The notes beneath the pieces are model-generated. The model was given only the letters and a program-made list of their open reading frames with translations. It ran no database searches and was not told the origin of the DNA. Made by a program: the position numbers and the translations under genes. Positions 1 to 64,000 of a stretch of 64,000 bases of DNA are shown one piece after another. Each line of letters begins with the position of its first letter. Positions within the stretch are counted from its first letter, which is position 1. Location: NCBI GenBank assembly GCA_015039465.1, contig MU130029.1:83994-147993 (forward strand). The letters run 5' to 3'. The DNA comes from Phlegmacium glaucopus (lineage: Eukaryota > Basidiomycota > Agaricomycetes > Agaricales > Cortinariaceae).

Positions 1-152
1 AATCTCCAAAACTATCTAATTAATTGCTTAGTCATTTGCACAGAAAAATGTTGGAGCTGGGAAAGTTGAACCAAATAACGGTGCTCGATACCAACACCGA
101 CATTCCCATTATGGAGAGGGAAATTGGCCAGTGAGAGTTCCAAACCTTTGCA

Positions 153-401
153 ATGGATACCTACAGCCACCTGGTTGGTTGTGAGTGGAAGAAAATGGGA
201 GGGATGAGCACATTGGAGGTCTTTTGTCGCATTGATGTTGGGCTCATGTTGAAGGAGGATGGCGAATTGGGTTACTTCATGAACAAAGTAGAGCAAACAC
301 TTACAGCAGGGCTCTGGACTACAAGGCTTGACGTAGATTACAATGTATTCGCTACCACATTTGCCCAGGCCTTGTTACGCTGGGCTAATGCCCTCCCTTA
401 A
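153..401 (+). pseudogene. Fragment of an uncharacterised protein, C-terminal part
   Basis: An open frame of 82 codons ends at a natural stop. It contains a run reading KEDGELGYFMNKVEQT followed by a segment ending in FATTFAQALLRW. I have an impression of similar C-terminal exons in uncharacterised mushroom proteins but cannot name the family. Nothing upstream in this window continues the frame convincingly, so it is probably a truncated copy or a last exon whose earlier exons lie outside the window. No catalytic motif is visible. Confidence that it was once coding is moderate; function is unknown. Confidence 0.35.
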
Positions 402-1270
402 GGAATGTCCAGAAACACCCTGCACCCATATTGTAAATCATAAACCTTGCCTCTACTCTTCCTGATTTTCCCTGATAATGCCTTATTTATCCTTCCTATT
501 TCGTTTTGCGTGTGTTCAGCTTGCCTTCCTGGTGGCACAGTTGGAGAGATGGAGATAGGTAATTACATACATTGATTTTTTAATATATTTGGAGCCCCGT
601 GGTAGTCTTGTCACGCTACGTCTTGCGGTCTGACTGGATTCATGCATCGCTGGTAATTGGCCATCATGAAAAGATCGCAATTTATGTAAGCTCGCCAAAA
701 TTACAAGAGACATGAAACTATGGCGAAACAATCAAGCAATTGCTATACTAAGGTATAAATAGTAGCAGAAGAATGCAATTTATTTCAAAAAATTAGACCG
801 AATATAATGAAGTGGCATTAGTTTCACATCGCAAATAAAAATTCCAAAAGATGGACATAGATAATAAACCATGCACAATAATGCCATGTTTGCCCACAAT
901 TACCCACTCTTATTTGGGAATAATCACATGTGATCATTCCCATTTAGGAATGCTCACATGTTACCATTCCCATTTATATCAGAGCCAGAGGGTTCATGAT
1001 GACTAGTGTTGCCGTGAGCCAAGCCTGACTCAAGCCCCCAAAATGCTAAGTCCACAGGCTTGAGGCAGCTTGAGTCTTATCATGATCAAGCCCGACTTGA
1101 GCCGTGAACCTAAATAAGTTTTCCCATCAGATTCCTTTCTCTGCTCTCTACCATGACATTCTGATATGTGAAAGTATTATGATATTGGGAGGGTATTATG
1201 TCACCACTCGCATTCTGGCGGTCTGGAAGTGTCCGGTGTGTCTGGCTCCAGACCAGCCACACAGTTGGAC
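402..1270. other. Gene-poor AT-rich stretch with possible MITE remnant
   Basis: No convincing gene is seen. Around 1003-1110 the sequence starts with TAGTGTTGCCGTGAGCC and is rich in repeated AAGCC/GGCTT words on both strands. This resembles the terminal and subterminal repeats of the hAT element at 3630-8143, so it may be a short hAT-type remnant. No matching target-site duplication was found. Confidence 0.3.
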
Positions 1271-1276
1271 TTTTCC

Positions 1277-1501
1277 TGATGCGTGTTGTTATCATTCCTT
1301 CAATCTTAGCATGTGTATTCTTAGGTCAGTCAACCCATCTTAATTGACTGGCTAATCTCAATTCATTGCCTCTAGCTATGTGGATAGCAAGTAACAGCTC
1401 ATTGTACATTGGGAACATTCCTTCAGGCCAATTCGAAATTACGCAAAGTGGCTGGGGGATTTGGCTGGCTGTGGCAAGTGTTGCTATGTCCATGACCATG
1501 A
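1277..1501 (+). pseudogene. Left half of a multi-pass membrane protein gene split by Copia-A
   Basis: This segment aligns base by base with the intact paralogue at about 18020-18230. It includes the end of one exon, the intron beginning GGTCAGT and ending CCTCTAG, and the start of the next exon (codons for AMWxASNSS). The match stops exactly at 1501, where the LTR of Copia-A begins, and resumes at 15282. The gene is therefore a paralogue destroyed by the retrotransposon. Exons upstream of 1277 that the paralogue has are not recognisable, so the 5' part is also lost or replaced. Confidence 0.8.
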
Positions 1502-1779
1502 TGTAAGAATAATAGCAAGAATGAATCAGATTTGATATGGTATCATACAGTTTATATACTACTTGTTTGTAACAGTAAAGTACAACTACAGGGTTTTTAG
1601 TATCTGTAAAGAGTACTGTGGGTTTTATAGAAGCGAGTAATTAAGCAGTTGATGAAACAGAACAGATCAGCGCCTTGTGTGCCATGTGTACTTCATAAAC
1701 CCTTGGGCCTTGGAGCGCATTTCTCCTCGGCTACCTTTTCAACCTCGGAACTGACTTTTTGGTTCTCCTCACTCTAACA
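1502..1779 (-). repeat. 3' LTR of Copia-A
   Basis: This is a 278-bp LTR with TG...CA ends. It matches the interrupted 5' LTR (11771-11811, 14768-14892, about 15168-15281). I count 13 aligned substitutions, of which 10 are transitions at CpG dinucleotides. Confidence 0.85.
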
Positions 1780-1786
1780 CTCCTCC

Positions 1787-3621
1787 TCAATGTGTTACAA
1801 GGCCTAACTTGTTAGTGAAATGCTTGACTTTTGTGGATGGTAAAGCCTTCATGAACACGTCTGCTACCATTTCTTCTGTAGGGCAGTAGATTAGGCGTAG
1901 TAATCCTTCTTCGACAATCCATCGAATAAAATGAAAATGAATGTCGATATGCTTTGTGTGTGCATGATACTGGTGATCCTTCGTCAATGCAATTGCGGAT
2001 TGATTATCCAAGAACAGGGTCATCATGTCTAATTTGATGCCGAATAACTGAAAGATAAGTGAACAAAGCCATAGTGCCTCCTTTGCTGCATAAGTGGCTG
2101 CGATGTATTCACTTTCGGTTGTCAGCAGTGAGATAATCTCCTGGCATTTAGCGCTCCAGGACACAGCTCCTCCATTAACCATGAAGGCGTACCCTGATAT
2201 CGCTTTTCTGTCCTCTGCCATACTTCCATCCGCATCCACATATCCCTGAAATCCTTTCTGTTTCCCTCCGTATTCGAGCCACAAATCCCTGGTTCCTTTC
2301 AAATATCAAAATATGTGTTTTATGGCTTCCCAATGGAGCAGACCTGGTTTAGTGGTGAACCTGGAAACAGTTTGGATGGCAAAACTGATATTGGGTCTTG
2401 TTCCCAATGACACGTACATGAGTGATCCAATCGCCTCGTGATAAGGGACATTTCGCATAGCCGCAAATTCTTCTGTTGTTGATGGGGACTGAGCAGTTGA
2501 AAGTCGCACATTAGGGTCCATTGGTGTAGATAACGGTTTGAGGTCTTCAAAACCGTAACGTCGCAGGATAGAGTTGATGTAGGAACATTGAGATAAGGCA
2601 ATTTTGTGGTCTTCACGGATACAACGGACTTCTATTCCAAGAATCTAATGGAGCTCACCTAAGTCGGTGATTTCAACATGCTTTGCGATCTCGATCTTGA
2701 ATTTTACAATCAGCTGCCATTTTGACCCAATAATAGAACAATCATCAATGTGTACCAACACAATGATGAGAAGATTGTTAGGGGACACTCAATTTCAACC
2801 TTAGAATCATACATCCCGCCTTTCCGACGACCTCTATCCTTCCGTCCAACTCTGCTTCCGTCACTAGTTTACTCCGATACTCCAATACTCCGACTCCGAC
2901 TCCGACCCTCTGGTTCGCCCCATCTTTTATTTTTATTTTTCACATCACACCACTTCTTAATTAATTAATTAATTATTATCATATCATTCCTTTATTTATT
3001 TTATATCTCTGTTATGTCCATATTAGTACTTAAATACCCCACAGCCTAGCAGGGATCCCCATCCTTTCCTCTTTGGATCCCCTGCTAGGTGAGTCACTTG
3101 TAGATATCCCTTTGAAATATTATTAACTTTGGATCCCCTGCTAGCTTGACTAAGTCAGCGTTGCAGTTGCCCTAACAAAGATTCCATTCTTCCCGTTGCC
3201 TGTAAAACACTGCCTGGTCCACTGCACTCCTTTCAAATCCCATCTTTGTCATGATCTCTACCAACTTCTGATACCATCTCCTGCCTGACTGCTTCAGCCT
3301 GTACAACAGTTTACGAAGTCTGCACACTTGCATGCTGCCATTTGCGCTCATTACTTGATATCCAGGCGCCTGTTTCATGTATATGACTTCGTCTTCGGTG
3401 AGTTCCCCATTCAAGTAAGTGCCTTTGATGTTGATTTGACCTGTTTCATAGTCTTTTGTGGCTGCAAATGCTAGGACTGTTTGAATCGACGTGAGACGGG
3501 CAACTGGGGCAAACATATTGAAGTAATTGACACCTGGTACCTGCAAGAATTCCTGGGCAACCAAGCGAGCCTTGTAATGAATTACATTCCCAGCAGTGTC
3601 CTTCTTGATCCTGAATACCCA
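1787..3621 (-). pseudogene. Copia-A reverse transcriptase C-terminal part and RNase H
   Basis: Read on the minus strand, 3621-3178 encodes the RT core (EWVFRIKKD, ARLVAQEF, LYRLKQSGRRWYQ). The catalytic region reading LVHIDD follows beyond a 401-bp insertion. Next come the GTRPNISFAI segment (2306-2521) and the RNase H domain (1787-2302), with SAKCQE, LTTESEYIAA and the HIDIHFHFIR motif. There is an in-frame TAG in the segment between 2640 and 2770 and a frame break near 2303. The N-terminal part of RT lies beyond the hAT insertion at 8152-8425, and the two halves join at the shared 8-bp CTCTGACC. Confidence 0.85.
2777..3177. mobile_element. 401-bp non-autonomous element in the Copia-A RT
   Basis: The insertion interrupts the RT frame just before the catalytic Asp pair. 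It is flanked by the 6-bp repeat AAGATT (2771-2776 and 3178-3183). Its ends are short inverted repeats: GTTAGGG at the left and the complement of CCCTAAC(A) at the right. Inside are runs of CTCCGA/GACTCC words and three copies of GGATCC(C)CTGCTAG in mixed orientation. It has no coding capacity. The superfamily is uncertain. Confidence 0.65.
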
Positions 3622-3629
3622 CTCTGACC

Positions 3630-6600
3630 TAGTGATGTGCTGGGCCCGGCTCAAAGCCGGAAGCTGGGCCAAGCCGAGCCGTTTTAGGCCAGGCCAGGCC
3701 AGGCCAGGCCATAGGTGATGGCTCAGCAATGGCTTTGGCCTGGCCCAGGATAGCTCAAAGCCAAAGCCGGCAGCTCAGGCCATGGCTTTAGCACTAGATA
3801 ATTTTTATTTAAGTTCACTACTAGCTACATTGCAGCTACATAATAAAAATTAAAAAATGAAACTGCGAGGTCACATGTTCTTGTTGATGCCAGTGCTTCG
3901 TCGCAGCTTCAAGTCTTCGACCTAGTTTTGTGATATGTACTCATCTGACAGCATCGTCAATGGATCCTCAATGTCTATTGCGTCTCTCGTTGTCTTGGTA
4001 TCCTTGCATATTCACGCTGGCAACTTTACTCTGGGATCGGACCTCTGCTCTACTCCCCCATCTACACCTATCTCGAAGTCATAAAAAAAAATGTCCGCAT
4101 CGCTCGCTATAATCAAGACCCTTGTTAAGGATATTATCACCCTCTCGAATTTTCTACCTTCCTCTGTTCAACAAGGTACAAAAGACGACAAAATATGGAG
4201 CGTGATGAACTCCGATGAATGTGATACACCACACAAAACATTTAACAAACATTTTGACGCTATGTTTGGGGAGGATTGCCGAGATTCTACAGGCCGTTTG
4301 CAATATATTCATAGAGGAAAGCTCGGTTTGGGTCTAGTTTCCTTGTATCTATCGAAAATTGACTGGGTGGATGGGTTCCCATTGGATATCGTTGAAATCA
4401 AACTGCAACGACTCGTTGCAGAACTCAAATATCTTCAGTACGTGGACCAATTTTGAGTATCTTCTATGCATTGATTTTTCTTATGACTGAAATGTCTCTA
4501 GTGGACCCAACCCGGATTCGACTGTCCAAACGCGGCCATCACGCCACACAGCGCCAACCTCAAAGTTGACAGATGCTAACAATGCAGCGCAACCCGAGCT
4601 CTCTTTCCAACGCAAAGCGGTACAGGATTTTTGCACACGCTCAGCCCAAGAAACCACACCTGTTGCCAACCCTTCTGTCGGTACCACAAATCCTACGACA
4701 CTCAAGCGCAACTTGTCTGCCCTCGTTGATGTGGACGCTGAATATATCGAGTCTGATGGAGATGAGGAGATTGATGGCGCGTCCAAACCCGGGCCCTGTA
4801 TGTTCATATCTCAAGTAATAAAGCTCAACTTACTTACTTTGAGCTCATGTTATAGCCAAAAAGCAATGTGTCACACATAAGACTGTTGGTACCTCCAAGA
4901 AGAAACATGTCATTCTCACTGACGAAGACACAGACGAAGGGGACAAAGTGGATGGAGAGCCGGGTCAAAGTACATGTACGTATGTTGCAAAATCTGTGCC
5001 TGTTTTTTCTGAAACTAGTTGCAGCCAAGAAGAAATGCACATCACTAGGAAATCCAATGGACCTCGACAGCGAAGGACTCCTTGTGGATGTAGATGTCCA
5101 GCCAATTCATGAGGACCCACCAACACATGAAGACAAACGATGCGACATCGACCATTTTTTTCATCCTGCAGTTTTAAAGAACATCAATGGAAATATGAAG
5201 AAATATTGTGCATGTAAACTCTGCCCGTATGTGTATCACACCTCAGTTTATGTTCACTAATAATAACCGCTCTTGCAGAGACAAAAAAAGTCTTGTAAAG
5301 TCACAACTTTACGCATCACATGGAGGCGCACCACTTGGTGAGTCTATTGCTAGTCCTTCACCCTCTCTTTTTGATTTCTCTTAGGGAAAATACCGCAAAT
5401 GGGCTCAGGAAGCCAAGTATGAATCGAGGCTGCCAGGCGATATCAAGAAACGCAAGGCGGCAGCTGAACACATGACTCAGACGCTCGATCGTGACCTCAG
5501 AGAGAAGAAGCTCAATGAACGGGTTGTTCCATATACTCACAAGGCTTTTCATCAGGCTGCAATTGAGTGGCTAGTCGCTACTGATCAGGTAAGCCAGAGT
5601 TATGCCGTCAATTTAATACTAATGTGTTTACTTGTAGCCGATACAAGCCCTTGAACATCCAAAGTTCAAGGAATTTGTTGACCTTGCTGCGCGTGCCACA
5701 AACGGTGTGAAGATTCCTGGTCAAAAATCAACACGATCAGAAATCAAACGGACGTTCAAGGACCATCTCACAAGATTAAATGGGCAGCTTAATGTAAGGA
5801 CACCCCCTTAGATGAATACTTCCTTCTCATCTTAACTAGGGTCCAACAGTCACCGGTGAAGTCAATTTGACATGCGACGCATGGCAAGCCAGCAATAGTG
5901 ATGGTTATTTTGCGGTTACTGGCCATTGGATCGAGGAATCATCACCCACACAGTGGGAGCTCAAGACTGGCCTTCTTGGCTTCACACAACTCAACAATGC
6001 TCACAACGGCGAGCGGCTGGGTCAAGCCCTCTTTAAAATTGTCCAATGGGTTGGCATTGCGCACAAGGTAGGCAGATTGGTTCATATGACTTTTCACTCG
6101 CTGATACCTCATAGATTGGTCACATAACATGCGATAATGCATCTAATAATTCCACCATGATGCAGGAACTAGCTTTGCGTTTAAGGGCCGCAACTGGGAA
6201 AAATTATAATTGGCGAAAGAGGAAAATCAAGTAAGTCTTTGATGACGTTTGATTTACAATTAGACCTCTACTCATAATGGTTTGGCCACTGCAGCTGTCT
6301 CGCACACGTCATCAACTTGGCAACCCAAGCTCTTATATCAACATACAGTAAATCACCGCATTTCGACCCAAAGAATCCAGAAGTGCATGTGCCAACAAGT
6401 CAGGATGAGGTAGGATTAGTCAGGGCAATTGCGGTCAAGGTACATATTAAGCCACATTATTGAAGCAAGAACACTGATTATTGTTTAGGAGTGGTCATCG
6501 GCAAAGCAAAAAGAAATGTGGAAAACTGTTCAGGTCAAGGCTGGTATTACAAGACCGGTCCAACTTATCCTTGACATGAAGGTCCGATGGTCCTCAACCT

Positions 6601-8143
6601 ATCTGATGCTTGACAGGGCTGAACGGAAAAAGACAGTGAGTACTCATGTAGGAATTCACTGACCCATTGGTACTTATGTTTCACAGCTTGTCGACACCTT
6701 TATCGATGAACTACGCTGGGAAGAAACTGACAGCTCAAAACACGACAAAATCCGTGTGCTTAAATTGGATGACGATGAATGGCAGCGTGTTAACATTTTT
6801 CTGGGCCTACTAGCAGTCTGTATATTTTATACTCTTATGGTTTAAAGCATCTGAAGCTTTGCTTAGCATGCTGACAATGCTCAGCAAGCATTTTCATCTG
6901 ACCAAGCATCCACTCTCCACCTTGCTATACCCGCTCTTGAAGCTCTTCACAGAGCATGGTCATCTCGTTCTGCACATCCAAAGTATGAGCGATTTGCTCC
7001 TGCTCTCGAAGCTGCATGTATGAAGATTGATGATTACTACGAGAAGACAACGGATTCACCTGCCTATATTATGGCAATGAGTAAGCAGATAATTATTCTT
7101 CGTGTCAATGGTGGCCGGTGCTAATGTGACTCTTAGTCCTTAATCCCAAAGAGAAGATGTCTTATTTCAAGAAACATTGGTTGACAGAACTGCAGGGAGA
7201 TGTCATGAGATGTGTTGAAGAAGTGGTATGAGATATTTTCTTGCGGTTTGCTTTATCCACTGACTTCTATTCAGTTTAAAGAACGGTATTTGCTACTGAG
7301 TAAGGATGCAAGCCCTCAGGAATCTACGACATCCAAAACTGCTAAGCCAGGGCTATGCACATTACTACGTGAACTCAGTGATGATGAAGACGACAATATG
7401 GATATGCGCTCCACCGTTTTAGAGGACCCTGATTGGCCATGGTCTAAGTACTTTCATGCGTACATAGACGCTAGCGAGCAAGTACCAGATGGCTGGTCGT
7501 CAATCAAATGGTGGGGGGTAGGTATTTTCACTTTATGGCTCAATCTTTAGACAACTCATGACTATAATTTTTTAGATTAATTCCTCTCGCTATCATCCTG
7601 CCTGGGCCTCGCTAGCCCGTGACTATTTATCAATCATGTCATCTTCTGTTTTGAGCGAACACACATTCTCACAAGGTGGCATTACTATCAGCAAACTACG
7701 AAACCGGCTGAAAGGAGATGTCGTTGAGGCTTTACAATGTGTAAAATGTGCAATCCGGCATGATTTACTCTTTCGGGAACCAGCTCCTTCTTCAATTCTC
7801 GAAGCAGATAATGGCGAGGATGGTGAGGATGATGGAGAAGGGTCTGAAACGGCCGAGGGTTGGGATGATTTACTGATTGAGGATGAGGATGATGGCCTGA
7901 GTGGGGTGGTCATTGAGTCGGATTTAGATTAAAAGAGCCATAGCTACCTGTAGCTACTGTCGTTACCTGTCTTATACCATAGTATGTATCTTGTCTGCTA
8001 AAAGCTGCGGCCTGGGCCAAGCCAAGCCTGAGCCAAGCCGGCTTTGGGGGCTTTGGCTTGGCCCAGGGTTTAAGAAAGCCAGAGCCGCCCAAAGCCAGCC
8101 CAAAGCCGTGGCTTTTGTGCCAAGCCAGGCCAGAACATCACTA
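3630..8143 (+). mobile_element. Complete hAT DNA transposon nested in Copia-A
   Basis: This 4514-bp element has terminal inverted repeats TAGTGATGTGCTGGGCC and TAGTGATGTTCTGGCCTGG. It is flanked by a perfect 8-bp target-site duplication CTCTGACC (3622-3629 and 8144-8151). Both ends carry dense subterminal GGCC/AAGCC repeats, typical of hAT transposase binding regions. Removing the element and one repeat restores the Copia RT frame exactly. It encodes a transposase on the plus strand with no obvious damage, so this is a recent and possibly autonomous insertion. Confidence 0.93.
4091..7932 (+). CDS. hAT transposase, multi-exon
   Basis: This is a cut-and-paste transposase with about a dozen short introns. 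An N-terminal region with acidic segments leads to a BED-like zinc finger around 5150-5340 (CACKLC, then His residues after an intron). The RNase-H-like core includes LTCDAWQASN near 5865-5895 and a second block near 6130 (ITCDNASNN). The C-terminal hAT dimerisation region lies at 7540-7770 (WWGINSSRYHPAWASLARDYL, then SSSVLSEHTFSQGG), followed by an acidic tail. I see no stop codon inside the exons I could follow. The start at 4091 is the first ATG after the left terminal region, and other starts are possible. It is the only gene of the element and would act in the nucleus on the element's own ends. Confidence 0.8.
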
Positions 8144-8151
8144 CTCTGACC

Positions 8152-8425
8152 CCACAACATTGACATCCTCAGGTAAGTCCACCAACTCCCACGTTCCAAC
8201 TTCATTCAACATCACTAACTCCTCCTTAATAGCACTCTCCCAATGCAACCAATCTGGTCTCATCTTTGCTTCAGCCAGGTTTCGCGGTTCCAAAGCTTCA
8301 GTGTCTTTTATTTCTGCAGCAAGAGCATATTCGTCAATGTAATTGGCTATATTTGCAGCCCAATTGTCCGTTGGTTGCTGTATCCCAGGTGCAAGAACCG
8401 TTCTTTTTCCACTGCCTGACCACAT
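8152..8425 (-). pseudogene. Copia-A reverse transcriptase, N-terminal part
   Basis: Minus-strand coding ends in WELVDLPEDVNVVGSE at the hAT target site and continues as WVFRIKKD on the far side of the hAT element. The segment includes the pre-RT motif RPDWLHWESAIKEE, common in Copia polyproteins. The frame is open here, so the hAT insertion, not point mutation, broke this part of the gene. Confidence 0.85.
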
Positions 8426-9621
8426 TCCTTTCCCTCCTAAAAGGTCCGCTACCTTTTGAGTCAGTTTTCAAATCCTTTTATTCAATGCTTCAGCGTCTGA
8501 GGAGGGTTCTGGGGTGTCTTTGATGGGCAAGTCCTCTTCGTCAGGTAGATTTGCGAGGTTTTCAAAAGGTAAGTCATTGACTGTTTTGTTTTGCTTGAGC
8601 ATCACTTGCTCCTCCTCAAAATGTTCGACTGACAAATTGTTATAGGTTACATTTTGTTCAACCGTGACTGTCCTGGTATCCAGCCAGTAAACTTGCACCC
8701 CTTTCAACTCCTCCTCATCTATCCCCAACCACCTTCCTTCCTTAACTCGTCCTCCTAACTTTGTACCACCCTCAATTATCACATACACCCACTCACCCCA
8801 CTCTCTCAACCCCTTCAAGCTCTGTTTTGCCCAAATGCAGCCTCAAAAGGCATCATTCCGTCCACCGCCTTCGTCATGGTCCTGTTAAGCAACCACACAA
8901 CATGCCTCACTGCTTCACCCCAAAGGAACTTCGGAAGACCACTCGCATGTAAGAGAGCACGAATCCATTCTCCTATGGTTCTATTGCATCGTTCAGCCAC
9001 TCCAGCTTGCTGTGGGGTATCATGAACATTGAGCTTTTGACGCGTTCCCTTGGACTTTAGGTATTCAACGAATTCCTCCCCTTGATACTCCCCACCATGA
9101 TCTGTGTTCAACTCTTTTATCTTTGCCCCCATCTGGACCTCTACCCATGCTTTGTATTGTTTGTATGCTCTGGGTGTTTTGTCCTTCGTCTGAAGCAAAT
9201 ACAGATGCGTCAAGCAGGTCTTATCGTCAATAAAGGTGACGTAGTATTTTTTTCCCCCTCTCAACTCAACTGGTGATTTCCCCCACAGATCCAAGTGTAC
9301 CTCATCACCAAACCCCACCGCTCTCTCCCCTTTCCTAACCTTTGGGACTGGTTTCCTCGTCAACTTGGTGTAAACACACAATGCACAGAAGAACTTGTTC
9401 CCAAACGGCGTGTATTCAAGCTGAACTCCGGTAACCATTTTGTCTCTTGTGAGTTTCTGGGCGACATTGTATGAGATGTGGCCCATACATTGATGAAATA
9501 AGTCCAAGGTGAGTTTCTCCTCCACTGCATTTGCCATCCCTTCCTCATGCTCCACTTTATAGACTTTTGTCGATGTTCTCTTTACTTCTCCAATCACCAC
9601 ATTGTCTGGTCCTGTGACCAT
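8426..9621 (-). pseudogene. Copia-A integrase and integrase-RT linker
   Basis: The integrase is in one open minus-strand frame. It has a GAG-pre-integrase zinc-binding segment (FHQCMGHISYNVA ... FCALCVYTK). The DDE core includes HLDLWGKSP, the FIDDKT region, LNTDHGGEY and the catalytic Glu in QQAGVAERCNRTIGEW. The linker (8468-8818) carries a C-terminal integrase-like segment and is in a different frame, so there is a frameshift near 8815. Copia-type gene order (integrase before RT) is preserved. Confidence 0.85.
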
Positions 9622-9722
9622 GCACTTTCCTCCTCCAATGTGGTAAAAAACCCAGCCTCGTCAAGGCGCCCGATTGATACCAATGTATAACTGACCTCGG
9701 GTGAGTATAGGACTTCAGTGAG

Positions 9723-10888
9723 TCAAAGTTGGGATGTTTTGACGCCATTAGGTATGTCTATGACAAGTTCTCCCTTGCCAATTGTGCTGAACGTCTGTTT
9801 ATTTGCAGCGCAGAAATTTCTGGGAGTAATGTCCATGAAGGCCTCAAATTGGCTGCGATATGGCGAGATATGGTTTGTACATCCGGAGTCGTACAACTCA
9901 GTGGTTCCGATGGACTGGATAGGTTCCACTGCAACAAATGCCACTGTGGAAGTATCACCAAACTCCTCATTTGTCTCCCCTTTCTCATCTTCTTCCTCTC
10001 TAGCTTCCTCAAACCAGTCCACCATGCTTTTGCTGCCACTGAACTCTTCCTCCTCATCTCTCACAACATCTATATCAGCTTCAACTATTTCTTCCACCGC
10101 CCATGCACCTTCCTCTTCATCGGAGTTCACCTCCACTATGTTTGCAATTCCGGACAGCCCTGAACACTTCTGGTCGGATTTCTCGCCTGTGTGTCTATGA
10201 GGATCTCACCTGGGTTTTCTTGGCTCTTTGCATTCCAAACTAAAATGCCCCATTTCACCACAATTCCAGCACTCGATAGACCATTTATCTTGTCCTATCT
10301 TCCTTCTTGGCTCATCCACATTTACTGCTAATGCTTCATCTTTACCTTCCTCTTTTCCTTTTGTAGATCCCTTCCTTCTCTGCACTCTCAGGCCCTGATG
10401 CTCTGCCTCCTGCAATAGCATCGTCATCAATGCGTCTGCATCTATCGGTTGCTAGGTATGGTGCATCATCCAAGTCATTTGGGCCAACGCAAAGTTGGAT
10501 AGTGCATCCAGGAGTGACGATATGATGGTTGAGATGTAATTATCATTGCTGATCTTTACTCCCACCTGCGCTAGTTCCTCCTTCTTCAACCTCAAATTCC
10601 TCAGGAATTCCTTTGCATTCCCCCTCTCCAAACATCACATTGTTAGAAACTTCGCCCTCAACTCCATTTGTGCACATATCCCCTTTTGAGTGTACTCTCG
10701 CACCACCAGCTCCCATCTCTCATGAGTCAACTCCTTGGAGCATATCTCCATCATGGTCAAATCAGGTAATCATTGAGTAAGTAGTGTTTTCGCTGAGTAC
10801 TCGTTCTTCTCCCACTGGGTCTTCGTGGCTATCTCAGCAGCGGTCGGTTCAGTCGAGAGGATAGGAGCAGGACAAGATCCATTGAAGT
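9723..10888 (-). pseudogene. Copia-A gag C-terminal part and protease
   Basis: The aspartic protease motif YDSGCTNHISPY is encoded at about 9850-9890 on the minus strand, preceded by an acidic linker. A CCHC zinc knuckle (CWNCGEMGHFSLECKEP) lies at 10206-10300. Further upstream the gag region continues to 10888, where a hAT MITE interrupts it. Frames are broken between zinc knuckle, protease and integrase. Confidence 0.8.
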
Positions 10889-11462
10889 TAGTGCTTGAAA
10901 GTCCGGTTAATTAACCGGAAAATAACCAAGACTGGACCGGACCTAACCGCAAAAAGACCGGACCGCAGTTAGTGGTTAGTTGATTCTGAAAATAAAATAA
11001 CCGGTTATTTTGCGGTTAGCTAACCGTTAAAAAACCGGTTATAACCGGCTATAAACGACCCTATTATACCCCTTCAAAACGCACCCAAAAACGTGAGAAA
11101 CGCTAAAAATCTGACTGAGTTATGGTCAAATATTTAAAATATTGGCCAAAAGTAGACTTTCAAGAATATTATCATAGCTTTGTCAATTCTTCATCAAATT
11201 TAGCGTTCTTGGGCTCATTTTAAAGCTACAATGCGTGGAAATAATGTTTATTGAGAGAAATATGTACGGTCTTCCCCGGTTATAACCGGTTTTTCATTTT
11301 TTCGGTCCTAACTGGTTAGTAACTGCAACTAACCGGTTTTGGTCAGTTATTTTCGGTCCGGTTAGGTTATTTTGGGCTTTGGAACAAAGCCTAACCGGTC
11401 TCGGTCTCGGTTAGAGCCCCTGGGCACCAAATAACCGGACCTAACTGGACTTTCAAGCACTA
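10889..11462. mobile_element. 574-bp hAT-type MITE in Copia-A gag
   Basis: The ends are inverted repeats TAGTGCTTGAAAGTCC. They are flanked by a perfect 8-bp duplication ATTGAAGT (10881-10888 and 11463-11470). The body is full of AACCGGTT-type words (many AACCGG and CCGGTT in both orientations) and has no coding capacity. The 8-bp duplication and the TAGTG terminus fit a non-autonomous hAT element; its repeats differ from those of the intact hAT at 3630-8143. Confidence 0.85.
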
Positions 11463-11756
11463 ATTGAAGTGGCCCCAGAAACCCTTTGCCTGGATCGCGT
11501 CTTTGAAGCATACAAAAAATATAACCCAGTTTGCACCGTTGTTGTCAAGCTTGGGCACAGTTGATGATAGTAGATCAGATAATGACAAGTTGTTTGTAGA
11601 CATTTTGAACAGAGATATTTCAAGAGGGCGAGGACAGTTAACGTGTTAAGCAGGTAGACTAGAACAATTTGTATCAAGACAGTTTCTTTTGCGAGTTGTG
11701 CGACAGTGTATCAGTTTCGTTGGCAGGATAAGGGATTTTTTCTTAGTTGCAATGGC
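11463..11756 (-). pseudogene. Copia-A gag N-terminal remnant
   Basis: This is the segment between the MITE and the primer-binding site, where the start of gag is expected. Only short minus-strand open stretches remain and no start codon can be assigned with confidence. Confidence 0.5.
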
Positions 11757-11770
11757 CAGGGCCCATAACC
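11757..11770 (-). promoter_or_regulatory. Copia-A primer-binding site (half initiator-tRNA type)
   Basis: Directly inside the 5' LTR the minus strand reads GGTTATGGGCCCTG. This is complementary to the anticodon stem-loop of initiator tRNA-Met rather than to a tRNA 3' end. Insect copia is known to prime from a cleaved 5' half of that tRNA. The same word follows the 5' LTR of Copia-B. Confidence 0.65.
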
Positions 11771-12038
11771 TGTAAGAATAATAGCAAGAATGAATCAGAT
11801 TCGATATGGTACATCAGTAATCCTGCATTTTAGTTTTTACTGGTTTCTGAACCCAAAAAACCGATAAAAACCGACAAAAACCAGGAAACTCAGAAACTTG
11901 GAGACCTAGGTCCCATTTCCCGGAAACCTCACATGTCATATATATATATATGTATTACATAATATTAATAAGAGTACGACCAGCAGACACCAGTGGGGTC
12001 AAATGAACAAAAAGTGGTGGCCTTATATAACTAAAAGG

Positions 12039-12138
12039 CCTCAGGGTTAGTTCACTAGAACATTCCATCAACATTGACAATCGGAACAAGTTGGAACAAT
12101 GGAATATTCTGGGAGCTTCTACTGAACTAACCCTGAGG
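12039..12138. repeat. 100-bp near-palindrome (CCTCAGGG...CCCTGAGG)
   Basis: Inverted repeats of 16 bp (CCTCAGGGTTAGTTCA and its complement) enclose a second inverted pair based on GAACATTCCAT/ATGGAATATTC. The structure could be a very small hairpin MITE or a folded part of the surrounding element. Confidence 0.5.
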
Positions 12139-12153
12139 CCAGTTGATTATATA

Positions 12154-14573
12154 TAGTGTTACCAAAGTTCGGTTCAGTTCGGTTCTTCAACTATTTTTGG
12201 AGAACCGAGAACCGAACTGAAAGGTTCCTGGATGAACTGAACCAGAACCAGAACCGGAACCGAAAGAACCGGTTCTGTCGGTTCTGTTCAGTTCGAGAAC
12301 CGGTTCGAACCATCGAACCAATGAAAAAAAACCCCATTGCCAATGGTAATTTATTCATTATTACATTATTACTAGTAGCCTGATAAACTAAACTAAGTGG
12401 GTCCAAACTAGTGGTTAGTGTCTAAATGAGTGAGTTGTTCATCCATTGTAGCTTGGTATTAGAAATAAAATGACTGCCAGGTTGCTGCCTTTGCTGCCAC
12501 TCATTCGTCGCCGCCGTTCATTCAGCCATCGCGAGTCCATTTGTTTGTCGTCCGTTTGTTGAACAAGTAGGCCGTCGTTGTGTCGTGCGTTTGCTGTTGT
12601 CGTTCATCCGTTGTACTCGATGCTCATTCAACACCATTTGCTCGTTATCATGTGTCTGTTGTAGTTTAAGTACATTAGAATTAATTTTAATTTGAAAAAA
12701 ATACCTTCCAAGAGGGTGGGGCCGGTGGGCAAGCTACATAGGTCAGGGATTACTCTGATGGTTCCAAAAACGCGGGTCAAGCTGTCAACTTGAAGATAAT
12801 GAATGATAAGGTATTTTATGAACCACGCTTACTGCTGCTTGCTTACCTGCTGCTTGCTTGCCTACTGACTGCCTACTACTTACCTACTGCTTGCTTGCCT
12901 ACTGCTGAATCCCCACAGTATTCGCTGTAGTACCCGGTTCCATGCGGTCGANNNNNNNNNNNNNNNNNNNNNNNNNNNNNNNNNNNNNNNNNNNNNNNNN
13001 NNNNNNNNNNNNNNNNNNNNNNNNNNNNNNNNNNNNNNNNNNNNNNNNNNNNNNNNNNNNNNNNNNNNNNNNNNNNNNNNNNNNNNNNNNNNNNNNNNNN
13101 NNNNNNNNNNNNNNNNNNNNNNNNNNNNNNNNNNNNNNNNNNNNNNNNNNNNNNNNNNNNNNNNNNNNNNNNNNNNNNNNNNNNNNNNNNNNNNNNNNNN
13201 NNNNNNNNNNNNNNNNNNNNNNNNNNNNNNNNNNNNNNNNNNNNNNNNNNNNNNNNNNNNNNNNNNNNNNNNNNNNNNNNNNNNNNNNNNNNNNNNNNNN
13301 NNNNNNNNNNNNNNNNNNNNNNNNNNNNNNNNNNNNNNNNNNNNNNNNNNNNNNNNNNNNNNNNNNNNNNNNNNNNNNNNNNNNNNNNNNNNNNNNNNNN
13401 NNNNNNNNNNNNNNNNNNNNNNNNNNNNNNNNNNNNNNNNNNNNNNNNNNNNNNNNNNNNNNNNNNNNNNNNNNNNNNNNNNNNNNNNNNNNNNNNNNNN
13501 NNNNNNNNNNNNNNNNNNNNNNNNNNNNNNNNNNNNNNNNNNNNNNNNNNNNNNNNNNNNNNNNNNNNNNNNNNNNNNNNNNNNNNNNNNNTAGTGCTCG
13601 TCATCGTGACGGGGTGAGATGGTGTGGCTCTTATGGGAGGCCTGATTGATGAGGATGGTTAAATGCTTAAGGATGCGATGGGTGAAGCTGAACACTCACA
13701 GTAATGCCTACATCTTGAACGCTCTGCCAGCGACTTGAATAATTTGTGCGCTTGCAGCCACAGCATTCGCGGGAACGGATAGCATGGGATCGGCGGTGCT
13801 TGTTTTGATGGTCGATGTTGAAGTGGGTGGTTCAGAGCTTGAATCCAAAGCATCGTTGATGGTCAGAGGCATGCGGCCGCAGCAGGAACGGATAGCATGG
13901 GATCAGCGGTGATCGATGTCGAAGTTGCTGGTTCTCGTTTGTCGTCGTTTGCTGGTTCTCATTTGTCGTCGTTTGTTCATGTTCGTTCATTCATTGTCGG
14001 CGTTCGTTGTTGTCGTTTGTTCATTGTCGTTTGTTGAATCGTCGTTTGTCTGTAGTAGTTTATATTAGATTTAAATTAAATTTTAAAAAAAATACCTGCC
14101 ACCGGTGCTTGTCATCGTTGTGCTCGACATTGTTGTCCGTGCTTGTGGTAGTCATCCCTGTGTACTGTCATATACATTAATTAAATCGAGAAATTTACCA
14201 AAAATAACTCCCCCGGTGGGGAGTTGTTGGCGTTGTTGGTGTGGTTGTGGTATTGTTGGTGTTGTCAGCGTTGTTGATAATGGGAGTCACTGATTTTTCA
14301 AACTCCGAAATCCAAAACATTGGGTTGGGCGCCTAACAATATTTTATAGATTATAAATTCAATTCTCTGCGGAAAAATTAGAAAAAAAATCTACATAAAG
14401 TTTGGTTCGAACCGGTTCGAACCCGGTTCTCAAAATCTTAGAAATATGAGAACCGAGAACCGGACCGATGGTCCAAGATTCTTGGACCGAACTGAACTGA
14501 ACCTGAACCGACGGTTCGGTTCTTTCGGTTCTCGGTTCTTGCGCCAGTTCGGAACCGAACTTTGGCATCACTA
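12154..14573. mobile_element. hAT-type MITE with CCAAAGTTCGGTTC ends, containing the N gap
   Basis: The ends TAGTGTTACCAAAGTTCGGTTC-like and TAGTGATGCCAAAGTTC-like are inverted repeats. They are flanked by a perfect 8-bp duplication ATTATATA (12146-12153 and 14574-14581). Subterminal regions are dense in GGTTC/GAACC words. Between them are low-complexity GTCGTTTGTT-type repeats and the assembly gap. A 628-bp relative with the same ends lies at 26737-27364. No transposase is visible, though the gap could hide one. Confidence 0.75.
12952..13591. other. Assembly gap (640 N)
   Basis: A run of N of unknown true content and possibly arbitrary length. Open frames crossing it have no meaning. Confidence 0.99.
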
Positions 14574-14892
14574 ATTATATAAAGGCCACCTCTCTGCACA
14601 CTTAATTCCCCACTAGCGTTTGCTAGTCCTAGACTTAATAGTTATTACTAGTAGATTAAATATAGTAGCTACTTTTTTCCGTTTCTGGTTTCCAGGTTTC
14701 TCGAAACCCAAAAACCCCAAAAAACCACTGGAAACCGGAAACTAAATTGACAAATTGCTGATGTACCGTACAGTTTATATACTACTTGTTTGTAACAGTA
14801 AAGTACATCTACGGGTTTTTAGTATCTGTAAAGAGTACTGTGGGTTTTATAGAAGTGAGTAATTAAGCAGTTGATGAAACAGAACAGATCAG

Positions 14893-15167
14893 TGTCGAAT
14901 AACAAACCATATGTAATCACAATTATGCATCTTTATTATTTTCTCCTCCTATCTATTATTTATTCCGAGCCCCTCTTTACTATTTATATTCTGCCTTGTA
15001 TGACCATCGTACAAACCCGTCACTCTCCGGGAATGGAGAAGTTCTTACTTATATTGTTTACTCATTGTAGTCGTACCTCAGTCTATCTTTTCGAGACTGA
15101 GGTCAGTATCTATCCTTTTTTACTTTACCACAAAGACTCATAAAGTAGTAGCTTTATCTGTTCTATA
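14893..15167. mobile_element. 275-bp insertion in the Copia-A 5' LTR
   Basis: Comparison with the 3' LTR shows extra DNA between GATCAG and TGCC. It is flanked by the direct repeat ATCAG (14888-14892 and 15168-15172). It begins TGTCGAATAAC and contains a hairpin CCTCAGTC...GACTGAGG near its 3' end. It could be a solo LTR or small non-autonomous element; the right end lacks a clear CA. Confidence 0.55.
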
Positions 15168-15281
15168 ATCAGTGCCTCGTGCGCCATGCGTACTTCATAA
15201 ACCCTTGGGCCTTGGAGCGCATTGCTCCTCGGCTACCTTTTCAACCTCGGAACCGACTTTTCGGTTCTCCTCACTCTAACA

Positions 15282-15807
15282 CGTGAATGCTCTGGTCACG
15301 GGCTTAATCATCTTCAAGATCTTCAATGTGTACCGTGAATTCAAATCCGCCTCGGGCGACCAAACTTTGGGCTCCACTGGCGGGAGTAAGTTTCGGACTG
15401 TCATATTCGTGCTAATTGAATCTGGCATGATATTATTTTCTATCCAATTGGCTCGGCTCGTGTCTACCATTTTTCTGGGGACAGACGCTGCCGATCAAGC
15501 TTTTCATATCATCGGTTTAACATCCACCAAATGCTCAATGTGATTACAACATCAGTTATTGCTACTTTTATTTTACTAATAACATGGGTGTGTCTAGGGT
15601 ATAACACCTACAATCATCTTTGTGCGGCTATCGATGGGATTGTCGTTCTACGACAAGGAATCTATGGTAGAATCGACCGTCGGGAGTTTGCGCTTTGCAG
15701 CTAGCAATCCAAATCCAATTCCGGAAACGGGAGAAATCGATATCGTGAACAGAGACGATCAAAGTGGATTTAGACTAAGTGACGATATCCAGATGGTAGA
15801 TAGATGA
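15282..15807 (+). pseudogene. Right half of the membrane protein gene split by Copia-A
   Basis: The reading frame resumes after Copia-A with codons corresponding to NALVTGLIIFK of the intact paralogue. It runs through an exon with IRTVIFVLIESGM-like sequence, a short intron (about 15540-15599) and a last exon (VRLSMGLSFYD... to the TGA at 15805-15807). The frame itself is nearly intact, so the gene probably died by the insertion. The C-terminal acidic tail (DDIQMVDR) matches the paralogue (DDIEMADR). Confidence 0.8.
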
Positions 15808-15989
15808 TTCTATAGCCAGCTAGAACTAGATATTGTAGATATTGTAGATATCGCACATAAACGCCTAAAAACTGTCAGGCGTGGGAATGATTTGATCAGC
15901 TACTATTTGTCGTGAACCATAGTTAGTCACCCTCATCGCCTGCGGTACCCCAAACTTGAGTCAAGAACTGTCTGCCTTGATTTCAAATA

Positions 15990-16990
15990 GACTCCTTACC
16001 TGGTATTTAATCATTGAGGACTTGGTATTTGATCTCACTACTGAATCTCTGTCGTTGGTCGCTGGACAGTACTGTCCGAACATATCTCTGGCGAATTGGC
16101 CACCACCAACCCATTTTTTTCAACCTAATTCACCTCTCAAATCAATCATGGGCTTATTCAGGCCTGGGATTCATTGCAGGCGCAACCTTGGACAACTTGC
16201 TAGATAAACCGAAAAGACAGGAAAGCGGGGTCTTATGGCGAATGGAGGTGACGAGGGCTGTGAAGAATAAAAGCGTGACTGGAGACCCAGAGGTACTTAA
16301 CCTAGTATCTTCTCCTCACCGCCCTCTATCATCTCACCGCTGAAAACAACACCTCTTCCTATAAGTATTAAATGTCAGCTAAACTCTCTTCTCGGAAGTT
16401 CTCGCACTCAGAGCATTCTTACCCACCTTCAACTCCCACCTGCAAGACGATTGCGCTACATTATACGCAGAAAGGTTGAATACGAAAGAAAGGTTGAATA
16501 CGAAAGGTTAGATCAAACACACATCAGCACGTATCCATCAACTTACTGCCTTTCATCGTAGACCCACCGCTTGTGTGATTTTGCACCTAGTAGGACAGCC
16601 ATACAAGCGGTATATATCATATTCAACTTTCTTCTTCGAATACTCAATCCATTGTCTTCAGCATCTTCGCTTTATTATTTTTGCCCTCCCTTATCATATA
16701 CTAAGCCGTAAAAGGCCTTCAAAAGATGTCCAAGCGTCAGGCCAGCTCAAGGCAACAATCATGACAACCTTATCTCGTCGTCTGCCGCACCTATCAACAT
16801 TGTTCATCTTCCCATATTGATGGGGTCGAGAAGGTAGCGTTGATCAGGTGTTGATCATCAGAAAAGCGATATTTCAAATGTATGATAGATTCGACATTGT
16901 TCGAATCCATTGAATAGAGGTGAGCTGATGTCGAAAAGGAAAGAAAACAAGTCAATAACTCACCTTTATTCTGCTAGATCCAATGTACAA
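15990..16990 (+). repeat. Segment duplicated at 21575-22460
   Basis: Two stretches of about 0.9-1.0 kb share long identical words. These include one around 16140-16230 that reads GLGFIAGATLDNLLDKPK in one frame, and one around 16900-16980 containing GAGGTGAGCTGATGTCG. The coding-like piece suggests remnants of a gene I do not recognise. Together with the membrane-protein paralogues this shows a local segmental duplication. Confidence 0.6.
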
Positions 16991-17506
16991 AACTGTGTTG
17001 TAATCTGGCTGCTATTTGGTTGCTATATCAAGTACGGCATGGGCGTCACTCCTCCAACATCGTCAACAAAAAAATTATGTTCCGTTTGTTGAATCTGTCG
17101 TTTCTCTGATTCAAGTTGTGATTGGGGTTTCGAATCTATCAGAAGTGAATTTATATCAAAGCTGGAAGCCAGTAGTTCACTTGGTATCAGAGTAGTATAG
17201 CATGATAATCACCATGATCATCCTTTCGGTGACAGATTTCAATGATGGAAACTAGTCTGAGGGCCAGGCTTACCTTGGAATGCTCGGTTGCCCAAAGTAA
17301 GACAGGTTGCATAATCATCTTCTGCCAATTCTAGTTAGTATGTATACATGGCGACCGCGGTACACATTCCTACCTGATCAAAAATCAGATTATGACTATG
17401 ACAGCGACAGTTTGTTAAGATTGTCACGCACTTTATCTCAATCACTGTACTCTTATATAAAGCAACGGTCAGAGATGCAATAGGTCATTACAACAGATAC
17501 GAAATC
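16991..17506. promoter_or_regulatory. Upstream region of the membrane protein gene, with TATA box
   Basis: No gene is seen here. TATATAA at 17454-17460 lies about 50 bp upstream of the ATG at 17507, a plausible core promoter position. Confidence 0.45.
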
Positions 17507-18735
17507 ATGAAGCTAAATATTAAAGACATCGACTTCATTGGAATATGTCTCGAAAGCTTTTTCTACGGTAAGATAGTTTTTCTACAACTTTCACGGCCCC
17601 TGCTAAAGAAGTCTAATATCAACCTGTCCCAGGAGTGTATTCTGGCATATTCGTCATGTATTTACAAGACTGGACATCGAAAGAAAGCACCGACAAGAGG
17701 AGAAACATCATTTTTTATGCTGTCTGTGTTCTATATGTTCTATCTTCAGTTACCGCTGCGCTTTGCTTCATATGGAGTTAGTAACAATTCCATCGGTAAC
17801 AATAACTAACTTTTTTTACGTTCTCAGTTACGCAGTTTGGGAATGGAGCAGTCAAAATACTCCTCTATTTTTCTTTGGTGGAAGGCACAGTATTTGGTTG
17901 CTGCGACTTCATGGCTCAATCTATCCTGGTATGTATAAACCTACTATGCCTATCATTTAGTACTTTATTCATGCAAACCTTAAAGATCTACCGTTGCTGG
18001 ATAATGTGGGGTTGCAAGATTCGTGTCGTTATCATTCCTTCAATCTTAGCAGTTGTATTCTTAGGTCAGTGAAGCTATCTAATTTGACTCGCCCAATTTC
18101 AATTTTTTGCCTCTAGCTATGTGGCTAGCGAGTAACAGCTCACAGGACGTTTTCTTGGACCAAATTGTGGCACCTGAATGGGCACTTTGGCTGTCTGTCG
18201 CGAGCGTCACTATGTCCATGACGGTGAATGCTTTGGTGACAGGCTTAATCATCTTCAAGGTCTTCAATGTGTACCGTCAAGTCAAATCCGACTTGCGTGA
18301 CCAAACTTTGGGCGTCACTGGGGGGAACAAAATTCGGACTGTCATATTCGTGCTAATTGAATCTGGCATGGTATTGTTTTCAATCCAGTTGGTTCGGGTC
18401 GTGGTGAGCATTGTGTCGACGGACGCTGCCGATGAAGGTTATGATACCGTTGTTTTTATCCACCAAATGCTCAATGTAATTACAACATCAGTCATTACTA
18501 CTTCTGATTTTACTGATAACATGGGTCTATCTAGGGCATAACACCTACAGTTATCTTGGTGCGGGTCTCAATGGGATTGTCTTTCCACAACGAGAAATCC
18601 ATGATAGAATCGACCATCGGGAGTTTGCACTTTGCATCTAACAATCTAAATTCAATGGGAGATGTCGGTATTATAGACAGAGACGATGATGTTGGCATTC
18701 GCCTAAACGACGATATCGAGATGGCAGATAGATGA
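17507..18735 (+). CDS. Multi-pass membrane protein of a mushroom-expanded family
   Basis: Six exons can be assigned with GT-AG introns: 17507-17567, 17633-17776, 17828-17928, 17986-18064, 18117-18475 and 18535-18735. They give a continuous frame of 314 codons plus stop. The protein has about seven hydrophobic segments. Recognisable blocks are SFFYGVYSGIFVMYLQDW near the N-terminus, IYRCWIMWG after the third helix, LIIFKVFNVYR, TVIFVLIESGMVLFSIQ and VRVSMGLSF. The tail is acidic and hydrophilic. The topology resembles receptor-like seven-helix proteins common in Agaricomycetes, but the function is not known to me. It is an intact paralogue of the gene destroyed by Copia-A. Confidence 0.8.
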
Positions 18736-19800
18736 TCATGTAGAACAGCTAGAACAGACCTTGTAGTTATGCTGTGGTCAAGGCTCATCGTGGTCGAAAA
18801 CATCCATCATTAAAGGCATCTCATTGAGGTCAGCTTGCTGAGAGCTCGTATTGTCCTATTCTTGACTCAAATAATTTCTGTCTTTCATTACGAATAGATG
18901 CTATACCATAGTAATCAAATATATAATCATTAAGCCCTTGGACTCGGTCCTCGATTCCCACCACTGAATTTCTGTCATTGGTCGCTGGTTACCGGTTACT
19001 GGGCACTGTCCAACAATACTGGGCCGTTGCCTTCAGCACTGCAGATCCGAGTTCCGTCAGATCAAATGTTGAAAAGATATCTTACGATAGAGAGCTCACT
19101 TATCTGCATATCCATTGTAACGCCAAGACTTGTATTTTAATGTTGATCCAGGGACATGCAGTTGTGGGTGGATGGGGTCGTTCGTGTTCCTCTTTAACTG
19201 AATTCCTAGGGCTCTGTAGATGACGCCTGTTCATTTCGAGACATTTGGTGGAATGAAAGATGGCGGAGAACCCTTGTCGATGGGCAGCCAAATTTCGGTA
19301 CTTCTGCTGAGTTTGAAATACAATTGCTTTCGCAGTGCAAAGTCCGAGATCCGAGGCCGCACGAATAGACGCCAACCCGTTCGATTTTGCGGGCCCAGGC
19401 TGTAAAGACCGAGTTCTCAATACTGAGAACTCAGAATCCTCTAGAAAATTGGCACCAACAATCTCATTCACGCTGACTCATATCGATCATGAATAATTCC
19501 CGTTGGCACTGGGTCACTCTAATGTAGGGTTTATATGGAGGAGCTGGGAGCAGAGAGCGGAGAGACAATGGTCCTGTGATAACATACCTTCGAGTGCTTA
19601 TCCCAAATCATCTCTTGCAGACTTCTTCTTAACAGCGGCAGTGTATATTTAACAATCCAATATCATATTCTTGCCTTCAGTTCACCGTAATGGATGGGGA
19701 CGAGACTCTATCGAGGACTGTGGGTAGTAAGAGGAGTCGAATCTGGATCTCGTACCTCCAGTGGTACATAGAGTATATAGTAAAATGGCTATGATTCGCA
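18736..19800. other. Intergenic stretch without a clear gene
   Basis: Only scattered short open frames are present. Around 18960-19010 is a short copy of the CTGAATTTCTGTC...GGTCGCTGG sequence also seen near 16040 and 21585, a further piece of the local duplications. Confidence 0.5.
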
Positions 19801-19809
19801 TTTGTAACG

Positions 19810-21440
19810 TCAACTGAAAAAAAGAATGTAAATCAGCCTTTTAACAACAAACGAAGGAAAACATACGTCGTTAGCTATCACGTTGACATTATCCGTCAAA
19901 TCCTTCCACATCCCACCAACATTCGTGACCCTGGCCTGACCACCCAACCGACCTTCCATTTCTACTTTTCTAACCACACGAGTGACTTTATCAGCGAAAA
20001 CACTCATACTCTCTGTCATTCCAAGATCTCTCCAGACATCAACATCAATCTTCTTCGTCAAATCACCACCAGCAACGGCTTGGGTCACAAGATCACGTTA
20101 TTAGGAAAAAGAGAACTGGAAATCACCGACCTTCCACGTTCCCTGAACATCAGGTACAAACGCCTGTCCACCCAAACTCCAAACTGACTCGAGTGACGTC
20201 GTTAGCCAATGTGCTCGACTGAGCGACCATGGAGTTAACAGTCATCTTCAAGTCAAGCATCTTTCCTTGAACATCAACATCGACGAGCTTGCCAGTCATC
20301 TAAGGCTTTCGTAACTTCTGAGATGGATCGCACTTGATCGTCAAATTCGAAGCCATTTTCTGTCGAAGATTATCATACAATGACAATGAAAAGGTGGAAT
20401 GAAGCGACATACGTTGACGTTCCTGGTCAAATCAACCCAGATTCCTTGCACACCTTCGACTCTTGCTTGGCCTCCCAATACACCCTTGCGTTCCGACTTC
20501 CAATGCTACCCTCGTCGCTTCAGAAGCAAATACTGACAACCGGCCCACCATGGAAATGACGGTTTCTACAAAGCATGATAGTTGGAATGGTCCATAATCC
20601 AGTGAGGAAGAAAAATACCTTTCAATGTTGACATTTCACCCTCGACGGATATCTCAATCTTCTGGGTCAAATCACCCTTAGCGACGGGCCGACGGCGGTC
20701 GTGACAACTGCGAATGGCCGCACTTGATCTGTAAGCAATCTGTAAGAGGAGGAAGACATTTGATCGACCTATAGAAAGAAAGGTTTTCATCAAGACTGTC
20801 ATGCAAAACACAAACACATACGGTCATCTTCGCTATAGATCGTACCTAGTGAGCAATAAAATGGTTAGTGGAGTATAGATGTATCACGAGTAAGTTGCGA
20901 ACTTCGAGATGTTATATTCATTCCCCATGTGCCTTCGACGTCGACATGTATAACGAGTAGGTTACGAACTTGGGATGTTAAATTTGTTGCCAATTTGTTG
21001 ACTACCGTTGTAAATTTTCGATATGTGCCTTCGACGTCGAGAACAAGAGCTTGTCCGCCAAGTTTTCTGTTCAGTTGTGATAAGTCAGATGTCCCTTGAT
21101 CGATCGGTGCGTATCCTTCAGTTCCGACGTCTTGAGATACACGAGTGACTTCCTTTGCAAATTGTCCTAGTTTGTCTATCTAGAGATGGTTTAGGACATG
21201 GATCAATGAAAGCAATAACGAATATACCATGGTATTGATGACGTCCTTGAGTCGAACTACGACCACACCCTGAACGGGGACCGTAATTTTTTGAAAAAGA
21301 TCGCCTCGTGCAACAGCATTGAAGACGCGAGTAACATCTTGGAATCTTGGACCTGAGCGCTGAGCCTTTAGCTTTAGTAGTTTAAAGTTCGAGTCTGGAG
21401 AGTATTCGGGGAGTATGAGGAATTGTAATTTGTATTTCAA
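19810..21440 (-). pseudogene. Decayed HAMP-repeat region of a Nik1-type histidine kinase
   Basis: On the minus strand several degenerate HAMP modules follow each other: VFNAVARGDLFQKITVPVQG (about 21260-21330), a piece near 20640-20720 (GDLTQKIEISVEGEMSTLK), and GGDLTKKIDVDV ... GRLGGQARVTNVGGMWKDLT (19860-20080). This alternation of GDLT(K/Q)KI and GGQA...W.LTDNVN is the signature of group III hybrid kinases that sense osmotic stress. Frames are interrupted by stops and frameshifts, and no kinase or receiver domain is nearby. It is a non-functional fragment. Confidence 0.7.
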
Positions 21441-21574
21441 ACTCAGCAGAGGTGCCGAAATTTGGCTGTGTACCTTCGCAGTGCAAAGTCAGGACTATTC
21501 AGTCTCAGAAGCCGACCGGCTAAATAGATGCGCTGTCAAATATTGAATCATCGAGGCACTTGGTCCTTGATCCC

Positions 21575-22460
21575 ACTGCTAGTACTGAATATCTGTCGTT
21601 GGTCACTGATCAGTGCAGTGAGCTACTGTCCGAAAATATCTCTGCCAATTTGGCCACCACCACCAACTTATCCCCCAACCTTCATTCATCCCTCAGATTA
21701 ACCATAGGTTTATTCAGGCCTGGGCTTCATTACAGGCGCAACCTTGGACAACCTACTGTATAAACCGAAAATACTCAGGAAAGCCGGATCTTATGGCGAA
21801 TGGGTGACGAGGGCTGCGAAGAATAAGAAGGTAGCGGGAGATTTAACTTATTATCTCCTCAATCATCTCACCGCTGAAAACGACCCTCTCCCGTACAAAT
21901 CGGATGGTACAGGGACTACACGCCAGCTAAACTCTCTTATTACGTTCAGCTCATACCTGTGAGATGATGGAGCGCTACATATACAATATACCCAGAAAGA
22001 TCGAACACAAAAGGTTAGTTCAAACGTACATTAGCATATATACATAAACCTTACTGTGTTCAATCATAGACCCACCGCTCGCGCGATTTTTGCACATAAC
22101 AAGACAGTCATATGAGCTTAGTAAATATTGTCCTCAGATTTCCTTCTTCGAATGCTCAATTCGTTGTTTTCAGCGTCTTCTCTTCCATTCGCTTTATTTT
22201 TTACGCTCCATGATCATATACCATGTCGCCAAAGGCCATAAAAATGGATAACAACCTTATCTCGTGCATCTATTCAGCCTAGTTCATCTCCCCAATTGAT
22301 GAGGTCGAGATGAATAGCGTTGATCAGGTTTTAATCATCGGAAGAGCGATATTTCAAGGCTATCATAAATTCTTGAAAACATTGTTCGAATCCATTGAAT
22401 CAAGGTGAGCTGATGTCGAAAAGACGGGTCAATAACTCACCTTTCATCTACTAGATCCAA
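21575..22460 (+). repeat. Second copy of the segment at 15990-16990
   Basis: The second copy carries the GLGFITGATLDNLLYKPK-like reading at about 21715-21770 and the shared GGTGAGCTGATGTCGAAAAG word near 22405. It is frameshifted relative to any single gene. It follows the HAMP pseudogene, so the duplicated block spans more than one gene. Confidence 0.6.
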
Positions 22461-22479
22461 TGGAACAATCAGTATCGTC

Positions 22480-23418
22480 GTGGTCGCGGACACAGCACTG
22501 ATACATGAGAAGTTGCAAATGCCTGGTAGTGTCCTACTTTGGAAGGTAAATCGAATATTCAATCCGTCTAGTAACACAATAGCAGCAAAAGTGGCATCTG
22601 TACACGAAAGGACGCGAAGATTTGCGCGACCGTCTGGAAAGCGCCAACGTCGACCTTGCCCAGATTTTGAAGAGTTATCAGACGTGCAGCGATCCTTGGA
22701 TCCAATCAACAGTGTCCCCGCGGTCCATTTCTAGCTCCAGCGTGAGTCGTGTGAAGAACACATCGCTCATTATTGAAATCTTCAAGGCGCTCCCAGTTAA
22801 GCTCAATAAATGTTCAAATCGAAGGTGAGGAGGAGGTTTATGTCATCGCTGAACTCTGCAAAGGTGCGTCGACATCCTTTCTACTCCCCTGCCGACTCAA
22901 CTTCGGGTCCAGGTTTTGAGAAGCATAGCGAAACATCTATGCCGTCAACCGTCAACCAGCAGCCAGCCGCGCAACTACAAGAAACACCAGGGTAGTGATG
23001 TACCCATCCTCGATGGTCGATACGACACACTCCCTACATCAGACGCTATTCCTGTGGAAGGTTTTTTCCAAGACAAATCACAATCAATCACTGGCATTTG
23101 GTCAGTCCTTTGTTTGAGTTTCAACTTTCAGATGGAAATAACTTGGCCAATAGCTGGCGGATTTGTTTAAAATTTACTACACTTGATTGTTTTATGTATA
23201 CATACTTTTTTTTTGGAGCTGGTTCTCTGATTCTGGTTCAGCGGTGTGGAAATAACCTTCCATGTTTCTCTGAGAGACTGAGACGTATGGGCTTGTCCAG
23301 ATTTGGCCAGCATCAGTCACATCAGGTGACGTGGACAGTTACTGTATCAGTGTATGAGACATTGAGACCGAGTGATTGGCTACGCTCTGACCCTTTAACT
23401 GACGTGCAAGTCATTAAT
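22480..23418 (+). other. Region with weak coding signs, unassigned
   Basis: Short plus-strand open frames overlap here (22480-22828 and 22916-23170), one with a RDRLESANVDLAQILKSY segment. They do not join into a gene I can recognise. The 5' untranslated region of the GH5 gene probably lies at the right end. Confidence 0.3.
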
Positions 23419-25261
23419 ATGTGGAAAATTCTAAGCAAATTCAAGCAACAAGATGGCAGAAATGACGCTGACTTACACAGTAAGTGCTTGAACATGGCCT
23501 CAATTCTACTGACTCCTCCGTTGATCACACACCAGGCTCACCTGATGAAAATATCACCATCCAACAAGTTTTCCATTATCGAAAACAAAAAGGCATCAAT
23601 GTCGGTACATATTATTGTTATTTCATTTCCATAGTGTCCCGTCCAAAACCACATGTCCTATCAGGCTCCTGGTTTGTTCTCGAACGCTGGATCACCGACA
23701 GCCCTTTCGAAAATGCTTTTCAACCGGCTCAAAGCGACCTCGACGTAGCTCGCGGCAGAAACTCAAAAAAGATACTCGAAAAACACTGGGATACATGGAT
23801 CACAGAAGAAGATTGGGCCTGGATTGCAGAACGTGGCATCAATACGCTTCGAATTCCTGTGTGTTGTTCTATCTCTTCTAACGTTAGAAAGTCATTATGA
23901 CATGTACGTTTTACTTCAAACTTTTCATAGATTGGCTATTATCATCTCTGTGGAGCTGATCCTTCTGTTCTCCATGGCACAGATTTCCAACCGTTTCAGG
24001 AGGTTTACGCAGGCGCATGGTCCAGAATAGTCCGCGCAATCGAAACTGCCCATCGCTATGGGATAGGTGTCTTGCTGGGTGAGACTATTACTTGTTTCAG
24101 CTTCAACTTCGCCCATTAATCTTAAAGTGTGGCCAGACCTTCACGCAGCACCTGGAAAACAAAATAACGATGCCCATGGTGGAACATCAGAAAAAGCGAA
24201 CTTTTTCAATGGGCGACATAATCAACACCACACGATCCGGATCCTTCAATCTCTGGTGAATCATCTTCGTCAACTTGAATCCAGAACCAACATAGTCGGT
24301 ATCGAACTCTTAAACGAACCCAACCCACCCTCCGATAGAGTCCTTCAAACCTGGTACACGTCAGCGATCACCGCTCTTCGTTCTCAAGATCCCACAATCC
24401 CAATCTACATCGGCGAATGTTGGCGACCTGAAGTTTACGCTGACTACATCTCGCATATTCATTCATCCTCATCACTTACCGTTCTTGACCATCACCTCTA
24501 TCGATGTTTCACTTCTTCCGACATCCACACCACAGCCGCAGACCATACTCACGATTTACGTGAAGATTCCGCTTCTACACCTCGAATGTTAGCCACCATC
24601 TCTGAGAAACTCGGGAGAGTAGGTGGTGGTATTGTCATTGGGGAATGGTCGGGAGCGCTCAATCCTGGTTCACTCCAGCAACCAGGAGCAGAGTCTGAGG
24701 AGAAGAGGGAGTTTGTGAGTGCACAATTGGCGTTGTTCGACAAGTACTGTGGTGGATGGTTTTTCTGGACGTATAAAAAAGAAAAAAGAGGAGATACAGG
24801 CTGGAGCTGGCAAGATGCAGTTGAAGGAGGAATATTTCCGACTTCCGTTGGTATCAAGTACCGACGGATAGAGGCAGATGATATTATGAAAAGGTCAAAG
24901 GTTCGTGATGAGATGAAAGATGATGCACTTGGTGATTTATTTCTCCTCTCTTTTCACCTTCCTACGTTCTCATGCTCGATTTTTCATAATGATAGAAAAA
25001 CACAGTCGACATTGGTCTCAATACCCAGGATATTACGATCATTCCCGTTTCAGCTCCGGGTTCATCGTTGGCTGGGACGATGCCTACGCATTTATACAAT
25101 TGACCCCAATAGGGTCGATAACGATTTCAGAAATCGGGTTTAAAGGCGCTTGGGCAATGAAAAGGACAAGTGATCATGGTAAGAGTTATTGGGAATTTGA
25201 ACATGGGTTTATGCAGGGTGTTGCTTGCGCCGTGGATGATTTCCGGGCGTCGTGTATGTAA
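23419..25261 (+). CDS. GH5 family exo-beta-1,3-glucanase
   Basis: A five-exon gene (introns at about 23481-23533, 23608-23670, 23860-23931, 24079-24128 and 24934-24995) gives a continuous frame. The N-terminus is short and lacks a clear signal peptide. Recognisable GH5 blocks are GINVGSWFVLERWIT, AQSDLDVARG, WAWIAERGINTLRIP, LHAAPGKQNNDAHGG, ELLNEPN (acid/base Glu), DHHLYRCF and VIGEWSGAL (nucleophile Glu). The C-terminal part (YYDHSRFSSGFIVGWDDAYAF ... YWEFEHGFMQG) is typical of basidiomycete members. The family hydrolyses beta-1,3-glucan of the fungal wall during growth and remodelling. The start at 23419 is chosen because it leads in frame through the first intron. Catalytic residues are present and the gene appears intact. 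Confidence 0.82.
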
Positions 25262-26454
25262 CACTTAAGGACTGCTTAGGTTTGGGTTGGGGGGTGCTCA
25301 GCACTCGCGTATGAGTATATATTTTCCACGGTTCTCAGTGATATTCGTTCCACTCTTGGGAACCTGGTCACTGGCGACGGGAGTTTTAAACAGCGATATA
25401 ATAACCAACAGAGAAGACGACGATGTAACAAAAGCCAACGGTAGATCTAAAGGAAAACTAATAACATCAACGATGACATCGAAGAGGCTTGTCTTGCTAC
25501 GTTTAGGCAGAGGGTCTTAGAGCGATGTCAATCTCATATTTTGCGGTAGATTTCACAATTGCCCATGATGTGCAACCTCACTAACATTAAAATCTTATTG
25601 AAGCATCCTTCCGAGTGGATATAATGGCCCGCTTCGTGATCCACCACTGACGAGCACTCTGCAGTTTCGAAAAGGAACATACGTCATCACCAGCACCAAC
25701 AGCAGAAGACGATGATCACCGCAAAGTCAAAAGGGATGAAAGAAGGAACAAAAAAAAAGTAGAAAGCAACGGGAAACATTTTTCAATTGTTTTTCGTCGT
25801 TTGCGTCTCTTCTGTTTATGTATCTTTTTTATCATTTACTTATTTCATCTCTTTTAGTGGCCGATGAGATGGGGAATTGTTAATTCATGGAATAGGAGTT
25901 AATGAAGAGCAGGGCCTTGGAGGTTGCAAATTATTTTTCAAGGCGAATTGGAAATGGAGGTGAGTGAGATGAGGATACTACAGAAGGAAAGAACAGTTAC
26001 ATCGAGATCGTCCGAAGACTTCAGGAGTAAATCAGGCGAGGCTAGCCATATCAAAACGCATTTTAATAGAGATATTCCACAATATTTGAACATGGTTCAA
26101 AGCGTACCGCCAAAACAACATCCTACAGACCCAATTGTTGTTATCCCAAACTTCTTGAATGCGTCTACTACCTAGTTAACGGTTGGACGCGTCTGGGCCT
26201 TCTTGACGATTCGAATGGAACCAATTTGAGAGATGATCGAAATGAAATCACATGACGCAAGTCGTGTGAATCTTCTTGTGTATAACGAGCGCAATTTTCT
26301 CCTCGCTTACTCTTTTCTATCCTTTAACTACCGATCGTTCCATTTTCTCCACCTCAATTCTATAGCTATATCTACTCACTCGTTCATCTAACTCATCCTC
26401 TTTCTTTAAAATCTACCGACTCACAAAGAATTAATCACAACTCTTATAAACAAC
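25262..26454. other. Intergenic stretch, DIRS left flank with possible dienelactone hydrolase remnant
   Basis: No gene is clear. Around 25890-26060 short words resemble the 3' half of the dienelactone hydrolase gene at 32939 (for example GAAGAGCAGGGCCTTGGAGG versus GAGGAGCGGGGCTTTCGAAG). This may be the left remainder of the pseudogene at 32106-32665, separated from it by the DIRS element. The left end of the retrotransposon lies somewhere in 26170-26440. Confidence 0.35.
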
Positions 26455-27712
26455 ATGCCACGTCAGCCAAAGAAGACAACATACACCAAAACTCTCAGTG
26501 CTCTGCGAAAAACGGAGTTAATTCGTCTCGCTGATGACCTCGGTCTTGATTCAGAGGGCTCAGTTGCAGAACTGCGAACGCGACTCAAGGACCATCTAAA
26601 TGAAAACCGAGATGACCTGTTTCGAAATCCAAGGTATAATGGACTGTATCCAAGGCATCGTCGCCACAACCAACCTCCACCACCATTACCACAGCCTGGC
26701 TCCGACACTCTCTCAACCCAGTCTTCTCAATCCACTTAGGGTTACCAAAGTTCGGTTCAGAACTGACTCATGAACCTGAACTGAACTGAACTGAACTGAT
26801 AATTCAGTTCAGTTCAGTTCAGGTTCAGGCATTTGGAGATTTATGGTTCATGCAGTTCGAACTGAACTGAACTGCTGAACTGAACTGCTGAACTGTTAGG
26901 TCCTAGACGGCCAGGCAATTCTCTTCTTTTGACTTAACATTTTCTGGGAAGTGATCCTTCAGTAATTTATGAACATTGGAATGGTTTGGCAGTCCTTTTG
27001 AGCATGAAATAATGGCTAAGGAAGGAGGTAATGGCCAGACTTGGTATGTGATGTTATTATGTCAGCATAGATTAGTACTGCCTATTTAGGAAAATAAATA
27101 TAAATCAATGGTTTTCTGTGTTCTAAAGGAGTTCTGAGATCATATATGAGTGGAAATCAAGTGGCTAAGGGCTAAGGAAGGTCTTTGTACAATAAATTTT
27201 CAGAAAAAGGTAAAATTTCAGATTTTATAATGGTTCTTCAGTTCAGTTCAGTTCGAACCAGTTCTTAAATGGTTCAGTTCAGTTCAGGACCATATGCAAA
27301 CAGTTCAGTTCAGTTCAGGCTGAGGAGGTGAAGAACTGAACTGAACTGAACTTTGGTAACCCTAAATCCACTGCATATTCCCATTCGTCATGGGAAGGTA
27401 TCGCAGATAATCCTCACCATCATTCACCACCACCTTCAACACATTCACGCCAACCATCGCCTTTCAGCATTCACAATTTCTCACAAAGGAATTCACCCAT
27501 TCCACAAACGGAAGCTGTTGACGGACGTAAGTTTCTTTGTCTTCGTCAACTGAATTTTTCATTGTGTATATATATTTGCATACTTTTGATGTGCCTCGTT
27601 AATGACGCTCGTATTGGGCTGGTCACCAAAGTATTTTGTCAATGACGCATACTATTGATATGCTATACATATATATCATTGCATACTTCAGATATGCCAG
27701 GCCTTTTTAATA

Positions 27713-27749
<37 letters not shown>

Positions 27750-28916
27750 ATAACCAAAATATCAATGATATTAACATCCCAATTGGTTATTTTTTTTTAA
27801 CTCAATTGACTGGAGCTATCATCATTTACGCAAACAGAATGTCTCACAATTTATACAGATATTATGGCTCAACAGGTTCATCAACCTGCAATTCCTCCTT
27901 TATTACATGCTACAGACGTGACAATACCCACTATTCCACCATTAACTCCATCACGCAAGCGTCCTATTCGCACGCCTGGTTCTATCGGAACAAATGCCGC
28001 CTTCTTAGTTCCTGACCATATCCGGAAAAGATTCATCGATGGCTGGAACGTCCATGTTCCGCTAACTTATCTAACTGATAAAGGATGCATGGTCAAAAAC
28101 AAATCCTTATCCAATCTACACGATCTCTTAACAGTCAATGACACCGACAGTCATATTACAACATCTTCAAAATCCTTATCGGATGAAGGGGAACTGGACT
28201 TAACCTTTGACGAGTGGCATCAAGCCTGGCGCCGACTTTTGGACCTCATAAAGTCCTTTTTGCCAGATGAGTACGCCATGTGGCAAACTCACTTCTTATA
28301 CATACTCGATAATCACAATCGCGCGGAGCTCTGGCCTGTTTTCTTAGCATACAACGTAGAAATTCGAAGGAGAGCAACCCAGTTGGACATTGATCCGTCT
28401 CAATTTTCGATAGGCATTTGGAACGACTTAGAGGCTCGACACACAGCCAAAAAGGTTCTCGCATGGGTTCAATCGGATATGAGACAGGCGCCTAATCAAG
28501 CCGGTCCTTCACATCACAACTATCAATCTCGATATCAGCTTACAAATGCCTACCATAGAGACGATTCCTTTACACGCAACAACAGTCGTAATTATGCTTT
28601 TCGAAACCAAACCCAACGCTTCAATAACCCGGAGGTCCGAAGAGATCGAGAGGGAAAATGCATCTTCTGCGGCGACAAGTCAAAATCACATTCCTCGAGG
28701 AATTGCAATGCATGGAAGCTCGTCAATGGCGCCCCTTGTCACTTACTCAAACAAGGTCCTTCCGGTTCGAGACAAGACAGATCTGGAAAATCCTACTGTT
28801 TCTCATGGAACGGGTATTCCGGCTGTGACCAAGGACCCACTTGTCGACGAGGCGAGCATTGGTGCTCTCTATGCGGATCCAAGTCACACAATGCCCAACA
28901 TTGTGAAATCGTGTAG
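26455..28916 (+). CDS. DIRS ORF1: SAP-domain plus zinc-finger gag protein, interrupted by a MITE
   Basis: The first segment (26455-26736) encodes a basic protein with a SAP-like helix-turn-helix (KTELIRLADDLGLDSEGSVAE), a nucleic-acid-binding motif. It is cut by a 628-bp MITE. After the MITE the frame continues to 27536, where a GTAAGT donor starts a 322-nt intron ending at 27858, and then runs in phase into the long gag frame. That frame ends with cysteine/histidine fingers (CIFCGDKSKSHSSRNC, CSLCGSKSHNAQHC). Without the MITE, SAP and gag parts would be one protein that packages element RNA. The inserted MITE adds a stop after SSQST. Confidence 0.72.
26737..27364. mobile_element. 628-bp hAT-type MITE inside DIRS ORF1
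   Basis: The ends TAGGGTTACCAAAGTTC are perfect inverted repeats. A perfect 8-bp duplication AATCCACT flanks them (26729-26736 and 27365-27372). The body is made of many GTTCA/TGAAC words in both orientations (long runs of CAGTT and AACTG). It shares the CCAAAGTTCGGTTC terminus with the element at 12154-14573. No coding capacity. Confidence 0.9.
27715..27748 (+). repeat. Poly(A) run of about 34 nt in the ORF1 intron
   Basis: A homopolymer of A lies within the 322-nt intron, surrounded by AT-rich sequence. It may be a trace of an inserted retrocopy tail or simple slippage; its exact length is likely to be unreliable. Confidence 0.8.
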
Positions 28917-30564
28917 TGATTTCCTACCCGTCGTCACGCCCTTTCGCTCAACCGAATGGGAATCCATGTTGTCCAATACTGATTCATACGAAAAATTTCG
29001 CGATATTCCTACTGGTATACAATTCGGCTTCGATATGGGAGTCGGTAATTCCACTAATCAAACCTATACACCACCTAATCATAAATCAGCACTTTTACAC
29101 CACGAACACGTAACAGCACATATACAAAAAGAATTGTCCCTTCGACGTTACACCGGCCCTTTCTCGCGTTCAAAATTAGAATCACTAATTGGCCCGTTTA
29201 GGACGTCGCCTCTAGGAGTGGTGCCAAAACCCGGGAGTACGGAAGAATTTAGAGTCGTACAGGATTTTTCCTTCCCGAGAGACGACCCTACTCTTTCTTC
29301 TGTGAATTCCGAAATAAACATGGAAGATTTTAGATGTGATTGGGGCACCTTCAACGACGTCAAAAAGATAGTAAGCGAAGCACCCGCTGGGACCGAAGCA
29401 GCGACACTAGATGTAGACGCTGCGTTCCGCTGCTGCCCTATTTTACCCCAACAACAACCATACTTCGTAATTCACTGGAACGGCTTATTTTACATCGATC
29501 ACAACGCCCCATTTGGGGCCTCGAGTTCCGGAGGCGTATTTGGCAAAGTTGCAGATGCGATGACTGCTATCCTTGACTCTAAGAATTTGGGTCCATCCAA
29601 AAATTGGGTAGATGACTTCGTATTTTTTCGATACCCGGTCAACCCGACGATTAAAATTCCATCTTTCTCCTATTCTTTAGATGACATATATTCAGTAGCC
29701 AACCAATTAGGATGGCCTTGGAAGGACTCGAAGACAAAACCCTTCGCCAACGAGTTCAAATACTTAGGTTTCATATGGAACCTATCGTCGAAAACCGTAG
29801 AAATTCCCCAAAACAAAAAGGATCGTTATTTAATTAAACTCAAACCATGGATATCAGGAAAGAAATTCTCTCGAAAAGAAGCAGAATCAGTTCTAGGAAC
29901 GCTCGTACATTGCTCACTCGCAATTCCAGACGGACGTTCTCGCTTACCTTCTATTTCACGTTTTACATCATCATTCAACCACACATCGTCACCTTTCATA
30001 CGCAAAACACCCAGTCAGAACGTAATCGCAGATATTTCTTGGTGGCGAAATCACCTATCTCTGCCCTTTTGTGGTTCAACAATATCCAATCCTCCAGCTC
30101 CTTCACCAATCGAATTTTGGGTAGATGCATCGTCTTCATGGGGTATCGGGGTCATCGTTAACAATGAATGGGACTCCTGGAAACTACGACAGGGCTGGAA
30201 CAAGGACGGTCGCAACATTGGTTGGGCCGAATTCATCGCCATCGAAATTGGACTACTACTTGCAATACAACAGGGGTACTCCAATGTCCATTTAATCATT
30301 AAATCTGACAACCAGGGAGTAATCCAGGCTATCAAGGGTGGAAGATCACGCAGCCCGGAACAGAACATTGTTTTGCAGAGAATTACAACGCTTTTAAACA
30401 CTTATAACATTTGGATCTCATCTTTATATGTGCCATCGTCCAATAATTTAGCAGACAGACCGTCTCGCGGTCTTCCAGTTCTTAATCGGCCAAGATCATC
30501 TCTAAAACTTATTCTACCTCTAGCGTTACAACCCTTCTTAATGTCTTCACCTATTCTTTCATAA
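28546..30564 (+). CDS. DIRS reverse transcriptase / RNase H
   Basis: The frame overlaps the end of ORF1 by about 370 nt in another register, so the true start may be later or reached by frameshifting. The RT domain starts around 29140 and includes VPKPGSTEEFRVVQDFS, LDVDAAFRCCPI, NAPFGASSSGGVF and the catalytic block NWVDDFVFF. This has VDD rather than the YxDD common in LTR elements, as in DIRS-like RTs. RNase H follows (EFWVDASSSWGIG, IIKSDNQGVIQAIKGG, NNLADRPSRG). The frame has no internal stop. It copies the element RNA to DNA. Confidence 0.85.
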   Translation: MPTIETIPLHATTVVIMLFETKPNASITRRSEEIERENASSAATSQNHIPRGIAMHGSSSMAPLVTYSNKVLPVRDKTDLENPTVSHGTGIPAVTKDPLVDEASIGALYADPSHTMPNIVKSCSDFLPVVTPFRSTEWESMLSNTDSYEKFRDIPTGIQFGFDMGVGNSTNQTYTPPNHKSALLHHEHVTAHIQKELSLRRYTGPFSRSKLESLIGPFRTSPLGVVPKPGSTEEFRVVQDFSFPRDDPTLSSVNSEINMEDFRCDWGTFNDVKKIVSEAPAGTEAATLDVDAAFRCCPILPQQQPYFVIHWNGLFYIDHNAPFGASSSGGVFGKVADAMTAILDSKNLGPSKNWVDDFVFFRYPVNPTIKIPSFSYSLDDIYSVANQLGWPWKDSKTKPFANEFKYLGFIWNLSSKTVEIPQNKKDRYLIKLKPWISGKKFSRKEAESVLGTLVHCSLAIPDGRSRLPSISRFTSSFNHTSSPFIRKTPSQNVIADISWWRNHLSLPFCGSTISNPPAPSPIEFWVDASSSWGIGVIVNNEWDSWKLRQGWNKDGRNIGWAEFIAIEIGLLLAIQQGYSNVHLIIKSDNQGVIQAIKGGRSRSPEQNIVLQRITTLLNTYNIWISSLYVPSSNNLADRPSRGLPVLNRPRSSLKLILPLALQPFLMSSPILS

Positions 30565-30592
30565 TGTAGAACTCATTGTCTTCATCACTAAT

Positions 30593-31846
30593 GTGTTATG
30601 TCACATTCAATACACTTACTTTCTTGATTCTTACTACTTCGTCATGCGCTCGTTAACACACTCGTCAGCAGGCACAATTGTTACAAATCCTCCTACCTTT
30701 TCAGCACACTCGAGCTCAGCCCATCTGGCGCCTACTCTGTATCATCTTCCATCGGGGTATCCATTATCATCCGTACCTTCAGTTACACCTACACACATTC
30801 AACGAACGCTTACTAAAAATGCAGACCATCCATACTTCGACGTTTCCAACAACACTCATGCCTTTTCTGTCCATACAAAAAGTCAAATCAACATAGCCCT
30901 CCGAAATGGCTGGGCCAAGTCAACCATTAATCGATACTCTAAGTCAATTCAATGTTTCATAAAATTCTGTGACTCAGAACAGGTTCCAGACGCGCTACGT
31001 TTTCCAACCGATGAGTTTGTTCTTTGCGCCTTCGCAGCTGCCTGCGCCGGAAAGCATGCAGGTAGTACGTCACGCAGCAAGATTTCAGCGCTCAAAGCCT
31101 GGCACACGGTTCACAATTTGGAATGGAAGGGCAGCAACCGTCTACGCTACATCTTAAACGGAGTTCAAAGTCTCACTCCAAAGAGTTCCAAGCGACCTCT
31201 ACGACCTCCAATCAACGCAGAAATGATAGCTCGACTTATCAACGGTTTGGATCTCTCGGTGTCGTCGGACGCATCAATCGCAGCTTGTGCCACCACTGCC
31301 TTTTGGGGCCAATGTCGACTAGGCGAACTTCTACCATCCTCTTCACTCAACGCCGATACTTCATTATTCCCAACTCGTTCCAGGCTCAGGAAATCTCCTC
31401 GTAACCCTCAGTCCTTTTTGCTACATTTACCAACTACGAAAACCCACCGGCGAGGACAAGATATTGTGCTTGTGGAACAACGATCACCCATCAACCCCAT
31501 CTTCCTGCTTAAAAATCATCTCCACGTAAATCATCCGTCAAGCAGTCAATTCCTATTCACCTATCGCCTACCTGATGGGCAACACATCCTTACCAAAAGG
31601 GTTTTTCTACAACGATGCAACATGATCTGGCAACAACTCGGCTACCCTCGTATGACCGGCCACTCTTTTCGAATTGGTGGGACGACAGAGCTGCTCATCG
31701 CCGGAATCTCCCCCGAGATAGTCAAGGCAATGGGTCGTTGGATGTCCGAGTCCTTTTTGAAGTATTGGCAGTCACTAGACGACATCGCACCACGGCATAT
31801 CCGAAATCTACCCACAAGACTACGCAAAGCAAAATATCGAAAATAG
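30593..31846 (+). CDS. DIRS tyrosine recombinase
   Basis: This 417-codon frame starts 29 nt after the RT stop. It shows the phage-integrase fold order: an N-terminal SAM-like DNA-binding region (STINRYSKSIQCFIKFC, STSRSKISALKAWH), then the catalytic domain. Catalytic candidates are Arg in QCRLGELLP, His and Arg in GHSFRIGGTTELL, and Tyr in ESFLKYWQS. It would integrate a circular DNA intermediate. All catalytic residues and the full length are present. Confidence 0.85.
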   Translation: MLCHIQYTYFLDSYYFVMRSLTHSSAGTIVTNPPTFSAHSSSAHLAPTLYHLPSGYPLSSVPSVTPTHIQRTLTKNADHPYFDVSNNTHAFSVHTKSQINIALRNGWAKSTINRYSKSIQCFIKFCDSEQVPDALRFPTDEFVLCAFAAACAGKHAGSTSRSKISALKAWHTVHNLEWKGSNRLRYILNGVQSLTPKSSKRPLRPPINAEMIARLINGLDLSVSSDASIAACATTAFWGQCRLGELLPSSSLNADTSLFPTRSRLRKSPRNPQSFLLHLPTTKTHRRGQDIVLVEQRSPINPIFLLKNHLHVNHPSSSQFLFTYRLPDGQHILTKRVFLQRCNMIWQQLGYPRMTGHSFRIGGTTELLIAGISPEIVKAMGRWMSESFLKYWQSLDDIAPRHIRNLPTRLRKAKYRK

Positions 31847-32100
31847 ACCACCATCTTGGGGGCTAGCCAATGGCGTTGCCGTTGGCTGGGTGGTTCTTGG
31901 GGGTTAGCCAACCAGCAACCCCATCGGCCCTTCGACCTGGAGCCTCGATGACCTATCTTCTCTCGTTGGTCGGCTTTTCACACCCAACCTTACTACTCTT
32001 GCTCTTATATACCTCCTTTTACTAGTTTTCTCTCACACTATTCTCAATATTCTCCCTCTTTTGCTGCGAGTTCAATACACGAGAGTACTTACTGGATCAA
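31847..32100 (+). other. DIRS 3' region with hairpin
   Basis: Just after the recombinase stop is a duplicated motif CTTGGGGG(C/T)TAGCCAA and an inverted repeat AGCCAATGGC...GCCGTTGGCT (31863-31886). Then comes a pyrimidine-rich tract to about 32090. These are likely parts of the element's terminal repeats, but partner copies upstream were not found. Confidence 0.4.
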
Positions 32101-32105
32101 GAGGG

Positions 32106-32665
32106 CCTACAGGGACATAATCGCCGTTGAAGATCTCAGGAACGATGGTCTGCTCAGTTATCAAGACATATAAGTTAGCTTAAAATTGTCACCGAACGTT
32201 CTACCCAAGTTCGAATCCATTGGCGGGAAAAGTCGTGAGCTAAAGCTGTAAAGGATCAATCGATCAAGTTTGTTATCGTAAATGTCCTTCTGCGTCCCGA
32301 ATTTTATAAAAAGCGTGTGCTTACCCGGTTTTTGATGAGCTGAAGGCCGAATACGTCGGACAAGAAAATGATTGCTTTGATTTTGGGATACATACTTTTC
32401 ACTGGGTGACTCAGGGTGAGGCAATATATCAATCAACTGAGAACTCTACAATCCTTCTCCCATTCACCTTGGGCGAAGAAGTAACCAGACAAGTCAGAAT
32501 TCGGGCTTCGGTCTTGGAGCTCTTGTACTTGGCTCACATTTCGGAATGCCTTCGTGGATAACACCTAACAGTAGTTTAGTTCAGATTGGTTGACTGTTTG
32601 CAGAAATTCAGCTGCTAGTACCTAACCTTTGATGCAATCTTTTCAAAGACTCATCGTTTTTACTG
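32106..32665 (-). pseudogene. Dienelactone hydrolase pseudogene cut by the DIRS element
   Basis: The minus strand begins ATG AGT CTT TGA, where the functional copy has a Cys codon, so there is a stop at codon 4. It then keeps family motifs such as GVIHEG and YPK(I)KAIIFLSDVFGLQL. Homology to the intact gene ends at about 32106, where retrotransposon sequence starts, so the catalytic Cys and the C-terminal half are missing here. Confidence 0.75.
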
Positions 32666-32938
32666 TCAACTGGTTAGAAAGAGAATATTGTTTCGAGATC
32701 TTTACTTAAAGTACTTCTGACTCCTGCCTGGGGATGCGCACTGTAACTTATATATATATGGATCAAAGATTGATCGTGAGGGACGGGGTGAAGTCGGGCT
32801 GCCGCTGATCCGAGAGGAACTGTGTGAAAAATATCGGGATTCGGTAGTGTGAGTTATTTTAAGATTAGGTCATTGTATTCTTTCAGTGCTACGTTTTCTT
32901 TGCTTTATTTATGCAAACGATCTCCACCGCCAACAACT

Positions 32939-34153
32939 TCAGAGCTTGTTCAGGAACCACTCAGCAGTAGATTTGAATGCACCCTCCTTGCCAGCTTTGA
33001 CTTTCGCATCGTTCATGTCACCACGCACAGCGAACCCGTGCGTGCACCCTTCGAAGTACACTCCCTTGTATCCTGGTACGAACTTGCCACCTCCTAATAT
33101 TTCATCGGCTTTAGCAGATGATTCGGGCGGGAATTGTTCATCAAAGGTGCATGAGTTGATGAGGAGCGGGGCTTTCGAAGTAGCGAGGTATTTCTATATT
33201 TTATGGGTAAGATTGATGGATAGCTATAGCAAAGAAACGTGAAGAAAAACAGGAACACAGAGAATGTGAGATAAGGGATGGAAGGGTGACACGTAAAGAT
33301 ATAGACGAGAAATAAACGTTGCATACCTCGAGATCTTCAGGAATCTTGAGGAAAGAAGGGTGAGATGCAGCTGCTACTTTGATGATATTCTCGAATGCGA
33401 GGTCAAACACAGAACGACCTAAACCATAGATGACCAGCCGATATTACCAAGTCATAGCATATCATCAACCGCTCTTCGTCATTAGTGAAAATACGTACCG
33501 CCAAGACAGTATCCAGTAGCAGCAAATGATGTTACTCCGTCTGCCTTAAGTGCTTCTACCACCTTATCGAGAATAGGGCGTATCGCTTCTTGAGTGTGCT
33601 TTCTCAACCAAGCGGGAAGATCAATAGTGGGTTCTGGGTTATCAAGAGCGTCTGCAGGGATAGGATCACCGTTGAAATAATCAGGGATAATGGTCTAATC
33701 AGATGGCAATTTGGAGATGGTTTGCAAGTGAAAATTCAAATGAAACGGTTGCTCACCTTGAGTCCAGTAGCTGCAAAGTCGTCTGCCATGAGCTAAGTAG
33801 ATGAAACCATTCGATTTATATCACAACTCTTTCTGCGGTCCCCAAGTTTACAAGAGAACTAGAGCGCACCTGGGCGTTAGGAAGCTGAGGACCGAACCCA
33901 TCAGCCAAATAAAGGATCACCTTGTCCTTTGGGTACTCTCCAGAAGGTGTGGCAACATACGAATCGATCCCACCAATCTTTTCCCATTTACCTTTGCGAT
34001 CATTGTCAAAATCGTTCCAGGTCTTATATAGCGTACCAGTAACAGACCTTGGGGAGTACCTTCGTGGGTGACACCTGTTTGAATAAGTCAATATGGGTGA
34101 ATCCTCCTGACTGATGGTCGCTAACCTTTAACACAATCTTTGCAAAGACTCAT
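32939..34153 (-). CDS. Dienelactone hydrolase family protein
   Basis: A multi-exon minus-strand gene starts at 34153 (MSLCKDCVKGVTHEG) and ends with AEWFLNKL and TGA at 32939. It has the alpha/beta-hydrolase fold of the family: YVATPSGEYPKDKVILYLADGFG, the nucleophile elbow GYCLGG (Cys), the Asp-containing block DEQFPPES and the His block THGFAVRGD. The family hydrolyses lactone or ester bonds, classically dienelactone in aromatic degradation; fungal members have varied or unknown substrates. Introns are short with GT-AG ends, one with a GTCTGT donor. Broken copies lie at 32106-32665, 45610-45980 and 55110-55400, so this appears to be the only intact one. Confidence 0.8.
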
Positions 34154-35098
34154 AACTGTAAACCTTTTATGGCGAAATTGATATGGGAAGGATAACTTGC
34201 TTTATATCATTCTTAAGATGACTAAATGGGGAAAAGAACATCCACTACCTTCCAACACGATGTTACTGCGATACAACGCTCGTGGATATCCACAGCATCC
34301 CCGAAATCGGCGAATTGTGGATACACACCACAAGGTCATGCGGTATAGTATACCGTATATAGTAGGTACATGGATAAGCCTACGGTGATCGCCTTCATCA
34401 ACGTCACCAAACCCAAATCATGAAATTCCATCTCATCTGAGAGATTGCGCATCACCAAGTCCCCAAACAAAGTCGTCCAATATGCTTGTCAAAGTCAGAA
34501 GGTCACGGAGGGATTTGGAGAGGTGTTTGGATTGATCTCGGTTAGTGGAGTGCTCACCATATCGTCATCTCCCTCATTTTCTGCTTCCTCGGTGGCATGA
34601 GCGAGGATTGTTGTTGTGACATTACAGGCTTCGGAAATTCGGATATATGTGAGGACATCCGAGTCTTGTCTGAGTCATTCTCGTTTTGATTTGATTGGCA
34701 TTAAGTGGTGTTTATCCTTTTGGCTTCGGAGAGCACAGATGATACCAAAGAGGCCAACAAGGATGCAGAATCGGCAACAATGGACGACAGGTAGCGCGCA
34801 AGACACTGACTCGAAATATTATTCTTGATGCCGTCGTATATGTCAAGCGGATCGACAGTTCTCATTTACCTTGAGTTTTCCAGCATGTACCCTTCCACAC
34901 CTATTACCAAGATCCCGCTCAAAAACCTCATTTAAGACGCACAATAAACTCTACACAGGCTTCATATCTTTTCAGGGACTTTTACTATGAAGGAGAACTT
35001 GAGGACCAGATGCATAGATTCATAGAAGTACATGATATCGCGAAATCAACTTTGGAAAAACAAGTATAACTCATATAGAAATCAAATTCCTTAGTATA
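34154..35098 (-). other. Possible further exons on the minus strand, unassigned
   Basis: On the minus strand around 34730-34900 there are open stretches separated by GT-AG boundaries. One (about 34757-34798) could encode CLARYLSSIVADSASLLASL, preceded by one reading ERDLGNRCGRVHAGK. These may be extra C-terminal exons of the GTPase/microexon gene or the end of another gene. I cannot connect them with certainty. Confidence 0.3.
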
Positions 35099-38000
35099 TC
35101 AACATATACAATGAGCAATATTCAAGGCACAGAAGAAATATAACATACGAAGCTGGTTATTCCTGATAATATCCAACAATGGCAGTGCCAGTGAACCATC
35201 TAGTCTATCCTTGCCCTCAACCAACCCACAAATTGCCCTGGCAACAACATCTTTGATATCTGACTTGACGTAGGCGGCTAGCGCAGCTGCGAACGCTGGA
35301 CTAAATCCCTGTTTCTTCGTATATCCTTGAACGAATGATTGCTCTGCACAAATACATGTAACTGAGAAGGGTTAAATGCATAAGAGAGGCTATCCCAAAA
35401 AGAGCTTTCGCAGACCTGCAAGTAGCTCGGCCTGTAATAATATATTCTCATTCTGGGATGATTGTCCACCTCTGGCGATATTCTCCTATGATTATCATCG
35501 AGATTAATCAGAGCTATGGTTGATCTTTGAATAACGTACCAGATCCGGAAAATGCTCAGAGAAAGCTATCCAACAAGGCCGTACATTGTCCCGCTGCATG
35601 TAAAAACATTATAAGTCCATGTCATCGAATGGGAATATGGGAAATGATTGAGGAGGCTCACAAGCTGAAGTCCGGCAAGGTGGAGGCAGTTAGACAATAA
35701 GGGAAGACAGTGAAAATAGACACGCACAACCTGAAAAAAGAGGTGAGGAAAAGGCAAATAGATGTAAGCGAATCCACACTCACGCGCTGTACATATCGCG
35801 CACGAAAGCTCGTCAGCAAAGAAAAATGAATGTGATGCTGTCAATCGACACTCACGCGCTGTACAGTTCGCGTTCGGAACGATAACGTCGTCAGTAAATA
35901 GGAATGAACCTGATGTTGTAAACTGATACTCACCCACTGTGCATATGCACGGAACAGCGAGCTTATCAAAAAATAGAAACAATTGGGGTGCCCTGAATCA
36001 ATACTCACGCGCTGTGCAGATCGCAGATGGAACAGAGAGCCTGTCAACAGAAGAACAGATGTGATTGTAAATCGACTCACAACCTGTGCAAATCGCGCAT
36101 ATAAGCGCCAGCTCGTCAGCAAAAAAGAACTAAATGGTTGGTATAATGACAATGGATACTCACGTCCTGTAGAGATCGCGCATACAAGCCCCAGCTTGTC
36201 AGCGAAAGAGAAACAAAATTGATGATGTAAATTAATACTCACAGGCTGTGCAAGTCGTGTACGGAAGCATGAACTCGTCAGCAAATAAAGTGTGATGGCA
36301 TAAATCGATACTCACGTCCTGCGCAGATAGCGGCAGCTCAGAAAGTAACGAACGTCATGTTGTAAATTGATACTCACGCACTGCGCAGACTTGTCAACAA
36401 AAGAAAAACAAATATGACGGTATAATCGACACTCACATCCTGTGAGGATCGCACATAAAAGCGCAGCTCATCAGCAAAATGCGATGTTGTAAATTGACAC
36501 TCACATCCTGTGCAGATCCCCCCAGAAGCGCCAGCTCGTCAGAAAATAAACGAATGTGATGCTGTAAACTGACACTCACATCCTGTGCAGATCGCACACG
36601 GAACCGCGAGCTCGTCAGCAAATAGGGACAAATGTGATGCTGTAAATCAACACACATCCTGTACATCGCGCACAGCGAGCTCGTGGGTCAGTAAATAGAT
36701 ACAAGTGTAAATCGATACCCACATCCTGTACAGATCGCAGACAGAAACACCAGCTCGTCAGCAAATGGAAATGGATAAGATGTTGTAAATCGACACTCAC
36801 GCACTGTGAAGGTTGCGCACAGAACCGCAAGTTTGTCAACAAAAGAGAAACAATTGTGATGCTGTAAATAGATACTCACAATCTATGCAGATCGCGCACA
36901 GAATGATGGGCTTGTTAGCAAATCGAAGGGAATGTGATGCTGTAAATCGACACTCACATGCTGTTTAAATCACGCACAGAAGCGACAGCTCGTCAGCAAA
37001 TAGAAACGAATGAGATGTTGTAAATCAACACCCACGATCTGTCTAAATTGCGTATGGAACCACAAGGTCATCAACAAATAGAAACGAAAGTGATGGTGGA
37101 AATAGACGCTCACATTTTGCGAAGATCGCGCACAGAAGCGGCAGCTCGTCAGTAAACCGAAATTAATGTGATGCTGTATATCGACACTTACATCCTGTGC
37201 AGATCGCGTATAGAACGATGAGCTTGTCAGAAAATAGAAATAAATGTGATGATGTAAATCAGCACTCACATCCTGTACAAATCGAGCACAAAAGCGCCAG
37301 CTCGTTAAATGAACGTGATGCTGCAAATGAACACTCACATCCTCATAAAACTGCGAATGGAACCGCAAGCTCATCAAAAATAGACAGAGGTGTACATTGA
37401 CACTCACATCCTGTGCAGATGGCGCACAGAAGCAGCAATTTGTCAGAAAATAGAAACAGATGCGATGTTTGAAAATCGACACTAACCTGCGCAAATTGCA
37501 CACGGAACCGTAAGCTCATAGAAATAAATGTGATGTTGTAAATCAGCACTCACATCCTGTACAAATCGAGCACAAAAGCGCCAGCTCGTTAAATGAATGT
37601 GATGCTGCAAATAAACACTCACATCCTCATCAAACTGCGAATGGAACCGCAAGCTCATCAAAAATATACAGAGGTGTACATTGACACTCACATCCTGTGC
37701 AGATGGCGCACAGAAGCAGCAATTCGTCAGAAAATAGAAACAAATGCGATGTTTGCAAATCGACACTCACAACCGGCGCCTACTTCGCACGAAACCGTAA
37801 GCTCATCAACAAATGTGATCTTGTAAATCAACATTCAACACTCACATTCTGTACAAATCGAGCATAGAAACGGCAGCTCGTCAGCAAATAGAAATGAATG
37901 TGATGCTGTAAATAAACACTCACACTCTGTGCAGATCGCGTACGGATCAGTAAATAGAAATAACTATGTTGTAAATCAACACTCACGAACTGCGCAGAGC

Positions 38001-39816
38001 GAATACAGAAGCGCCAGCTCGTCAGCAAATAAAAGAATGTGATGTTGTAAATTAACACACAAGCTATGCAGATTGCCCATTGAACAGTAACATGATCAGA
38101 GGTCTAAGCCAAACGAGTAGTTGAACGGGTGATGCTCGCCTCAGCCTGCGGGCCTGAAATTATTGGCCTATCAGCTAGTAAAATTGAAATTTCGACGCAC
38201 ATCCTAGGTATTCATTTAAATTCTCGTTAGCGTGGTGATCTTCCCAGGAGTGTTGAAAAATTGTGTTACTTACATACTATTTCAAAAGTTAGTTTTACAT
38301 TTAAGTAGGACATGTGCATGAACAGTCCTGACCTCCTGGTATAACCGAACACTATAAGTACGTTGAATCAATAGATCCTGACACTTACAAACTTTAGAAC
38401 TCGAATCAGTGTCTATCTTAGTTTGCTTATACCAGCCGTAATAAGAAATTACTCACATCCTGCGTACATCCTTCGTCATCATTCAACGTAGAGATCCAAG
38501 AGTACAAAAACACATACCGCCGCCTACGTCTGTGCTCTCAGAACGTTTTAAATGAGTGAGGAATCAACCTAACACTCACCCAGGTATGCGGAAAGAACAC
38601 TAGAATTCTGTTCATATAATCTTCAGAATAAATTGGAACTGATTTTATTGTACGTTGCATTCACTCTAGATAATGTATTGTGAAATACCTTCCATTAGTG
38701 TCCTGGAAGGTGCGGCAAAATTAGTGTATGAGTAATTGAAGATAAGCAAGCACTTACCGTTGTACTGAATATCGAATACAAGTGTCGATATTGATTTGTT
38801 GAACAGAGACAAATAATAACTTCAAGGTGTCGCCGTCGAGAGCGTTCGCCGTCTCATCCATCAACTCTTTACAGTTACTGGCTTCCTGCCGCATATCTAC
38901 ATGTATAACAGCAAATACTAAGTTCAACAAGTTGTGTTAAGCTATACGCAGTAGGCTTACCGTCCAGGCGCACATAAGCCGTCGGTCGGGAGGCAGCTAC
39001 CTTCAGGGGCTCTACGAAGTCAGTACTTAGTATTTCTGCTGCCTTTTCGAGCTTCTTCTTTGTGGCTTCCTTTAGATTAAGAGTTTCCCGTAGCTTGCTG
39101 AATGCCTTGGTAACGAGACCATCAAATTTGGTGAAGATCGCGATGACAGGTACTTCAAAGTAGAGTGACAAGTGTCAATAATTGCTATAGTCCGACAATG
39201 GAAATAAAAGACCTTTCCCGTTGCCATATTCCTCAAAGAACTTCTTGTCTGCGTCGAGAAGTGGCCTGTTGGTGTCGGTAGGGAGACAGTACCTGTTTTT
39301 TTGGAAAAAAAAAAGGAATTAGTGTTACCACTCAGGCAGAAAATATCAGGAAACAAGCAATGCACCAAATTGCGTGGAGCTGGTTAGACAGATCCCCGCG
39401 TTTCGCTCTCTCAGAAATGAAAGACTTTACTGTCTGCATTTCGTCCAGAGAACCAGACTCAAATCCTCGAGAGTCGTGGAAAATGAATCGGCGGTTACTC
39501 TTGAATATGAGTTGGTTTTCGATATCATGCATTCCGCGCTATGTTACGCTAAGTAACGCTGAATTCGGTACCATTATTTTTTATACCTCAGATGATCCCT
39601 GTACGATGGAGAGATCGAGCTAAAATAATATTCCCGGTCAATTTCGTTGAGTTCGAGGGCCGACCTCACCTTTCCCCCTGACGGACTGTAGATCTCTGGA
39701 TCGTCGATGGAGTTGCACACTTTCTTGAGGAGGGTTGTCTTGCCGGCGTTTGCCTTGCCAATGATGAGAATGCGAAAGTGTCGGCACTTGCTTCGGAGCT
39801 TGATTGCTTCGTCCAT
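35099..39816 (-). CDS. GTPase-domain protein with an array of 3-nt exons
   Basis: The N-terminal exons encode a P-loop GTPase: LIIGKANAGKTTLLKK (G1), FHDSRGFE (G3) and AIFTKFD (G4). Helical exons follow: 38961 and upward (VRLD), 38758-38896, 38689-38702 and 38580-38599 (ending FFPHTW, phase 0). From 38523 to 35662 nearly all recognisable exons are three nucleotides, flanked by YAG and GTGAGT. Larger exons then resume in phase 0: 35540-35593 (RDNVRPCWIAF), 35416-35485 and 35099-35361 (SPAFAAALAAYVKSDIKDVV, LPLLDIIRNNQL, stop). These C-terminal exons are open across two introns and look like helical-repeat protein. The ATG at 39816 (MDEAIKLRSK) starts the GTPase domain. About 36 triplet exons would give an Asp-rich linker. 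The GTPase and C-terminal parts are well supported; splicing of the array is inferred. Confidence 0.7.
35660..38065 (-). repeat. Tandem array of about 34 intron-plus-codon units
   Basis: Degenerate units of 60-92 bp repeat head to tail. Read on the minus strand each is GTGAGT(G/A)TCGATTTACA..., then a CTGACGAG branch-like word, then ...CTGCACAG, then three variable bases before the next GTGAGT. The triplets include GAT (12 times), CGC, TGC, GAC, GTT, TGG, CCT, ATT, CAT, ATC, AAT, AGT, TTC and CTT. 31 junctions have AG, exactly 3 nt, then GT. Three are irregular: two lost acceptors and one AG directly followed by GT. A block of three units at 37263-37485 is repeated nearly identically at 37547-37769, showing recent growth. 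Confidence 0.85.
38154..38517 (-). other. Six non-repeat introns separated by triplet exons
   Basis: Upstream of the repeat array the same spacing appears between introns unlike the repeat unit. Triplet exons are at 38457-38459 (GAT), 38389-38391 (TTT), 38333-38335 (GAG), 38274-38276 (TAT) and 38201-38203 (GAT), after a 6-nt exon at 38518-38523. Introns are 58, 65, 53, 56, 70 and 47 nt. Donors are GTATGT, GTGAGT, GTAAGT, GTCAGG, GTAAGT and GTGCGT. Branch-like words such as ACTAAC and GCTAAC are in place and all acceptors end in AG. Confidence 0.7.
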
Positions 39817-40392
39817 AGCGGATGACCGATGACTGTACTGCAAAAATTGTAAGGCAAGGACAAAGGGAAGTCAGAAAGGACGTCCAGAATGTACAAAGTG
39901 ACCAATGTTAATGACTTTTTTAGTCCCCAGAATGAATTATTCTGGGATCCATTTTTACCGGCCTCGTGTCACATGTGTCCATCATGATATTATCAGCTTC
40001 CATCGCCACTTTATTACCAAGTCAATCACTTCTTATCCTAGTGTATATAAAAGAACTGTGAGTACTTCAAAGGGCACGTTCATACGGTATTATCCGTCTT
40101 GACCTGAAATTGAACATAATAACGCGTGTCAAATATGGCCTCATTCAATTCAGAAACCCTTGCTGGAGGCCGGCGAAGCGGAGTTTTCTCGGGTTTGTAG
40201 CTTACTCGAATTACATAAGCTTACGTAGCGCTTTTTCCTTCCTTTGCACTGGGAGCTTCTGTCTGTTAATATATAGAGATATCCAAACCTAATCATATAC
40301 ATACGATAAAGATCAGCGGCGGAGTTTAGCATCTTCATTATGGTGCATTTATTTATCTTATTAGTCTCCCTGTCTTCGTAGTCCTCGCCATC

Positions 40393-42384
40393 ATGGACAC
40401 TTCCACACTGAAACCTACAATTCAAAATATATTGGAAGACTGTCCAAGGTGCGTTCACTCTCTTATACTTTGCACACGCTGACTGTTCGTCTTTTACTAG
40501 ATCCCGAGTATTGGTGGTCGGCAAGGTTAGTAGAAGGCTGTACCAGCTTAATTATGCGCTAAGGACCGCAATCAGTCGGGCGTTGGAAAGTCCTCACTCA
40601 TCCAGTACGCCTTCAACGTTGATATAGCAGTTACGTTTTCCCTCCAGTACAACAGCGCGCTACTAAAATTTCAATAGAGCGTGTCACACAAAGAGGCCGG
40701 TGTATGTGATATAAATGAAGAGATTATCTCCAAGCACAACTCGTATTTTGTGTTGCACGATTCGCAAGGGTTTGAACACAACGAAATCGACAACTTAGAA
40801 AAGGTAAAAAACTTCATTCAGTCGCGCAGCGGCGAAGCTATTCCACTCAAAGATAGAGTTCACGCCATTTGGTGAGTGTTTAATATCATTTAGTAACTTG
40901 TGAGAAACTTAAAAGAATGAATCTAGGCTTTGCATTCAAATTCCATTTGCCGGCGGCCGTGTATTTGAGACAGGCGACGAAAAATTTCTGGAATTCCTTA
41001 AACTTGAAACACAACGTGACAGCCAAATTTACTTGAACAACAAATCCTCCTAACATTGGATTCCGAAATAGTACCTATCGTCATTGTTTTCACTCAATTT
41101 GACGTCCTGGTCAGTCGGATGGAGGAAAACCTCTCCGAGGCGGAAATAGACCTGTCCGAGAAGGAAATGGACCAACTCTGCTTACAACGAGCTGATGCCG
41201 AGTTCAAGAGACTATGCCTGGAACCCCTCCGAAAACTTGCTCCTCGGCTGAAGTACGCAAAGATATCCGGTTTGTATTTTAGCCCATTTGTGAACTTGCC
41301 TTAAGTATCCAATGCAGTAAAACCGCCTTACCAACAAACGCTGGCGCATTTGATCAATCTCACTCAAGGCCTGGTAGCTCAATCCAGTGGCGATCTATGG
41401 ATTGTGTTTGCCACGGCTCAGAGAGTAAGCGCTCAATTAAAAATCAAATCATCCATTGAGTGAGTTTAATGTTGGATGGCTTCCCGACGACTAACCTATG
41501 TTTATGAATGATAGAGTGGGCATGAAACGTAAGCTTCTAGTGAGGTTGGATATGCCTGCCTTCGACTCACAGCAGGTTCTTGGCACATCTATTAGAATAT
41601 TGGCAGAGTCTTGCATCGAGTTCTAACCTTGTTGGTTGGTCGCTTAAGGACTGCCTTTCCACCCTACACGACGATATTACCTCAAGTTGGAATTTCTATG
41701 ATCCCGAAAACGTGCGTTTACACTACAATGAATATTGTATCTAGACTGATTTAAAGGCACGCACCTGCTCTAGTTGCTGTCCGGCGAAGACTTCCGGAAC
41801 AAAATCATGACACTCGTACAGCTGGTCACTGCAGACTCGGAGCAACTTCAGTCGTGGTTGTACGTAACCTAGTACTGAGCTTAAGGCTATTCTGATCAAT
41901 GCACGCCCTCCCAGTCAAAATCCGGAGAAGCTTCAAGCTCTTATTGGTATAGCAATTATTGTGGTCGCTGGAGCCGCTCCAGCCATCGCTATGATTGGAC
42001 TGTCGCTCGCATTTCTGAAATGGATTACAGGCGTTTACAAGAAGACGTGCGTATACAGGTAGCATTGCACACTCTGGTCTTATCTATTAATATTCTTCTC
42101 GCAGGCCTGAAACCCTACGGTGTCTTATGGGTTACATAGTTGGGGTCACTCTTATCATGGAGCGCCTTTTCCTAAACACCTTACACTTGACACGTCCCTT
42201 TTCTCTGACCCAGGATCACATCGATGCTGCGATTGAAGATTATAAGGACTCGGAAGCCATCAAAGTTCATCGAGCCATCCGCCAATACGCTAATAAAACG
42301 ACCTTTCTGGAGATTTTGAAGTCTAACATTGCAGAGAAGAAGGTGATAGAGCTTATTCAGGAGTATCAGCAAACCCCTGTATAG
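40393..42384 (+). CDS. Second GTPase-domain protein with membrane segment, divergent neighbour
   Basis: The gene starts MDTSTLKPTIQNILEDCPR and has about ten short introns. The P-loop is assembled across an intron from GK and SGVGKSSL; G3 is LHDSQGFE and G4 is VFTQFD. A helical region follows, with YWQSLASSSNLVGWSLKDC. A hydrophobic segment (IAIIVVAGAAPAIAMIGLSLAF) and a helical C-terminus end at TAG 42384. An intron at about 41017-41072 (GTGACA...AATAG) removes an apparent stop. The protein probably binds GTP at a membrane; its role is not known. It is a distant paralogue of the gene at 35099-39816 and shares a 576-bp divergent promoter region with it. Confidence 0.75.
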
Positions 42385-43492
42385 ATAACTATCGCCTACT
42401 GCTTCGACACTTATCGTCATATGATCATGTTGATTGTACTCAGTTTTATTGTACAAAATGTAATGCAGTGAAGAAGAAATAAAAATATAGTTGCGTTGAT
42501 TCTGACTTGAATTTTAGTGGAGCTAACCATTAAATCGCATCTACCAATAAATACGAAGTCTGCCCAAGGTCTCGTAACCATCTGACTCTTTTCTCTTTTC
42601 ATTCCCACACCAGGAACATTTTTCGTCCAGGGGATATCCACATGGGTATCTACGATTCACGTATCCGCAAGGCTTACAACCACTGTTTCCGGAGCATTAT
42701 CTGAAATATACAAAACCATGTAACCTATTTATAAACTCTAGTTCCCATCCTGCTTCTATGTAGTCCTGTTCTAGTCAAACCCTCACAACCTTCCGAAAAC
42801 CAGTCTAGGTAATTAGCATTCGTTTTACATAGTGTTAGCCACTAGTTTTCCCCGATAGGTATAATACTGTAGCACGGATGTAATTCTCACTTTCCTTGTA
42901 TAAATACAATACTCTCTCTTTAACATTTATTGGCATGCGTTACCTCTTGTCTATATCTATCCGTTACTCTGTCATGACTATCACTCTTCTGGTTACTACG
43001 AAAGCCAAGAAACGCCAGGCCGTGGCACTTCACTTGTCGGAAATCCCATCATAATAACTTCATAGCTCTACGGTTATTGGCAAAACACCGCGATGAAATT
43101 TCTACCAGCCTCTATATATATATGACAAGCCTATGACTATCATGAGTGACGACTTCATGAATTGTATGGTCCACACTATTTTGGATGGAAACACGTTGTG
43201 AGAGATGTGAAAATGCGCTTCTGCTTCACTAATAGAGCCGTGCAGTGAACCGTAACGGTTTCTAATAAACCAGAAGCAGACTCGGTGTAAGTTTTTTGAC
43301 ACGGATACTAAAGTTGGTGATGTACATATACTACAAAGACAACTCAATCAAATTGTAACTTTTTGTAGATATAGTTGACGAGTCACAAAAGTGCTCCAAT
43401 TAAGGTATGCTAATATATGTTAAGGTACAACAAAGGGTGGATGAGATAAGTGAAAGGAGAGATGTCGGTAAAAGAAAATATTACAAACAGTT
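42385..43492. other. Intergenic stretch downstream of the terpene synthase
   Basis: No gene is recognised. The part at 43100-43350 has a similar copy at 46170-46390, in the same position downstream of the second terpene synthase, so it belongs to the duplicated unit. Confidence 0.5.
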
Positions 43493-44685
43493 TTACTGCG
43501 AGGGGAACAGGTCGTCGAGGTGGTACCGTGAATCAAAGGAAGTGTGAAACGACACATATCCACCTATGAAGGACTGGAAGGCAGCCTTCGCTTCGCCACT
43601 ACCTTCTAGGATGTTTGCGACTCTTGAGACGCAAAGCGAAACGTCACGCGCGAGCGATCTAAAGACAGGAATCTTTGATTCGCCTCTCTGTTTGGCCTCA
43701 TTGGAAATGTAATTTCCATTTTCTCCTGCTAACTCCTCTTTATAGAAAGAGAGCACGTCGCTAATTGAGTGGAATTAGATATTATCAATTAATGTATCCG
43801 GTGGAATCGGCTTACTTGAAGTAATTGATGCCCAGACAGAGTTCTGGAATTGCCTGAACGTAATGTGTCATTGGGACCTCGGGGGGAAAGGTGAAGACGG
43901 CATAGGCTTCACAAATCCCCGACATGACGCGCAGAAATGTGCTGTAGGACTTGGCATGTGGTGAAACCTGTGAGATGAGGCTTTAGTATGACATTAAATA
44001 ATTTATCCAATCAAGATCGAACTGACCGCCATCCCTTGAGTCTCAAATTCCAAAATAGTCGAGGTCATGAAGTTCAAGCTCGCCGTTAAAATGATGTTGG
44101 CTTGAATACCGTGGTAATAGAGGTTGATCTCGCGAAGGAGTCGATCAAGTCCATCCAAGCCTTCGTTGGCTTGCGGTTGGCCGGTAACGAACCGTTCGTT
44201 GAAGGTATCTACCCCTCTAACATCCCCAGTATATGTGTCGTCTACCCATGTGAGGAATGCAGTATAAATGGCGATGAACACCTGAGTCGATCGGTTTTTA
44301 AGATGTGCGTATCCTGTAGAGGCGATAATAACACCGCAAGGAATATACTTCAAGATCGAAGCTTTTCCATGGGCTTCGTCGATGGGATAACTTTTGAGCT
44401 TGCATTCCTGAATGCATAGATCATGAAGGTCGCGATCGTATGGCGTTCTATAATAGGGGATGTGGCACTCAGATAGCAGCTCTGTGATAACATCTCGAAT
44501 ATCCTCTGTAGATGTTTGAATCGTTTCCTAATAACACGGACATTGAGCACAAGTATGGCACATTAGAGAGATAAAATCCTAACATTTTCTTGTATCGTAT
44601 CTCTTGTAAGTTGAGTAGAAGCTCCGCGAGGAGTCAAGGTCTTTGGCATCCATCGTAGATTGGGAAGCTGGATCAGACTGAACAT
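43493..44685 (-). CDS. Trichodiene-synthase-like sesquiterpene synthase, copy 1
   Basis: Minus-strand gene with four exons. Exon 1 (MFSLIQLPNLRWMPKTL) joins exon 2 at GAAAAT|GAAACG. The first metal-binding motif is in TFLTWVDDTYTGD. The NSE motif NDVLSFYKEE forms across the last intron, where the splice also restores the Asn. A conserved DSRYHLDDLF lies near the C-terminus (stop 43493-43495). This is the TRI5-like family, which ionises farnesyl diphosphate and cyclises it. The product cannot be predicted. The gene has a close tandem relative at 46493-47682. No neighbouring P450 is present, so it is not part of an obvious full cluster. Confidence 0.82.
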
Positions 44686-45609
44686 CGTAGTAGAAATTGT
44701 AGAATGTTTCAAGCTTCGAGTTTGAAGAGTTGTTGTTCTTGACTCTCGGTTAGTTTGAAGCCTTATATACCATTGAGAGACTCACAATTTCCCATCTCAA
44801 GAATATATCCACGCCGACGATTAGCAGAACGCCGGTAAAGATATGTACAGTGAGCCGGATGAGGACAGCAATTGCGTCATGTTCTGTGGCTAAATTTCGG
44901 GACATTGTTGACGTTGACGCTCGAGTCGGATGGTACTAAGGCTGTGTTGCGACATAGAACTATGAACCCAAGCTTCGACTCCGGCGATATACACACCCTG
45001 CTGAATAATCACCTATTTTGACGGTTATTCCGTGATCGCTTGAAATAAATATGTCACGTCGCGTTTCCCCGTTTCCCACAAGAGGCATTTAATATTTATG
45101 ATTTGTTGCTACATAGGGTCAGGTCAGGGTTGACCGAAGTTTTTGGGTAATTTTGGGCTATATATGTGACTGATTCTATTCAATATAGGGTTAAGGCTTC
45201 CAAGCTGTTTGTTTTATTGTCGCCACAAGCTTCTTAACGGTGTTTCGCGAAAATTCTGCTGTATCGAAACGTCCCTGGCTATGTACACCCATCTCTGTCA
45301 TCGCTAAAGCTCTCTGTCACGGCCTGGTCCCTCGCCGCGTTGTCACAGGCTGTTGCTCGAATTCGAGCGATTGGCAGCACTTAACGTTCACGCAGTCACG
45401 CAGTCACGCGGGTTGCCTAAGACCGGCTTCAATGGTCACCGTCCGCGGCGTACACTAATGCTCTTCATTTTACTCCTCTGATCCTCCGATGCAAATTACA
45501 TGTCGATAAACAACCTAAAAATAATGTACATTGCATTCTTTCAGTGCCCGAAGTTTTCTTTCCTTTTATTTAAACGACCGCCAACAATAAGAAGGAAAAG
45601 AAAGAACAA
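44686..45609. other. Upstream region of terpene synthase 1
   Basis: A short frame starting MSRNLATEHDAIAVLIRL at 44906 has no counterpart ATG in the second unit and is probably not a gene. Several stretches match the corresponding region at 47690-48280, confirming tandem duplication. Confidence 0.45.
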
Positions 45610-45990
45610 AACAGCTTCAAAGGTTTGTTCAAGAACCACTGAGCGGTAGATTTGAATGCACCCTCCATGGTTCCTGAAGATCTCGGAATATGCAGCGTTT
45701 ATTTTTTGTCTGTATCTTTGAATGTCACTTTGTCGCCGTTCTGCTCACATATCTCACATTCTCTGTGTTTCTGTTTTCCTTCACGTTTCTTTGCTATAGT
45801 CGTCCATCAATCTTAAAATATAGAAATGCCTCGCCGCTGCGAAAACCCCCCTCCTCATCAACTTATGCAGCTTATTTCCACTCGCACCAGGATACAAGAG
45901 AGAGTACTCCAAAGGGTGCACACACAGGTTCGCTGTCCGTGGTGACATGAATGATGCAAAAGTCAAAGCTGGCAAGATCATCACCTCCAT
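45610..45990. pseudogene. Dienelactone hydrolase fragment with internal inversion
   Basis: The segment at about 45612-45666 matches the minus-strand C-terminus (AEWFLN-like) of the gene at 32939. The next segment, about 45667-45976, matches the adjoining part but in the opposite orientation. It ends GTCAAAGCTGGCAA, the complement of the sequence that should follow directly after GCACCCTCC at the left breakpoint. This is a clean inversion of about 310 bp inside a decayed copy. Confidence 0.7.
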
Positions 45991-46492
45991 ACAATGCCTA
46001 GGGCCTAGCTGGGAACAAACAAAATCAGTCACCCCAAAATCAGTCATTATATGTGCCCTGTAAACACTGGCAGAATCCGTCGTAGGCGGGACATAGGACT
46101 AATATGTTATGCTTCCCGATGCAGTAATACTGTTCGAAAGGACCGGCTATGGCCAGAGCCGACATAGATAAACCTCTATATATAGAACTTAGAAGCAATA
46201 TCGGACCGATCACAACTTACATCATATAATCTATTTATAAACTCCAGTTCCTCATAACATTCCGAAAACGAGTCTAGATAGCTGGCATTCGTTTTAGAAT
46301 CAGCCATAATTTTTCGTGATGTACATATACTACAAAGACAACTCTCAATCAAACTGTCACTTTTTGTACATCGATATGGTTGACGATACAAACCTACATC
46401 AACGAAATATTCTAATATATTCCAAGTACAACAAAGGGTGAATGAGATAAGTGAGAGAAGACATGGCGATGTAAGAAAATATTATAAACAGT

Positions 46493-47682
46493 CTACTGCG
46501 AGGGGAACAGGTCGTCGAGGCGGTATCGTGAATTAAGGGAAATATGAAACGACACATATCCACCCATGAAGGACTGGAAGGCAGCCTCCGCTTCGCCACT
46601 ACCTTCTAGGATGTTTGCAACTCTTGATATACAAATAAAAACATCATGGGCGAGCGCTCTAAGGACAGGAATCTTATTTTCGCCTCTGTGGGTGGCCTCA
46701 TTGGAAATATAATTTCCGTTTTCTCCTGCTAACTCCTCTTTATAGAAAGAGAGCACATCGCTAATTGAATGGTATTAGAAATCATTAATTAGTGCATCCG
46801 AGGGAACTGGCTTACTTGAAGTAATTGATGCCCAGGCAGAATTCTGGGATTGCGTGAACGTAATATTTCATTGGGACTTCAGGGGGAAAGGTGAACATGG
46901 CGTAGGCTTCAGAAATCCCCGTCATGACGCGCAGGAAGGTCGTGTAGGACTTGGCATGTGGTGAAACCTGTGAGATGAGGCGTTAGTTTTGACTCTAAAT
47001 CATTCATCCATTCAAGATCAAGACTGACCGCCATCCCTTGAGTCTCAAAATCCAAAATAGTCGAGGTTATGTAATTCAAGCTTGACGTTAAAATAACGCT
47101 CGCTTGAATACCGTGGTAATGGATGTTGATCTCGCGAAGGAATCGGTCAAGTGCATCCAAGGTTTCGTTGGCTTGCTGCTGGCCAGTAGCAAACCGTTCA
47201 TTGAAAGTATCCACCCCTCTAACATTTTCAACGTATGTGTCGTCTACCCATAGAAGGAATGCGGTGAAAAGTGCGGTGAACACTCGAGTCGATCGGTTTT
47301 TAAGATGTGCGTATGCTGTAGAGGCGATGATAACACCGGAAGGAATATAGTTCAAGATCGAAGCCTTTCCATGTGATTTGTCGATGGGATACCCTTTGAG
47401 CTTGCACTCCTGAATGCATAGATCATGAAAGTCGTGATCGTATGGCGTTCGATAGTAGGGGATATGGCACTGATATAGCAGCTCTGTGATAACGTCTCGA
47501 ATATCCTCAGGGACTGATTGAACCTTTTCCTATTTCATAATGCGGACATTGAGCAGAGGTACGGCGTATCAGAAGGATAAAATCCTAACCTTTTCTTGTA
47601 TCGTATCTTTTTCAAATTGGGTAGAAGTTCCGTGAGGAGTCAAGGTCTTTGGCAGATTGAGAAGCTGGATAAGACTGAACAT
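46493..47682 (-). CDS. Trichodiene-synthase-like sesquiterpene synthase, copy 2
   Basis: Same exon structure as copy 1. It starts MFSLIQLLNLPKTLTPHG and has the AFLLWVDDTYVEN metal-binding region, the NDVLSFYKEE NSE motif across the last intron and SRYRLDDLFPSQ at the C-terminus. It differs from copy 1 by many substitutions spread along the gene, including a four-codon deletion near the N-terminus. All motifs for Mg2+ and diphosphate binding remain, so both copies may be active with different products. I saw no internal stop. Confidence 0.82.
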
Positions 47683-47689
47683 CGTAGTA

Positions 47690-48282
47690 GAAATTGTAGA
47701 ATGCTTCAAGTTTCAAGCTCAAGTTTCAAGAGGTTGTTGTCCTTGACTCTCAGTGAGTTGCAAGCCTTATATAATATTGAGAAACTTACCATTTCCCATC
47801 TATCGACGCCAACAATTAGCAGAAGACCGGTAAAGACAGTGAGCCGCAGGAGGACAGCACTTGTGTCACATAACATGTTCTGTGGCTAAATTTCGGGAAA
47901 TTGTTGACGTTTTGAACGCTCGATGAGTCGTAATACCAAAACCGTGTTGTCATGGACAGCTTGACTTAGAGCTATAGACTCACAGTTCGACTTCGGCGAT
48001 ATACAACACCCTGCTGACTAATCTCGCTGTTTGATCGGTTATACCTTACTTACAGAACAGTACGCTCGAATTCGAGCAATCACGGTAGATCACAGTACTA
48101 AACTCACCAACTTAACGTGGTTTTCCTTCGAGTCATATGAGTTTACTCAAAAGCGGCTTCAATGGTCACCCGTACACTAAAAATACTCCGACGAAAATTA
48201 CATATGGATGGCCAGAAAAATGACATAAAATGTACATTGCATTCTCCGAAGTTTTCCTTATTTTTATGTAAACGACCTCCAT
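47690..48282. other. Upstream region of terpene synthase 2, target of Copia-B
   Basis: This is non-coding and homologous to 44690-45600. It ends at the Copia-B insertion site TCCAT (48278-48282). After Copia-B it continues at 55105 into a dienelactone hydrolase fragment. Confidence 0.6.
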
Positions 48283-48619
48283 TGTTAAACGAGTAGTTAT
48301 CTTATCTACTAGATTAGATTAGATCACAGTAGATACTCGTAAGTAGATGTCCGTACCCTCGGACCAACGTGTGATAGCCATCACACATGTGCGATCCTTA
48401 TCATGCACATGCTACCCCAGGTAGCTTCTAGGGGCTGTGCTTATAGTGTGCACAGACCATCTACAAACAGTATATAAGCAGTAGATACACCGCTAATATA
48501 CTTCACTTGGATATACATCTAAGTACCTAGTTAGTAGCACATACTCTACATACAAAGGTAAGCTAGTAAGATGACCACGACCAGCTCTGTGCATACAGCA
48601 TACTATTTGCTGCGCAACA
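48283..48619 (+). repeat. 5' LTR of Copia-B
   Basis: 337 bp, TG...CA ends. It includes a TATATAA box (around 48472) that could drive transcription. Confidence 0.92.
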
Positions 48620-48633
48620 GGTTATGGGCCCCG
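48620..48633 (+). promoter_or_regulatory. Copia-B primer-binding site
   Basis: GGTTATGGGCCCCG directly follows the 5' LTR and matches the anticodon arm complement of initiator tRNA-Met, as in Copia-A. Confidence 0.65.
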
Positions 48634-48844
48634 ATAGCAGTGGTAACGCTTAGCAGCGACCACAGTTGTCTTACAGAATAGCTTAAACCTATGCTGTTTG
48701 CTTTCACAAGCATAAGCACCAGGTAGCTGCTGTACCCTCTGGACACTGTCGCTAACGGCGATAAGACCAACCTGATCATTGTCGTTTGCTTTCATTAGCA
48801 ACCAAGACTAATGAGGTGTTTCTTTCAGAAACAAACCTCAAACA

Positions 48845-51800
48845 ATGTCTGGACAAATCGACCGCCTCGTTTCTCTTCTCGATGGTACCAACTACCAAAA
48901 ATGGGCTGAGCAGATGACAAACTATCTGCGCTCCCAGGGACTTTGGGTTTACACCTCTGGTGGAATTCCCTATCCCAAACTAGCGGATAATGCATCTGCT
49001 GCTGATAAAGCAGCTAATGCACCAATTCTGCTGGATTGGACGATTAAAGACCAGCAAGCGTTGGGGGTTATTCACCTCCGAATCGCTGACAGCTGCCGAG
49101 TCCATCTTAAGGATGTGAACTACAGCGGCATGGCTTGGAAAAATTTGCGAGACACATATTCCAAGACTGGGTCTTCGGTCATACATGCCGATTTCTGGCA
49201 GGCTGTTGGGTTCCGTCTCTCCGGCAATTCTCCTGCCAGAGAGATCGACCAGCTGGTAGCCCTCCTTGAACAACTAAAGTCGAACAAGGCAGACCTTGCT
49301 GAGCCTATCAAGGCGTTGATTCTCATCAACGCCATTCCCCACAAATGGGATGCTGCTGCATCTCATATACTCCTTGGCACACCCTTTGAATCGCTGACTG
49401 TACAAGCGGTAAGGGCTGCTGTAGTGAGTGAGTTCGAAAGGGCTGCGAAGCCTACCTCATCCGCTGCCGAAGCCAACAAGCTTTCAGCTGTTAAGCGAAA
49501 GGGTAAGTCTCCTGCTTTTAAACAGCAACAGCAAACACCTGCTAAGCCTGTCAATAAAGCACCACAGGAGACCGACGAACCCAGGAAAAAGCACAAACGT
49601 GCTGGGAAGAAGGTCAAAGCAGCGCGAGAGCGCTACCAAGCCTACAGCCATATGGCTTCAATGTCCCTATCCGCAAGGATAGAAGAGGTAGAAGAGCGTC
49701 CAACAATCGCTCTCCAGCCCTCAAGGGCTGGCCCATCGTCATCCACGGTGGCCTCCTTTGGCTCTCAAGGCGTCACTTATGTGAGTAAGCCCAGGATAGC
49801 CGGAACGGCCTTTACAGGCCTGCCAGTCGACCCGGATGCCTGTCACTTCCCAGTGATTGGAGAAACCCGTGCGCTAGCCGACAGGATTGGGGTGACTAAA
49901 AATCCCCTGAACCTGAAAGCGCTGGAGTCTCTCCATAAACACTCGGAGTTTGTGGTGGCATCCACAGCCTATCGTGACACTTTAAAAGCAGAAGTCGATG
50001 CTAAAGCAGCATCTACTTCAACTACAGTGAGTGTATTCCCATTCACTGCGATTGAGCTTGGTCACTTACCTTTTGCATATAACCATCACCAGAAAAACCT
50101 CCCTCAACAACGCTTAGAAGCGATAGTTGAGGAACACGATGCTTTCAGGGCGAGAGCCAGCATCGATCAAATTTTCCCTAAAAATCATAAGGGAAAAAGA
50201 GGTCCGTTTTTCAACATTTTCTGGGTGGTCAGAATTATACTGAAACGAGACAATCGTAAACGCAAAGGTGCACAGCGCTCCCAGCGCAAGGCAGTTATCA
50301 TGAGCGTCCCACTCGCTCATCAAGAGACTGTCTCAGAGCCAGATGAACGGCTCGACTGGGGCTCTGAAACTGGTAGGAAGTTTTTAGATTCATATCGAAT
50401 CTATTACTCACTCCACCTAGATGAAATAGCACCCAGGATTCACTATCCTAGAGCAGCGAGTTTAAACGCTGAGCTCTCGGATGGAGAATCCAACTATATG
50501 CTCGATAGAGAACTAGCCTTCGTGGCTGGGCTCGACGACGGAGGCATGGATCCAAACAATTCAACTGCCTTTGATCACTACGAGCCAACAAGGCAAGTCT
50601 TTCCCCTTTCCACTTCAACAAGCAGCAACGCTTACAATGTTTCACAGCGCTTACTACGGTTAGCGTACAAACATTTGTATAGTAGCGTAGATAAATTTAA
50701 TCTTCATGCTGCTGAATGTGCGAAATGTAAGGGAATGACATCAGGAAACAGCAATTTCATGGGAGACAGTGGAGCTTCCATTAGCTTTACACCTCATATA
50801 AGTGATTTTACACAATATAGTGAAATAAGCGAAGTCACCTCTGTGGCCACCGCTAAGAAGGGCGCTGAACTGACCATTAAAGGTCAAGGCGCTGTCTTTG
50901 TTAATCACAAAGTACCTTCTCCTACTGGCAGAACTGTCAGTATAACTACCCGCTTATACCCTGTCTACCATGTTCCTGGTATAACCTGCAGACTCCTGTC
51001 ATTGGGAAGTCTCTTACAGCAGGGTTATTCAATGACCAGGACTAAGCATAATATCTGCTTTTGGAAAGCACCTGGCAATAAAACGCCTACTATGGTGCTG
51101 CACCCGCATTTGCCTGGCCAAACCATTTATTGGTTACATTGCAGCGTTGCATCCGCTAACAATATTATGGCCAAGTCCATTGTTAATTCATTGGACTATG
51201 ACGTTCTTCATAAACGTTTTGGACACGCTTCCAAAGACGTATTGAAACAACTTCCAGATGCTACCATTAATGCCCCTAAAGGCATAGTCTTTCCTAAGAC
51301 GTCTGATATCTGTAAAGGATGTGCTGAGGGCAAGATGCCTTCCAAGTCTTACCCTTTATCAGAGACCAGAGCTCAGAAGCCCTTTGAGAAGGTTCACACC
51401 GATCTCAAGAGTTTCCCTGTGGAATCTTACCACAAATACAAGTATTTCGTCAGCTTTTATGACGATTATACCTCCTATGGTTGGATTATGCTCTTACGAG
51501 CTAAATCAGACACCATCACTGCATTGAAACAATTTATTGCAATGGTAAAGACCCAATTCGGTGTCACCATTAAATTGTTTATGTCAGATGCAGGGGGAGA
51601 GTATAAGTCCATTGCGATACTTGATAAGCTCAAAGACCTTGGGATAAAAATGTTTCAGAGTGTACCCCACACACCGCAGCAAAATGGCCGCGCTGAATGT
51701 TTTAATAGGACAATAATGGATAAAGCACAGTCTATGCGATTTGACGCGTGTCTACCGCAGTCATGGTGGGAGTTCAGCGTCATGCACGCTATCCACCTTT

Positions 51801-52834
51801 ACAATCGCACTCCTATGGGACGCCTTAATTGGCGAACACCATTTGAGATACTGTATGGAAACAAACCTGATGTTTCTTTATTCCGTGTCTTTGGATGCGG
51901 CGCGTATGTTTTCGTGCCTCCTGAAAGGCGTGTTAACAAACTCTCTCCCAAGTCAGAATACATGGTGTACCTAGGGTTCTCAGAAGGAACCAAAGGTTAC
52001 TTGTTTATGCAGGAGAGCAATGCTCTTTTCACAGCGACAACCGCTTTATTTGATGAAAAAGCATTTCCGTGCTGCCCAGACAGTCAAAAATGTCTGGCAA
52101 ATGATCCCCTTGAGGGACCAGAAGTCGTCTCTAGTGATGATGACGACAACCATGAGTCTAACATTCCTCATGAAGACGATGATCAGGACGATGACTTTTA
52201 TGTCCCTGATCTTCGACCCTCTAAACCTTCTGCACCAGAGGAACCTCCTAGTGAAGGAGATTCTGATGACAATGGTGGGCTTGGCCTCGAGCTTGAAAAG
52301 CTGAAAAGCCCCCCACCAAAAACGGTACCTTTACCTCCTCAGACACCTCCGTCTAGGACAGGAAGTCTACCACAGACTCCTGCAGGTCCCAGTGGTCGAC
52401 GACGTGGACCAGCACCCATGGTGTCTCCACAATCGTCTCCACAACCATCATCTGGTCCGACGCCACAACAGGAAATTGCGCCTAGGCGCAGTGGTCGTCA
52501 TAGACAACCAGCCACAAGGCCTGACAGTGCCTACGGGGATCGCACCCCCTTACAAACTGAACGTCTGCCTAGTCGAGATTGGCAAGATTTAGTGAACAAT
52601 CCTGATTCACAAGGCCCATCTGCCTCTCATAGCTACGCTAGTAAAGACATGCTGGACCATCTATCCCAGGAAGGGGGAGTAGCTTTCATAAATTTACTGC
52701 TTGCCAAAGCGGTCACACCAAGTGGAAGCTCACTTCAAAAGCCAGTACGAGAATGGCAATACTCAGACATTTTGCGTATGAATTCGCAGAATCAAGAGGA
52801 ATGGAAGCATGCGTGTTTTGAATGTGCAGGGTAA
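48845..52834 (+). CDS. Copia-B gag, protease and integrase (polyprotein truncated by insertion)
   Basis: A 1329-codon frame begins MSGQIDRLVSLLDGTNYQKW, the gag (UBN2-like) start. No canonical CCHC knuckle is seen. The protease motif is FMGDSGASISF. GAG-pre-integrase reads LHKRFGHASKDVL ... CKGCAEGKMP. The integrase core shows HTDLKSFP, FYDDYTSYG, FMSDAGGEY and the catalytic Glu in QQNGRAECFNRT. A proline-rich acidic linker follows. The frame stops 18 nt into the 262-bp insertion at 52817. In an intact relative it would run on into RT. Confidence 0.9.
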   Translation: MSGQIDRLVSLLDGTNYQKWAEQMTNYLRSQGLWVYTSGGIPYPKLADNASAADKAANAPILLDWTIKDQQALGVIHLRIADSCRVHLKDVNYSGMAWKNLRDTYSKTGSSVIHADFWQAVGFRLSGNSPAREIDQLVALLEQLKSNKADLAEPIKALILINAIPHKWDAAASHILLGTPFESLTVQAVRAAVVSEFERAAKPTSSAAEANKLSAVKRKGKSPAFKQQQQTPAKPVNKAPQETDEPRKKHKRAGKKVKAARERYQAYSHMASMSLSARIEEVEERPTIALQPSRAGPSSSTVASFGSQGVTYVSKPRIAGTAFTGLPVDPDACHFPVIGETRALADRIGVTKNPLNLKALESLHKHSEFVVASTAYRDTLKAEVDAKAASTSTTVSVFPFTAIELGHLPFAYNHHQKNLPQQRLEAIVEEHDAFRARASIDQIFPKNHKGKRGPFFNIFWVVRIILKRDNRKRKGAQRSQRKAVIMSVPLAHQETVSEPDERLDWGSETGRKFLDSYRIYYSLHLDEIAPRIHYPRAASLNAELSDGESNYMLDRELAFVAGLDDGGMDPNNSTAFDHYEPTRQVFPLSTSTSSNAYNVSQRLLRLAYKHLYSSVDKFNLHAAECAKCKGMTSGNSNFMGDSGASISFTPHISDFTQYSEISEVTSVATAKKGAELTIKGQGAVFVNHKVPSPTGRTVSITTRLYPVYHVPGITCRLLSLGSLLQQGYSMTRTKHNICFWKAPGNKTPTMVLHPHLPGQTIYWLHCSVASANNIMAKSIVNSLDYDVLHKRFGHASKDVLKQLPDATINAPKGIVFPKTSDICKGCAEGKMPSKSYPLSETRAQKPFEKVHTDLKSFPVESYHKYKYFVSFYDDYTSYGWIMLLRAKSDTITALKQFIAMVKTQFGVTIKLFMSDAGGEYKSIAILDKLKDLGIKMFQSVPHTPQQNGRAECFNRTIMDKAQSMRFDACLPQSWWEFSVMHAIHLYNRTPMGRLNWRTPFEILYGNKPDVSLFRVFGCGAYVFVPPERRVNKLSPKSEYMVYLGFSEGTKGYLFMQESNALFTATTALFDEKAFPCCPDSQKCLANDPLEGPEVVSSDDDDNHESNIPHEDDDQDDDFYVPDLRPSKPSAPEEPPSEGDSDDNGGLGLELEKLKSPPPKTVPLPPQTPPSRTGSLPQTPAGPSGRRRGPAPMVSPQSSPQPSSGPTPQQEIAPRRSGRHRQPATRPDSAYGDRTPLQTERLPSRDWQDLVNNPDSQGPSASHSYASKDMLDHLSQEGGVAFINLLLAKAVTPSGSSLQKPVREWQYSDILRMNSQNQEEWKHACFECAG

Positions 52835-53078
52835 CCGAGATAGGATAGAGCTAAAGATTATTAGACCTCAGTGATAATAAACACTATGCATTCAATAATA
52901 AGTACCTAAAGATTATTAGCTAAAGGAAGAGTAAGTAAAAGATATATAATACAAAGACCAAGCAACTCACACCTCAGTGATAATAAACACTGAGGTGTCA
53001 CATAAACGAGAGTGACCTTTAAAAGAAAGAAATTACGTAATACTAAATAAGCGGATAACTAGTGTAATAAGTTCAACA
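52817..53078. mobile_element. 262-bp insertion in Copia-B pol
   Basis: The direct repeat GCGTGT (52811-52816 and 53079-53084) brackets DNA absent from related polyproteins. It contains two copies of CCTCAGTGATAATAAACAC, the second forming a hairpin with ACTGAGG. It brings a stop codon into the gag-pol frame. Type is uncertain (small non-autonomous element). Confidence 0.7.
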
Positions 53079-53084
53079 GCGTGT

Positions 53085-54557
53085 GTTGAAGAATTAGAGT
53101 CCCTTCGACACCGCAATGTCTTTGAACTCGTCGACCTACCTAAAGGTCGTAAAATAATTAGGAACCGTTGGGTCTTTGACATCAAAACTGATGGTCGAAA
53201 GAAGGCTCGACTGGTAGCCAAAGGCTTTAGCCAAGTAGAAGGCATAGATTTTAATGAGGTTTTCTCACCAGTCGTTCGCTTTGAAACGGTGCGGCTTATG
53301 CTTGCACTAGCAGCGTTAAACGACTGGCACATATCTGCCGTCGACGTCAAAACTGCCTTTCTTTATGGCAAATTAGATGAAGAAATCTACATGGCACAGC
53401 CTGAAGGATTTAAGACTAAAGGTCAAGAGACCAAAGTCTGGCGCCTTCGCCGTGCCCTTTACGGATTGAAGCAAGCTTCGCTCTCTTGGTGGAGGCAACT
53501 TGAATCTTCAATGAAAAAGATGGGCTACAAGCGGTTATTCGCTGATGCTGGAATTTTCATCTACAACGATGGAAAGGAAGTTGTCATTGTCATTGTCTAC
53601 GTTGATGATGCTCTATTCTTTGGGAAGAACACTACATTCGTTATTACCAAGAAAAAGCAATTCATGAAGACATGGGAATGTCGCGACTTGGGAGATGCCA
53701 CAGAATTTCTCCGTATGAGAATTCGTAGGAAAGGCGCTGATATTTACCTTGATCAGGTTGATTACCTTGACATGGTATTAAAGCGCTTCGGACTAGAGAA
53801 TGCTAAGTCAGCACCTACTCCACTACCTACAGGCTGGCAACCATCAGAGAACACAGAAAAGCCTGACTCTAAGCGGACTTCGCTTTATCAGTCATTAATT
53901 GGCTCTCTGTTGTACATCATGTTAGGCACTCGTCCTGACATCTGTTATGCAGTAACAAAACTGGCACAGTTCGCTTCAAATCCCTCAGAGGAACATTTGA
54001 ACAAAGCGAAGTACATCTGCCGTTACCTTGTCGGTACTCGCAGTTATGCGCTTGTCTACAAAGGCAAGAACGGCAATGGTATACATGCATTTACAGACTC
54101 TGATTGGGCTGCTGATCCCATCAAACGTCGCTCTGTAACTGGCTACTTCTTTAAGTTAGCCGATGGTATTTTTAGCTGGACTAGCCGAGCTCAAAAAACC
54201 ATAGCCCTGTCATCAACTGAGGCTGAATACATGGCTATTAGCGATTGTAGTCGCCAAGCCATGTGGCTAAAGAACTTGTTTACCGAATTGGGGTTCCCGC
54301 TTTCAGCGATTCCCATATATGGTGATAACCAAGGTTCTATCTTCATGGCATCAAATCCCGTACAAGAAGGACGCATCAAACACATTGATGTTCATTATCA
54401 CTTCATACAGCAATGCGTAGAAGATAAACACGTCGAGCTAAGCTTCGTTGAAGGAGCTGAAAATACAGCTGACATGTTTACAAAGAATCTTGGTCATATC
54501 AAGTTCTTAAAATTTAGGAGTCAATTGGGTCTTGAGTTTTACTCGACTCAATCCTGA
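53085..54557 (+). CDS. Copia-B reverse transcriptase and RNase H (separated from gag-pol)
   Basis: The frame resumes after the insertion with ELESLRHRNVFELVDLP. It includes IIRNRWVFDIK, AVDVKTAFLYGKLDEEIYM, LYGLKQASLSWW, the catalytic YVDDALFF and GTRPDICYAV. RNase H follows (FTDSDWAADP, LSSTEAEYMA, DNQGSIFMA, HIDVHYHFIQ). No stop occurs before the natural end at 54557. It is inactive in this copy only because of the upstream insertion. Confidence 0.9.
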   Translation, partial: VEELESLRHRNVFELVDLPKGRKIIRNRWVFDIKTDGRKKARLVAKGFSQVEGIDFNEVFSPVVRFETVRLMLALAALNDWHISAVDVKTAFLYGKLDEEIYMAQPEGFKTKGQETKVWRLRRALYGLKQASLSWWRQLESSMKKMGYKRLFADAGIFIYNDGKEVVIVIVYVDDALFFGKNTTFVITKKKQFMKTWECRDLGDATEFLRMRIRRKGADIYLDQVDYLDMVLKRFGLENAKSAPTPLPTGWQPSENTEKPDSKRTSLYQSLIGSLLYIMLGTRPDICYAVTKLAQFASNPSEEHLNKAKYICRYLVGTRSYALVYKGKNGNGIHAFTDSDWAADPIKRRSVTGYFFKLADGIFSWTSRAQKTIALSSTEAEYMAISDCSRQAMWLKNLFTELGFPLSAIPIYGDNQGSIFMASNPVQEGRIKHIDVHYHFIQQCVEDKHVELSFVEGAENTADMFTKNLGHIKFLKFRSQLGLEFYSTQS

Positions 54558-54765
54558 GCTAAGCCAACTGCAAGTTGTGCTAGCAAACCACCTAGTCCTC
54601 GCAATAGCCGTGTGAGAATTGCACTAGATGGTGAAGATGGAGAAGTCGCCTATACCCTCATGTATAACTCATACACAGGTAGTGACCTCTGTTACTCGGT
54701 CAGTCTTGACCGATAACCACTCCTACTATTGCTCAATGCATCACCATGCACTTAGCAAGGGGGTG

Positions 54766-55104
54766 TGTTAAACAAGTAGTTATCTTATCTACTAGATTAG
54801 ATTAGATCACAGTAGATACTTGTAAGTAGATGTCCATACCCTCAGACCAACATGTGTGATAGCCATCACACATGTGCGATCCTTATCACGCACATGCTAC
54901 CCCAGGTAGCTTCTAGGGGCTGTGCTTATAGTGTGCACAGACCATCTACAAACAGTATATAAGCAGTAGATACACCGCTAATATACTTCACTTGGATATA
55001 CATCTAAGTACCTAGTTAGTAGCACATACTCTACATACAAAGGTAAGCTAGTAAGATGACCATGACCAGCTCTGCGCATACAGCATACTATTTGCTGCGC
55101 AACA
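54766..55104 (+). repeat. 3' LTR of Copia-B
   Basis: 339 bp. All eight substitutions relative to the 5' LTR are C/T or G/A at CpG sites, six of them lost in this copy and two in the other. Confidence 0.92.
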
Positions 55105-55109
55105 TCCAT

Positions 55110-55408
55110 CGCCAACAACTTTAAAGTTTGTTCAAGAACCACTCAGCAGTAAATTTGAATGCACTTTCCTTGCCAGCTTTGACTTTTGCATCATTCATGT
55201 CACCACGGACAGCGAACCTGTGCCAGTGTGTGCACCATTCGAAGTACTCTCTGTGCAAGTGGGAATTTTTCGTCAAAAGTGCATGAGTTGACGAGAGGGG
55301 GGCTTTCAAAGCACCGAGGTACTTCTATATTTTATGGGTAAGATTGATGGACGACCATAGCAAAGAAACGTGAAGGAAAACAGGTACACAGAGAATGTGA
55401 GATAGGGG
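55110..55408 (-). pseudogene. Dienelactone hydrolase C-terminal fragment
   Basis: The minus strand keeps AEWFLNKL-like end codons, KVKAGK and a GDMNDAK block, followed by a degraded THGF region and the preceding intron. Homology to 32939-33285 stops at about 55408. It is the counterpart, in the second terpene-synthase unit, of the inverted fragment at 45610-45990. Confidence 0.75.
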
Positions 55409-55757
55409 AACACAATAACATCAGGAAAAAACATTCCCGGTCATAGATCACCTCCTAAGTTGATAGCTCCTGGTTTCCAATCCATGTAATAATGCTTGCC
55501 ATGTTTCATTAGTGCCTTATGGAGGCTGCGTAGGTTCCACACGATCTTCAATTGATAAATATAGTTTTTCATGAGGATCTTGTGATCTCTCCTTCTAATA
55601 TAGGTACCAGCAAGGCACTACCAGGGCAATAAACGCTACCGGTGCTCTGTAGCCAATTCCCTAAAATTCGCTGACTGGTAACAAGTACTTATGTAACATA
55701 AATCATAATCACCCGTTTTGTAGCCAGATATTCATCTTTTGTTTCCAACTGTCATAT
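55409..55757. other. Left flank of the Plavaka gene, no gene seen
   Basis: The dienelactone hydrolase homology ends abruptly at the left, so this stretch probably belongs to the Plavaka element. No terminal inverted repeat could be paired by eye. Confidence 0.4.
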
Positions 55758-58700
55758 TTAACAACACTGAAAGATTGTAAACATATCTACATGTACATAT
55801 GGATTAACATAATAATAAATGCCTTGTTGTTCTAATACATTGTCCGTTGTCCAAGCCAAACTGATTTCCCTACCGGATTTTGCAATGAGATGACACCCAC
55901 GTGCAATTTGAGTTACTGGGACGATCGAAACATTCCTGCGAGATTGACGCGTTGAACGAGTGACGGTGTGCATGCCCGTCAGAGGGTCAGGGTTTCCCAA
56001 AGACGTGAACCATTCCACATATGCCAAGGGATGCAGGTAATATCCGAACTGGGGTGGCAGCTCAAAAATGACACGAACCTGTGCGACACGAAGACCTAGA
56101 AATTGCAATGTCAGATTACTATGACTCTGTGAGATCCTGAGGCATGGATGGTAATACTTACCTGCAATCCCACCAAACTTTTTGTACGCATCATGGTCCT
56201 CAATGATAAGCGCTACATCAAAATGCGCCAGTTTGGCCGGTGTGCGGCCTTTTGCTTCGATGGCAGGTGTTGTACGGATGTGTGAAGTTTGAGGGTTGTC
56301 ATTGAGGTAGCGGTTAGCAGGTAATTTGACATTGAGTTGTCGAAAGGCATTGAAGCGGTCATGGTGTGATGGAGCGATGTTACAGATGGGGAGATGGAGA
56401 CGAAGAAAGGTGGTTAGTGCTGGGAGGAAGTCGAAGGCCCCAAAGGAGGATGAGAGCGTGCTGACATCAATATTTTGGAAGGGTGCTTTTTTGGCAAGGG
56501 AGTAATTAATGGCTACAATGAATGTGGATGGTGAGGGTATGGGTAGCGGTGGCTGAGTTCGGCCAGCAGGGTTACCGTTACCAGGAGAGGTGTGACCGTG
56601 GTAATCAATGTCGCAATCATCAACGCCATTGTCTTCCGGATCTTCAGTGATGGTTGTTGATATTCCCCCCTCTAACCAGGTGATAAACCCTTCCCGAATC
56701 CACATGGCCTCTCGACATTGAAGCCAAATCGCCATCTGTTCCACATAGTCACGCTTGTTGGAAGCTCGATAAGCTTCCTTCGCAAATTCGATATGTAACC
56801 GTTCAGGCGATTCCGTATTGTATCCATCCGCTGATCCTAATGCACGAATGGCGTTGAGGTAGTGGAGTATTGCATGGAGTTTAGGTATGTTGAAATGTTC
56901 CTGTATTCCCAGCTCGATAAATATTGATTTATGGGCATGAAAGGTGTTAAGGCAGGCTTCAAGAGCGTCAAGGGTCCGGGAGGTGTGTGATTGGAGTTGG
57001 GATAGATAAATGAAGTCGAGTAATGCACGCACTACGGTAAGAACTCTCGATGGCACTGCTCCTGCCAGAAGACCTACTAATACCTTTTCCATTTCTTTGT
57101 GCTCAGTCCCAGTCCACTGTGAGACGAACGAAATTCCTTTGGTGAAGTGTCGAAGCCCAGGATATGAGGACATGGCTTTGAAACGTGCGTCAATTTCTTT
57201 CTCACCAACAATTTCGGTGCACCATTTGACGAGGTGATCTTTGAAGATGCCCTTGTAGAGCTGATGTAGGAGATCTGGCGTAAAACATGAGAAGATATCG
57301 GAGAAAGGAAGGTTTCCCCAGAACGGCTGGTAAACAGGACGTAAGCCCTCCTTCTCGAATCTTTCTGGGTCACGGCCTCGCTGATGAGCATCCAGCACCT
57401 CCAGCGTAGCGCCCACTTCTTGAAGAAGTGTTTCAACTCGGCTTCCGCATTCATCCGGTGCCACAATGCAACGTGGGCAACAGTTCTCCATGCAGCAAGC
57501 AATGAGACATTGCTCTAGGTAGTCACAAACATAGGCAGCCAGGATTGGGTGTACCCGTCTCACCCATCCATCTGCACACACAGTTTCAACACCGCTCTTC
57601 CCAGCTTCGACAAGGGGTGCTAGGATCAGGGACATACAGTGGTGGAAGAGTCGGTATCCTTGCAATGAGCGCGTGGATTCACCGTAGCAATCAAGCTTTG
57701 CCACTGGTAGGTACCCCACCAGGACCGTTGCATGTGCCGATGGCTGACGACGAATTTCTTTAGATATATTTCCAATCGTCAGGTAAACTGGCCATGCTTT
57801 CTTGTCACCTTGAAATTGAGAAAGCTGGGTTTTGTCAGATGAGAGAATCAACGGGGCAATAGTTGCTCCCTCCGGTAACTTATCCTGTCCATCTGTCAGT
57901 CAAACGTTGACTTGCGTTGACAGTCAGCACTTACTTGCGTATTCCACCACCAATCCACGGTCCACATCTCATCAAAAATTCGCTCCTTCCCAGCGTTATC
58001 AGAGAAAACTTGCTCAGGTGTGTAGGAAATAAATTCCTTGAACACTGGGTTTCCAAGTAACTCCGTCACACAGTCAACCGGATCCCTCCTCCACAGCTCA
58101 ACCTTCTCATGCATTTCTTTCCCATCATCGCCAAGCTTGTCACCAACGACATCAATTATTTCACAATGCCAGCTAGGACCCGTTGGAAGCTGATCAACCT
58201 TCTTCAAAAACGAGTAGTTGTTGTGGAAAGACAGGTTTTTCTGATTGCGAATCTACATACTATGTTAATCTTCGGATTGGCACTCAAAAGGTAAAGGTTA
58301 TTACAATTGGAAGTTTTAAATACTCATCTGTTGATTTTTGCCCCACATTCTTCATCAACCAGGTTGCCAACTCCCACTCCTCACGACTTTCGAATGGTGC
58401 CCAGGGCGGTTCATTTGCCGCCTCTTGTTTATCCTTTAAGATTTCAAATTTGGTCTGGCCTTGTCGCAACGGATGAGCTACTAGACGCGGGTAGGGCTCA
58501 ATGTACCTGGCAAACTTAGGTAATGGCTTGTCATCCTCATCCGTCACGTCCTCAACACAAGCGTGTTGAAAATGTGATGGAGGTGGGTCACTAACAGGGA
58601 CTTGAAAATCCCGGACTGCGTCCATGTCGATATCAAAGTCTATATCGTCCATCATGGCGTCTACCAATGGAGTATTCCGCGGAGCTGATGCATGGTGTAT

Positions 58701-58847
58701 TGAACGGATTTCAGTATGTGATGTAAGCTCTGCTTTCCAGGCCTCGTGACAAGTTGGCGTTGCGACAATATGTCCGCTGAGCGCTTTTTTGGTTGGCTTG
58801 AATTTCTGACAATATGGGCAGCGTAGAGACTCTGTCCGAGGAGCCAT
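55758..58847 (-). CDS. Plavaka-type transposase
   Basis: A minus-strand gene of several exons (58284-58847, about 57930-58207, 55758-57895 with a short intron near 56100-56160). The N-terminus has a C2H2 finger (LRCPYCQKF ... [12 protein letters not shown]). Later blocks are [47 protein letters not shown], a CCPRC metal-binding site and [13 protein letters not shown]. These are characteristic of Plavaka (KDZ/CACTA-related) DNA transposons abundant in Agaricomycetes. No internal stop is seen in the long last exon. Either the element is young or the gene has been kept. Confidence 0.85.
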
Positions 58848-59230
58848 GATTGATAGCTGCCTTGGACTGCATATTTGAGTAGTTTCTTGCCTTTCTCCTG
58901 AATTTCATCAGCTGACTACTACCTCCTATCCAGGCTATCCTCCTATCCAGGCTATCCTCGTCAGGACAAATTGTGGTAGAAAATTTATTAAACATTATCG
59001 GATGATACAACACACGGGAATATTCGGCGACCTTCTCAAACGTCTTCAACTCTAACCATAACCATGCTAGCACCGTGACTTGTGTTGTTGACACTTGGTG
59101 ACGCGTTTTTGTTTGTTGAACAAGATCGGTTCTCTTGAGAATAAAATGCTAAGTCATTTTACGTCTTCCCCCCATAATTCAAGTGAACCACCAAGTTCTT
59201 AGCCATTCACATTGACTATCAGCGCACTTG
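58848..59230. promoter_or_regulatory. Divergent intergenic region between Plavaka and DUF6532 genes
   Basis: 383 bp separate the two start codons, so the genes are head to head and may share a promoter. A duplicated CTATCCAGGCTATCCTC word lies at 58930-58960. No clear TATA box. Confidence 0.4.
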
Positions 59231-61105
59231 ATGTCGTTCAACTCCAACCAAACCCATAGTAAGAACCTACGCTCTTTTTTGACTGCTGGAAAGATTGATG
59301 CACCTTCTCCAGGCTCTGCCAACACGCCCAGGACCAACTCACGATCCGACAAGGAAAATGGCCCTGCCCATGCTCGTGAACGTCGGGTGCCTCGGCCTTC
59401 AGCCAAGGTTGCTGCTCAGCATAAGCAGTTCTTCTTTTCATTGCTCGTTCCTTACATTTTCATTTTACAGTCGAAAAGGAAGCTGAGAAGGCCCATTTGG
59501 ACGCCAAAGCAGAGGCGCGTCGTACAGCACGTACCCAAAAAGCTCAACGCCAGCAAGAGCGGCAAGCTGGGGTTGACAGCAGAGGTGATGATGACCTTGA
59601 AGCACGCCCCAATGCTGTGGTATGTGCACATTACCGCTCGCTGTATTTTTTGAGTCCCTAACTAAAATATCTCAGTTTGCTTCTCATCCTGTGATTGTCA
59701 AGCCAACCCTCCTCACTCAGCGCAGCAGTCGAGTCCCTCCGGCACCAGCACCGGTTGCTCAACCTCTGGTAATGTTGCTAGTTCCCTTTTTAATGAAAAA
59801 AAATAAAATTTCACACAAGTCTTCACTTAGACGTCTACCAGGAATTCTAGTAGCAACACATTACAACCTGACAATGAGGACGACAATAATGACCACCTCA
59901 GTACTCCTCATCACCGACAACGACGACACCAGCCTGTTCCCTTGTCACCTTGCGCCACCTTGCCGCTACTGCAGGAGTCGTCACCTAAACACAATGCTTA
60001 CGGCAGTCCAGCAAGAAGCTCCAATCAAAGCATCACGCCCTCTCGCTCACCTTCCCCAGCTGCTGGGGAAAAGCGCCAGCATGACGATGAGGATAGCACA
60101 GCTGACGTTGCCGTTGCATCTGGTTTTGTCAAGGCCCAGAAGATAAGTGATCATTCTGGACGCCCTAAAGCATCAGATTACGAAGACATTGCCAAAGAGG
60201 TTATCCTCGACGCGGCATCCAAGTATCGATGCCTTATCAGCACCAAGAACGGTTTCCCAGACACGGCGACTGAGATTCGGTTTGTTAAACGTGCCTGGAA
60301 GGAAGCTAACGATGAATCAGGTCTTGCCATGATGGGTCTTACATCAAGCATTGCAAAGATAGTAAGTTCAAGTTTTCTTATGTTTCATGGTGATACTGAC
60401 ACGTTCTCAGATTAAGGCTCGGGGCTCCCAGACTCGGGGCGAGGTCAAGACGAAGACAGCTGCCCTTGTTGAGGCGCTCTATGGTTTCGACAGTGGGCGC
60501 AGTCGTCAAATTATTGCCGAAAACCGCAAGCTCGCAGAGGCACTCAAGCATGAGAAGGGTTTCATATATCAGGTATCTTTCAACAAATCAATTTCCAAGT
60601 CTTTTGTCAATGACATTCTTATCCTCATAGGAATTGGATATGACCGGGGAAAAAAAGGGTATTTACAATCACCCAATCATCCAAAAAGCCGTCAACACAA
60701 TTTGGTTCAAGAACAAGCGCGATGAGGGTGTTGTATATACAGAGATATTTAACCCACTTCCAGTTCAAGCCATCGCACTCGTTCTTACTGGGGTAAGCTT
60801 TTTTCGTTGAACATTTGTCTCCTCCAATCTGACATCTTGATCATAGATTGAGTGCAATATCGATGAATGGATCACAGGCATCAAGACTGATGTCACCTTC
60901 TGGGCTGATGAATACCGGTCTGTCTACCTCGACCACGTCAAATCTCTCACCGCTTTTGGTGAACACACAAAGAAACACGACTTTCTCGGGCGTCTCCAGC
61001 GCAAGCTCCATAACTATGGCCGGTATGTTTTGACAACACTTTGCTAAGCTTGAGTCACTGATTGTGTTATTGTTGTATGCTAGACTGCATGCTGTAGAAA
61101 ACTAA
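59231..61105 (+). pseudogene. DUF6532 protein gene, 3' end cut by Copia-C
   Basis: The plus-strand gene starts MSFNSNQTHSKNLRSF. It has a basic, glutamine-rich coiled segment (EARRTARTQKAQRQQERQ) and a low-complexity Ser/Pro linker. The DUF6532-like C-terminal part includes LISTKNGFPD, SQTRGEVKTK, YNHPIIQKAVNTIWFKNKRD and IECNIDEWITG. The last exon reads GRLHA and is interrupted at 61092 by the LTR of Copia-C, which supplies a stop at 61103-61105. The rest of the gene is not found in the window. Such genes often accompany Plavaka transposases, but their function is unknown. Confidence 0.7.
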
Positions 61106-61447
61106 AACCACCATCTTAGAGTTATATATAGATGCTTTAATCAAGCTAGATAAATGTGATTGAGATCACAAGACTCAGTCACGATACAACGGACTATATT
61201 TGGATTTGTTACCGTACCTAGATAAATGTGATCGAGATCACAAGACTACGCTACGGTAAGTAAGAGTGAGACTGGGTATTTTGTAGTTTTACTCACCTCA
61301 GTCACGATACAACGGACTGAGGTAGAGTAGTTAATTTATCTAGTATATATACATATATGGAACAATGGTGGTGGCCAGTAGCTGGTGCCACCGTTGCTTG
61401 CTTTGTCTTCGGTGGCCTTGAGGGCCACCTCGCTCGAATTCGCAACA
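61093..61447 (-). repeat. 3' LTR of Copia-C
   Basis: The left end is TGTAGAAAAC and the right end GCAACA; the minus strand has purine tract GTGAGGAGGAG just inside. It contains two copies of TAGATAAATGTGAT(T/C)GAGATC and a CCTCAGTC...GACTGAGG hairpin. The expected 5-bp target repeat at the left would be CATGC; the partner is not in view. Confidence 0.75.
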
Positions 61448-63170
61448 CTCCTCCTCACTGAAGACTAAGTAAGTTCTCCTCCTTGCATGGAATCCCGGCA
61501 AGTGATACCTAAGAAGGTGCGAAGCCGAGTAAATCTGGCAGCATCCAACGGCTTCGTGAAGATGTCGGCAACATTATCTTTAGTGTTGATATAGGTCAAC
61601 ACAATATCTCCCGATTGGACCCATTCCCGTAAGAAGTGGTACCGGATGTCGAAGTGCTTGACCCTGGCATGGAAGGCTGGGTCTTCAGACAACATGATGG
61701 TTGCATTGTTATCGCATAGGATGGTAGTGGGGGAGGTGGGTGGGAGTTGAATACTGGAAAGTAGAGTCCGAAGCCAAAGCGCTTCTTTGGCAGCCTCAAA
61801 GGCCGCTGTGTACTCTGCTTCACATGTCGAAGTGGCGACGGTTCACTGTCGTCATGCCTGCCAGCATATAGGTCCTGAACCGAGGGTAAAGAAATATCCG
61901 CCGACACTTCGTCGGGTGTCGGGGCAAGTCCCCCAATCCGAATCTGTAAAACCAAACAATTTGATTTTGTTGGTCCCACCAAGTGTTAGTTGCAGAGCCC
62001 GAGTTCCTTTGAGGTAACGTACGACCCGTACAGCTGCATTCCAATGGACGTACGAGTAGTTATCGAGGAACTGAGAGAATTGCTGGACTGCGTAGGAGAT
62101 ATCGGGGCGAGTTCCTACCGCTAGGTAGATAAGACAGCCAACTAAAGACCTGTAAGGGGTTTTCGCTAGACGATCATTGTCTAATGCAGTTAACGAGGAC
62201 TTGTCAGGGCGGCTCAGCTTTAGGCCTGGGTCCATGGGCGTCAAAACTGGGTGACTGTTATTCTGGCCAAATTGTTGAATTATTTTGTCGATGAGTGCTG
62301 TTTGGGATAGGTGAACCGTTTTAGTTGCTCGGTCCCAAGAGATAGCAATACCAACGCAATACTTGGCATCACCAAGGTCTGATATTGTCCATAAGGACTT
62401 CATCTGAGTTTTGAAGGTGTCGTTTTCCGCCCGAGAACTCGCTATGGAGAGGAAGTCATCAACGTGGACAGCGGAGATTACTGTACCTGTTTCCGTTTTT
62501 CTGTAGTAAATGCATGACTCGCAGGACAAACGAACAAATCCCCAAGATAGCATGGCGTCATTCATCGTTTTGTTCCATATTCTCCCGCTTTGTTTCATCC
62601 CATATAATCCTCGTTGCAGCATCCACACATGGTCTTCCTTTCCGGTTTCTTCAAATCCGTTAGGCTGCTCCATGTATTGAACTTCGTCATCCGGAAGCAG
62701 GCCATAAAGGAAGGCAGTCTTCACGTCGATCTGTTGAGCATCCCAATCGAGTGCCGCTGCGAGATGTAGTAGAATTCGCCAGGATTCCATGCGCGCTGTC
62801 GGTGAGGTTGTACTTGTGTAGTCCTTACCGTAGATTTGTTCAAATCCTTTGAAGACGAGGCGTACTTTCCACCTGACAGGAAGACCGTCTGAATTTCGTT
62901 TGAGCCTAAAAACTGGGCGCCCTTTTCGAATTTTCATAGTGGGAGGTACCTGGGATCGATGAATCAGTTTGTAAACGCCCATTCCTTTCAGTGAAGCCAA
63001 CTCTTCGAGATACCCCACTTCCCTTGAGTACCGTAAGGTGACATCTTCGCTTCTTGCCAAGTTTTTGGTTCGTCAAGATCGAAATTGGTGAAACTTGCTT
63101 CAGGGATCGTTGCCATGCATCAGCAAACTGGGGGTCAGCTGACCAGCACCGGACAGCACCGGACAGCATC
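61448..63170 (-). pseudogene. Copia-C reverse transcriptase and RNase H, truncated
   Basis: Minus-strand coding from 63060 includes LVFKGFEQIYGKDYTST, QIDVKTAFLYGLLPDDE, LYGMKQSGRIWN, the catalytic AVHVDDFLS and GTRPDISYAV. RNase H follows (FTDSDWGTCPDTRRSVGGY). The rest of RNase H (HARVKHFDIRYHFLREW, TKDNVADIFTK) is in other frames, so there are at least two frameshifts between 61695 and 61990. A further break near 63060 separates the EPKTWQEA-like N-terminal part. Gag, protease and integrase are missing from the window. Confidence 0.8.
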
Positions 63171-63579
63171 ATAGAACCATAGCAAAGGTTCTCTCGTTTA
63201 TAGTGCTGTCAAGTGTTATGGTCACACTATCCCAAAACGGCCTGATGCTAGAAAGCACTCCATAGTGCTATATAGTATAATAGTATATTGTATAGGGCTA
63301 GGTTAATACTCTCCGAAACTAGTCAGTCCTGGTCTAGACTAATATTCTAATAGCATCACAGACGGATTAAGGGAGTTTTTAAAAATATCATATTCAACTA
63401 AGGAGTCTAAACATCAGATATATACTACTACTGCTGGCAAATGAACCTGTCTCCATGTCCCCATCCCCATTGTTTGTCCTCATTATTGTCCTTGGTGTGG
63501 TAATAGATTCATCGGTGCTCTGATAGCGAGGAGCGTTTTCATTGAGATCTAGCGAACACATGGCATAAGGTGGCAGTTA
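63171..63579. other. Unassigned stretch right of Copia-C
   Basis: Copia homology ends near 63170. The following sequence has a tandem CACCGGACAG word at the junction (63147-63170) and AT-rich TATAGTATAATAGTATA repeats, with no gene. Confidence 0.4.
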
Positions 63580-63954
63580 TCAAAGAGTTAATAGCCACGT
63601 ACATTGATGTTCTTCCTCACTTTTGCCTTCTTCTTCCCCTTCGCTCCTCTTCATCTTCCTACGTATCTTGGGCGCGCTGGTGTAAGGTAAGTCCTTGGGA
63701 GGCGGCCGATGAATCTCATGGTTAGCTTCAGAGTGTTGTATAACAGGGACCGAAGCGGATGGTCGCTGAGCACTGCGAGCAGTGGAAGCCGGTGCTACCA
63801 CTTTCTTGGGTGCGATAACCAGGGCTGGAACAGGTACGATATGTTGTGGATACGTCGTGGACATGGTGCAGTGATATGGGTACTTTGGTATGAAATCTAG
63901 GGAAAAATTCGAATTCAGCGTGACGTTCTTTGAGGTCGTACATGAGTTTTGCAT
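63580..63954 (-). CDS. Hypothetical protein or exon
   Basis: A minus-strand frame of 124 codons, with an internal ATG (MSTTYPQHIVPVPALVIAPKK) as the more likely start. It is rich in Pro, Ala and Val, followed by a basic KIRRKMKR patch and an acidic EGEEEGKSEEE run. This composition could be a nuclear, disordered N-terminus. I recognise no domain. The sequence beyond 63579 was not resolved into further exons, and the gene may be chance. Confidence 0.3.
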   Translation of the reverse strand: MQNSCTTSKNVTLNSNFSLDFIPKYPYHCTMSTTYPQHIVPVPALVIAPKKVVAPASTARSAQRPSASVPVIQHSEANHEIHRPPPKDLPYTSAPKIRRKMKRSEGEEEGKSEEEHQCTWLLTL

Positions 63955-64000
63955 GTTTGACTGGTCAGGTTTCTAGAACGCGGACCTTTATGCATAGTTC

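Follow-up and report, generated by a model that had tools for sequence, protein, structure and literature searches.

Single codons between near-identical introns: predicted codon-by-codon splicing of a linker in GTPase genes of Phlegmacium glaucopus

A GTPase gene of Phlegmacium glaucopus holds a row of GT-AG introns with single codons between them, and its sequence makes it probable that this row is spliced codon by codon into a hypervariable linker, which joins the GTPase domain to a conserved C-terminal one. The gene lies on the minus strand of the window, a 64,000-nucleotide stretch of contig MU130029.1 (Table 1). The codon-by-codon assembly proposed in the original prediction is supported by the open frame, by the lack of stop codons in 781 array triplets, by homologs that hold both parts in one protein, and by FEYD and EYDL in two of these homologs (P0002 and P0011). 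The same anatomy was found in dozens of other places of the genome, with unrelated intron families, of which that prediction was unaware.

Table 1. Features of the array-bearing GTPase gene in the window
Feature	Position	Strand	Basis
Upstream GTPase exons (n = 8; ATG 39816; last exon 38638-38580 ends YSEDYMNRILVFFPHTW, phase 0)	38580..39816	minus	frame model
Array of 38 exons, 34 exactly 3 nt; predicted product AADFEYDLFSNAPVDFDEDDDFYEDDDIHICDDDDDCDPDVRWRRVL	35662..38523	minus	splice model and site list
First five single-codon exons, GAT TTT GAG TAT GAT (DFEYD); introns unlike the main repeat	38201..38459	minus	frame model
Introns of the main repeat (75-nt consensus GTGAGTGTCGATTTACAACATCACATTTGTTTCTATTTGCTGACGAGCTCGCGCTTCTGTGCGCGATCTGCACAG)	35787..38060	minus	repeat and consensus analysis
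Downstream exons 35593-35540, 35485-35416 and 35361-35099: C-terminal domain (RDNVRPCWIAF...TCICAEQSF...) and stop	35099..35593	minus	frame, homology

The array in the window gene

The array that a model first noted from the sequence alone is real. Between conserved exons of the GTPase gene, the minus strand carries 36 in-register AG-N3-GT sites; the stretch 38650-35500 has 38 such sites, from which the off-register ones at 38470 and 36753 were dropped. With a (C/T)AG acceptor and a GTRNK donor, 32 occurrences were found at a gap of 3 nt on the minus strand of the array region, while gaps of 0-2, 4-6, 8 and 9 nt gave 0-2 each. The 12 occurrences at gap 7 re-read these units 4 nt further on.

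The claim of about 36 exons of exactly one codon needs adjusting. The 36 sites stand, but the full model places 38 exons in the array, and those that are not 3 nt long comprise one of 6 nt, one of 9 nt and two of 12 nt. The other two 3-nt GAT exons originally proposed are obtainable through a weaker GAG acceptor inside both 12-nt exons. Intervals of 47-92 nt do not hold throughout: the array includes introns of 137 and 153 nt, and one interval of 143 nt (37553-37411) can be read as one intron or as two that touch at AG/GT with a zero-length exon. The full model agrees that the five upstream triplets are flanked by introns that differ from the main repeat, and the next codon, CTT at 38063-38061, extends their reading to DFEYDL. 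The window also contains a 284-bp duplication.

As predicted, the flanks are open and in phase to a stop: the full model gives a 454-aa open frame from the ATG at 39816 to the stop at 35101-35099. The window protein starts with a GTPase domain at its N-terminus; in Pfam, Arf scored slightly over the cut-off and MMR_HSR1 slightly under, and no NACHT/STAND domain was found in this gene. The annotated P. glaucopus protein P0001 equals window residues 1-255 and ends right before the array.

Recurrence across the genome and in homologous proteins

Of 84 GTPase places, at least 43 are followed downstream on the same strand by array introns, and an array was found at 7 of 8 GTPase paralogs that had been fetched before any was known there. 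Arrays also lie directly downstream of a NACHT gene (NPHP3_N, at C16) and, by pattern only, of a copy at C6 that is 77% identical to it; they occur in a third gene family as well. The Asp-rich linker described earlier holds for the window gene and is not typical. By eye, sister GTPase linkers are Gly-, Arg/Glu- or Gln-rich, those of the third family are Phe-rich, and codon composition is array-dependent. Genome-wide, a pattern of three GTGAGT donors at spacing 3 had 374 matches versus 40 for its reversed form; at any spacing of 0-20, the numbers were 591 and 325. One locus (L036, at C40) had two pattern matches, yet stayed below the array threshold.

Eight intron families were compared, and 0 of 28 pairs rose above the shuffled baseline by 3 sd, although the 3-nt spacing is common to all. 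The main units are tandem copies, as they would be in a non-coding satellite whose splice-like words were inherited merely by copying. That explanation is barely credible: the unrelated consensuses have in common only the donor, the acceptor, a branch-like word and the 3-nt gap, and one strand alone shows the 3-nt spacing.

Exon length was then left free (0-40 nt) in a splice model with author-set weights and with GT and AG forced. The sample was 27 array-bearing loci of 34 fetched, mostly chosen for pattern matches. Inside the arrays, 742 of 803 sense exons were 3 nt long, versus 44 of 639 antisense, and 45 of the 803 were of frame-breaking length. None of 781 triplets from the 27 loci (25 of these triplets come from the window) was a stop codon, against a shuffle expectation of 53.7 (sd 5.4, minimum 36 in 2000). 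TAG (0 vs 24.5) and TAA (0 vs 18.9) were the most depleted triplets, and TGA stood at 0 vs 10.1. GAG (35) and AAG (12) occur among the triplets, so there is no simple ban on a second AG. Three arrays without a GTPase match in the fetched stretch also had 0 stops in 41 triplets and are therefore no neutral control. Five TGA triplets taken from regex chains (L014, L016, L017 twice, L019) were rejected; the exact-3 path, which is blind to stops, contains no TGA at these loci. They arise from the ambiguity of units like CAG-TTA-GTGAGT, within which TAG-TGA-GT can be read too. TTAGTGA and GAAGTGA were seen in the sequences of L014, L017 and L019, and the L016 case we infer.

In other mushrooms, the GTPase and C-terminal parts form a single protein, and the C-terminal domain of the window matches P0077 of Mycena galericulata (E 7e-8). 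Two proteins of other fungi bear on the array itself. P0002 has FPHVW-ANFEYD at the array start and ends FPHVW-ANFEYDVC, and P0011 has FPHVW-TNAEYDLD there, so that they carry FEYD and EYDL where the single-codon exons of the window spell DFEYDL. P0011 gives a full-length match in which the alignment covers FFPHTW-AADFEYDL and resumes at DNV..C in the post-array exon; its linker at the array position has 34 residues. Both probably represent transcripts, as their short contigs and intronless frames suggest, and their linkers could derive from ordinary exons. A PDB search with P0011 gave 0 matches, and a protein search with its C-terminal part alone found only 5 proteins.

These data also bear on the alternative of a single large intron in which a minisatellite grew, with the GTPase exon joined directly to the C-terminal exon. 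Because both flanking exons are phase 0, skipping the array keeps the frame, and in annotated Mycena proteins three residues (P0077, P0069, P0123) or six (P0121) separate F(P/G)HV(W/Y) from the C-terminal domain. We consider this alternative very unlikely. A large intron would not account for the missing stops, with TAG and TAA depleted beyond every other triplet, for unrelated intron families that retain the 3-nt spacing, or for the linker of P0011 and the FEYD of P0002 at the array position.

Variable codons between constant introns

Splicing codon by codon, as we favor, would keep the part of each unit that varies most. In all 20 arrays compared, unit-to-unit difference at codon positions 1 and 2 (0.38-0.79) exceeded that of the mean intron column (0.10-0.48). 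Position 3 was less variable (0.08-0.66) and in L021 fell below the introns, and the choice of triplets was narrow, with 5-23 distinct ones within an array. Among paralogs 91-96% identical upstream, aligned introns averaged.88-.99 identity, and seven comparisons found 1 to 5 identical codons out of 10 to 27, where the register of unit alignment is uncertain if introns are almost identical because the alignment follows intron similarity. C164 and C144, for example, are 96% identical upstream and have a common intron consensus, with 5 of 26 aligned codons in common. Intron-blind alignment of the codon strings was barely above shuffles in 7 of 10 pairs; weak homology was kept in the other three (L040/L041, L022/L040, L024/L028).

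Ordinary unit duplication is also indicated. In 16 of 19 arrays, introns resemble their neighbors more than they resemble distant ones, and identical codons accompany more similar introns in 4 of 19 (L012, L016, L019, L025). Slow drift after tandem duplication of intron-codon units was nevertheless rejected as a full account, because in L023 and L028, the youngest arrays, codons are not clearly shared by units whose introns are near-identical. The introns of these arrays differ by a median of 1.4%, the codons nevertheless differ, and codon sharing with the unit of most similar intron is about that of chance (L023 0.05 vs 0.10, L028 0.15 vs 0.06). Adjacent identical triplets, counted as a sign of the target site duplication expected beside introner copies, showed no excess in these two arrays (2 vs 2.0 and 2 vs 1.5). 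Among 19 arrays, L012 had such an excess (18 vs 6.2, p 0.000); that of L016, L018 and the window was weak (p 0.036-0.043).

An older coding sequence may have been invaded at each of its codon boundaries by mobile, introner-like introns, which would make the triplets remnants of that sequence; this origin is compatible with codon-by-codon splicing. All loci of family F1 (4 of 4) have an identical consensus, as do 3 of 6 loci of F2 and 4 of 6 of B, and the youngest arrays, with their chance-level codon sharing, fit as well. Insertion at random sites, however, is not expected to leave exactly 3 nt, neighboring introns are the more alike in 16 of 19 arrays, and the codon mismatch of C164 and C144 argues that no older sequence was conserved. 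Placement weighs against it too: among the matches listed, 65 of the 70 rows typed as F1 or F2 sit on the same strand as a GTPase place and at most 6 kb downstream of it. The five other rows (C128, C237, C164) have array ends that by eye resemble those of family members. The family B host piece had no above-cut-off Pfam match. On balance, we regard this origin as unlikely.

A spacing-4 control pattern gave 27 matches (reversed pattern, 102), all of them from a single repeat of 76 bp that lies antisense to GTPase genes at C203 and C249. One triplet of this repeat is hypervariable and, read in the sense of the gene, includes TAG and TAA; splice sites are absent around it, so repeat growth may account for part of the 3-nt variation. 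Taken to its end, each growth step would add an intron and three random bases, selection would only purge stops, and the codons would be functionless. The differing codon compositions of the arrays (by eye) suit this idea, as does the 76-bp repeat. However, the first codons are partly conserved among paralogs (DYD/DYD/DYE in the C82 copies) and between species (FEYD, EYDL), so not all positions are free, and we think this account unlikely, slightly more so than intron invasion.

Proposed use and known systems

The linker looks like an intron-scaffolded hypervariable region. Introns would be removed singly through ordinary intron definition. Because each unit consists of one codon and its intron, the frame would survive when units are skipped, gained, lost or exchanged. 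Near-identical introns could provide homology for recombination or array regrowth, and selection for new linker sequences could maintain codon diversity. By analogy, the linker would probably serve proteins of non-self recognition as a fast-changing segment for recognition or partner binding, a use proposed because NACHT (NLR-like) genes and a large family of GTPases are among the hosts. More tentatively, and with somewhat less than even confidence, mushrooms may use intron-built diversity in GTPase and NACHT recognition families, with one intron cassette per linker residue and homologous introns that let codons be added, dropped, swapped or skipped frame-safely from generation to generation, and perhaps also between transcripts of a single gene.

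In zero-length recursive splicing, nothing is retained in the mRNA. Here, in contrast, 3 nt would remain per unit; the window has one AG/GT unit, and 0-nt exons made up 3 of the 803 inside arrays. The adjacent AG and GT and the possible stepwise removal are shared with recursive splicing (PMC6224609). Single exons of 3 nt or 1 nt can be spliced in Arabidopsis APC11 (PMC4674806) and Drosophila hth (PMC7392893), where they are isolated rather than in arrays. Pea aphid KQY genes (PMC7495047; KQY1a has 37 exons of 6-416 bp), bicycle genes (PMC9168663) and schistosome micro-exon genes combine many tiny internal exons with a fast-changing protein, and the arrays likewise form long runs of tiny symmetric exons in one phase. 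The arrays differ in having consecutive one-codon exons and near-identical introns less variable than the exons, and in being hosted by GTPase and NACHT genes instead of effector genes. Introners (PMC9860276; PMC4457414) are near-identical short introns in many genes. Near-identical copies at several loci were found here too, but those of F1 and F2 are stacked at 3-nt spacing at one place in one gene family, and the 70 typed rows among the matches listed gave no insertion into many unrelated genes. Fungal NLR WD, ANK and TPR repeats (PMC4986451) resemble the arrays in being conserved, homogenized within and between genes, and variable at few fast-changing positions; there the repeat is protein, whereas here it is intron, and one codon per unit would remain in the mRNA.

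If transcripts confirm the model, each array would line up a long succession of in-frame exons of the smallest possible size, in genes whose introns are the constant part and whose exons are the variable part. The arrays would test the minimal size of serial exons for intron definition and offer a route to in-frame protein diversity at single-codon resolution. Arrays could also explain why many public models of this mushroom GTPase family stop at one place: the pre-array motif is present in 59 of 141 homologs fetched, and 44 of the 59 terminate within 30 residues past it. In 20 motif-bearing homologs the next residue is V, which is often expected from read-through into a GT intron.

Predicted structure of the window gene and statistics of array exons

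The GTPase protein pieced together from the window (G000:C24:83994-147993, in a genome of 60.5 Mb in 259 contigs) gave a 100% match to P0001, hypothetical protein BYT27DRAFT_7079477 [Phlegmacium glaucopus], which has 255 aa and ends in ...YSVQR, short of the array. Phlegmacium glaucopus (Cortinariaceae) is ectomycorrhizal. In our predicted exon model, all exons of the window gene join into a single open frame of 454 aa. The 36 AG-N3-GT sites of the original prediction were recovered (38 were counted, with two off-register sites left out), as were its phase-0 upstream exon and the three downstream exons with the frame open to the stop. In this model, the claim that each array exon is exactly one codon long held for 34 of 38 exons and not for the remaining four. 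A splice site has been lost or moved in four window units, and the frame is nonetheless open.

Features of the window gene, a neighboring GTPase-like piece, and a 76-bp tandem repeat
Feature	Coordinates	Strand	Description
Window gene, GTPase part		minus	Eight exons; the final one ends in phase 0 with YSEDYMNRILVFFPHTW
Window gene, array part		minus	38 predicted exons: 34 of 3 nt, one of 6 nt, one of 9 nt, two of 12 nt
Window gene, C-terminal part	Stop at 35101-35099	minus	Three exons after the array
Divergent GTPase-like piece	40669-40878 (C24:124662-124871)	plus	Contains stops; opposite strand to the window gene, which it adjoins; E 1.6e-9
76-bp tandem repeat, locus L032	C203:153600-158400, gene-strand 3275-4750		
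76-bp tandem repeat, contig C249	C249:10029-11174		

Exon lengths and stops were evaluated at 34 loci with a splice model that permitted all exon lengths from 0 to 40 nt equally. Arrays were found at 27 of the 34, which is not a frequency because the loci were mostly chosen for matching the array pattern or an array-bearing relative. The seven loci below the array threshold were L009-L011 (3-4 triplets each), L031, L036, L038 (assembly gap at the array position), and L039. On the sense strand, 742 of 803 within-array exons were 3 nt long, compared with 44 of 639 on the antisense strand; the other sense-strand exons comprised 16 with a length of 0 or another multiple of 3 and 45 that were not multiples of 3. 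No stop occurred among 781 triplets. Shuffles permuting each codon position separately inside one locus gave an expectation of 53.7 (sd 5.4, minimum 36 of 2000). The most depleted triplets were TAG (0 vs 24.5 expected) and TAA (0 vs 18.9), with TGA at 0 vs 10.1, and all 20 amino acids were encoded. TGT and GT-starting triplets were also depleted, which would follow from avoidance of spurious donors. The 3-nt spacing pattern is not chance.

A search of titles and abstract beginnings in the open-licence literature on tiny and tandem exons, which leaves most subscription papers outside, returned no array of single-codon exons. Individual papers report a 1-nt exon, preceded by minima of 6 nt for constitutive and 3 nt for alternative exons (PMC4674806), an aphid gene with 37 exons of 6-416 bp (PMC7495047), and more than 100 microexons in a single aphid gene (PMC9168663).

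Distribution across gene families

Among the exon-wise matches listed, 84 GTPase places were typed, and at least 43 of these were followed, on the same strand and no more than 6 kb downstream, by array introns. Conversely, 12 of the 83 array intron rows typed among the matches listed had no GTPase place upstream in that range. Eight GTPase paralogs were fetched before an array was known there, which is not a random sample because they were mainly taken from the best matches. Arrays were present on contigs C201, C164, C34, C149, C144, C246, and C171; C9, where the GTPase adjoins a NACHT reading frame, had none. Inspection by eye of the exon preceding the array showed a phase-0 end with F(P/G)(H/Q) at 14 GTPase loci; L022, L040, and L041 lacked this ending.

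An array also followed a NACHT-type (NPHP3_N) reading frame on C16, and a 77% identical copy of this gene on C6 had array pattern matches, as a pattern match only, directly downstream. In a third gene family, another intron was common to six loci. Copies of this family (L014, L015, L017-L020) carried about 19-35 predicted single-codon exons each, and their predicted products are Phe-, Trp-, or Asp-rich.

Constant introns and variable codons

The 21 array consensuses formed eight groups: F1 (53 nt), F2 (73), B (64), NACHT (71), C7 (67), C82 (56), C60 (65), and window (75). None of the 28 pairs of groups exceeded the shuffled baseline by 3 sd, and the F1 consensus was identical at 4 of 4 loci. 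In all 20 arrays compared, variability at codon positions 1 and 2 exceeded that of the mean intron column. The third codon position was less variable than these, falling below the introns in L021.

Seven comparisons between paralogous arrays gave an average identity of.88-.99 for aligned introns; upstream identity was 91-96%. The same codons were found in 3/18, 4/16, 4/16, 5/27, 5/26, 1/20, and 4/10 cases, with the register set by the introns and uncertain where these are almost identical. C164 and C144, for example, were 96% identical across 1275 nt upstream, with 5/26 codons common by intron alignment. Because of the uncertain register, codon strings were also aligned alone: three of 10 pairs were closer than shuffles (0, 5, and 8 of 200 shuffles reached the score), and seven were no closer. 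Judged from these alignments, the introns are the constant part and the codons the variable part of the arrays.

A predicted single protein across the array and a proposed mechanism

Mycena proteins P0077, P0069, and others combine the GTPase domain, a (Y/W/F)F(P/G)HVW motif, and the C-terminal domain in a single protein. A C-terminal domain match followed the array in the window (E 7e-8) and C82 (L022; E 2e-4) among 14 GTPase loci searched; the other 12, several of them fetched too short to reach the domain, had no match at E < 0.5. The predicted window protein aligned end to end with P0011, from another fungus, at 220/451 identical residues. The linker region reads FFPHVW-TNAEYDLDPRPPDRLHRPRRDPRPLRRDPLLCFL-DNVDTC in P0011 and FFPHTW-AADFEYDLFSNAPV...RWRRVL-RDNVRPC in the window, where D-F-E-Y-D-L corresponds to six separate 3-nt exons. 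By homology, the array flanks, the GTPase part and the C-terminal part, are one protein. P0011 and P0002, which ends in FPHVW-ANFEYDVC, derive from JGI contigs of 1,669 and 1,006 bases, respectively. These contigs are most likely transcripts, since their frames are intronless though the gene family is intron-rich. One speculative reading of the terminal V-C of P0002 is a GTNTGY intron left unspliced.

Array introns resemble those ordinarily found in fungi, having GTRAGT donors and, in most cases, a CAG end. Their removal is predicted to occur by intron definition. Because each unit consists of an intron and one codon, splice-site loss, skipping, or copy-number change would keep the frame. The near-identical introns would offer homology for exchange within and between genes. 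Codons may be renewed via selection after duplication, unit exchange, mobile intron insertion, or random-triplet growth, for which the evidence is mixed. We favor a hypervariable recognition linker as the array product because fungal NLR repeats behave similarly; PMC4986451 describes these hypervariable repeats, which are repeats at the protein level, as conserved, evolving in concert, and under positive selection at a small number of sites.

Other repeats were also seen. At the same linker place, P0135 (Mycena olivaceomarginata) has a long EHAAIPAG/EHAAIPAT-type protein repeat, so in other genera repeats may tend to accumulate there. The 76-bp tandem repeat begins after 25 T within an array intron, and its unit consists of a near-constant 73 nt plus a hypervariable triplet (TAG, TAA, AAC, TTT...), with no splice sites at this triplet on C203 or C249. 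In L023, L024, L026, L028, and L034, the final triplet ATT precedes GCATGT (in L028 the fetched stretch ends at GCA), which would fit a GC-AG intron extending the array past the counted units. The short arrays of L009, L010, and L011 (C171, C28, C75) are related to the window repeat, and the stretches around them, about 86-92% alike, are perhaps a dispersed repeat. Several array genes (L010, L012, L014, L017, and L019) are flanked by a dispersed repeat about 520-590 bp long.
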